Shown here piece after piece: positions 1 to 25,174 of a stretch of 25,174 nt of DNA. The notes under the pieces are model-generated. The model made no database searches. It was not told the origin of the DNA and was given only the letters and a program-made list of their open reading frames with translations. Made by a program: the position numbers and the translations under genes. How positions within the stretch are numbered: position 1 is the stretch's first letter; every line of letters starts with the position of its first letter. The DNA comes from a virus: positions 1 to 25,174 of IMG/VR virus record IMGVR_UViG_3300031773_000036; one strand, 5' to 3'.

Positions 1-73
1 ACGAGATACACGCTCACGGATTCAATACTCACGGAGCAAGAAAGGGAAGAGATTCAGTCAAGAATGGAATCCA
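1..73. repeat. Terminal direct repeat, left copy
   Basis: These 73 bases are identical to the last 73 bases of the window. The reading frame of the large terminase passes through the repeat and stays open when the right end is joined to the left end, so the repeat marks a circular or circularly permuted molecule rather than two gene copies. It may be only the assembler's overlap and need not be the physical phage end. Confidence 0.95.
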
Positions 74-278
74 ATTCCTCCATTCGAGACCGCTTCTTGT
101 CACGGCTCGGAGTGTGAACCTTATCCGGGAGCTACGCAATTACAAATGGAAGGAAGACAAGAACGGCAAGCAACTGAATGAACCCGTCGACAACTTCAAC
201 CACGCCATCGATGCGATGCGGTACGCGATCACATTTAACCAAACGAACCCGAACTTCGGCTCTTATGCTATCGGATAG
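1..278 (+). CDS. terL: Terminase large subunit, C-terminal part (continues from 24225)
   Basis: This is the C-terminal end of the large terminase that starts at 24225 and runs off the right edge. Reading in frame from base 3 gives EIHAHGFNTHGARKGR onward to a TAG at 276-278. Joined across the 73-base overlap, the protein is 384 residues. The last third of such proteins is an RNase H-fold nuclease that cuts concatemeric DNA during packaging. The motif HAIDAMRYAI near the end matches the conserved Asp/Arg/Tyr-containing C-terminal motif of that nuclease. No stop interrupts the joined frame. An A-rich stretch and promoter follow directly. The identity is secure because ATPase and nuclease motifs are present in the other part. 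Confidence 0.93.
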   Translation, partial: EIHAHGFNTHGARKGRDSVKNGIQFLHSRPLLVTARSVNLIRELRNYKWKEDKNGKQLNEPVDNFNHAIDAMRYAITFNQTNPNFGSYAIG

Positions 279-310
279 AAAAGAAAAAACAAAAAAAATT
301 CGTTTTAGGG

Positions 311-340
311 TTGGATAACTAAAAGAATTGCGTATCTTTG
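311..340 (+). promoter_or_regulatory. Bacteroidota-type promoter P1
   Basis: A -33 TTG at 311-313 is separated by exactly 19 bases from TATCTTTG at 333-340, which matches the Bacteroidota -7 consensus TAnnTTTG. An A-rich tract (about 279-300) lies just upstream. The element matches 18816-18845 at 25 of 30 positions, including the shared blocks TTGGATAAC and TTGCGTATCTTT. It would drive the gene at 368. Confidence 0.85.
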
Positions 341-367
341 AGACATCAAACGAAACAAAAGGAAACA

Positions 368-634
368 ATGCAACTCACATCACACCCAACAACAGGCGAC
401 CAAGTTAAAGGCTACACTTTGCGCGGAAGCAGAAAAACAGTAAACAAGCGCAGAGGTTTTGTAAGCTTTGATTTGTTGTTAGAAGATGAAAACGGCACAC
501 GCCGCGTTGCTGCCTACTACCCGCGAAAAATGCAAGTTGGCAATTTCCGAACGGAAATACACTTTCACGGCAACAAGGAATATCCAGCAACTTGGAACGA
601 CCAAGATTTGAACACAACAAAAACTGTTCGATAA
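368..634 (+). CDS. Small protein of unknown function in promoter unit 1
   Basis: This encodes an 88-residue basic, hydrophilic protein that I do not recognise. It starts MQLTSHPTTGD and has alternating polar and hydrophobic stretches (GFVSFDLLLEDENG) suggesting a small beta-rich fold; no membrane segment or cysteines are seen. The ATG at 368 is preferred over an upstream in-frame TTG at 338, because that TTG lies inside the -7 promoter box. The leader between box and ATG is A-rich with no real Shine-Dalgarno, as is usual in Bacteroidota. The gene has its own promoter and a strong terminator, so it is probably transcribed alone. Leucine codons are mostly TTG/TTA (1 of 6 is CTC), unlike the CTC-rich terminase genes, hinting at a different history. 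A host-takeover or regulatory role is only a guess. Confidence 0.75.
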   Translation: MQLTSHPTTGDQVKGYTLRGSRKTVNKRRGFVSFDLLLEDENGTRRVAAYYPRKMQVGNFRTEIHFHGNKEYPATWNDQDLNTTKTVR

Positions 635-638
635 TGCA

Positions 639-662
639 AGCCCCTCACGGGGCTTTTTTTTT
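639..662 (+). terminator. Rho-independent terminator
   Basis: A GC-rich stem GCCCC (640-644) and GGGGC (649-653) with loop TCAC is followed by nine T residues (654-662). It lies five bases after the stop of the 368-634 gene and separates it from the structural genes. Confidence 0.93.
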
Positions 663-710
663 GCCCTAACTTTCCGCACGTAAGGAAACCAAAGAAAACG
701 AGTTATTAAA

Positions 711-1367
711 ATGATGGAACTCAAACTCCCGCACCGATGGTCGGATCTCTCACTCGGAGAACTCCAAGTCATGATGACAACAGAGAACCCCCTGGAGAAG
801 ATATCCATCTGCTCGGGGCAATCGGTAGAGAAGCTCCGTTCGATGCCTCAGAAGCTCATAGAAGCCGCCTCAGCGCATCTCGACAATCTACTCACCCAAG
901 AGACCGCACGACATGAGAAGGTCGTTGAAATCGACGGAAAACGATTCGGCTTCATTCCGAATTGGGATGAGTTCACAGCGGGCGAATGGATCGACATGGA
1001 AAACCACCTCGAGGACTTCTGGAAGAACGCCCACAAAATTACCGCTCTTCTCTATCGGGAAGTGACTTACGAACTCGGGGATAAATACGAGGTCAAGAAG
1101 TACACCGCCAAAGAAGATGCAAGCATATTCGAAGAGATGGGAGCGGACTTGATATCGGGCATGCTGCTTTTTTTTTGGACTTCCAGAAATCAACTGCTTC
1201 ACGATATGCAGTTCTCTTTACTGGAGGTGGCGGACAAAGCGATCCAGTCGGTGAAAAATGGGGATGGTATCACCTCCTCTACGCCCTCTCCGGAGAAGAC
1301 ATCCTCAAGATGGACTCGATTACGGAACTCCCTGTTCAAGTCGTATTCCAGCACCTCAGCTATTTAA
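711..1367 (+). CDS. Tail assembly chaperone, zero-frame product
   Basis: This 218-residue product resembles the tail assembly chaperones of Bacteroidota siphoviruses, which keep the tape measure soluble while the tail tube forms. The N-terminus (LKLPHRWSDLSLGELQ) has the usual 'W-SD-LGE-Q' start, and the middle is acidic and helical (FIPNWDEFTAGEWIDMENHLEDF). The reading frame looks natural up to about residue 183 (QSVKN) and then turns into Ser/Thr/Arg-rich sequence to the stop at 1367. The natural continuation (WGWYHLLYALSGED) is in the -1 frame. That is the pattern of a recoded G/GT chaperone pair, or of one missing base in the assembly. ATG at 711 is followed by a second ATG at 714; either could start. 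It follows terminator 639-662, so its promoter is not obvious. Confidence 0.7.
   Translation: MMELKLPHRWSDLSLGELQVMMTTENPLEKISICSGQSVEKLRSMPQKLIEAASAHLDNLLTQETARHEKVVEIDGKRFGFIPNWDEFTAGEWIDMENHLEDFWKNAHKITALLYREVTYELGDKYEVKKYTAKEDASIFEEMGADLISGMLLFFWTSRNQLLHDMQFSLLEVADKAIQSVKNGDGITSSTPSPEKTSSRWTRLRNSLFKSYSSTSAI
1168..1259 (+). other. Candidate -1 recoding window in the tail chaperone gene
   Basis: Two homopolymers could allow a -1 shift: nine T at 1168-1176 (read CTT TTT TTT TGG in frame 0) and five A at 1254-1258 (read GTG AAA AAT GGG). Frame 0 still looks coding between them, so the second site fits better; shifting there gives ..QSVKN/K-WGWYHLL... The A5 site is not a perfect X XXY YYZ heptamer, so a one-base assembly error remains possible. 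Confidence 0.5.
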
Positions 1368-1396
1368 AAGATAGAAGCTCACATGATCACGTTTAA
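1259..1396 (+). CDS. Tail assembly chaperone, -1 frame extension
   Basis: Starting at TGG 1259-1261 this frame encodes about 45 residues, WGWYHLLYALSGEDILKM and then a DSITELP motif and a helical end, to TAA at 1394-1396. It has no plausible start of its own and reads like the conserved C-terminal piece of Bacteroidota tail chaperones. It is therefore expected as the end of a fusion of about 228 residues made by a -1 shift from the frame that starts at 711. It overlaps the start of the next gene (1383) by 14 bases. If the shift is not real, the alternative is a missing A in the 1254-1258 run. Confidence 0.6.
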   Translation, partial: WGWYHLLYALSGEDILKMDSITELPVQVVFQHLSYLKDRSSHDHV

Positions 1397-3836
1397 TAAC
1401 ATCGTCGAAAGGTTTGAAGACTTCGCGACGAGTCACTTCTTCATTAAATCATTCTCTTTCGGTTCTCCGGATGATGTCGACCTCGCGAAATTTACCGAGT
1501 TCCCGCTCATGCATTTGGTCTACACCGGGGCAACGTATGACAGCGGAACCAAGACGTATAACATCGAGGTATATATCTTGGACGTACCCGCAGATAAGAA
1601 CGATAAGGTAGAACGACAAAGGGAGGTCGTATCCGATGCGGAGCAATGCGCGGAAGATATCATTGCCGATATCCGCATGGGTGGCAATATCTTCACGTTT
1701 GCCCAGGATTATGAAGTCGTAAACGCGACAACAACCCCACTTGAAGAAGAGACCAAGAACGTACTCTCGGGAGTGCTCTTGGATTTGTCCGTTGCTATCC
1801 CTTACGAATGGGACGCTTGCAACGCTCCCATCGACGGAGTATCTCCCGAAGGCGGAACCGAACCGTCCTACGCTCGAAGGGGATTCCTTCGGATGCTTGA
1901 GATTGACGGAACGCCCGATATCTTATCCGTTCGCACGATCAAAGTAACCAACGGCACTTTGACCGATGATGGGGACGGGGTTGTGACGCTTGACACGGGA
2001 GGCGGAGGAGCTGAGACGCTGAACGATTTGACAGACGTTAATATCATTAACCCTTCACAGGGAAGCGTTATATCGTACAATACGGGCGTTCAAAAGTGGA
2101 TGGTCAACAACGGGCTTCAAGAGTTGCTTCAGAAGTTCAAAGCGAGCGCAACGGGTGCTCAGATGTATGACACCCTCAACGATACAACGAAGGGTTATAT
2201 CGATATCCTCGCAGCGAGTGCAACGATGAAAGTCAACCATTCGGGACTGACCATAAGCGAAGCAAGTCCAGGAGTTATGTCGTTCTCGGTGGCAGCGGGT
2301 ACCGAAGGGAACGAAGTCGAGTTTGAAGCTATGACCATCGAGGGAAGCGACGCTGTTTCCACGGTTGCCGATATCAACTTCAAGCAAGGCTCGCTGACGT
2401 ATTGGGAAAACTCCACGGGTAAGATTTGGCTCCGTGCTCCCAACGCGGGAAACATCACTGTTCTTCTTCCAAGCTCGGGCGGTACGCTTGCACTCACAAC
2501 CGACATCCCGAGCGTTCCTGTTGACTCGGTAAACGGTCAAACGGGTGTTGTTGTATTGGATACGGGAGACATTGACGAGAACGGCAATCTGTACTATACA
2601 GAGGCACGGGTTGCAGCGAATAGCGCAGTTGTAGCGAATACGGAAAAGGTTGGAATCACTGCCCAACAGGCTTCAGACATTACAGCCAATAATGCGAAGA
2701 TTGCAACAGTCGCGGATGATACTTCACCACAGCTCGGAGGCAACCTTGATGTGCAAGCCCGAGAGATAGACACGTCCACAACGAACGGAAATATCATTTT
2801 AACCCCTAATGGAACGGGGGTCTTGGAAGTAAAGGGAGACACAAACGATGGAGCAATTCAACTCAATTGCAACCAAAATTCGCACGGTGTTAAAATACAA
2901 TCTCCTCCTCATTCAGCGGGCGCGACATACACGCTTGTTCTTCCGGATGACACAGGAACGAACGGACAAGCCTTAACAACTAACGGATCGGGAGTTCTTT
3001 CGTTTGCAGATGTAAGCAACAACGCGGGCACAGTTACAAGCGTAGCAACTGGCACAGGATTAACAGGGGGCACAATTACGGGAAGCGGTACGATTGCGCT
3101 TGCAGACACAGCGGTCACCGCGGCATCATACACGAACGCTGATATAACCGTAGACGCGCAGGGAAGGATTACAGCGGCAGCAAACGGAAGCGCGGGAGGT
3201 GTCACGGCTGTGAATAGCTTAACGGGCGGCTTGACAATTGCGGCAGGTGCAAACGTGACTATATCCGACAATGGTAGCGACACAATTACAATTGCGAGCA
3301 GCGGAGGCGGTGGCGGTGGAATAACAGCTGTAACAGGGACAGCACCGATCACAAGCAGCGGAGGCAATACTCCTGACATTGCAATCACGGCAGCGACAAC
3401 AAGCGCAGCGGGTTCAATGAGTAGTGCAGACAAAACCAAGATTGATGACATTACTACGAACTACGCAACAAACGCGCTTAACACGGGGCAAAATATATTG
3501 ATGACTGCGACAATATCCGTTGCAGATGACAAGATTGTTGATGTGATGGGTGATGCCTTAGCCGCGAGGGATAACGCGAATTCAAAAAAGCTCATTGGTT
3601 TTCATACAGGAAGTAATGAGGTTGTTTTGCAAGGGATGGTCGACGCAGGTGCGGCAATTAGCGGATCGGCTGCGGGCGCACCTCTTTGGCTTGGCGCATC
3701 GGGTACATTTAGCGCAACAGCACCAACAACAGCAGACGAATACTCAAGGGTTGTCGGTTACTATATTGGCGCGATTGGTTCAGCATACGCAGTTTACTTC
3801 GACCCTTCGAAAGATTGGGTGCAAATAGATTCATAA
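1383..3836 (+). CDS. Tail fibre-like protein with N-terminal tail-completion-like domain
   Basis: The protein has 817 residues and two unlike parts. Residues 1-150 (MITFNNIVERFEDFATSH to the Cys in EWDACNAP) form a compact alpha/beta domain like the separate tail-completion or neck-type proteins of other Bacteroidota phages. From about residue 190 the sequence becomes Gly/Ser/Thr/Ala-rich fibre. It carries motifs common in phage fibres: TVTSVATGTGLTGG about residue 550, ITVDAQGRITAA about 590-602, a poly-Gly hinge about 640, and AAGSMSSADKTKIDDI about 675. The end (VVGYYIGAIGSAYAVYFD) looks like a small capping domain. The start ATG lies 16 bases downstream of the chaperone zero-frame stop. 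Codon choice drifts after about 2620 to ACA/GCA/GCG and few CTC, which suggests exchange of the distal fibre. Likely role: a virion fibre or shaft for host binding. Confidence 0.72.
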   Translation: MITFNNIVERFEDFATSHFFIKSFSFGSPDDVDLAKFTEFPLMHLVYTGATYDSGTKTYNIEVYILDVPADKNDKVERQREVVSDAEQCAEDIIADIRMGGNIFTFAQDYEVVNATTTPLEEETKNVLSGVLLDLSVAIPYEWDACNAPIDGVSPEGGTEPSYARRGFLRMLEIDGTPDILSVRTIKVTNGTLTDDGDGVVTLDTGGGGAETLNDLTDVNIINPSQGSVISYNTGVQKWMVNNGLQELLQKFKASATGAQMYDTLNDTTKGYIDILAASATMKVNHSGLTISEASPGVMSFSVAAGTEGNEVEFEAMTIEGSDAVSTVADINFKQGSLTYWENSTGKIWLRAPNAGNITVLLPSSGGTLALTTDIPSVPVDSVNGQTGVVVLDTGDIDENGNLYYTEARVAANSAVVANTEKVGITAQQASDITANNAKIATVADDTSPQLGGNLDVQAREIDTSTTNGNIILTPNGTGVLEVKGDTNDGAIQLNCNQNSHGVKIQSPPHSAGATYTLVLPDDTGTNGQALTTNGSGVLSFADVSNNAGTVTSVATGTGLTGGTITGSGTIALADTAVTAASYTNADITVDAQGRITAAANGSAGGVTAVNSLTGGLTIAAGANVTISDNGSDTITIASSGGGGGGITAVTGTAPITSSGGNTPDIAITAATTSAAGSMSSADKTKIDDITTNYATNALNTGQNILMTATISVADDKIVDVMGDALAARDNANSKKLIGFHTGSNEVVLQGMVDAGAAISGSAAGAPLWLGASGTFSATAPTTADEYSRVVGYYIGAIGSAYAVYFDPSKDWVQIDS

Positions 3837-3837
3837 G

Positions 3838-4632
3838 ATGGGAGAAATATCAGGAGTCCCAACAGCGGACATTAATAACGTCGATGGGTTTTTCACCACG
3901 CAGGGCGGTGGCGGTACAGCCACAACCAGTCCGACTCTTAGCACGATGTCCGATATTTATGGAGCGGTTCAGACCGTAACCATTACCAACTATGCTTCAT
4001 ACACGCAGCCAACGGTCAACGCTTCTGTGTTTATTGGAGCGACGGAAATTGTAAGCAACGCGAATATAACTGAGAGCAATGGCGTTTTAACGTGGACGGA
4101 TACAAACGCCAGCACCTCGACCAGAACCGTAAAAGTGCGGGTGCAGGAGTTTGGCGATTTCGTACAATCCGCAGAGGTCACAGGCACTTATAATAAACTC
4201 ACAGCAACTTTCCGATATTTTAAATGTGTAGGTGTTGATTCATCAGGCAATGCGAGTAGCTTGCACATGGGAATAAGGGATTGGAGATATACAAGCAGCG
4301 GCACAGATTACCCGAGCGATATGACAGCCGACAACGTACCAAGTCCATTCGTTGCGAGTGCGGGTCATACTTTTAGCAGTTATTCACCTTATAAGGCTTT
4401 TGACTCTTCTGCCTCAACGTGGTGGTGGTCACTTACAACCTCAACCGCAAACAATTATTTAATAATTGACATGGGTGCAAGCTACACAATGGCTAGCGGC
4501 ACTATTCGATTTTATAGTGGTTCAAGTATTCGATACGTCACCATTAGCGGAAGCACGGACGGCACAAATTACACAGTGATCAATGACACTTTACAGATTG
4601 ACTTAACAAACTCAGACATGGATATAATCTAA
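3838..4632 (+). CDS. Putative receptor-binding protein with discoidin-like C-terminal domain
   Basis: This 264-residue protein begins one base after the fibre stop. Its N-terminus (MGEISGVPTADINNVDG) resembles the short virion-attachment motifs of other phage fibre proteins. Residues about 35-120 look like an Ig-like beta domain. Residues about 124-256 resemble an F5/8 type C (discoidin, galactose-binding) fold: YKAFDSSASTWWWS, then NNYLIIDMGASYTM, then IRFYSGSSIRYVTISGS and a DGTNYTVI end. Such domains bind glycans, so the likely role is recognition of surface polysaccharide. It lies between the fibre and two tiny genes and shares the ACA-rich, CTC-poor codon use of the distal fibre. The domain assignment is from motif pattern only. 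Confidence 0.65.
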   Translation: MGEISGVPTADINNVDGFFTTQGGGGTATTSPTLSTMSDIYGAVQTVTITNYASYTQPTVNASVFIGATEIVSNANITESNGVLTWTDTNASTSTRTVKVRVQEFGDFVQSAEVTGTYNKLTATFRYFKCVGVDSSGNASSLHMGIRDWRYTSSGTDYPSDMTADNVPSPFVASAGHTFSSYSPYKAFDSSASTWWWSLTTSTANNYLIIDMGASYTMASGTIRFYSGSSIRYVTISGSTDGTNYTVINDTLQIDLTNSDMDII

Positions 4633-4811
4633 TGCAATACACTCAAGAACAAATCACAGCGGTTGTTGCGGTCACAGGCGCGGAGCTTTTTATTAATCAC
4701 GTGCTAGGCATATACTGCGAAGCGGTTTTTGTTGGGATGCAATTAAGCCACGACGCGGACGGATTAACAGAAGAGGATATTGCGGCAATTCAAAGTTTGA
4801 TGCCGTCATGA
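4632..4811 (+). CDS. Small hypothetical protein
   Basis: A 59-residue protein (MQYTQEQITAVVAVTGAELF...), overlapping its neighbours as TAATG at the start and ATGA at the end, which strongly suggests a coupled, real gene. It has a hydrophobic middle (ELFINHVLGIYCEAVFVG) and an acidic end with a LTEEDIAAIQSLMPS helix. No known domain is recognised. Its place beside the receptor-binding genes and its similar codon use (TTA/CTA/TTG leucines, no CTC) suggest it moves with them, perhaps as a fibre chaperone or small accessory protein; that role is a guess. Confidence 0.65.
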   Translation: MQYTQEQITAVVAVTGAELFINHVLGIYCEAVFVGMQLSHDADGLTEEDIAAIQSLMPS

Positions 4812-5170
4812 AAGCAATCAAAATTCTGTTTCTTGTAGTCCTCGCAATTGTAGCGATCCCCGTCGGGATTGTTTACTCGTTTGGTGAGTCGCTTTACTTT
4901 ATCGCCTCAGATATCCTCAAAAGCATTTGGAGGGCTATATACGACTTCTTTCGTGACGTGTCGATAATTGTATCGGTCACCGCATCAAAGTTCCTCAATC
5001 GGCTTCTAATGGATTCGGGCATACCTTTTGGGAATCATTCCGTTTCGGCTGTCCTGGGAGCCAACCAACGAGAGAACACTCTAACCGGTCTCGGGTTGTG
5101 GCTTACTTTGTTACTCAACAGCATTGAAGAGAACCATTGCCGCAAGGCATCCGAACGCGCAGGGATATGA
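4808..5170 (+). CDS. Small membrane protein of unknown function
   Basis: A 120-residue protein with an N-terminal hydrophobic segment at residues 4-25 (KILFLVVLAIVAIPVGIVYS), probably a membrane anchor or signal, and a second amphipathic stretch at about 33-65. The C-terminal half carries GNHSVSAVLGANQ and a LLLNSIEENHCRKA end, a pattern I associate with uncharacterised small proteins in Bacteroidota phage tail modules. It overlaps the upstream gene by ATGA and the downstream gene by ATGA. A role in membrane interaction during injection, or in lysis, is possible but nothing in the sequence proves it. Codon use returns here to the CTC/TCG-rich phage norm. Confidence 0.65.
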   Translation: MKAIKILFLVVLAIVAIPVGIVYSFGESLYFIASDILKSIWRAIYDFFRDVSIIVSVTASKFLNRLLMDSGIPFGNHSVSAVLGANQRENTLTGLGLWLTLLLNSIEENHCRKASERAGI

Positions 5171-5727
5171 GCAAAGTCAACGAGACACTCATCGCCTTCG
5201 CAGATGATATCCTCAAGAGTGCAAAGCGGCACCTCGGAGGACGTAGGATCGGAAAGAATAAGAATTACGGAGTCGCAACGGGTACTCTCAAGCGGTCACT
5301 CAATTACCGCGTCCGGGTACGTGGCAACGAGATTCGAGAGATCAGCTTCGGAGCCAAAGGCAAGGCGAAAAAATACGCTCCCTTTATTCATTTTGGAGTG
5401 AACGGCACCCGCAAGAATCAAGGGTCTCCCTTCACGTTTCGCAAGCAACCACCCTCCTCGGTATTTGTGAAGTGGATGAAAGCCAAAGGGATAAAGCTCA
5501 GAGATGAGAAGGGACGATTCAAGAAACGAACGGAGTCGAACATTCAATCGGCTGCTTTCCTCATGGCTCGAGCGGTCAAACGTAAGGGAATCGTAGGACT
5601 TCGGTTTTATGAGAAAGCATATACAGCCGTTTCCAAACGATACACGAAGAAACTCGGAGCAGCATTCGCGGAAGATATCGCGGGTAAATTCAAGGCAAAC
5701 CTCGGAAACATAACGATCAAGAACTAA
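5167..5727 (+). CDS. HK97 gp10-like tail-completion/neck protein
   Basis: The protein has 186 residues if started at the ATG that forms an ATGA overlap with the previous stop; an in-frame upstream ATG at 5137 lies inside the previous gene and is not preferred. It is very basic (many Lys/Arg, for example DEKGRFKKRTESN). It shows the layout of HK97-gp10 type head-tail proteins: an N-terminal helix, GTLKRSLNYRVRV, then YAPFIHFGVNGTRK, where these families place a conserved aromatic-rich 'Y...E/HFG' strand, then C-terminal helices ending KRYTKKLGAAFAEDIA. Such proteins sit at the neck and help join or close the tail. The family call is from pattern; confidence is moderate. Confidence 0.65.
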   Translation: MSKVNETLIAFADDILKSAKRHLGGRRIGKNKNYGVATGTLKRSLNYRVRVRGNEIREISFGAKGKAKKYAPFIHFGVNGTRKNQGSPFTFRKQPPSSVFVKWMKAKGIKLRDEKGRFKKRTESNIQSAAFLMARAVKRKGIVGLRFYEKAYTAVSKRYTKKLGAAFAEDIAGKFKANLGNITIKN

Positions 5728-6983
5728 TGGCTCAATTTGACGCAGCACCCTCAGAGAATTGGATACCCGCAGGAAGAAAGCTGGTCTTTACCCTTGTCCC
5801 GGATCAAGTCATTGACGATGATTTTCGTTATATCGTGCAAGTGGAAGAGAACGGGACGAACATCTCGAAGATTTACCTCACTCCGAATCCAGCGGATAAC
5901 GCGTTCTTTGATTTATCCGAAGTAATATCGGGGCGAGTTGAAGTTGATTCTTTGAAGTACAACACGACCTCAACGATTCACTCGTTGCATAACAAGATGT
6001 TCACTCGGTCAAACGACAATATGAAGAGATATCGCGTTCTCATCGGACACTGGGACGGCACTTCCGAAGAGTTAGCCGAAGACGCTTCTTCATATTATTA
6101 CCACTTCGACGGATACGAGCAACTTTCCCAAGGGTTAGACCCTTCGTTCTCGGATTATTACGGCACGAATGCAAATAAGAAAGTATGGTTGACGGATCGC
6201 ATACCCTCGAATAACGTCATCGAAGTAAGTGCAGGGATTGAAGATAATGGAGTTGCAGCGTTTATCAATAGCGATGACACCGGCTCCGCAATTGTCAACC
6301 TCACCATCAAAATTTATGACACTCTCGGGAGCTTGGAAACCACTTTGACTTACACGATCAACTCAACGAACGGAGGTCTCGTCCCTACCACCACATGGAG
6401 CGATTCTAACAACGACGCGAGCCTTTTGTATGCTTATGTATATCCGGCTTCGTTTGGTGCTCTCACAACGGCTCTGAATAACGTGGTGGAGGGTTGGGAT
6501 TATTACGATGTGATACCCGCTTCGACAGGAGGCCCGGTAGGCAATACGCTCCGCATCCGTAACAATTGCAGGAACACAAAGAACGAGCCTGTTCAATTGG
6601 GTTGGGCGAACACTCGGGGCGGGTGGGATTACCTCCGTTTTGACGGGAAGAAACAGAAGACCGTAACCCGCGAAGAGAAGACATACCGAAAGATAGTCGG
6701 GGATTATAGCGGAGCGCAATTCGAACTCGCTTCCAGTGCACGCCAAATTAAGCCGTATCAACTCGAGGCGAAAGAAACCTATCAACTCAACAGCGTTCTC
6801 ACCATTGAGGAGGTGACGTTGCTTCAATACTGCATGAGGTCGAAGAATGTCATGGCACGAATCGACGGGACTTGGGTTCCTGTAACCATCCAAACCAACT
6901 CGATGCAAATCGAAGAGGAGACGGTCTCGAAGGTGTTCATCACTTCGTTCAATGTAGAACTCGCACAAATTATCCGATGCTAA
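5727..6983 (+). CDS. Tail/baseplate structural protein
   Basis: This 418-residue protein has no enzyme motif and looks like a beta-rich virion component. The N-terminus (MAQFDAAPSENWIPAGRK, then a VPDQVIDDDFRYIVQVEENG strand pair) is of the type found in one conserved Bacteroidota phage tail protein that precedes the larger tail-tip protein, as it does here. The middle has aromatic-rich strands (ASSYYYHFDGYEQ) and a helix with WANTRGGWDYLRFDGKK; the C-terminus (KVFITSFNVELAQIIRC) ends in Cys. The start is coupled to the previous stop (TAATG). The next gene starts six bases before this stop. The role, likely at the distal tail or baseplate, is inferred from position between the gp10-like gene and the tail-tip and tape measure genes. 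Confidence 0.6.
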   Translation: MAQFDAAPSENWIPAGRKLVFTLVPDQVIDDDFRYIVQVEENGTNISKIYLTPNPADNAFFDLSEVISGRVEVDSLKYNTTSTIHSLHNKMFTRSNDNMKRYRVLIGHWDGTSEELAEDASSYYYHFDGYEQLSQGLDPSFSDYYGTNANKKVWLTDRIPSNNVIEVSAGIEDNGVAAFINSDDTGSAIVNLTIKIYDTLGSLETTLTYTINSTNGGLVPTTTWSDSNNDASLLYAYVYPASFGALTTALNNVVEGWDYYDVIPASTGGPVGNTLRIRNNCRNTKNEPVQLGWANTRGGWDYLRFDGKKQKTVTREEKTYRKIVGDYSGAQFELASSARQIKPYQLEAKETYQLNSVLTIEEVTLLQYCMRSKNVMARIDGTWVPVTIQTNSMQIEEETVSKVFITSFNVELAQIIRC

Positions 6984-9193
6984 GACTCACCCTTGCAGGA
7001 AACGAAATCGAACTCTACGAGAACGAGCCGGTGAATCTGAGCTATCAGTTCTCGGATATACAGGATATAAACGCGTCATCCTCGAGCTTCTCGCAGACCT
7101 TCCGCGTACCACTTACCAAGAAGAATCAAGATTACTTCGGGGCGGTGAATGAGTTCGGTCTCATTACGACATGGGATCCGAAGGTAAAAGTCGACGCGGA
7201 ACTCACTTACAACACGATTCCGGTCATGCGGGGCTTTGCCCAGGTCAAAGCGGTATATGTTCAAAAGGGCAAATATGCAGACGTTGAGGTCGCTGTATTT
7301 GGTGAGACGGCTAATCTCTCGAGGGATATCGGGGACGGGATGTTAACCGACCTCGATTTATCGGCTTACGATCACACGTTAAACGCCACGAATATCGAAG
7401 CGAGTTGGGCGGGTACTTTATCGAGCTCCGCAATCCGTTACGGACTACCCGACAAGGGGCAGAATTGGACTTCCTCGAATATATGGACAGCAACCAACCC
7501 ACTCGAGCACGGGGACTTCACCCCATACTTCCAAGCCTCCAAGTTATTTGAGGAGATAATGAACGATGCGGGTTATACCTACGACTCCACTTTCTTAACG
7601 AGAATCAGCGATTTATATCTGACCCTGTACAATGGCAATCTCGCTATCTCTGGAAACCAAAACCCAAACGGATATACCTTGCTCGTTGGTTTTCAAACCG
7701 ACACAACACTCACCCCGGCAAGCTCAAACACGTATTATCCAATTACCCTGAGCGATACAAGCCCCTTTTTTGACACGGGAAGTCGCTGGGTCACCGACAC
7801 ATATACAGCCCCATTCAGGGCGCGATATCGATTACGATTGAATGTGCTTGGTGAGATGAGCGACACAAGCCACGAGATAACAATTGCTGTCACCGTCAAT
7901 GGAACTCCCGTATGGATACCGATTGAAGATGAAGAAGGAGGGGTTTTTAATGGCAATTTCTACTCGTTCCTTTTAAGCTCCGAAGGCGTTCTTTTGAATA
8001 CCGGAGATACGTTGAGGCTCGAGTATAAAATGAATACGGGAGGGAATCACAATGTCACCTTCACGGGTGCTGGATTTGGTCAAGAGAAAACGAGTCTCGA
8101 AATCGTTTCAGTGACAAACCCCATTTCGGGACAGACCGTAGATGTTGCCGCCAATATGCCACAGATGAAGCAAATCGATTTTGTGTCGGGGCTTCAGAAG
8201 ATGTTCAATCTTGTATTCATTCCGGATCGTAATAACGCGAAACATCTCGAGATAGAGCCGTTCAACGATTACATGGCGAGCGGAGCTTCGCAGGATTGGA
8301 CGAATAAGATTGACCTATCGAAAGACATCACCATCGCACCAACAACAGACCTTCAAGCGAGGCAGTACGATTGGACGCATTCAAACGGCAAAGACCTTGT
8401 TAACGACTTGGTGTTCAAAAATGCTTCGCGGGTGTATGGAAGGTATCGGGTTGATGACCCGGTGAACGACTTCGCATCAGGAAACAAAGAAATCAAATCA
8501 CCCTTTGCTCCTCATGTCGCTTCGTATATCCCGGGCACTCAATACGCGGTGCATCGGTTATTGGTTGACACGGATCAAGACGATAAGACCATCAAAGACC
8601 CGCTTCCGCGTTTGGCGTTTTGGAACGATCAAGAAGCAGGAACAATCTACTATCAGAACGATGCAAATTCAGCGACCACTACGGACGCAGAATATCCGGT
8701 TTTCTCGCAGTTCTCAGACCTTGAAGCAACGGTCACGGATGAAGACCTCGGGTTTGGTGCGGAGCGTCCATTCCATATCGTAGAAGCGAACCCACTCTTC
8801 ACGCTCTATTACAAATATTGGAGACCATTTGTCAATGAATTGTATTCCTCGGACGCTCGAAAGCTGACCGCCTTCTTTCGTCTCACTCGCTCCGAATTAG
8901 CGACGTTTGAATTCTCCGACAAGATTTATATCAAGGATACGTATTGGAGGATTCTCTCGGTCTCGTATGATGCGACAAGTGAAGACCTCGTCAAAGTGGA
9001 GATGCTCAAAGTCCTGGGAGACATCCGCGATTGTTCATTCATCCCGACAGGAATCGACAAAGCAAACGGGAAGATTCAATTCGAGAACACGAGCGGAAAC
9101 ACGGTGACTCAAGTTTCACGGCAATGCTGCGAACGTTACGGGTATTTCTACGACAACCCTTCATCCAACTGCTTTCAACCTTTCGAACAATGA
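6977..9193 (+). CDS. Large tail-tip/baseplate protein
   Basis: The protein has 738 residues from ATG 6977, which overlaps the previous stop by seven bases; a longer start at 6872 would lie deep inside the upstream gene. The N-terminus (LRLTLAGNEIELYENEPV, then DINASSSSFSQTFRVPLT) is a hallmark of a conserved Bacteroidota phage tail-tip protein family. Residues about 215-375 look like an inserted jelly-roll module (DTYTAPFRARYRLRLNV, then GDTLRLEYKMNTGG). Then come a long beta-rich region and a Cys-containing end, QCCERYGYFYDNPSSNC. It is followed by a coupled small membrane protein and the tape measure. It is likely part of the tail tip that contacts the host. Confidence 0.68.
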   Translation: MLRLTLAGNEIELYENEPVNLSYQFSDIQDINASSSSFSQTFRVPLTKKNQDYFGAVNEFGLITTWDPKVKVDAELTYNTIPVMRGFAQVKAVYVQKGKYADVEVAVFGETANLSRDIGDGMLTDLDLSAYDHTLNATNIEASWAGTLSSSAIRYGLPDKGQNWTSSNIWTATNPLEHGDFTPYFQASKLFEEIMNDAGYTYDSTFLTRISDLYLTLYNGNLAISGNQNPNGYTLLVGFQTDTTLTPASSNTYYPITLSDTSPFFDTGSRWVTDTYTAPFRARYRLRLNVLGEMSDTSHEITIAVTVNGTPVWIPIEDEEGGVFNGNFYSFLLSSEGVLLNTGDTLRLEYKMNTGGNHNVTFTGAGFGQEKTSLEIVSVTNPISGQTVDVAANMPQMKQIDFVSGLQKMFNLVFIPDRNNAKHLEIEPFNDYMASGASQDWTNKIDLSKDITIAPTTDLQARQYDWTHSNGKDLVNDLVFKNASRVYGRYRVDDPVNDFASGNKEIKSPFAPHVASYIPGTQYAVHRLLVDTDQDDKTIKDPLPRLAFWNDQEAGTIYYQNDANSATTTDAEYPVFSQFSDLEATVTDEDLGFGAERPFHIVEANPLFTLYYKYWRPFVNELYSSDARKLTAFFRLTRSELATFEFSDKIYIKDTYWRILSVSYDATSEDLVKVEMLKVLGDIRDCSFIPTGIDKANGKIQFENTSGNTVTQVSRQCCERYGYFYDNPSSNCFQPFEQ

Positions 9194-9366
9194 GGAATCT
9201 CGACAATCATCGTTATATAGGAGAGGCGATCCAATTACTCCAGAACAAAGGCGAGAAAGTAAAAGTCCCGTTTTGGTTTAAGGCGTTGGACGTTATCATC
9301 TCCGTTAGTATTGCACTCATCCCGATAATCACCTTGATATGGCTCGTGAAGAAGAAGTTATCTTAA
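9190..9366 (+). CDS. Small single-pass membrane protein
   Basis: This encodes a 58-residue protein starting at an ATGA overlap with the tail-tip gene; an earlier in-frame start at 9031 lies inside that gene and is not preferred. Residues 1-30 are charged (MRNLDNHRYIGEAIQLLQNK). Residues about 34-53 (LDVIISVSIALIPIITLIWL) are a clear membrane helix, and the end is KKK-rich, so the C-terminus is probably cytoplasmic. It overlaps the tape measure start by 28 bases. Its place next to the tape measure is compatible with a tail-tip or injection accessory, but the function is unknown. Confidence 0.65.
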   Translation: MRNLDNHRYIGEAIQLLQNKGEKVKVPFWFKALDVIISVSIALIPIITLIWLVKKKLS

Positions 9367-10922
9367 AAATCTCCGGAGACACAAGCAATCTCGACCAAGC
9401 GATTGAAGCGTCAGAAGATGCCGTTAAAAATCTAGGGACTACGGGTCAAACGGTTGTCGGTGGATTGGACAAGCTGACGGGTGGACTTGCCTCTCAATTT
9501 CTTGGGGCTGCGAAAGGGGTTGGTACGTTTATCAAGGGGTTGAATCTGACGAAGGTCGCAATCGCTGGAACCGGAATCGGTCTTCTTGTATTGGCTCTGG
9601 GTTCTGTTGTTACGTACTTTACTCAGTCTTTTGAAGGAGCGCGAAAGCTCAAGACGGCATTGGTGGGAGTTGGTGCAGCTATTGATGTCGTAGTTGATAG
9701 AGTTTCGAAGTTCGGGGAGAGCGTTGTGAAGTTCTTCTCGGGCGATAGAGAGGGCGCAGTAAAAGCGTTCGGTGAAGCAACAGCCGATCTCGGAGATGAA
9801 TTAGAGAGGGAGATTCGCTTAGCCAAGGAACTCGAGACGCGAAGGCAAGCGTTAGTCGATGCACAAAGAGACCAGCTCGTCACCACGGCAAAAGAACGCT
9901 CGGAGATTAAAGCGTTGAACCTCATCGCAGAGGACACGACGCAAAACATCAATGACCGGATCGCAGCGGCTGACGAAGCCGGAGCAAAGGAACGCGCACT
10001 CTTTGAGCAACGCAAAGCAAACGCAGAAGAAGAACTTGCCATTGTCATAGCTCAAAACAAGCTCGCGGACTCGGGCGAAGAAGACAGACAAAGACAAGCG
10101 GAACTCGAAGCGGAGGTTTTCAATCTTGCGGCAGAGTCTCTAGAACTACAAACGACTCTCCAAAATAAGTTGAATACGCTCAAGCTCGAAGCGATTAACC
10201 TCACGCGGCAACAACTGCAAGCCGAAATCGAACTCGCGAATGAGACTGTCGCGGGTATGCAGAAACGACAAGAGGAACAAATCAAGACTCTGACCGTTAC
10301 GCAAGAGACGGAGGGTGCGGTTCTTCAAACACGGACGCAGAACTTTGCGGATCAAGTCCTCGGGTCACAGAGCACCGAAGAACAAATTCGCCAACAACGA
10401 AGGGAGACATTTGAGGACTTCAGGAATCAAGCTGAGTTGGCAAGCCATCAAGCCTTGGAGTTTGCTGCTATGACGCTGGACATCATGAGCAGCTTGAACA
10501 CGTTGTTCACCAAAGACGAAGAGAAGAGAGCAAAGAGAAGTTTTGAGATTGGAAAGAAGCTCGCTATCGTTTCCACCATCATGAACACAGCCGAAGCCGT
10601 AGGGTCTGCACTTGCCAAAGACGGCACCTTCCCGGGGTCTCGATTCATTGCAGCCGCTGCCGCTGGTCTTGCGGGAGCCGCTCAAGTGGTAACAATCAAG
10701 AGACAGCAATTCAATGCAAGCGGTGGAGGTGGAAACGTACAATCTCCATCGGCTCCAAGCCTGACCGCGCCATCAACACCGACAACCCCACAACTCGACC
10801 TCGGCTTCTTAGGAGCCGGAGCCGGGCAAACAGGCTTCAGATCTTATGTAATTGCATCGGAAGTATCGAACAGCCAACAGGCAAACCAACGAATAAACGA
10901 CCAAGCGTCACTAGTAGGATGA
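9339..10922 (+). CDS. Tape measure protein
   Basis: A 527-residue protein with tape-measure architecture. The N-terminus (MAREEEVILKISGDTSNLDQ) is followed by Gly-rich hydrophobic helices including a membrane-like segment at about 73-93. A long, highly charged coiled-coil region runs from about 150 to 370 with repeated Glu/Arg/Gln/Ala. A second Ala-rich hydrophobic stretch (about 405-450) precedes a flexible Gly/Pro/Ser end. Tape measure proteins fill the tail tube, set its length and leave at injection. At roughly 1.5 angstrom per residue the protein would imply a tail of about 80 nm, short for a siphovirus. It overlaps the upstream membrane gene by 28 bases, and its stop overlaps the protease start as ATGA. 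Confidence 0.78.
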   Translation: MAREEEVILKISGDTSNLDQAIEASEDAVKNLGTTGQTVVGGLDKLTGGLASQFLGAAKGVGTFIKGLNLTKVAIAGTGIGLLVLALGSVVTYFTQSFEGARKLKTALVGVGAAIDVVVDRVSKFGESVVKFFSGDREGAVKAFGEATADLGDELEREIRLAKELETRRQALVDAQRDQLVTTAKERSEIKALNLIAEDTTQNINDRIAAADEAGAKERALFEQRKANAEEELAIVIAQNKLADSGEEDRQRQAELEAEVFNLAAESLELQTTLQNKLNTLKLEAINLTRQQLQAEIELANETVAGMQKRQEEQIKTLTVTQETEGAVLQTRTQNFADQVLGSQSTEEQIRQQRRETFEDFRNQAELASHQALEFAAMTLDIMSSLNTLFTKDEEKRAKRSFEIGKKLAIVSTIMNTAEAVGSALAKDGTFPGSRFIAAAAAGLAGAAQVVTIKRQQFNASGGGGNVQSPSAPSLTAPSTPTTPQLDLGFLGAGAGQTGFRSYVIASEVSNSQQANQRINDQASLVG

Positions 10923-11860
10923 ACATAATTGAACTCATAATTGACGAAGAAGCGGAACTCTACGGAATCGACGCAATCTCTCTCGTAGAACAACCCGCCA
11001 TCGAATCAGATTTCGTCGCCCTCAAGAACGAACAGATTCAATTCAAGACCCAAGACAATGAGAAGCGTCTCGTCATGGGTGCGGCACTCATTCCCGACAA
11101 ACCCATCTACCGCAAAAGCGAGGATGAGGAATATTACGTCTATTTTTCAAAGAAGACCGTCCGTCGAGCGATGGAACTATACTTCAAAAATGGCAACCAA
11201 GCGAACGCCACCCTCGAGCACGAGCACACCTTAAACGGATTGCACGTCGTTGAGAGTTGGATCGTCGAAGGAGAGCAAGATAAAAGCCGAATTTATGGAC
11301 TCGATGTCCCCGTCGGAACGTGGATGGTCTCAATGAAGGTTGACAACGACGCGATATGGGAGAAGTACGTGAAGGAAGGCAGCGTGAAGGGGTTCTCGAT
11401 TGAGGGATTCTTCACGAACAAGTACGACCTCGCAAAAGCAACCGTCAAAAAGGACAACCGATACAAAGACGGAAAGCGCGTCGATATGGAGTCATATAAC
11501 GATTACCCCGACGGAGTTAAGAACAACGCAAGGAAGGCGGTTGAATGGGCTGAAAAGAACGGATGGGGGTCGTGTGGAACGGGAGTCGGAAAGCAACGAG
11601 CAAACCAACTTGCCAAGGGTGAGAATATCAGCGTCGAAACCATCAAGCGGATGCGGTCATATCTGATCCGTCACGAAGCCGACCTTGAATCCTCGACCTC
11701 ATTCTCTGACGGATGCGGGTATCTTATGTATATGGCTTGGGGTGGAAAGGCTGCTCTTCGTTGGTCGGAATCCAAGCTCAAAGAATTGGAACTTCTCTCG
11801 GCTATCGAAGTCGAACTCGGACTTGAATTTGTAAAAAACCACTTAACGAATAAGGATTAA
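10919..11860 (+). CDS. XkdF-type prohead protease with C-terminal extension
   Basis: The 313-residue protein looks like the XkdF (S78_2-like) prohead serine protease found before scaffold and capsid genes. It opens MNIIELIIDEEAELYGIDAISLVEQPAI, the typical start. Probable catalytic residues are His101 or His103 in LEHEHTLNG and Ser160 in GSVKGFSIEGFF. From about residue 190 it carries a second module, SYNDYPDGVKNNARKAVEWA with WGSCGTGVGKQRANQLAKG and a GGKAALRWSESKLKEL end, known in some Bacteroidota phage proteases and sometimes as a stand-alone phage protein, of unknown role. The gene is coupled to the tape measure by ATGA and is followed by the scaffold and capsid genes. Expected job: cleave scaffold or capsid delta domains during maturation. 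Confidence 0.8.
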   Translation: MNIIELIIDEEAELYGIDAISLVEQPAIESDFVALKNEQIQFKTQDNEKRLVMGAALIPDKPIYRKSEDEEYYVYFSKKTVRRAMELYFKNGNQANATLEHEHTLNGLHVVESWIVEGEQDKSRIYGLDVPVGTWMVSMKVDNDAIWEKYVKEGSVKGFSIEGFFTNKYDLAKATVKKDNRYKDGKRVDMESYNDYPDGVKNNARKAVEWAEKNGWGSCGTGVGKQRANQLAKGENISVETIKRMRSYLIRHEADLESSTSFSDGCGYLMYMAWGGKAALRWSESKLKELELLSAIEVELGLEFVKNHLTNKD

Positions 11861-11895
11861 CCCTCTTAAATCGTTATATATAAAAACCCCAGAAG

Positions 11896-12483
11896 ATGAC
11901 TCTGAAAGAACGCATCTCCGATATCTTCGAAAAGTACAGCGTCGAACTCGCTGTCGAAGAGAAGGAGGAAACCAAAGAGGTCGCATTTGCGACTGCTGTC
12001 CTCGAGAGCGGACAGGAAATCCAAACCGACGCGGACGCATTCGCTGTCGGTGTTTCTGCTTTCGTCGTGAACGATGAAGGCGAACGAATCCCTCTCCCGG
12101 ATGGAGACTACCAATTGCAGGACGGCTCAATGCTCGTCGTGGCAGAAGGTGCGGTCACTGAGGTGAAAGAAGCCGAAGCCGCTCCAGAGGTAGAAGCCGA
12201 AGAGGAGAAGGAAGAAGAAATGAAAGCGGAAGAAGTCGAGGCTTCCTCTGAGGTGTTGACCCGAGAAGCTGTTGAGGGCATGATTGCCGAAGCTATCGAA
12301 GCAACCAAGAAAGAATTCTCTTCACAAATTGAAGAGCGGGACGCGAAGATTACGGAGTTGAGCAAGCAAGCTTCTCCAAGCATCGCACGCGCACCCAAGA
12401 TGGAGATTCCAACTCCTGTCAACTTGACTGAATTATCAATGAAGGAGCGCATCGCCGCGATCCAAAATCAATTCTCTAAATAA
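11896..12483 (+). CDS. Scaffold-like acidic protein
   Basis: A 195-residue protein directly upstream of the major capsid gene, the standard place of a scaffold. Residues about 55-80 look like a small beta domain (RIPLPDGDYQLQDGSMLVV). Residues about 95-120 are almost only Glu/Ala/Lys/Val, followed by a coiled-coil helix (about 120-155) and a C-terminal helix (LSMKERIAAIQNQFSK) that echoes the N-terminal LKERISDIFEKYSVEL. An acidic, helical scaffold that the XkdF-like protease removes fits this well. The 35-base gap before it is the only sizeable gap in the protease-to-capsid block and is AT-rich, but I see no clear promoter. The stop overlaps the capsid start as TAATG. Confidence 0.68.
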   Translation: MTLKERISDIFEKYSVELAVEEKEETKEVAFATAVLESGQEIQTDADAFAVGVSAFVVNDEGERIPLPDGDYQLQDGSMLVVAEGAVTEVKEAEAAPEVEAEEEKEEEMKAEEVEASSEVLTREAVEGMIAEAIEATKKEFSSQIEERDAKITELSKQASPSIARAPKMEIPTPVNLTELSMKERIAAIQNQFSK

Positions 12484-13406
12484 TGGCTAACGCTGTAATT
12501 ACTTCAAACTACGCAGGAACCGCGGCTCTACCTTACGTCGCTCCTGCTATTCTCTCAGGCGATACCATCGCGAATGGTTACGTCGAGGTTCTCGAAAATG
12601 TCCGATACAAAGCCAACCTTCGAAAATTCGATGGTGTTGCTTTGCAAGCGGCAGGATGCGAATTCTCAAACTCAGGAGGCTCTTTGACTTTGAGCGATGT
12701 TGTATTGACTACAACGGCTCTCCAAGTGAACGAGCAAGTGTGCAACAAAGACCTTCGAACTGCTTGGGAAGCTGAGCAGATGCGCGGTCAATCGTCAAAC
12801 TCTCCCGCAGACTTTCAAGCGTTTGCCGCTCAATACGTAGCCGCCAAGGTTGCTGAAGGAGTCGAGCGAAACTTGTGGCAGGGAAATTACGCTTTTGACG
12901 ATGGTGGAACCGACGGAACTTACACAAGCTTTGACGGAATTTGCAACTTGATCGTTGCAGGTACTCCGGGACATGAGGACTTGTTAACGGGTGTCACGAC
13001 TAGCGCGAACATCCTGGGCCGTTTGACAACTATTGCAGGGGATATCCCAGACACGTTGGCTGGTGACCCGGATACAAAGTTGTTCATGAGCCGCGCAATG
13101 AAGCAACTCTACTACACCGCACTCGCTGGTACTGCTGAGTTGACTTTCCATGCTGCTGAAGCTGCAAATTTCTTCAACGGATATGAGATTATCACACCGG
13201 GAGGAATGCCGAACGATACATTCATCTTCTCGAAGAAGGAGAACTTGTACTTCGGAACCGACTTGTTGACGGATCACATCGAAGCCGCTGTTTTGAACTT
13301 GATGGGGGTAACGGGTGACGATGTTACTCGAATCATTATGAAGTTCAGCGCAGGTGTCCAAATCGTTGATTTGGGTTCTTTGGCTGTTGCTCGTCGCTCA
13401 TCCTAA
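12483..13406 (+). CDS. Major capsid protein (HK97-fold type)
   Basis: The 307-residue protein follows the protease and scaffold and ends in a hairpin, as highly expressed capsid genes do. The sequence is rich in Ala/Gly/Thr. It has an N-terminal arm (MANAVITSNYAGTAALPYVA), then an extended helix region around FQAFAAQYVAAKVAEGVERN (the spine-helix position in HK97-type capsids). A strand near the end (GDDVTRIIMKFSAGVQIVDL) is typical of the small Bacteroidota phage capsid proteins. There is no sign of a fused extra domain. The identification is from context plus sequence type, and cysteines C59 and C82 are its only obvious oddities. Confidence 0.85.
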   Translation: MANAVITSNYAGTAALPYVAPAILSGDTIANGYVEVLENVRYKANLRKFDGVALQAAGCEFSNSGGSLTLSDVVLTTTALQVNEQVCNKDLRTAWEAEQMRGQSSNSPADFQAFAAQYVAAKVAEGVERNLWQGNYAFDDGGTDGTYTSFDGICNLIVAGTPGHEDLLTGVTTSANILGRLTTIAGDIPDTLAGDPDTKLFMSRAMKQLYYTALAGTAELTFHAAEAANFFNGYEIITPGGMPNDTFIFSKKENLYFGTDLLTDHIEAAVLNLMGVTGDDVTRIIMKFSAGVQIVDLGSLAVARRSS

Positions 13407-13413
13407 TTCATTC

Positions 13414-13438
13414 GGGGAGGGGCGTTAAATCCCTCCCC
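13414..13438 (+). terminator. Hairpin after the capsid gene
   Basis: A perfect 8-bp stem, GGGGAGGG (13414-13421) and CCCTCCCC (13431-13438), has a nine-base loop and is followed by TTAATT rather than a long T-run. It is probably a partial terminator or an mRNA-stabilising hairpin that raises capsid transcript level relative to distal genes. Confidence 0.7.
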
Positions 13439-13453
13439 TTAATTCCCTAAAAT

Positions 13454-13969
13454 ATGGCTTGTACATTAACAATCAACGGCAGGGCGTTTCCCTGCAAGGA
13501 TAAAATCGGGGGAATCAAGCGCGTTTGGATTAAGCAATTCGCGTCGGATGACTGGGGCACGATTACAGCGGGAGTTGTTGCCGCAGGAACTGCAATTGCG
13601 GTATTTGGTTTTGAGATCACAAAGAACTCCGGTTCATTTCAACAAGCGGTCAATGCATCGGTTGAGAATGGCACTGTTTTCTATTCTCAAGTTCTCGAGT
13701 TGTCATTACCAAACTTGGTTGCAACCGATAACGTAGAGATTCAAGACTTGATGCAAAACCGCTTGACCGTCATCGTGCAGGATGTCAACGATAACTATTT
13801 CGCGATGGGTCACACCACCGGGGCTGAAGCTACCGGAGGCACCGTAGGCACAGGAACGGCAAAGGGTGACTTCAACGGCTATCAATTGCAATTGACAGCG
13901 GAAGAAGCTATCCCAGCTCCATTCGTTGCGTCTGACGATGCGAACATCACGTTCACCGCTGGTACTTGA
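13454..13969 (+). CDS. Major tail tube protein
   Basis: A 171-residue protein between two hairpins, like the major tail protein, which is needed in many copies. The N-terminus (MACTLTINGRAFPCKDKIGG) has the paired cysteines and 'CKD..GG' pattern seen in the presumed tail tube protein of many Bacteroidota phages. It continues into 'FQQAVNASVENGTVFY' and a 'RLTVIVQDVNDNYFAMGH' strand. The C-terminal strand has GYQLQLTAEEAIPAPFV. The beta-rich layout fits a tail-tube fold. An A-rich leader (CTAAAATATG) precedes the start. The alternative is another abundant virion decoration protein. Confidence 0.72.
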   Translation: MACTLTINGRAFPCKDKIGGIKRVWIKQFASDDWGTITAGVVAAGTAIAVFGFEITKNSGSFQQAVNASVENGTVFYSQVLELSLPNLVATDNVEIQDLMQNRLTVIVQDVNDNYFAMGHTTGAEATGGTVGTGTAKGDFNGYQLQLTAEEAIPAPFVASDDANITFTAGT

Positions 13970-13998
13970 TTTCATTTTCTTTGGTTAGAATATAAAGG

Positions 13999-14028
13999 AA
14001 GGGGGAGGGCATACGCTCTCCCTTTTTT
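13999..14028 (+). terminator. Strong terminator after the tail tube gene
   Basis: The stem pairs 13999-14010 with 14015-14026 (AAGGGGGAGGGC against GCTCTCCCTTTT, with G-U pairs) around the loop ATAC, and the 3' arm runs into T-rich sequence to 14028. It lies 30 bases after the tail tube stop, so the next gene (14037) needs readthrough or an unseen promoter. Confidence 0.88.
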
Positions 14029-14036
14029 GATTCAAC

Positions 14037-14441
14037 ATGATACACCTCAACCCAAATAGCGCAGACGAGCAGTTCATTTACTTGACGCTCGCAGAGATGA
14101 AGAAAGACTTTGCCGCGTTTACCAATTATCTCATAATTTTGGAGAACATGGCAAGCACGGATAAACACGCTTTCGTTGGAGATGTCGAAGTCGACAACGC
14201 TCGATATACAAAGATAAGCGTCTACACGAACCAACCCCTCGGGGCTTCAAGCCGTGTCCTCCTCACCGAGACAGGGCTTTATACTTACAAAGCATACGGG
14301 CAAAACAGCGCAACGAACCTCAACGCGAACGATGCTTCCGTTGTTGGATTGCTTGAACAAGGAACGCTCAATGTCACGGGTGCGATTGGGTACACTATCC
14401 CAGAAATAACGATTCCCGATAATTACATATATTACGAATAA
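14037..14441 (+). CDS. Conserved Bacteroidota-phage virion protein (neck-like)
   Basis: The 134-residue protein (MIHLNPNSADEQFIYLTLAE..) is of a conserved type that occurs next to tail tube and portal genes in Bacteroidota phages. The motifs ARYTKISVYTN and LLTETGLYTYKAYGQNS are the recognisable parts, and a VVGLLEQGTLNV stretch is close to the C-terminus. It looks like a small beta domain and is probably a virion or neck component. It overlaps the portal start as TAATG, and lies just after a strong terminator. No enzyme motif is seen; function is inferred from neighbours only. Confidence 0.62.
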   Translation: MIHLNPNSADEQFIYLTLAEMKKDFAAFTNYLIILENMASTDKHAFVGDVEVDNARYTKISVYTNQPLGASSRVLLTETGLYTYKAYGQNSATNLNANDASVVGLLEQGTLNVTGAIGYTIPEITIPDNYIYYE

Positions 14442-16270
14442 TGGAATTAATCCAACTCAACCAATACGAAGAGCGATCCTATCGGGAGACAGCCAACAAG
14501 ATGGGCTTCGTAAATTACGGAGACGATAACCTCTTCCCTCAATACCTCGTCGACCTCTTTCATTCGTCCGCTACTCACAACGCATTATCGACAACTATTG
14601 CGATGATGATATTCGGGGAAGGCTTCGACGCTACCACCCTCGATGGAAGGCTTGCGTTTGACCAATGGAATCTCAACGACGAACTTCGGAAGGCTTGTCT
14701 CGACTTTAAGATTCAAGGCGGGTTCGCTCTCGAGGTAAATTGGAGCATAGACCGAACGACCATTGCCAACGTCTCCCATCTCCCCTTTGAGAATATCCGC
14801 TCGGGCTTCGTGAATGAAGATGAGAAGGTTGAGTATTATTATTACTCAAAGGATTGGAACGATAAGCGCGAAGAGCCTTCGGAGATATGCACCTTCAACC
14901 CTCAGAGGAATATCGAACACCCGACGCAGATTCTTTACGTGAAGCCGTTCTCTCCTGGGTCGTTCTACTATCCAAAACCCGACTACGTTGGCTCGATTAA
15001 TTACATCGAACTCGACAAAGAAATCGGGGTGTATCACATCAACAACATGAAGAACGGGATGAGTCCTTCGTTCTCCATTCACTTTAAGAACGGCATCCCA
15101 CCGCAAGAGGAACGCAATCGAATCCGAATGGATATCGAGAGGCAACTCAGCGGAGCGAGCAACGCGGGCAAGTTCATCGTCACTTACTCGGACGATCCCG
15201 ATAGAAAGCCGGACTTCGAGCCGTTCCAATTGTCGGACGCTCATAATCAATATCAGTTCCTCTCGGAAGAAGTTACCTCGAAGATTATGGTCGGACACCG
15301 TGTGACCTCTCCTCAGATGTTCGGGGTTGCGGTACCGGGTAAGCTTGGAGGCGGTGGAGAGCTTGAGACAAGCGCGGAACTCTTCGAAGAGAATGTCATC
15401 TCGGGTTATCGAGAGGTAGTCATCGAGTCGGTTTATACGCTTATGCTAGCCGCTGGAATCGATGCGAAGGTTGAGCCGCTTGGAGCAGCCGTAGAAGAAG
15501 CCAACGTCGAACAATCCTATACAGGTATTCAAATCAGTTCAGCCGTTGACGTTATCTCCAAAGTCGGAACCGGAGAACTCACCCGCGCTCAAGCCATTCA
15601 AATCCTTGTTTCGATGCTTGGGTTTGGTTTAGAGCAAGCCGAAGCCATGTTCGAGAAAGACATTCAACTCTCGAAAGAAAAGGGGTGTTGTGAACTCTCA
15701 AGCGATGAAGTCAACCTCGATGGGTGCGTTGACTACCTCACGGATAAAGGCGAAGAGATGTCGGATGAATGGGAGTTGATAGATGAATCTCCCGTCGATT
15801 ACGACCTTGAGAAAGCACGCGACGCGATGTGGGCTTTTGCAAGTGTTCCTTCATCGAATCCCAACGGCAAGAGCGAGCAAGATACCGAGATTATCAAGGT
15901 ACGTTATACCTACGCTCCCAAGTCCACACAAGAGACTTCACGCGACTTCTGTAAAAAGATGGTCAACGCGGGCAAAGTTTACCGCAAGGAAGACATCGAA
16001 GCGGCTAGTTTACGCGCAGTGAATCCCGGACTCGGTGCAAATGGCTCGAATACATACGACCTATTTTTGTTTAAAGGCGGGGCGCGATGCCATCACTTCT
16101 GGAGCCGTCAAACATACCTGCGAAAGAGCAACAAGAAAATCTCGGTAAATCAAGCGAAGAAACTCATCCGCGAAGCGGGAGTCGATGCGAAGCGATTACC
16201 CGTGAACGATCCACGAGTTGCACAACGTCCCACCGATATGCCGAATGAAGGCTTCATAAATCCCCGATAA
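14441..16270 (+). CDS. Portal protein fused to a MuF-like C-terminal domain
   Basis: The 609-residue protein starts MELIQLNQYEERSYRETANK, with the SSATHNALSTTIAMMIFGEGF stretch near residue 50 that resembles Bacteroidota phage portals (wing start and first helices). Residues 1 to about 430 fit a portal: a dodecameric ring at the packaging vertex that threads DNA and contacts the terminase. After an acidic linker (about 425-480, Glu/Asp-rich) comes a separate domain at about 490-570 with RDFCKKMVNAGKVYRKEDI, then RAVNPGLGANGSNTYDLFLF and GGARCHHFW. This resembles the MuF (Mu gpF-like) minor head domain, which is usually a separate gene. The end is basic. It is coupled to both neighbours. The portal part is confident, the MuF part moderately so. 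Confidence 0.82.
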   Translation: MELIQLNQYEERSYRETANKMGFVNYGDDNLFPQYLVDLFHSSATHNALSTTIAMMIFGEGFDATTLDGRLAFDQWNLNDELRKACLDFKIQGGFALEVNWSIDRTTIANVSHLPFENIRSGFVNEDEKVEYYYYSKDWNDKREEPSEICTFNPQRNIEHPTQILYVKPFSPGSFYYPKPDYVGSINYIELDKEIGVYHINNMKNGMSPSFSIHFKNGIPPQEERNRIRMDIERQLSGASNAGKFIVTYSDDPDRKPDFEPFQLSDAHNQYQFLSEEVTSKIMVGHRVTSPQMFGVAVPGKLGGGGELETSAELFEENVISGYREVVIESVYTLMLAAGIDAKVEPLGAAVEEANVEQSYTGIQISSAVDVISKVGTGELTRAQAIQILVSMLGFGLEQAEAMFEKDIQLSKEKGCCELSSDEVNLDGCVDYLTDKGEEMSDEWELIDESPVDYDLEKARDAMWAFASVPSSNPNGKSEQDTEIIKVRYTYAPKSTQETSRDFCKKMVNAGKVYRKEDIEAASLRAVNPGLGANGSNTYDLFLFKGGARCHHFWSRQTYLRKSNKKISVNQAKKLIREAGVDAKRLPVNDPRVAQRPTDMPNEGFINPR

Positions 16271-16830
16271 TGTCACTACAAGCAGAAGTTCTCTTTGTGA
16301 ATCCGGATTATATCAAGCGGATCACCAACATAAACGGAAGCATCGAAGACGCTTACCTCGTTCCTTCGATTATCCTTTCCCAAGACAAGTACATCCAACT
16401 GTATTTGGGTACGGATCTCCTCGACAAGCTGAAATCGGATATTTCGAGTTCAAGTTTGACGGGCGATTACGCTACTCTAATGAATGACTATTGTCGCAAA
16501 GCCACCCTTTGGTGGACGATGGTTGAACTTATCCCCTCGCTTTATGTGAAGATGGACAACGGCTCGCTCGTTTTAAGGGTCTCTGAAGACACTCAAACCA
16601 TCTCCCCGGATGACTTACACCGCGAGGTAGAAAGAGCGCGTCAGAACGCCCAATTCTACACGTACCGAATGTATCAATACCTTTGCAACAACTCGTCTCT
16701 CTTTCCGGAGTACAGTTCCAACACGGGTGCGGATATGCTCCCACAACCAGCGGACTATTTCCAGAGCGGAATGAGCATAAGCAGCGGAGGCGTTCCCAAC
16801 ATCGTAGACCTCAAACAATTCTTCGGATGA
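16270..16830 (+). CDS. Head-tail connector/adaptor protein
   Basis: A 186-residue protein coupled to the portal stop (TAATG). Its layout, MSLQAEVLFVNPDYIKRITN then LVPSIILSQDKYIQLYLGTDL and helices with WWTMVELIPSLYVKMDNG, is like the short all-helical Bacteroidota phage proteins that sit beneath the portal. The C-terminal part (YQYLCNNSSLFPEY) matches the usual end of the helix bundle, and the Gly-rich end is probably flexible. Expected role: adaptor ring joining portal to neck or tail. Family recognition is by pattern, and the neighbour on the left supports it. Confidence 0.7.
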   Translation: MSLQAEVLFVNPDYIKRITNINGSIEDAYLVPSIILSQDKYIQLYLGTDLLDKLKSDISSSSLTGDYATLMNDYCRKATLWWTMVELIPSLYVKMDNGSLVLRVSEDTQTISPDDLHREVERARQNAQFYTYRMYQYLCNNSSLFPEYSSNTGADMLPQPADYFQSGMSISSGGVPNIVDLKQFFG

Positions 16831-16955
16831 GAAAGAGCCGAAAAGAAAATATCACCTTATTGAAAAAGTTCCTCGATGACCTCGACAGAAATAACCTTCC
16901 TACTCCTCCCAAGCGCAATCGCAATAGTAGCGGTATGGGTAAACCTAAACCGTGA
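16827..16955 (+). CDS. Small basic protein overlapping a membrane gene
   Basis: This encodes a 42-residue very basic peptide (MRKSRKENITLLKKFLDDLD then Asn/Pro/Lys-rich). Its ATGA start overlaps the connector stop exactly as in most real gene pairs here. A 20-residue helix is followed by a disordered tail. It shares 80 bases with the +1-frame gene at 16876, so one or both are real. The coupling supports this one; the membrane/coiled-coil layout supports the other. Function unknown. Confidence 0.45.
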   Translation: MRKSRKENITLLKKFLDDLDRNNLPTPPKRNRNSSGMGKPKP

Positions 16956-17076
16956 AATTGAAAAGTTGAAGGGGCGCATCATCCGTGTGGAATCCGATAA
17001 AGACGAACTCAAAGACATGATGAAGGAAGTCGTCAAAGCAGTTCACAAAATCGAGTTAATGCTTGCGGAGCGATGA
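16876..17076 (+). CDS. Small membrane protein with coiled coil (lysis region)
   Basis: A 66-residue protein: residues 5-23 (EITFLLLPSAIAIVAVWVNL) are a membrane helix, and the remainder (NREIEKLKGRIIRVESDKD then KDMMKEVVKAVHKIELML) is a charged coiled coil. This is the usual layout of small lysis-region or tail-associated membrane proteins of Bacteroidota phages, and could act as a spanin-like or holin-accessory protein. It overlaps the upstream small gene in another frame by 80 bases and the M15 peptidase by ATGA. Its job is not proven; the context of peptidase and holin-like genes makes lysis likely. Confidence 0.65.
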   Translation: MTSTEITFLLLPSAIAIVAVWVNLNREIEKLKGRIIRVESDKDELKDMMKEVVKAVHKIELMLAER

Positions 17077-17444
17077 GGCACTTCAAGCTCAGAGAATTCG
17101 ATTCACCCGATGCACCCGGCTCGGGTCGTATGATGGACAGAGGCTTTCTTCGTTTGCTTGATGAAGCTCGGGATTGCGCTTCCATTCCGTTTCATATTTC
17201 TTCGGGCTTTCGCACGGTTGATTACAACCGCGAACTCATCGACAGAGGGTTACCCGCTTCCCGGAACTCTTCGCACCTCCTCGGGCTTGCCGCAGATATA
17301 GAGGTCACCAATTCACAAGAACGATTTATCATCATCGATGCGTTGATGGAAGTTGGTATAACGCGCATTGGAATTGGAAAAAATTTCATTCATTGCGATA
17401 TCGACGAAATGAAACCCGAAAATCGAATATGGACATATGTATGA
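17073..17444 (+). CDS. M15-family peptidase, probable endolysin
   Basis: The protein has 123 residues and matches the D-alanyl-D-alanine carboxypeptidase (M15/VanY-like) fold: SSGFRTVDYNRELIDRG (about 43-59), then SSHLLGLAADIE with His68 and Asp75, and FIHCDID with His107. His68, Asp75 and His107 are the expected zinc ligands. Such enzymes cleave the peptide of murein. No signal peptide is seen, so export would need the holin. It is coupled to the upstream membrane gene and overlaps the phosphoesterase by eight bases. Its size is typical for Bacteroidota phage M15 lysins. The role as the endolysin is inferred from the neighbouring holin-like gene. Confidence 0.85.
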   Translation: MRHFKLREFDSPDAPGSGRMMDRGFLRLLDEARDCASIPFHISSGFRTVDYNRELIDRGLPASRNSSHLLGLAADIEVTNSQERFIIIDALMEVGITRIGIGKNFIHCDIDEMKPENRIWTYV

Positions 17445-18285
17445 TTTAATTACCAAAGACCGAGATATCCACGTCCTCCCGTTCGACTTTGAAAACACCG
17501 AAGACGTAAAGAGCGTTTATCTGCTCTCAGACATACACTTCGATTCCGTTAAGTGTGACCGCAAACTCTTATTCAAACACCTCGACAGAGCCAAAGAAGA
17601 GAACGCGGTTGTTTTGATTCTGGGCGATTTGTACGATTTAATGAATATGAAGTTCGATCCGCGCGGCTCTTACGATTCATTGCGACCAGAACTCAAAGCG
17701 ATGGCGTATATCGATGAGGTTATAAAGGACTGCACCGATAAGCTCGAGCCGTATAAAGATATTATCAAGCTCATTGGACAGGGTAACCACGAGACCAACA
17801 TAACCAAACGACACGGGGTCGATCCCATTCAACGAACGGTAGGCATTCTCAACGCCAACGGAGGGAATATGATTGCGGGTTATTACGCGGGATGGGTCGT
17901 TATTAAATGCAGCCGTAACGGCAAGGGAGGGAGGAAGAGCTTTCCGCTTCATTATCATCACGGGTACGGAGGCAACGCCAAACGCTCGAAAGGTGTTTTG
18001 AATGTGGATATAGATATGAAAGATTATCCGCAGGCGGTTATCATTGCACGCGGTCACACCCATCAGAAGTGGTATGTCCCTGTCATGCGCGACGTACTCA
18101 CCTCCAACTTCAACCACGGACAAGAAACGGTTCATGTTGTTCAGACGGGATCCTACAAGAAGAAAGACCGTTCCATTGGGTGGGAAGTTGAGAAGGGCTT
18201 CTCGGTACCTCGGTTGGGCGGTTGGAAGTTTTCAATCAAGCCTCACGGGCAATCATACGAGATACAATGCGAGGAACTCCACTAA
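17437..18285 (+). CDS. Calcineurin-like metallophosphoesterase
   Basis: The 282-residue protein carries the full set of metallophosphoesterase motifs: DIH (Asp32, His34) in LLSDIHFD, GDLYD (Asp64), GNHE (Asn117, His118), HYHHGYGG (about 172-179) and GHTH (207-209). These bind two metal ions and hydrolyse phosphomono- or phosphodiesters. Neither signal peptide nor membrane segment is seen. It lies between the M15 peptidase and the holin-like gene, overlapping both. Substrate is unknown: DNA or RNA ends or cyclic nucleotides are possible, so it could act in DNA metabolism or against nucleotide-based host defence, but the sequence alone does not say. It is an unusual companion for lysis genes. 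Confidence 0.87.
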   Translation: MYDLITKDRDIHVLPFDFENTEDVKSVYLLSDIHFDSVKCDRKLLFKHLDRAKEENAVVLILGDLYDLMNMKFDPRGSYDSLRPELKAMAYIDEVIKDCTDKLEPYKDIIKLIGQGNHETNITKRHGVDPIQRTVGILNANGGNMIAGYYAGWVVIKCSRNGKGGRKSFPLHYHHGYGGNAKRSKGVLNVDIDMKDYPQAVIIARGHTHQKWYVPVMRDVLTSNFNHGQETVHVVQTGSYKKKDRSIGWEVEKGFSVPRLGGWKFSIKPHGQSYEIQCEELH

Positions 18286-18695
18286 AAGAAACAAAGCTCG
18301 GGCAATGGTTCAAAACAAAAGCACCGAAGGTCTTCGACCTCATCGGGGAGATTGTCCCAGGTGCGGACGCTCTGAAGGCGATTGGTGCTCTAATCGACAA
18401 CACCGAAACCAGCGACGAAGAAAAGATAAAAGCGAAGCTGTTGATGGAGGAGATCGCAAATGCGGACAGAGCCAACGCGAGGAATCGTGAGATTGAGATA
18501 ACAAAGAGCCTCGGTCAGCGGGATTGGATGCAAGTATTCGTCGGTTCGGCTGCTATGATTATCGGTATCGTCATGGTTGTTTGGGCGAAGACGGGAGTCG
18601 AGGATAAGGAAATCTTCTTCCACATCCTCGGGTTCGCAGAAGGTACCCTCGTCGGTCAGGTTGTAAATTATTATTTCGGTTCCGCTAAAAATTAG
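18267..18695 (+). CDS. Holin-like membrane protein
   Basis: From ATG 18267 the protein has 142 residues; an upstream start at 18222 would deepen the overlap with the phosphoesterase and is not preferred. The N-terminal half is helical and charged: GQWFKTKAPKVFDLIGEIVP, GALIDNTETSDEEKIKAK, and NADRANARNREIEITK. Two membrane helices follow, at about 88-107 (MQVFVGSAAMIIGIVMVVWA) and 117-138. The layout resembles the GTA-type 3TM holin family. It ends the late region and is followed by a strong terminator. Expected role: a membrane pore that releases the M15 enzyme. Confidence 0.75.
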   Translation: MRGTPLKETKLGQWFKTKAPKVFDLIGEIVPGADALKAIGALIDNTETSDEEKIKAKLLMEEIANADRANARNREIEITKSLGQRDWMQVFVGSAAMIIGIVMVVWAKTGVEDKEIFFHILGFAEGTLVGQVVNYYFGSAKN

Positions 18696-18749
18696 TATAT
18701 TCGGGTTCTGTTTTGTTAGGGTATAGACACCCATTGTTACGTTTGTAGG

Positions 18750-18783
18750 GAGGGAGGCTCAACGGGGCTTCCCTCTTTTTTTT
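18750..18783 (+). terminator. Strong terminator closing the late genes
   Basis: Stem 18750-18760 (GAGGGAGGCTC) pairs with 18765-18775 (GGGCTTCCCTC, with G-U pairs) around loop AACG, followed by eight T (18776-18783). It separates the late region from the second small promoter unit. Confidence 0.93.
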
Positions 18784-18815
18784 GCGTAAAAAAGAAAAAT
18801 AATTTGTTTTCATGC

Positions 18816-18845
18816 TTGGATAACGAAATAAGTTGCGTATCTTTA
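18816..18845 (+). promoter_or_regulatory. Bacteroidota-type promoter P2, twin of P1
   Basis: TTG at 18816-18818 is 19 bases from TATCTTTA at 18838-18845. It shares 25 of 30 positions with 311-340, again with an A-rich upstream stretch containing GTTTT, and is therefore likely read by the same polymerase form or bound by the same regulator. Confidence 0.82.
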
Positions 18846-18873
18846 CACCATGACAAACGCAAACAACACTACC

Positions 18874-19062
18874 ATGACAAACTTAGAAACAGCAAAACAG
18901 GAGCTTAGCAATGTAAACATGACCGCAATAATTGAAGCGGCTTGCAAAAAATTCACAGACGCTTGTTATGATGAAGGTTTAACAGTTGAGAAAACAAAGC
19001 GCATGATGTACAGCGCAGAAGGTTTGGATATTATCGCAAAGCTGGCAGCAAAAGCAATCTAA
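18874..19062 (+). CDS. Small protein of unknown function in promoter unit 2
   Basis: A 62-residue mostly helical protein (MTNLETAKQELSNVNMTAII, then EGLDIIAKLAAKAI) with two cysteines (AACKKFTDAC); not recognised. The start at 18874 is chosen because it leaves the same leader length after the -7 box (28 bases) as in the P1 unit (27). An in-frame ATG at 18850 lies only four bases after the box and would demand a leaderless message. Both ATGs sit in the same 12-base repeat ACCATGACAAAC (18847 and 18871). The gene is transcribed from its own promoter and followed by a short hairpin. Its codons are A-rich like the gene at 368, unlike the CTC-rich terminase genes. Confidence 0.72.
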   Translation: MTNLETAKQELSNVNMTAIIEAACKKFTDACYDEGLTVEKTKRMMYSAEGLDIIAKLAAKAI

Positions 19063-19091
19063 TTGAAACGCCCTTCGGGGCTTTATCTTTC
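19063..19091 (+). promoter_or_regulatory. Possible third promoter overlapping a hairpin
   Basis: TTG at 19063-19065 and TATCTTTC at 19084-19091 are 18 bases apart, close to the Bacteroidota pattern, with the ATG of the next gene four bases on. The spacer contains the hairpin 19070-19081. The match may simply be the T-rich tail of that hairpin. Confidence 0.3.
19070..19090 (+). terminator. Short terminator-like hairpin
   Basis: GCCC (19070-19073), the stable loop TTCG and GGGC (19078-19081) are followed by TTTATCTTT. The stem is only four pairs and the T-run is interrupted, so termination is probably partial and the downstream early genes may be read through. Confidence 0.55.
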
Positions 19092-19095
19092 TACC

Positions 19096-19239
19096 ATGAA
19101 CGACAACAAACAAACAGACCTCAAGCAAGCGTGGCTCACCTTGCATGACCTCCGACAGGAGCAACCCACAACCCATCGTCTCACACGTACCGCGCTTCAA
19201 ATGGCGATGGATATCGTACAAGAAAATATCGACCTATGA
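19096..19239 (+). CDS. Small early protein, unknown
   Basis: A 47-residue protein (MNDNKQTDLKQAWLTLHDLR...) that looks like two amphipathic helices. It begins just after hairpin 19070-19081 and its stop overlaps the next gene as ATGA, which supports coupled translation. No domain is recognised. It lies at the head of the row of tiny early genes typical of host-takeover regions; function unknown. Confidence 0.55.
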   Translation: MNDNKQTDLKQAWLTLHDLRQEQPTTHRLTRTALQMAMDIVQENIDL

Positions 19240-19520
19240 ACCACAGCCAAGAAGAGAATTGGGTAACGGGCAAGCTAGGGACGCGATCCGCATCCGCTTA
19301 CCGCACATCGATATGGACTCCCGTCAACCACGACGATTTCTATAAGAATCGCCAGAAGTATATCGACGCGGGATGGCAATCGTATTGCTGGACGAAAGGC
19401 GCGGCAGGGTACGACAAGTATTTCGTTTCCAAATTACCGAAGGACGAGTTTGAACATCTCTTGATGGTCGAAAAGAAGTACGGATATTACACCCTGTTTT
19501 TTCATATTGATGAAGATTAA
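19236..19520 (+). CDS. Hypothetical early protein
   Basis: A 94-residue protein (MNHSQEENWVTGKLGTRSAS..) rich in aromatic residues (WQSYCWTKGAAGYDKYFVS and KYGYYTLFFHID), suggesting a compact alpha/beta fold. It is coupled to the previous gene by ATGA, and its end overlaps the next gene by 11 bases. I do not recognise a family. Codon use is of the phage norm. An early regulatory or host-interaction role is only plausible by position. Confidence 0.6.
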   Translation: MNHSQEENWVTGKLGTRSASAYRTSIWTPVNHDDFYKNRQKYIDAGWQSYCWTKGAAGYDKYFVSKLPKDEFEHLLMVEKKYGYYTLFFHIDED

Positions 19521-19710
19521 ACCTTACAAGATGGACGAGATTAAAGAAGACGTGCTCAAGTATTGGAACTGGGCACAAAAAGAGTTCGAGGGAGAGGATA
19601 TAGACCGCCTCCGCTTCGAAGTTGAATCAGCCGTTACGAACCTTAACAGATATATAAATAATGAATTCAGAAGAAAAGCAATGGGTAAAACCGATATGCG
19701 TTCGAAGTAG
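19510..19710 (+). CDS. Hypothetical early protein
   Basis: A 66-residue, helical, highly charged protein (MKIKPYKMDEIKEDVLKYWN...NNEFRRKAMG). ATG 19510 overlaps the previous stop by 11 bases; a TTG at 19507 and an ATG at 19531 are alternatives. Its 3' end overlaps the next small gene by 50 bases in another frame. No family is recognised. Confidence 0.5.
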   Translation: MKIKPYKMDEIKEDVLKYWNWAQKEFEGEDIDRLRFEVESAVTNLNRYINNEFRRKAMGKTDMRSK

Positions 19711-19834
19711 TGTCAACGTAAACCCCGCGAAGGATTTTAACGACTTCGCCAATAACCTCCGAGATGAAGACGCGGAATTCGATCTCCTCATCTCTCAACT
19801 CAAAGAATCCATCCGCAGAGCGCGGACGAAATAA
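19661..19834 (+). CDS. Small hypothetical protein in an overlapping frame
   Basis: A 57-residue protein (MNSEEKQWVKPICVRSSVNV, then DEDAEFDLLISQLKESIRR) with a beta-like start and an acidic helix at the end. It overlaps the upstream gene by 50 bases and ends 20 bases before the next start. An A-rich leader (ATAAATAATG) precedes it. The sequence has protein-like composition and no closer alternative gene fills 19710-19854, so it is probably real. Confidence 0.5.
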   Translation: MNSEEKQWVKPICVRSSVNVNPAKDFNDFANNLRDEDAEFDLLISQLKESIRRARTK

Positions 19835-19853
19835 ATCCCTAAAACCAAAGAAA

Positions 19854-20228
19854 ATGGGACAATCTAAAATCAAGACCATTCAACCGAATGGCACCTATGA
19901 CAGCCAAAACGGCTTGATGTACAAGTTCGAAATCCAACTCGAATCCGGAGACAGCGGAGAGGTATCTGCAAAGAGCCAAGACCGTTGGAGCGTTGGAGAC
20001 GAAGTAGAATTCGAAGTCACTCCCTCGAAGTGGGGTGACCGAATGAAACTCACGAAGCCAGGGTTCAGCCCGAGTCAATCGAAGGCGAATAACCCTGACA
20101 TTCAAAAGAGGATCGACGCAAGTTGGGCAATCGGTCACGCGATCAACCAAGAGAACGACCCTGAGAAGATTCTCGAAGCGGCTGAGTTCCTTTTGTCCAT
20201 CCGTGCAACCCTTATCTCGAAGCTATGA
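19854..20228 (+). CDS. OB-fold-like single-strand nucleic-acid-binding candidate
   Basis: The protein has 124 residues from ATG 19854 (leader CTAAAACCAAAGAAA); a longer start at 19764 would lie inside the previous gene. It opens GQSKIKTIQPNGTYDSQNG, then YKFEIQLESGDSGEVSAKS, a strand pattern with Gly turns, and VGDEVEFEVTP. This is like the small OB-fold-type proteins of Bacteroidota phage replication blocks. The C-terminal half is a helical region (KRIDASWAIGHAINQENDPE) with no recognised motif. It might bind single-stranded DNA beside the replication proteins. It lacks the usual acidic SSB tail, so this is a candidate only. Confidence 0.55.
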   Translation: MGQSKIKTIQPNGTYDSQNGLMYKFEIQLESGDSGEVSAKSQDRWSVGDEVEFEVTPSKWGDRMKLTKPGFSPSQSKANNPDIQKRIDASWAIGHAINQENDPEKILEAAEFLLSIRATLISKL

Positions 20229-20551
20229 AGAGCAAGCCATACACCACAGGAGAGGAAAGATTGCTTATTAAAAAGTTGAATGAAAACCTCGGGTCAACAG
20301 GTCAAGTTCAATGGCGCAACATGGAAACAATTGCCGGACGCAATATCAAGTCCATGTCGAACCATTGGCAAGCAATCAAGAAGGATTATCGGTATAACGG
20401 CACGCGGTACATTTTAAGGGGTTCAACGCTCTTCGATGCACCTCGGGTATCCAAGAAGAAAGATAAGGCAAAGACAGCCCCTCTTAATAAGCGAGTGAAG
20501 GTGTCTCGGTCTTTTCTCTGGGGTGCTGTAAAGGTTACGCGGTATGAATAA
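20225..20551 (+). CDS. Putative small DNA-binding protein (Myb/SANT-like)
   Basis: A 108-residue basic protein. The segment YTTGEERLLIKKLNENL to QWRNMETIAGRNIKSMSNHW has the spaced tryptophans and helix pattern of Myb/SANT-like DNA-binding helices, followed by a lysine-rich linker and a final RVKVSRSFLWGAVKVTRY. The match is loose. It overlaps the previous and next genes by four and eight bases. A regulatory or DNA-binding role in the early block is plausible. Confidence 0.45.
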   Translation: MKSKPYTTGEERLLIKKLNENLGSTGQVQWRNMETIAGRNIKSMSNHWQAIKKDYRYNGTRYILRGSTLFDAPRVSKKKDKAKTAPLNKRVKVSRSFLWGAVKVTRYE

Positions 20552-20759
20552 TATTAAACTATTTCTCATCCGCAACTACGGATCGACAACCGAAGCCGCA
20601 AAGACTCTCGACGTTACATCCAACACCGTTCGCAATTGGTGCGGACGGATGCCACGGAATATCCTGAAGCACCTCCCGGAGATATCCGAAACGTGCGGAG
20701 CGACATTCGCGGAAGTCGTTGAAGAGGTTTTGATTTGCGAAAGGCAAGGTATGGAATGA
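20544..20759 (+). CDS. Helix-turn-helix DNA-binding protein
   Basis: A 71-residue protein with a likely HTH at about residues 13-36 (GSTTEAAKTLDVTSNTVRNW), in which 'AAKTLDV' and 'SNTVRNW' are the two helices, similar to short Cro-type or transposase-type regulators. The acidic C-terminal helix may mediate dimerisation. It stands directly upstream of the replication initiator-like gene and its putative -7 box, so it could regulate that promoter. There is no partner repressor or integrase nearby, so a lysogeny switch is not supported. Confidence 0.6.
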   Translation: MNNIKLFLIRNYGSTTEAAKTLDVTSNTVRNWCGRMPRNILKHLPEISETCGATFAEVVEEVLICERQGME

Positions 20760-20773
20760 AAATAATTTCATCA

Positions 20774-20781
20774 TAACTTTG
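20774..20781 (+). promoter_or_regulatory. -7 box before the replication gene
   Basis: TAACTTTG matches the Bacteroidota -7 consensus TAnnTTTG and lies five bases before the ATG of the replication gene. No clear TTG is seen 19 bases upstream, so the promoter is weak or needs an activator. If used, the message would be almost leaderless. Confidence 0.5.
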
Positions 20782-20786
20782 GCGAA

Positions 20787-21458
20787 ATGAATGGAATATG
20801 GATACCCCAGGAGATTTGGTTGTTGGATGACCTCTCTCCCATGCAAAGAATTCTCCTCTCTAAAATTCACGCGCTCAGTCACAAGGACGGATCGTGTTGG
20901 GCGGGAGATGAGTTCCTTGCTGAGTCTCTTGGGGTCTCTTCTCAATACATCCGGAAGATGCGCAAAGACCTTTGCGAAACCGAGCACATTAAATGTGAAG
21001 GATACGGACAACGAAGGAAGATGACTGTCCTCATAGAAGCAACTAATGGAACAAGCAACGATAGGAACAAGCAACAATCGTTGCAAGAAGAAGCAACTAT
21101 CGGCGCAAAAGTTGCAACTACTGTTGCAAAAGTTGCAACTACTGTTGCGCAGAGTAAAGAGAAGAGTATAGATAAGAGTAAAGAGTTAGTAAAGAGAGTG
21201 CGTTTCAAGGAGCCAAGTTTGGAAGAAGCGATGGAATCGTTCGAACTTGCGGGATCAACCAGAGACGAAGGAGAGAAATTTTGGAATTACTACGAATCAA
21301 ACGGATGGAGAGCGGGCAGAAACAAGATGAAGAATTGGAATGCAGCCGCTCGAAATTGGATAAAACGAAGCAATGAATTTACAACGAACAAAACAGGAGC
21401 TCCAAAGCAACCAAGCAAAGACCAGCTTACAGCATATCTCAAGCACGGGCATTTATAA
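20787..21458 (+). CDS. Replication initiator/helicase-loader-like protein
   Basis: A 223-residue protein of the DnaD/lambda O-like type. Residues about 15-82 form a winged helix-turn-helix (LSPMQRILLSKIHAL, then GDEFLAESLGVSSQYIRKMR). Residues about 85-140 are a repetitive, low-complexity linker (AKVATTVAKVATTVAQ) encoded by the iteron-like DNA. The C-terminus (about 144-194; EEAMESFELAG, then FWNYYESNGWRAGRNKMKNW) resembles the DnaD-like C-terminal domain of replisome organisers. It would bind the origin and load the host helicase, because no phage polymerase or helicase is seen. ATG 20787 follows the -7 box at 20774. The end overlaps the next gene by 86 bases. Confidence 0.75.
   Translation: MNGIWIPQEIWLLDDLSPMQRILLSKIHALSHKDGSCWAGDEFLAESLGVSSQYIRKMRKDLCETEHIKCEGYGQRRKMTVLIEATNGTSNDRNKQQSLQEEATIGAKVATTVAKVATTVAQSKEKSIDKSKELVKRVRFKEPSLEEAMESFELAGSTRDEGEKFWNYYESNGWRAGRNKMKNWNAAARNWIKRSNEFTTNKTGAPKQPSKDQLTAYLKHGHL
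21039..21199 (+). other. Candidate replication origin inside the initiator gene
   Basis: The pentamer GCAAC or its complement GTTGC occurs 11 times between 21039 and 21148, including two 10-bp palindromes AGTTGCAACT and a pair of GGAACAAGCAAC repeats (21048, 21064). It is followed by an AT-rich, strongly purine-biased stretch (21149-21199). Iterons plus a purine-asymmetric AT-rich segment within the gene for the initiator is the layout of lambda ori. Confidence 0.6.
21105..21146 (+). repeat. 21-bp tandem direct repeat (iteron-like)
   Basis: Two perfect adjacent copies (21105-21125 and 21126-21146) begin GCAAAAGTTGC and each contain the palindrome AGTTGCAACT. They encode the repeated AKVATTV. 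The length of 21 bases keeps the reading frame, so the repeat could come from duplication in frame. Confidence 0.85.
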
Positions 21459-21939
21459 ACCCACCAACGAAGAAGCCTGGGCGGGTACAAACATCCTCAC
21501 GAGCCTCAGACACCATCCCGAAGAGACTCGGGCGGCAGTCGTGACGATGATCAATAAGACGGTGGAATTCATCGACGCAAAGAAGACCCTTCACTCATTC
21601 GAGGACTTGGCACTTTGTGCAGAGACCATCTTCGAGGTGTTCCCCGTTTTGAAACTGGAAGAACTTCGCTTAATTTGCGAGAGGATGAAACAAGGATATT
21701 ACGGCAACTTCTTCGAGCGACTCAAGATTCAGGAGTTTCGCGATTGCATTATCAAGCATGAAGAAGAACGAGCGTCCATTCTTGAGCAACAACACAAAAC
21801 GATAAGTCGAGGAGCGCAAGACCCCACGAACGTCCCTGAGTACGATCCCGAACAAGCCAAGCTGGAATGGCGCATGAAGAACAATCCCTTCTTGATACCC
21901 GGAAAGAATGACAGTAGCAAAGGCGAAGGCGAAGCTTGA
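21373..21939 (+). CDS. Conserved phage replication-block protein, unknown function
   Basis: A 188-residue protein starting inside the previous gene (86-base overlap). Helical segments include TRAAVVTMINKTVEFIDAKK and ALCAETIFEVFPVLKLEELR, then the motif KQGYYGNFFERLKIQEF and a charged C-terminal tail. The 'LKLEE...KKGYYG.F..R' pattern recurs in uncharacterised proteins located next to helicase-loader genes in Bacteroidota phages. The placement beside the initiator suggests an accessory role in replication, but no catalytic residues are evident. Its stop overlaps the NinG start by 32 bases. Confidence 0.6.
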   Translation: MNLQRTKQELQSNQAKTSLQHISSTGIYKPTNEEAWAGTNILTSLRHHPEETRAAVVTMINKTVEFIDAKKTLHSFEDLALCAETIFEVFPVLKLEELRLICERMKQGYYGNFFERLKIQEFRDCIIKHEEERASILEQQHKTISRGAQDPTNVPEYDPEQAKLEWRMKNNPFLIPGKNDSSKGEGEA

Positions 21940-22309
21940 CAAGATATTCTCCCAATTCATCCGGCTGCGTGCGGTCAACGATGAAGGGTGGGGAGAGTGT
22001 TTTACTTGCGGACGCTTGCGCCATTACAAAAGCGCAGACGCTGGTCATTTCATGGTGCGGCAAAAGATGCCCACCCGGTTTGATATCATGAACGTACAAT
22101 TCCAGTGTAAAAAATGCAACGGATTTGAAGGGGGTGCACAATACGAATTCGCTTTGAAGTTGGATGAGGTATACGGAGAAGGGACAGCGGATCGCCTTGT
22201 TCGCTTGAGCAACGAAACGAAGCGATTCAGCGTTCACGAATTGGAAGCACTTTGCAAAATATACAAGAAGAAAGTCGATGAACTCAGGAAGTCGAAAGGG
22301 TTGGAATAG
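21908..22309 (+). CDS. ninG: NinG-like (Rap) recombination nuclease
   Basis: The 133-residue protein has the NinG signature: C31-F-T-C34, DAGHFMVRQKMPTRFD with His47, NVQFQCKKCN with C67 and C70, and the following basic helices. In lambda, NinG (Rap) is an endonuclease acting on Holliday-junction-like branched DNA in phage recombination. Here it lies between the replication genes and the sigma-like gene. All zinc-type cysteines are present and the length is shorter than lambda NinG, as in many Bacteroidota phage versions. It overlaps both neighbours by 32 bases. Confidence 0.82.
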   Translation: MTVAKAKAKLDKIFSQFIRLRAVNDEGWGECFTCGRLRHYKSADAGHFMVRQKMPTRFDIMNVQFQCKKCNGFEGGAQYEFALKLDEVYGEGTADRLVRLSNETKRFSVHELEALCKIYKKKVDELRKSKGLE

Positions 22310-22763
22310 CTTCTTAACGAAGCACTATTCAAAACTTGTTCGCATCGCTCGACGATGGACGGACAGCCCTTCCGACCTTGTACATCACACCTATCTTCGA
22401 TGCATCGACAAACGCTTCCCCGATGGGGATAACGAGACCGCTCTCGGGTACTTTGTGAAAGCGATGTATAACGAAGCCACGAGAGGAAAATTCAAAGAGA
22501 TATATCACGTAACAGATGCCGACCCCAAAGAACAAGCCTTCGAAAACGATTGGACAAAAGCAATCCAACGAGAACAAATGCAACTCATCCTTGACCGCCT
22601 CTCCTGGTTTGATCGAACCATCTTCTCTCTATACCTGCAAGGGTGGAACATGGCTGACGTATCTCGACGGTCTAGCATTGGAGAATCGACCCTTTATCGC
22701 TCACTACACATCACCCGAAAAATCCTGAAAGATGTTCTTCGTAACGGCTCAAAAGAGGACTGA
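22278..22763 (+). CDS. Sigma-70-like RNA polymerase sigma factor
   Basis: The 161-residue protein resembles the small sigma factors of Bacteroidota phages. Residues about 15-70 fit region 2 (HYSKLVRIARRWTD, PSDLVHHTYLRCI, and a GYFVKAMYNEATRG end). Residues about 100-155 fit region 4 with a helix-turn-helix (FSLYLQGWNMADVSRRSSIG, then ESTLYRSLHITRKIL). Factors of this kind redirect host polymerase, here perhaps to late or duplicated promoters. The ATG at 22278 overlaps NinG by 32 bases, and its own end overlaps the next gene by 32. Sequence similarity to region 2 is loose, so a purely DNA-binding role is an alternative. Confidence 0.68.
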   Translation: MNSGSRKGWNSFLTKHYSKLVRIARRWTDSPSDLVHHTYLRCIDKRFPDGDNETALGYFVKAMYNEATRGKFKEIYHVTDADPKEQAFENDWTKAIQREQMQLILDRLSWFDRTIFSLYLQGWNMADVSRRSSIGESTLYRSLHITRKILKDVLRNGSKED

Positions 22764-23115
22764 CCGACTCACCATCTGCAAAGGGTGCGAACACTTCGTC
22801 GAATCGACCAAGAGTTGCGGAGACCTCGTGACCGAAGCCTTCTCCGACTCGGAGTTGTGCGGTTGCCATATGCCAACAAAGACTCGGCTCAAGGTTGCCT
22901 CGTGTCCCCTCGGTAAATGGGAAGCCGTTATAAAACAAAAAGACATCGACGCAATCAAGACATTTCTCAAGACCGAGAATCAATTCAGAACAAACGGACA
23001 GCTTGCCCAGCTATATTCGAAGGTGACGGGTACCAACACCCAAGCGAGTCAATGCTCCTCGTGCAACCGTCGAATGCTTAGCGAGCTTCAGAAACTAATA
23101 AACGAAACAGAATGA
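22732..23115 (+). CDS. Cys-rich zinc-binding-type protein
   Basis: A 127-residue protein with cysteine pairs C16-x2-C19, C43-x-C45 (CGC), C58 and C108-x2-C111, plus C29, which suggests two small zinc sites. The first half (ICKGCEHFVESTKSC, then CGCHMPTKTRLKVASCPLGK) is a pattern I know from several uncharacterised Bacteroidota phage proteins. The C-terminal part (QLAQLYSKVTG, CSSCNRRML) is probably helical. It follows the sigma-like gene in the early block and is coupled to the next gene by ATGA. Function unknown. Confidence 0.65.
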   Translation: MFFVTAQKRTDRLTICKGCEHFVESTKSCGDLVTEAFSDSELCGCHMPTKTRLKVASCPLGKWEAVIKQKDIDAIKTFLKTENQFRTNGQLAQLYSKVTGTNTQASQCSSCNRRMLSELQKLINETE

Positions 23116-23315
23116 GCTACACAACAACAGAGCGAGAAATCATCGCGGAGAATATCCGTCAATTTCTCAAGCAAGATCAGAAAGAGAAATTCGAAGAGCA
23201 GCGATTCAGCGGAGATCCGTTCCTCGTGAAGCGGCTTCTTCCGATGACACAATACGACAAAGACAACCTCGAGAACGTGGCAAGAGATGTTGAAGGTCGT
23301 ATCTTTCACCCATGA
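23112..23315 (+). CDS. Small hypothetical protein
   Basis: A 67-residue charged helical protein (MSYTTTEREIIAENIRQFLK...DVEGRIFHP), coupled to both neighbours by ATGA. No family is recognised. The coupling makes it a convincing gene; its job in the early/packaging block is unknown. Confidence 0.6.
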   Translation: MSYTTTEREIIAENIRQFLKQDQKEKFEEQRFSGDPFLVKRLLPMTQYDKDNLENVARDVEGRIFHP

Positions 23316-23533
23316 GAAACGCAAGAAAAGCCCTCCTCCATGCGAAGAACTTCCTTCTCATCACAGAGAATGACAAAGCAATTCGACTCCATGCCGGAGA
23401 TGACCCCGCGACTTTACTTCTAACCTTAGCCGTTCACAACGATGAATTCCGATATACCCTCGAAGCCGTCTTGGAACAAGCAAATGAAACTCTCAGCGAT
23501 AAGGGAGAATCCCCGGAATCCGAGGACGATTAA
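23312..23533 (+). CDS. Small hypothetical protein
   Basis: A 73-residue protein (MRNARKALLHAKNFLLITEN...) with a helical body and an acidic C-terminus (SDKGESPESEDD). It is coupled to the previous gene by ATGA and overlaps the ParB-like gene by 50 bases. No family is recognised. Confidence 0.55.
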   Translation: MRNARKALLHAKNFLLITENDKAIRLHAGDDPATLLLTLAVHNDEFRYTLEAVLEQANETLSDKGESPESEDD

Positions 23534-23888
23534 AGAGGAGAGGTTCGACAAGCTCGTTCAATCCATCCGAGAGTTCCCCGAGATGCTCCAAGCACGACCC
23601 ATCGTTGTCAACCCCGACATGGTTATAATCGGAGGGAACATGAGATTCAAAGCGTGCAAAGCAGCGGGACTCAAAGAGGCTCCCGTCTATGTCGCTACAT
23701 GGGGCGAATTGAAAGACCGAGAGTTCACGATAAAGGATAACACCAACGCAGGAGAACACGATATGGATATCCTCGCGAACGAATGGGATGCAACCGAACT
23801 CAATGACTGGATGCTCAACGTATGGGATCCACAAGAAGAACCTGAAGAGAAAGAAGAGAAAGTGAAATGCGAATTATGCGGTAAGTAA
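23484..23888 (+). CDS. ParB-like nuclease-domain protein
   Basis: The 134-residue protein resembles the ParB/Srx-fold domain: KLSAIRENPRNPR at the start, FDKLVQSIREFPEMLQARPI, IIGGNMRFKACKAAG (50-62) and the later REFTIKDNTNAGEHD. In many Bacteroidota phages this domain precedes or is fused to a DNA methyltransferase; none is seen here. Residues past 110 are acidic (EEPEEKEEK) and end with a CxxC pair (C129, C132), which may be a residual zinc knuckle. ATG 23484 is chosen because the longer start at 23442 lacks the typical beginning. It is coupled to the small terminase gene by TAATG. It could act in DNA processing for packaging, but the nuclease activity is unproven. Confidence 0.7.
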   Translation: MKLSAIRENPRNPRTIKEERFDKLVQSIREFPEMLQARPIVVNPDMVIIGGNMRFKACKAAGLKEAPVYVATWGELKDREFTIKDNTNAGEHDMDILANEWDATELNDWMLNVWDPQEEPEEKEEKVKCELCGK

Positions 23889-24232
23889 TGGAAGCACTTA
23901 AGACCAACACATCCAACACTAAAAAAGAAGCGATGCTCGAAGCCCTCGAGAAGTCGCTCGGTATTGTATCGACAGCCGCGAAGATGGTTGGGATTGATCG
24001 CTCGACTCATTACGCATGGCTAAAAGCAGACGAGGAATATAAGAGCGCGGTTCAATCCATTCAAGACAGCGTTCTCGACTTTGCAGAATCGCACCTCTAC
24101 AAACTCGTAAAGGAAGGCAACCCAGCAGCGACGATATTCTTCTTGAAGACCAAAGGCAAGAAGCGCGGATATATCGAACGGCAAGAGATAGAGGTCACCG
24201 AGAAGAAGCCGCTCTCATGGCTCGATGAGTAA
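23888..24232 (+). CDS. terS: Terminase small subunit
   Basis: The 114-residue protein lies directly before the large terminase and overlaps its start by eight bases. Residues about 24-46 are a helix-turn-helix (LGIVSTAAKMVGIDRSTHYA, then WLK), the usual DNA-binding part of small terminases. The middle is a helix hairpin (VLDFAESHLYKLVKEGNPAA) and IFFLKTKGKKRGY is a typical end motif. It recognises the packaging site and hands DNA to the large subunit. It is short for the family but complete. Confidence 0.85.
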   Translation: MEALKTNTSNTKKEAMLEALEKSLGIVSTAAKMVGIDRSTHYAWLKADEEYKSAVQSIQDSVLDFAESHLYKLVKEGNPAATIFFLKTKGKKRGYIERQEIEVTEKKPLSWLDE

Positions 24233-25174
24233 ACTCCCCGCGACATATTACCACGTCAAAGAATGCAAGTCGAAGATACAAGTTCACCAAGGCGGGACAC
24301 GATCCGGAAAGACGTACTCCATCCTCACGGCACTCATTGAGCTTTGCCACAAGAACTCGGGACTCGTTATCACGATATGCCGAAAGACATTCCCCGCACT
24401 TCGTGCCACCGCAATGAGGGACTTCTTCGAGATACTCGAAAACGAGGAGGCATATAACGTCGAGCTTCACAACAAGAGCGAAGGCACATACCAACTATGG
24501 GGAAACCTCGTAGAGTTTATATCATTATCAGAACCGCAGAAGGTCAGAGGACGCAAGAGAGACGTTCTATTCATCAACGAAGCCAACGAGATAAACCTTG
24601 AAGATTGGCGACAACTCCTCCTCAGAACAACGGGGAGAGTATTAATCGATTACAACCCCTCAGACGAATTCCATTGGATATATGAAGAAGTCATCCCACG
24701 AGAAGACGCAGAGTTCTTCCGCACCACGTACAAAGACAACCCGTTCCTCCCTGAAAGTGTGGTCATGGAGATTGAGCGGTTTAAAACAGCAGACGAGAAC
24801 TTTTGGAAAGTATACGGTCTCGGAGAACGAGGCACCGCACAAAGCACCATCTTCACCCACTGGAAAGAAATAAATCAAATACCAAATGAATACAAGCTCC
24901 TCAACATCGGACTCGACTTCGGTTATACAAACGACCCAACCGCAATCGTCCGAGTCTTCACAGACGGTGATGGATTCGCAGTCGACGAACTCTGCTACGC
25001 GACAAGACTTACGAATTCAGATATTGCAAAAGTGCTCCGAGATAACGAAGTCAATAGATCGGATGTTGTTATCTGTGACTCCGCTGAGCCAAAGAGCATC
25101 GACGAGATACACGCTCACGGATTCAATACTCACGGAGCAAGAAAGGGAAGAGATTCAGTCAAGAATGGAATCCA
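24225..25174 (+). CDS. terL: Terminase large subunit, N-terminal part (continues at 1)
   Basis: This begins at ATG 24225, inside the small subunit stop, and remains open to the window end; joined to 1-278 it gives 384 residues. Walker A is QGGTRSGKT (22-30). The Walker B region is VLFINEAN (114-121), with Asn118-Glu119 in place of the usual Asp-Glu, as in related short phage terminases. The coupling motif is IDYNPSDEFHW (141-151). The nuclease begins at GLDFGYTNDPTA (Asp231) and continues with VVICDSAEPKSI (Asp285). It powers genome packaging into the prohead and cuts DNA. The length is short for a terminase large subunit but complete in motifs. Confidence 0.95.
   Translation, partial: MSKLPATYYHVKECKSKIQVHQGGTRSGKTYSILTALIELCHKNSGLVITICRKTFPALRATAMRDFFEILENEEAYNVELHNKSEGTYQLWGNLVEFISLSEPQKVRGRKRDVLFINEANEINLEDWRQLLLRTTGRVLIDYNPSDEFHWIYEEVIPREDAEFFRTTYKDNPFLPESVVMEIERFKTADENFWKVYGLGERGTAQSTIFTHWKEINQIPNEYKLLNIGLDFGYTNDPTAIVRVFTDGDGFAVDELCYATRLTNSDIAKVLRDNEVNRSDVVICDSAEPKSIDEIHAHGFNTHGARKGRDSVKNGI
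25102..25174. repeat. Terminal direct repeat, right copy
   Basis: These bases are identical to 1-73. The terminase reading frame crosses the join without change, so the two ends overlap in a circular map of 25,101 bases. Confidence 0.95.

Follow-up and report, generated by a model that had tools for sequence, protein, structure and literature searches.

Two small transcription units in a phage genome

The window analyzed here, by which we mean the whole stretch of 25,174 nt, is a virus record that starts and ends with a 73-nt direct terminal repeat (positions 1-73 and 25102-25174) and therefore looks complete, with a genome size of ~25.1 kb. The TerL gene is split over the record ends and was rejoined via this repeat. 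We analyzed two units in this genome, each consisting of a promoter, a 5′ leader, one small ORF, and a terminator, an arrangement that we refer to as a cassette. The units and the features that bear on them are as follows.

1-278, plus strand: C-terminal part of TerL (N-terminal part at 24225-25172), forming the upstream flank of site I.
311-340, plus strand: promoter P1, with TTG (311-313), 19 nt, and the box TATCTTTG (333-340); 25 of 30 bases shared with P2; fits TTTG/TAnnTTTG.
341-367, plus strand: leader type 1, with a GAGACATCAAACGAAACAAA core starting at base 340; unstructured, with no fold.
368-634, plus strand: cargo gene A, an 88-aa orphan of cargo family F3, with relatives at three different sites.
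638-662, plus strand: intrinsic terminator of cassette 1, a strong hairpin with T9 (-12.2 kcal/mol).
711-1367, plus strand: conserved 218-aa protein (PHROG 32199) that flanks site I downstream and served as a query in sampling filled and empty sites.
18747-18784, plus strand: strong resident terminator upstream of cassette 2.
18816-18845, plus strand: promoter P2, with TTG, 19 nt, and the box TATCTTTA; 25 of 30 bases shared with P1.
18846-18873, plus strand: leader type 2, with an in-frame upstream ATG at 18850.
18874-19062, plus strand: cargo gene B, 62 aa, of cargo family F1, with nine relatives at four sites.
19068-19090, plus strand: terminator-like hairpin of cassette 2, weaker (-7.7 kcal/mol); the same hairpin is found in leader-2 cassettes.
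21908-22309, plus strand: NinG/Rap-like Holliday-junction nuclease (Pfam 6.5e-15, PHROG 2.7e-30), a candidate exchange helper.
22278-22763: sigma-like protein (PHROG 1740 at 1.7e-6, weak Pfam ECF sigma match).
24225-24232, plus strand: empty site III, where a 114-aa gene (23888-24232) overlaps TerL; in the relative L020, a gene-B cassette lies between these two genes.

We compared the two control regions with each other and with the rest of the window. P1 and P2 lie on the same strand and agree at 25 of 30 bases, with TTGGATAAC and TTGCGTATCTTT being exact in both and the DNA 5′ of each being A-rich. The next best match to P1 within the window reaches 19 of 30, and almost no pair of 30-mers outside the 73-nt terminal repeat attains 25. 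Each promoter is followed by a leader (27 and 28 nt, respectively), by one small orphan gene (88 and 62 aa), and by a hairpin. Unit 1 is placed after TerL, and unit 2 is found after an M15 peptidase, a metallophosphoesterase, and a weakly holin-like gene. The proteins encoded by genes A and B are unrelated, and it is the control element that the units share. With regard to the promoter match, the leaders, the small genes, and the hairpins, our analysis agrees with a preliminary description of the locus, which had also taken the units to be free-standing. Its term "duplicated" alone misleads: the two units were placed independently of each other and belong to a family present in many phages.

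Related cassettes occur in two phage lineages

In related phages, both the element and the small genes are conserved, as the earlier reading of the units required. The sequence TATCTTTGAGACATCAAACGAAACAAA, which covers the box and 20 nt of leader 1, is found exactly in 42 other IMG/VR stretches, and the leader-2 string is found in 19; the genes behind these copies are mostly unrelated small ORFs. By pooling leader-pattern matches with flank-based sampling, we obtained 73 distinct cassettes from two phage lineages, located at approximately five sites (site V being a group of related places). There are one to three cassettes per contig, and the window has two. Their cargo belongs to 41 unrelated families of 46-109 aa, 12 of which occur at more than one site. 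The leader-1 23-mer, searched with one free base, had no match in 84,980 species genomes, the P1 region matched nothing in plasmids, and the proteins of genes A and B were absent from 50,697 phage records. Several leaders and promoters depart from the core types. Most of the contigs are metagenome assembly fragments, and some junctions could be artefacts, yet the junction types recur in many samples. In L136, L138, L144, and L148, the site-I cassette has a quite different leader (TTCTTTGACGTATAGGGC...), the box still being TATCTTTG.

Among 16 large contigs tested, seven contain the window TerL, and five of those seven also contain its portal. The other nine (five of them 22-24 kb in length) have neither the window TerL nor its portal, and they carry the same box and leader types. 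To share cargo, the two lineages would have to meet in the same cells. One record, IMGVR_UViG_3300048115_000173 (L006, L071, L106; 40,311 nt), combines lineage-A TerL and portal with a second NinG and a RecT-like match typical of lineage B, and is possibly a chimeric assembly or a recombinant.

Cassette sites are found filled and empty

We used flanking proteins as queries to avoid picking filled cases alone. At site I, between TerL and the 218-aa protein, 36 of 76 cases were filled, including the window, and 40 were empty, with five short gaps containing chance 25-aa ORFs counted as empty. Site II, located in the second lineage between a gene read as major capsid and a head-tail connector, was filled in 16 of 72 cases and empty in 56. 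In its empty form, a resident terminator is followed by GTCCGTATTTTAGCGAC. In its filled form, the resident terminator with its T-tract is followed by a promoter, a leader, an ORF, and a second terminator, after which the same downstream DNA resumes. The cassette is thus a self-contained and insulated transcription unit that has been placed after a terminator already present. On sequence evidence, then, these sites behave as sockets that can be empty, that hold unrelated cargo in different phages, and that share the same cargo with other sockets and across lineages.

Promoters and leaders

In bacteria of the phylum Bacteroidota, promoters of the primary sigma factor contain TTTG near position -33 and TAnnTTTG at -7 (PMC7366714). 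P1 fits this consensus fully, and P2 differs in ending with an A. In all 73 cassettes, a TTG precedes the -7 box by 19, 20, or 21 nt (28, 6, and 39 cases, respectively); the box is TATCTTTG in 46 cassettes and TATCTTTA in 17. Host RNA polymerase should thus be able to read the cassettes at once on entry, judging from these motifs. A Bacteroidota host is also indicated by the window portal, which is 36% identical to the portal of Nonlabens phage P12024. Neither the leader-1 pattern nor relatives of the 218-aa flank protein were present in the genome contigs scanned for a host, and the host is therefore deduced from promoter type and portal similarity only.

In type-2 leaders, an ATG is located roughly where transcription should start, and MTNANNTT is added to some cargo. 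Some of the mRNAs may consequently be nearly leaderless. For gene B, an alternative reading from the ATG at 18850 would yield a possible 70-aa protein; the start that gives 62 aa is supported by relatives, being retained in the leader-1 copy in L018. Leader 2 itself seems to provide both the start codon and a MTNANNTT-like N-terminal tag in L067, L223, L004, and further cassettes of this leader type.

Borders of the exchanged unit

We next compared pairs of cassettes by site and by cargo. Pairs at the same site with different cargo have an upstream identity of 0.64, compared with 0.52 when site labels are shuffled (maximum 0.54 in 200). Pairs at different sites with the same cargo have an upstream identity of 0.51, compared with 0.48 when cargo is shuffled. 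By these measures, promoter DNA goes with the site and not with the cargo. Nine pairs have closely similar cargo at different sites. Averaged over them, identity rises from 0.59-0.64 upstream to 0.90 in the box and 0.95 in the CDS; it is 0.82 between the stop codon and the T-tract and falls to 0.61 beyond, against a random baseline of 0.56. In an alignment of window gene B with a lineage-B copy in L012, near-identity extends from TTGCGTATCTTT as far as the terminator, and the sequences diverge outside it. In L223, a whole leader-2/terminator-2 unit is found nested inside a site-II promoter and terminator. The pair identities, the alignments, and the nesting in L223 together define the exchanged unit as beginning at the -7 box or leader and ending at the terminator. 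The hairpin core of the cassette-1 terminator recurs in cassettes at other sites.

Proposed mechanism of exchange and alternative explanations

It is likely that both units of the window belong to a family of mobile, transcriptionally insulated, moron-type cassettes, which are swapped by recombination in shared control sequences. Each cassette lies between conserved phage genes and has an unstructured, A/C-rich leader that belongs to one of a few recurring types. The cargo would be transcribed by host RNA polymerase independently of the surrounding late operon. When two phages are present in one cell, they would recombine via the short shared control sequences, with ~30 nt of box and leader serving as homology on the left and ~20-25 nt of hairpin and T-tract on the right, and the cargo would be swapped. 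NinG/Rap perhaps helps in this exchange, and the cargo may consist of accessory host- or rival-directed proteins maintained as an exchangeable pool. Recombination in the shared box-leader and hairpin segments would be the simplest account of the exchange. A NinG/Rap-like nuclease is encoded in most records of both lineages and in 10 of 16 cassette contigs, and in lambda, Rap strongly raises RecA-dependent exchange (PMC3945230). We found no match to a RecT or ERF annealing protein in the window, and lineage B yielded RecT-like matches that are sub-threshold. A 124-aa lineage-B protein that resembled a recombinase on visual inspection matched nothing in Pfam, PHROGs, or the PDB sequences and was set aside. 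Integrase-driven cassettes were rejected, as PF00589 is absent from the window and 13 related records; the same search detected it in 14 of 14 control genomes.

The box and leader could alternatively be a dedicated recombination or recognition sequence of a phage- or host-encoded enzyme, and not ordinary control DNA. This would be in line with a 20-nt leader that is exactly the same in many contigs and both lineages in spite of varying cargo and promoters, and with identity borders that fall at the box/leader. We nevertheless consider it unlikely, given that no integrase is found in the window or the 13 records, that variant leaders also stand behind the box, that the leader is without inverted-repeat structure, and that the 3′ borders fall in the terminator, which has its own function. 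It is conceivable, if doubtful, that box-leader and terminator form a dedicated, integrase-free exchange platform, with a leader selected for exchange itself and a common pool of very small effector genes. If so, separate lineages on the same Bacteroidota host would keep interchangeable sockets.

Another explanation is a phage regulon, in which the sigma-like protein, already considered as a possible reader of the element in the preliminary description, or another phage regulator recognizes the element, and the leader is kept for regulation rather than for exchange. Indeed, the sigma-like protein is encoded by the window and kept across its lineage, and box and leader are strongly conserved across sites. 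The protein is not needed, however, because the second lineage has the same elements without that gene: 10 of 16 cassette contigs, including lineage-B contigs of 22-24 kb, have no match to it, and the motif is of the host primary sigma type. Shared regulation moreover leaves the empty sites and the cargo swapping unexplained. A regulon in place of exchange is very unlikely in our view, although a regulon could coexist with exchange. Convergence on a generic Bacteroidota promoter and 5′ UTR, with no common descent, is the least credible explanation and would be extremely surprising. The -7 box and the -33 motif are typical of Bacteroidota, and A/C-rich leaders are expected in these organisms. 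Yet 27 nt are exactly identical in 42 other contigs, while a 23-mer of them occurs in 0 of 84,980 species genomes, and closely similar cargo and terminators at different sites demonstrate transfer. The exact leader and the cargo held in common already refute convergence for the most part.

Comparison with known systems

A moron is an extra gene that comes with a promoter and a terminator of its own and separates two genes that are neighbors in relatives; morons are usually described as single acquisitions. Our cassettes likewise place an extra gene between genes adjacent in relatives (40 of 76 cases at site I and 56 of 72 at site II being empty), and at the sequence level have their own promoter and terminator (the promoter motif is present in 73 of 73, and the gene B hairpin is weak). 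As in morons, their composition is off the phage core, if modestly: G+C is 44% in gene A, 39% in gene B, and 43% on average in the cargo, compared with 48% for the window. In contrast to morons, the control sequences are shared, and cargo rotates through them. The lysogenic expression of morons cannot apply in the usual way if the phages are virulent; no integrase was found. With integron cassettes, they have in common interchangeable small genes in a fixed frame and a 3′ hairpin, but there is no site-specific tyrosine integrase in the records tested, and each site holds one gene, without arrays, with a promoter from each socket directly upstream.

The PeSLs, or "mobile regulatory cassettes", of T4-type phages were reportedly described by Arbiol et al. 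in 2010 and Comeau et al. in 2014. In papers that cite this work (PMC4503421, PMC4177764), the T4-type PeSL is a composite promoter-terminator motif that lies between genes and mediates the shuffling of small orphan genes among related phages. Our cassettes similarly combine a promoter with a stem-loop, and their junctions are at the box/leader and the terminator. PeSLs as portrayed in these papers differ from the cassettes in several respects. The cassettes use a host-type Bacteroidota promoter (TTG-N19-21-TAnnTTTG) and PeSLs a T4 early promoter; they occur at one to three per contig in 25-kb phages, whereas PeSLs form dense arrays; their sockets lie within the late region and have a conserved leader; and their pool is common to two lineages between which no TerL or portal homology is detectable. 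Phage mosaicism by relaxed homologous recombination, which involves Rad52-like recombinases, Orf, and Rap, also provides for exchange at short or diverged homologies, and a Rap/NinG homologue is present here (PMC3945230). In the cassettes, however, the borders recur in the same control sequences, and no annealing protein was identified in the window. The T4-type PeSL is the nearest precedent, and the anatomy of the cassettes is also moron-like. In the literature searched, the coverage of which is incomplete, we found no description of such cassettes in Bacteroidota phages. They suggest, in concrete and testable terms, how phages acquire small orphan genes and pass them among each other: sockets can be recognized by a 27-nt string, their cargo can be listed across metagenomes, and the exchange could be reproduced in the laboratory.

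Cargo proteins and associated small ORFs

The dN/dS ratios of the cargo range from 0.05 to 0.33 for most families with enough changes and amount to 0.16 for gene A, which indicates that the cargo genes encode real proteins under purifying selection. Representatives of the 41 families returned no informative function from Pfam, PHROGs, NCBIfam, or PADLOC; the searches produced one TrmB-like HTH match and a few weak, untrusted ones. An NCBIfam match of a cargo protein at 0.002 was treated as chance. The host-takeover or late-switch role envisaged in the preliminary description is speculative. Gene A has no protein family match, and its AlphaFold model, calculated from three sequences, is mostly beta with a pLDDT of 67, has no PDB match at E <= 0.001, and does not lend itself to interpretation. 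As a group, the 41 families of this sample are candidates for micro-proteins with which Bacteroidota phages may act against the host or its defences, and they were picked out by genomic position and not by homology.

Approximately 17 cassettes at sites I, II, and IV (L023, L024, L031, L034, L043, and L051 among them) contain a constant micro-ORF of ~24 codons (M-x-NEPEWFQEVLDRTEQTESFLLS) between cargo and terminator, which abuts the terminator. Close copies of it differ mainly at synonymous positions. Counting this micro-ORF, the cassettes concerned hold one to two genes and not one. In L006:2626 and L025, the micro-ORF is fused in frame to the gene that follows (MNDNKQT...), as would be expected from loss of the terminator. 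In L012, L015, L060, and L068, a short acidic protein (MWREGYDYPADDEDEGRDYYEE...) is encoded 3′ of the terminator of the site V cassette.

Follow-up and report, generated by a model that had tools for sequence, protein, structure and literature searches.

The stretch of viral DNA analyzed here (the window) is a record of 25,174 bases that is classed as linear, has no end repeats, and is possibly a fragment. Four genes and a terminator-like hairpin, in the order hol1, M15, MPE, hol2, and hairpin, make up the block under study:

16876..17076, + strand: hol1, small membrane protein of 66 amino acids (aa) with an N-terminal hydrophobic segment followed by a charged stretch; holin- or spanin-like
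17073..17444, + strand: predicted M15 (Peptidase_M15_3) endolysin, 123 aa
17437..18285, + strand: MPE, calcineurin-like metallophosphoesterase of the phrog_7339 group, 282 aa; matches PF00149 and phrog_7339
18267..18695, + strand: hol2, holin-like protein of 142 aa, with its ATG at 18267; partial match to phrog_3427
18747..18785, + strand: terminator-like hairpin of 14 pairs with a T run, 3' of hol2; a consensus match only

Assignment of the gene at 17073-17444 as an M15 endolysin is a firm prediction (PF08291, 36.3 bits against a cut-off of 23.2; phrog_894 endolysin, E 4.3e-19). The MPE gene overlaps the M15 gene by 8 nt and hol2 by 19 nt. An initial annotation had described MPE as lying between an M15 peptidase and a holin-like gene and coupled to both; the peptidase and the two overlaps stand, whereas the holin label is weak as a prediction for hol2, as it is for hol1. 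Two marginal PHROG matches were obtained for hol1 (phrog_1296 holin, E 0.0043; phrog_739 Rz-like spanin, E 0.03). The match of hol2 to phrog_3427 (holin, E 0.0035) spans residues 35-78 only, no match of hol2 lies above any Pfam cut-off, and a simple Kyte-Doolittle scan showed one hydrophobic segment, near residue 86. The hairpin at 18747 is the longest of 9 terminator-like sites in the region 15500-20500, where shuffled sequences give 5.9 per 5 kb. Replication-like genes lie past the hairpin in the window, with a replication-initiation-like gene at 20787-21458.

MPE is a predicted two-metal phosphoesterase

The MPE reading frame is intact, with an ATG start and no internal stop over its 282 codons. 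In a protein search it matched PF00149 with 24.9 bits, above the cut-off of 21.5, while a six-frame search gave 21.2 bits, slightly below that cut-off; all 29 members of the family alignment (A2) matched PF00149 at E<=0.01. Four motifs are present (S31-D32-I-H34, G63-D64-L-Y-D67, G116-N117-H118-E119, and G206-H207-T-H209), which bears out the earlier description of a complete calcineurin-like enzyme with DIH, GDLYD, GNHE, and GHTH. Eight residues (D32, H34, D64, N117, H118, H175, H207, and H209) are invariant in 29/29 aligned members, and these we take to be the expected set of a two-metal calcineurin-type site. Residues 20-245 matched phrog_7339 (E 1.8e-20), whose PHROG name, "DNA repair exonuclease," is a label only. 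Comparison with NCBIfam returned nothing close to any cut-off.

Searches of Pfam and PHROG and a hydrophobicity scan found neither a peptidoglycan-cleaving domain nor a membrane segment in MPE itself, and it is a member of the lysis cassette by location only. The Kyte-Doolittle scan likewise showed no hydrophobic or signal-like segment; MPE would therefore be expected to remain cytosolic until the membrane opens.

A single-sequence search found no solved structure for MPE, and a profile search of the PDB gave two weak matches, both to the N termini of LpxH proteins (E 0.018 and 0.43). An AlphaFold model built on the 29-member alignment had a mean pLDDT of 85.9 and a pTM of 0.87. In fold comparisons, the top row was the PolD DP1 exonuclease (Z 15.8, 216 residues, rmsd 3.6), followed by the human Pol delta regulatory subunit, which is not a nuclease (Z 15.3), LpxH (Z 15.1, 179 residues, rmsd 2.9), the archaeal phosphodiesterase 1s3l (Z 14.8, 163 residues, rmsd 2.6), and Pyrococcus furiosus Mre11 (Z 14.1, 186 residues, rmsd 3.5). 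The Z values are too close for the fold to pick a substrate, PolD DP1 and LpxH being tied, and they do not separate the candidates raised in the initial annotation (DNA ends, nucleotides of host defence, or regulation of lysis). The top row was not taken as proof of a nuclease; non-nuclease polymerase subunits also score high. An identity as LpxH was rejected, with NCBIfam model NF003743 scoring 14 bits, where 134 are required, over residues 26-68 only. Motif II of Mre11 and SbcD reads GDxxH, and its histidine is needed for exonuclease activity. The window protein has GDLYD at this site, and D67 is Asp in 29/29 members; membership in the Mre11 group is doubtful because this Asp replaces the Mre11 His.

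The MPE family looks viral and shows strong purifying selection

Three differently seeded queries of viral contigs confirmed 134, 450, and 477 relatives, and a fourth, narrower query confirmed 114; the other viral scans of the analysis, beyond these four, confirmed at least 583, 576, and 530 relatives. Because the best 80 of each scan were retained, the resulting locus samples lean to near relatives and the loci are not independent. A viral scan seeded with a Rhodobacteraceae phage protein gave no relatives. By tblastn, the window MPE had matches in 6 of 50,697 phage records; a query with the protein of locus L085 matched 7 of these records, two of them absent from the window-protein set. Among 84,980 prokaryote genomes, a pattern scan yielded one MPE locus, and when 390 genomes of the order in question were searched by profile, only that locus was recovered. 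From these distributions, the MPE family looks viral.

The portal and capsid proteins of the window are 35.6% and 25% identical, respectively, to those of P12024S, a flavobacterial phage of Nonlabens, and an MPE relative with 38% identity is found in a Bacteroidia metagenome-assembled genome, on a contig where a long neighboring reading frame may encode PurL. On account of these two likenesses, the host of the window phage is likely a member of the Bacteroidota.

When the window was compared with nine close loci, dN/dS (NG86) of MPE was 0.012-0.076 in six, dS being saturated in the other three; for the M15 gene, it was 0.062-0.169 in the seven of these loci with unsaturated dS. Judged by these ratios, MPE is under strong purifying selection.

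Lysis genes flank MPE in most loci

The 173 MPE loci were dereplicated, and the analysis used those 132 in which at least 900 nt precede MPE and at least 700 nt follow it. Neighbors were counted as close when they lay within 1.3 kb on the upstream side of MPE or 0.9 kb on the downstream side, and they were classified with HMMs built from the window's own neighbors and from those of loci L034 and L068. Outside support is weak for the hol1 and hol2 holin-like families; the classes HOLa, HOLb, and HOL3 are defined by HMMs of our own, and HOL3 has no match in Pfam or PHROG.

An M15 or Amidase_2 endolysin gene was found near MPE in 126/132 dereplicated loci, and by our own HMMs a lysis-class gene flanked MPE on both sides in 111/132; placement of the enzyme within the lysis genes, as initially annotated from the window, thus holds across the family. 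The nearest classified upstream gene was M15 in 106 loci, an amidase in 15, and a small holin-like gene in 5, with none in 6; hol1 lay immediately 5' of M15 in 96/132. The families of the holin-like neighbors vary between loci.

No endolysin was recognized in six loci (L082, L083, L084, L085, L193, and L207). In L082, an M15_4 endolysin gene lies about 1.1 kb upstream of MPE, and in L084 (phage Staley) a SleB-like endolysin gene lies about 0.8 kb downstream. L085 encodes an M15-like protein that was assigned by eye only and has no Pfam or PHROG match, with weak Rz-like spanin matches downstream. No annotated endolysin was seen near MPE in L083, and the upstream side of MPE in L207 was unrecognized. 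L193 is a true exception: here, MPE lies between genes read by eye as head-protease-like and scaffold-like, away from recognized lysis genes.

Endolysins turn over beside MPE, and MPE appears on distant backbones

Among 46 representatives with less than 90% identity, 33 had M15 upstream, 7 had an amidase upstream, 4 had an amidase downstream, 1 had an M15-like gene, and 1 had none. Mapped on the MPE tree, endolysin type changed at least 6 times with three states (L085, L193, and L082 left out) and at least 7 times with two states (L085 scored as M15); these exact counts are rough, since L082, the outgroup, and L085 have long branches that may attract and 17 of 44 inner branches are drawn open. 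The starred branches alone force at least three (M15 upstream), at least two (amidase upstream), and at least one (amidase downstream) changes.

Four loci (L034, L035, L037, and L039) encode MPEs that are 71-80% identical to that of the window, next to portal and DUF6712 proteins of only 35-37% and 34-36% identity; MPE is again found among lysis-type genes in these loci, with Amidase_2 now downstream. The reverse is seen in L139 and L121 (MPE 50-52%, portal 64-65%), and L250 (MPE 52%, portal 43%) and L193 (MPE 49%, portal 42%) are intermediate. The simplest reading of these identities is that the MPE gene has been exchanged between distant phage backbones; the structural genes may have been swapped instead. 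A late or lysis-stage role is the natural reading of MPE, because its linkage to lysis genes survives both endolysin replacements and the backbone exchange.

Similar cassettes occur without MPE. With the M15 endolysins of MPE-carrying loci as seeds, 78 further loci were collected, not counting L113 and L155. MPE of the window family was present in 16 (14 adjacent and 2 overlapping via over-long reading frames), a second MPE type was recognized by motif pattern in 12, neither was present in 47, and 3 were too short. Among the best 80 amidase-seeded loci, MPE was adjacent in 7 and missing in 68, and 5 were too short. By eye, the MPE-free loci L359 and L360 contain portal-like, DUF6712-like, amidase, HOLb-like, and HOL3-like genes, L309 contains M15 and a HOL3-like gene, and L292 contains hol1-like, M15, and HOLb-like genes; their order, also judged by eye, matches that of cassettes with MPE. 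Because many such cassettes are without it, MPE is accessory and dispensable.

Phosphoesterases of a separate subfamily can occupy the same slot

A second MPE subfamily, of about 235 aa, is represented by P12024S gp16 and L291, which gave profile matches to phrog_221; gp16 also weakly matches phrog_7339 (E 9.8e-5). Further members, assigned by similarity, are phi14:2 g075, 11b ORF51, MEP301 gp11 (HMM, 139.5 bits), and the proteins of Larrie and Arno160. There is no meaningful profile similarity between the window family and this subfamily, either by hhalign (probability, 4.9%) or by HMM (1.7 bits). For the second subfamily, the fold model is weaker (pLDDT 71.0, pTM 0.75), and its nearest fold rows are a mix of YfcE, 1s3l, Mre11, and LpxH. 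A plasmid search with the second subfamily returned no match.

In the best 80 loci with a phrog_221-type MPE, an M15 or amidase gene lay within 1 kb in 33 and was missing in 47. MPE was located 3' of M15 and 5' of a holin-like gene in 19 of these 80, which is no fair estimate of frequency because most copies used as seeds had been found beside M15; in 9 of those 19 loci, the downstream gene belonged to the hol2 family of the window. Several cultured phages can be compared. P12024S has an endolysin, a holin, a short reading frame, and MPE, followed by Erf, and Flavobacterium phage 11b has a GH19 endolysin, a lipoprotein-like protein read as spanin-like, a short reading frame, and MPE, also followed by Erf. 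The crAss-like phage phi14:2 has an endolysin, a protein read as spanin-like, and MPE. In Methylophilales phage MEP301, holin, M15, and MPE share one strand, and Erf and YqaJ are encoded on the opposite one; the accessible text of PMC8024684 treats the MEP301 MPE (ORF11) and M15 peptidase (ORF12) in separate paragraphs. The second-subfamily MPE of Tenacibaculum phage Larrie lies beside ribonucleotide reductase genes, and that of Arno160 (Autographiviridae) lies among DNA-metabolism genes. Relatives were present in 638 phage records, including 267 from Klebsiella, 75 from Escherichia, and 59 from Pectobacterium phages, a group in which gene context was seen for Arno160 alone.

Mutual exclusion of the two subfamilies was examined by PF00149 in sets of 43 and 29 records. 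A second match occurred on 1/43 and 1/29 records, in a test that is not fully sensitive, given that 3/43 MPE-carrying records were themselves unmatched. The case in the set of 43 is G392 (the contig of locus L009), which contains a further set of structural and lysis genes and is possibly an assembly chimera; its second cassette was used only for its order, hol1, M15, MPE2, and HOLb.

Discussion

Sequence comparison documents intact active-site residues, gene overlaps, recurrent linkage, purifying selection, apparent exchange, and MPE-less cassettes. Building on these features, we tentatively propose, with a likelihood that we place somewhat short of even, that MPE is a phosphodiesterase of late infection that works in the cytosol, close to lysis, on nucleic acid or nucleotides. 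It would be an accessory, late-expressed member of the lysis cassette in one group of tailed phages, most of which probably infect Bacteroidota. MPE would be translated together with the endolysin and the holin-like protein, remain cytosolic up to the opening of the membrane by the holin, and exit alongside the endolysin thereafter. Two metal ions in the calcineurin-type site would hydrolyze a phosphodiester at or shortly before lysis, with nucleic acid or nucleotides as the most likely substrate; a possible benefit might be the breakup of leftover DNA or RNA or of nucleotide signals. A nucleic-acid substrate is favored because of the PHROG label, the position of PolD DP1 in the top row with Mre11 within 1.7 Z, and the activity of mycobacteriophage A10ZJ24 Gp48, a phage MPE described in the available portion of PMC12287305 as a phosphodiesterase and Mn-dependent DNase in vitro; second-subfamily relatives near DNA-metabolism genes (Arno160) and ribonucleotide reductase (Larrie) favor it as well. 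Counting against this proposal are the tie with LpxH, the MPE-less cassettes, the exceptional locus L193, the early expression of Gp48, and the 47/80 second-subfamily loci without an endolysin gene.

MPE might instead be a DNA or nucleotide enzyme of replication or recombination whose place in the lysis block, at the border of late and early genes, reflects positional habit and not a functional link to lysis. We regard this as unlikely, but it accords with several gene orders: replication-like genes lie past the hairpin in the window, the phrog_221-type MPEs of P12024S and 11b lie between lysis genes and Erf recombination genes, and MPEs are located among DNA-metabolism genes in Arno160, Larrie, and, according to the available part of PMC6180450, Vp670. 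However, the window MPE is inside the cassette, 5' of the last lysis-type gene and the hairpin, MEP301 encodes MPE on the strand of holin and M15 and opposite Erf and YqaJ, and exchanged MPEs are again found among lysis-type genes. An envelope phosphoesterase, released via the holin lesion and performing a third enzymatic lysis step in diderm hosts, would account for the tight linkage to endolysin and holin-like genes; its candidate targets are a lipid-linked precursor, a phosphate of lipopolysaccharide, or a phospholipid. LpxH is tied as the nearest fold and provides the two weak PDB profile matches, and in all six of the lysis-linked carriers for which a host is named or implied, that host is diderm. 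Yet the NCBIfam LpxH model scores far below its cut-off, MPE has no hydrophobic or signal-like segment, a distant relative occurs in Bacillus phage Staley, whose host is monoderm, with the endolysin gene about 0.8 kb off, and spanin-like genes occur together with MPE in L085 (weak PHROG matches) and, as read from sequence, in 11b and phi14:2. We consider an envelope target improbable. The notion that MPE replaces the spanin was dropped, since spanin-like genes coexist with MPE in the same three cases.

A role in counter-defence, either by degrading the nucleotide signals of CBASS, Thoeris, Pycsar, or type III CRISPR systems or by a nucleolysis that blunts defence, seems to us quite improbable. 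Presence and absence in cassettes of similar order, together with backbone exchange, would suit an accessory weapon, and a phage MPE with such a role has been published: according to the sections of PMC12287305 at hand, Gp48 is produced early, causes damage to host DNA, and reportedly counteracts host defence. Against this reading, Gp48 is reported to act through host DNA damage, and signal-degrading enzymes would be expected to be expressed early, whereas the MPE gene sits in the lysis block. A search of the defence genes of PADLOC with MPE gave no match. The calcineurin-like superfamily also includes protein phosphatases, and MPE adjoins holin-like genes, so that it might time lysis by dephosphorylating a holin or a host protein. 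This we hold to be extremely improbable; none of the protein-phosphatase models of NCBIfam matched MPE at E<=0.1, and a fixed protein partner is unlikely because the holin-like neighbor families differ between loci.

A broader reading, which we judge doubtful though worth stating, is that in many phages of diderm hosts MPE constitutes a fourth kind of lysis-cassette protein, for which two subfamilies were recruited. It would be released with the endolysin and, from a slot beside M15, amidase, or GH19 endolysins, would aid lysis or virion release by cutting phosphodiesters, either in a phosphate of the envelope or in nucleic acid that has spilled out. That a conserved, mobile enzyme of other chemistry keeps its position while endolysins change suggests that a late step of infection has been overlooked, and the similar arrangement in the cultured phages P12024S, MEP301, phi14:2, and 11b allows direct testing.

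In the portion of the open-access literature covered, we found no report of MPE as a recurring lysis-cassette member, and a term search of the available text of a 2025 survey of viral lytic proteins (PMC12596118) found phosphoesterase, phosphatase, calcineurin, accessory, and phosphodiesterase all absent. In flavophage vB_TgeS_JQ, a calcineurin-like gene about 0.9 kb past the amidase is described in the accessible part of PMC11267871 as an auxiliary metabolic gene, and the present results advise caution with that label for such genes. Gp48 and the window MPE are both phage MPEs, but Gp48, as presented in the available text of PMC12287305, is early and the window gene is in the lysis block; Bxb1 gp47, which appears in the alignment of Gp48 relatives in that text, scores 3.5 bits on the window-family profile and, unlike the window MPE, lies among replication-type genes. 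For these reasons, Gp48 is a precedent for the chemistry and not a close relative. Proteins with names of the "DNA repair exonuclease" type in Bacillus phages Staley and Stills are 26.4% and 23.6% identical to the window MPE; the name is an annotation, and Staley differs from the window in that the gene for the large terminase follows its MPE gene at a distance of about 2.4 kb. The second subfamily belongs to the same superfamily and often occupies the same slot after the endolysin but falls in a different PHROG. PolD DP1, LpxH, 1s3l, and Mre11 have their fold in common with the window MPE, at 16-19% identity. The canonical lysis cassette consists of holin, endolysin, and spanins. The window likewise has holin-like genes and an M15 endolysin gene that overlap, and it differs from the canonical cassette by an extra phosphoesterase between the endolysin and the holin-like gene.

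Metallophosphoesterase genes at other viral loci

At locus L193, a gene of the window's calcineurin-like metallophosphoesterase (MPE) family is found not in a lysis cassette but flanked by a head-protease-like gene on one side and a scaffold-like gene on the other (4965-5804). An amidase relative (L418) is encoded elsewhere on the same contig.

At three loci, MPE is followed by two small genes, HOLb (52 aa) and the longer HOL3, as overlapping ORFs offset by 2 bases:
L067, 5797-6170
L081, 5822-6192
L207, 1999-2369
The longer ORF seems to open with a frame artefact, and HOL3 therefore probably starts further downstream.

Structural and lysis genes are present twice on the 40-kb viral contig G392 (L519 at 24000-40311, together with L009), which may be a chimeric assembly. 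Its cassettes, with M15 the peptidase endolysin, MPE2 a second MPE subfamily and hol1 and hol2 holin-like, read:
hol1-M15-MPE-hol2
hol1-M15-MPE2-HOLb

Window genes beyond the lysis block

Positions 18800-18850, 5' of the first gene past the terminator-like hairpin, hold a putative promoter that resembles the Bacteroidota consensus. Two further genes were annotated:
22278-22763, phage gene whose product resembles sigma factors (phrog_1740, E = 1.7e-6)
23442-23888, ParB-like/DNA-methyltransferase-like gene (phrog_498, E = 3.2e-25; phrog_620, E = 2e-23)
The latter is followed by a short ORF and then the large terminase gene.
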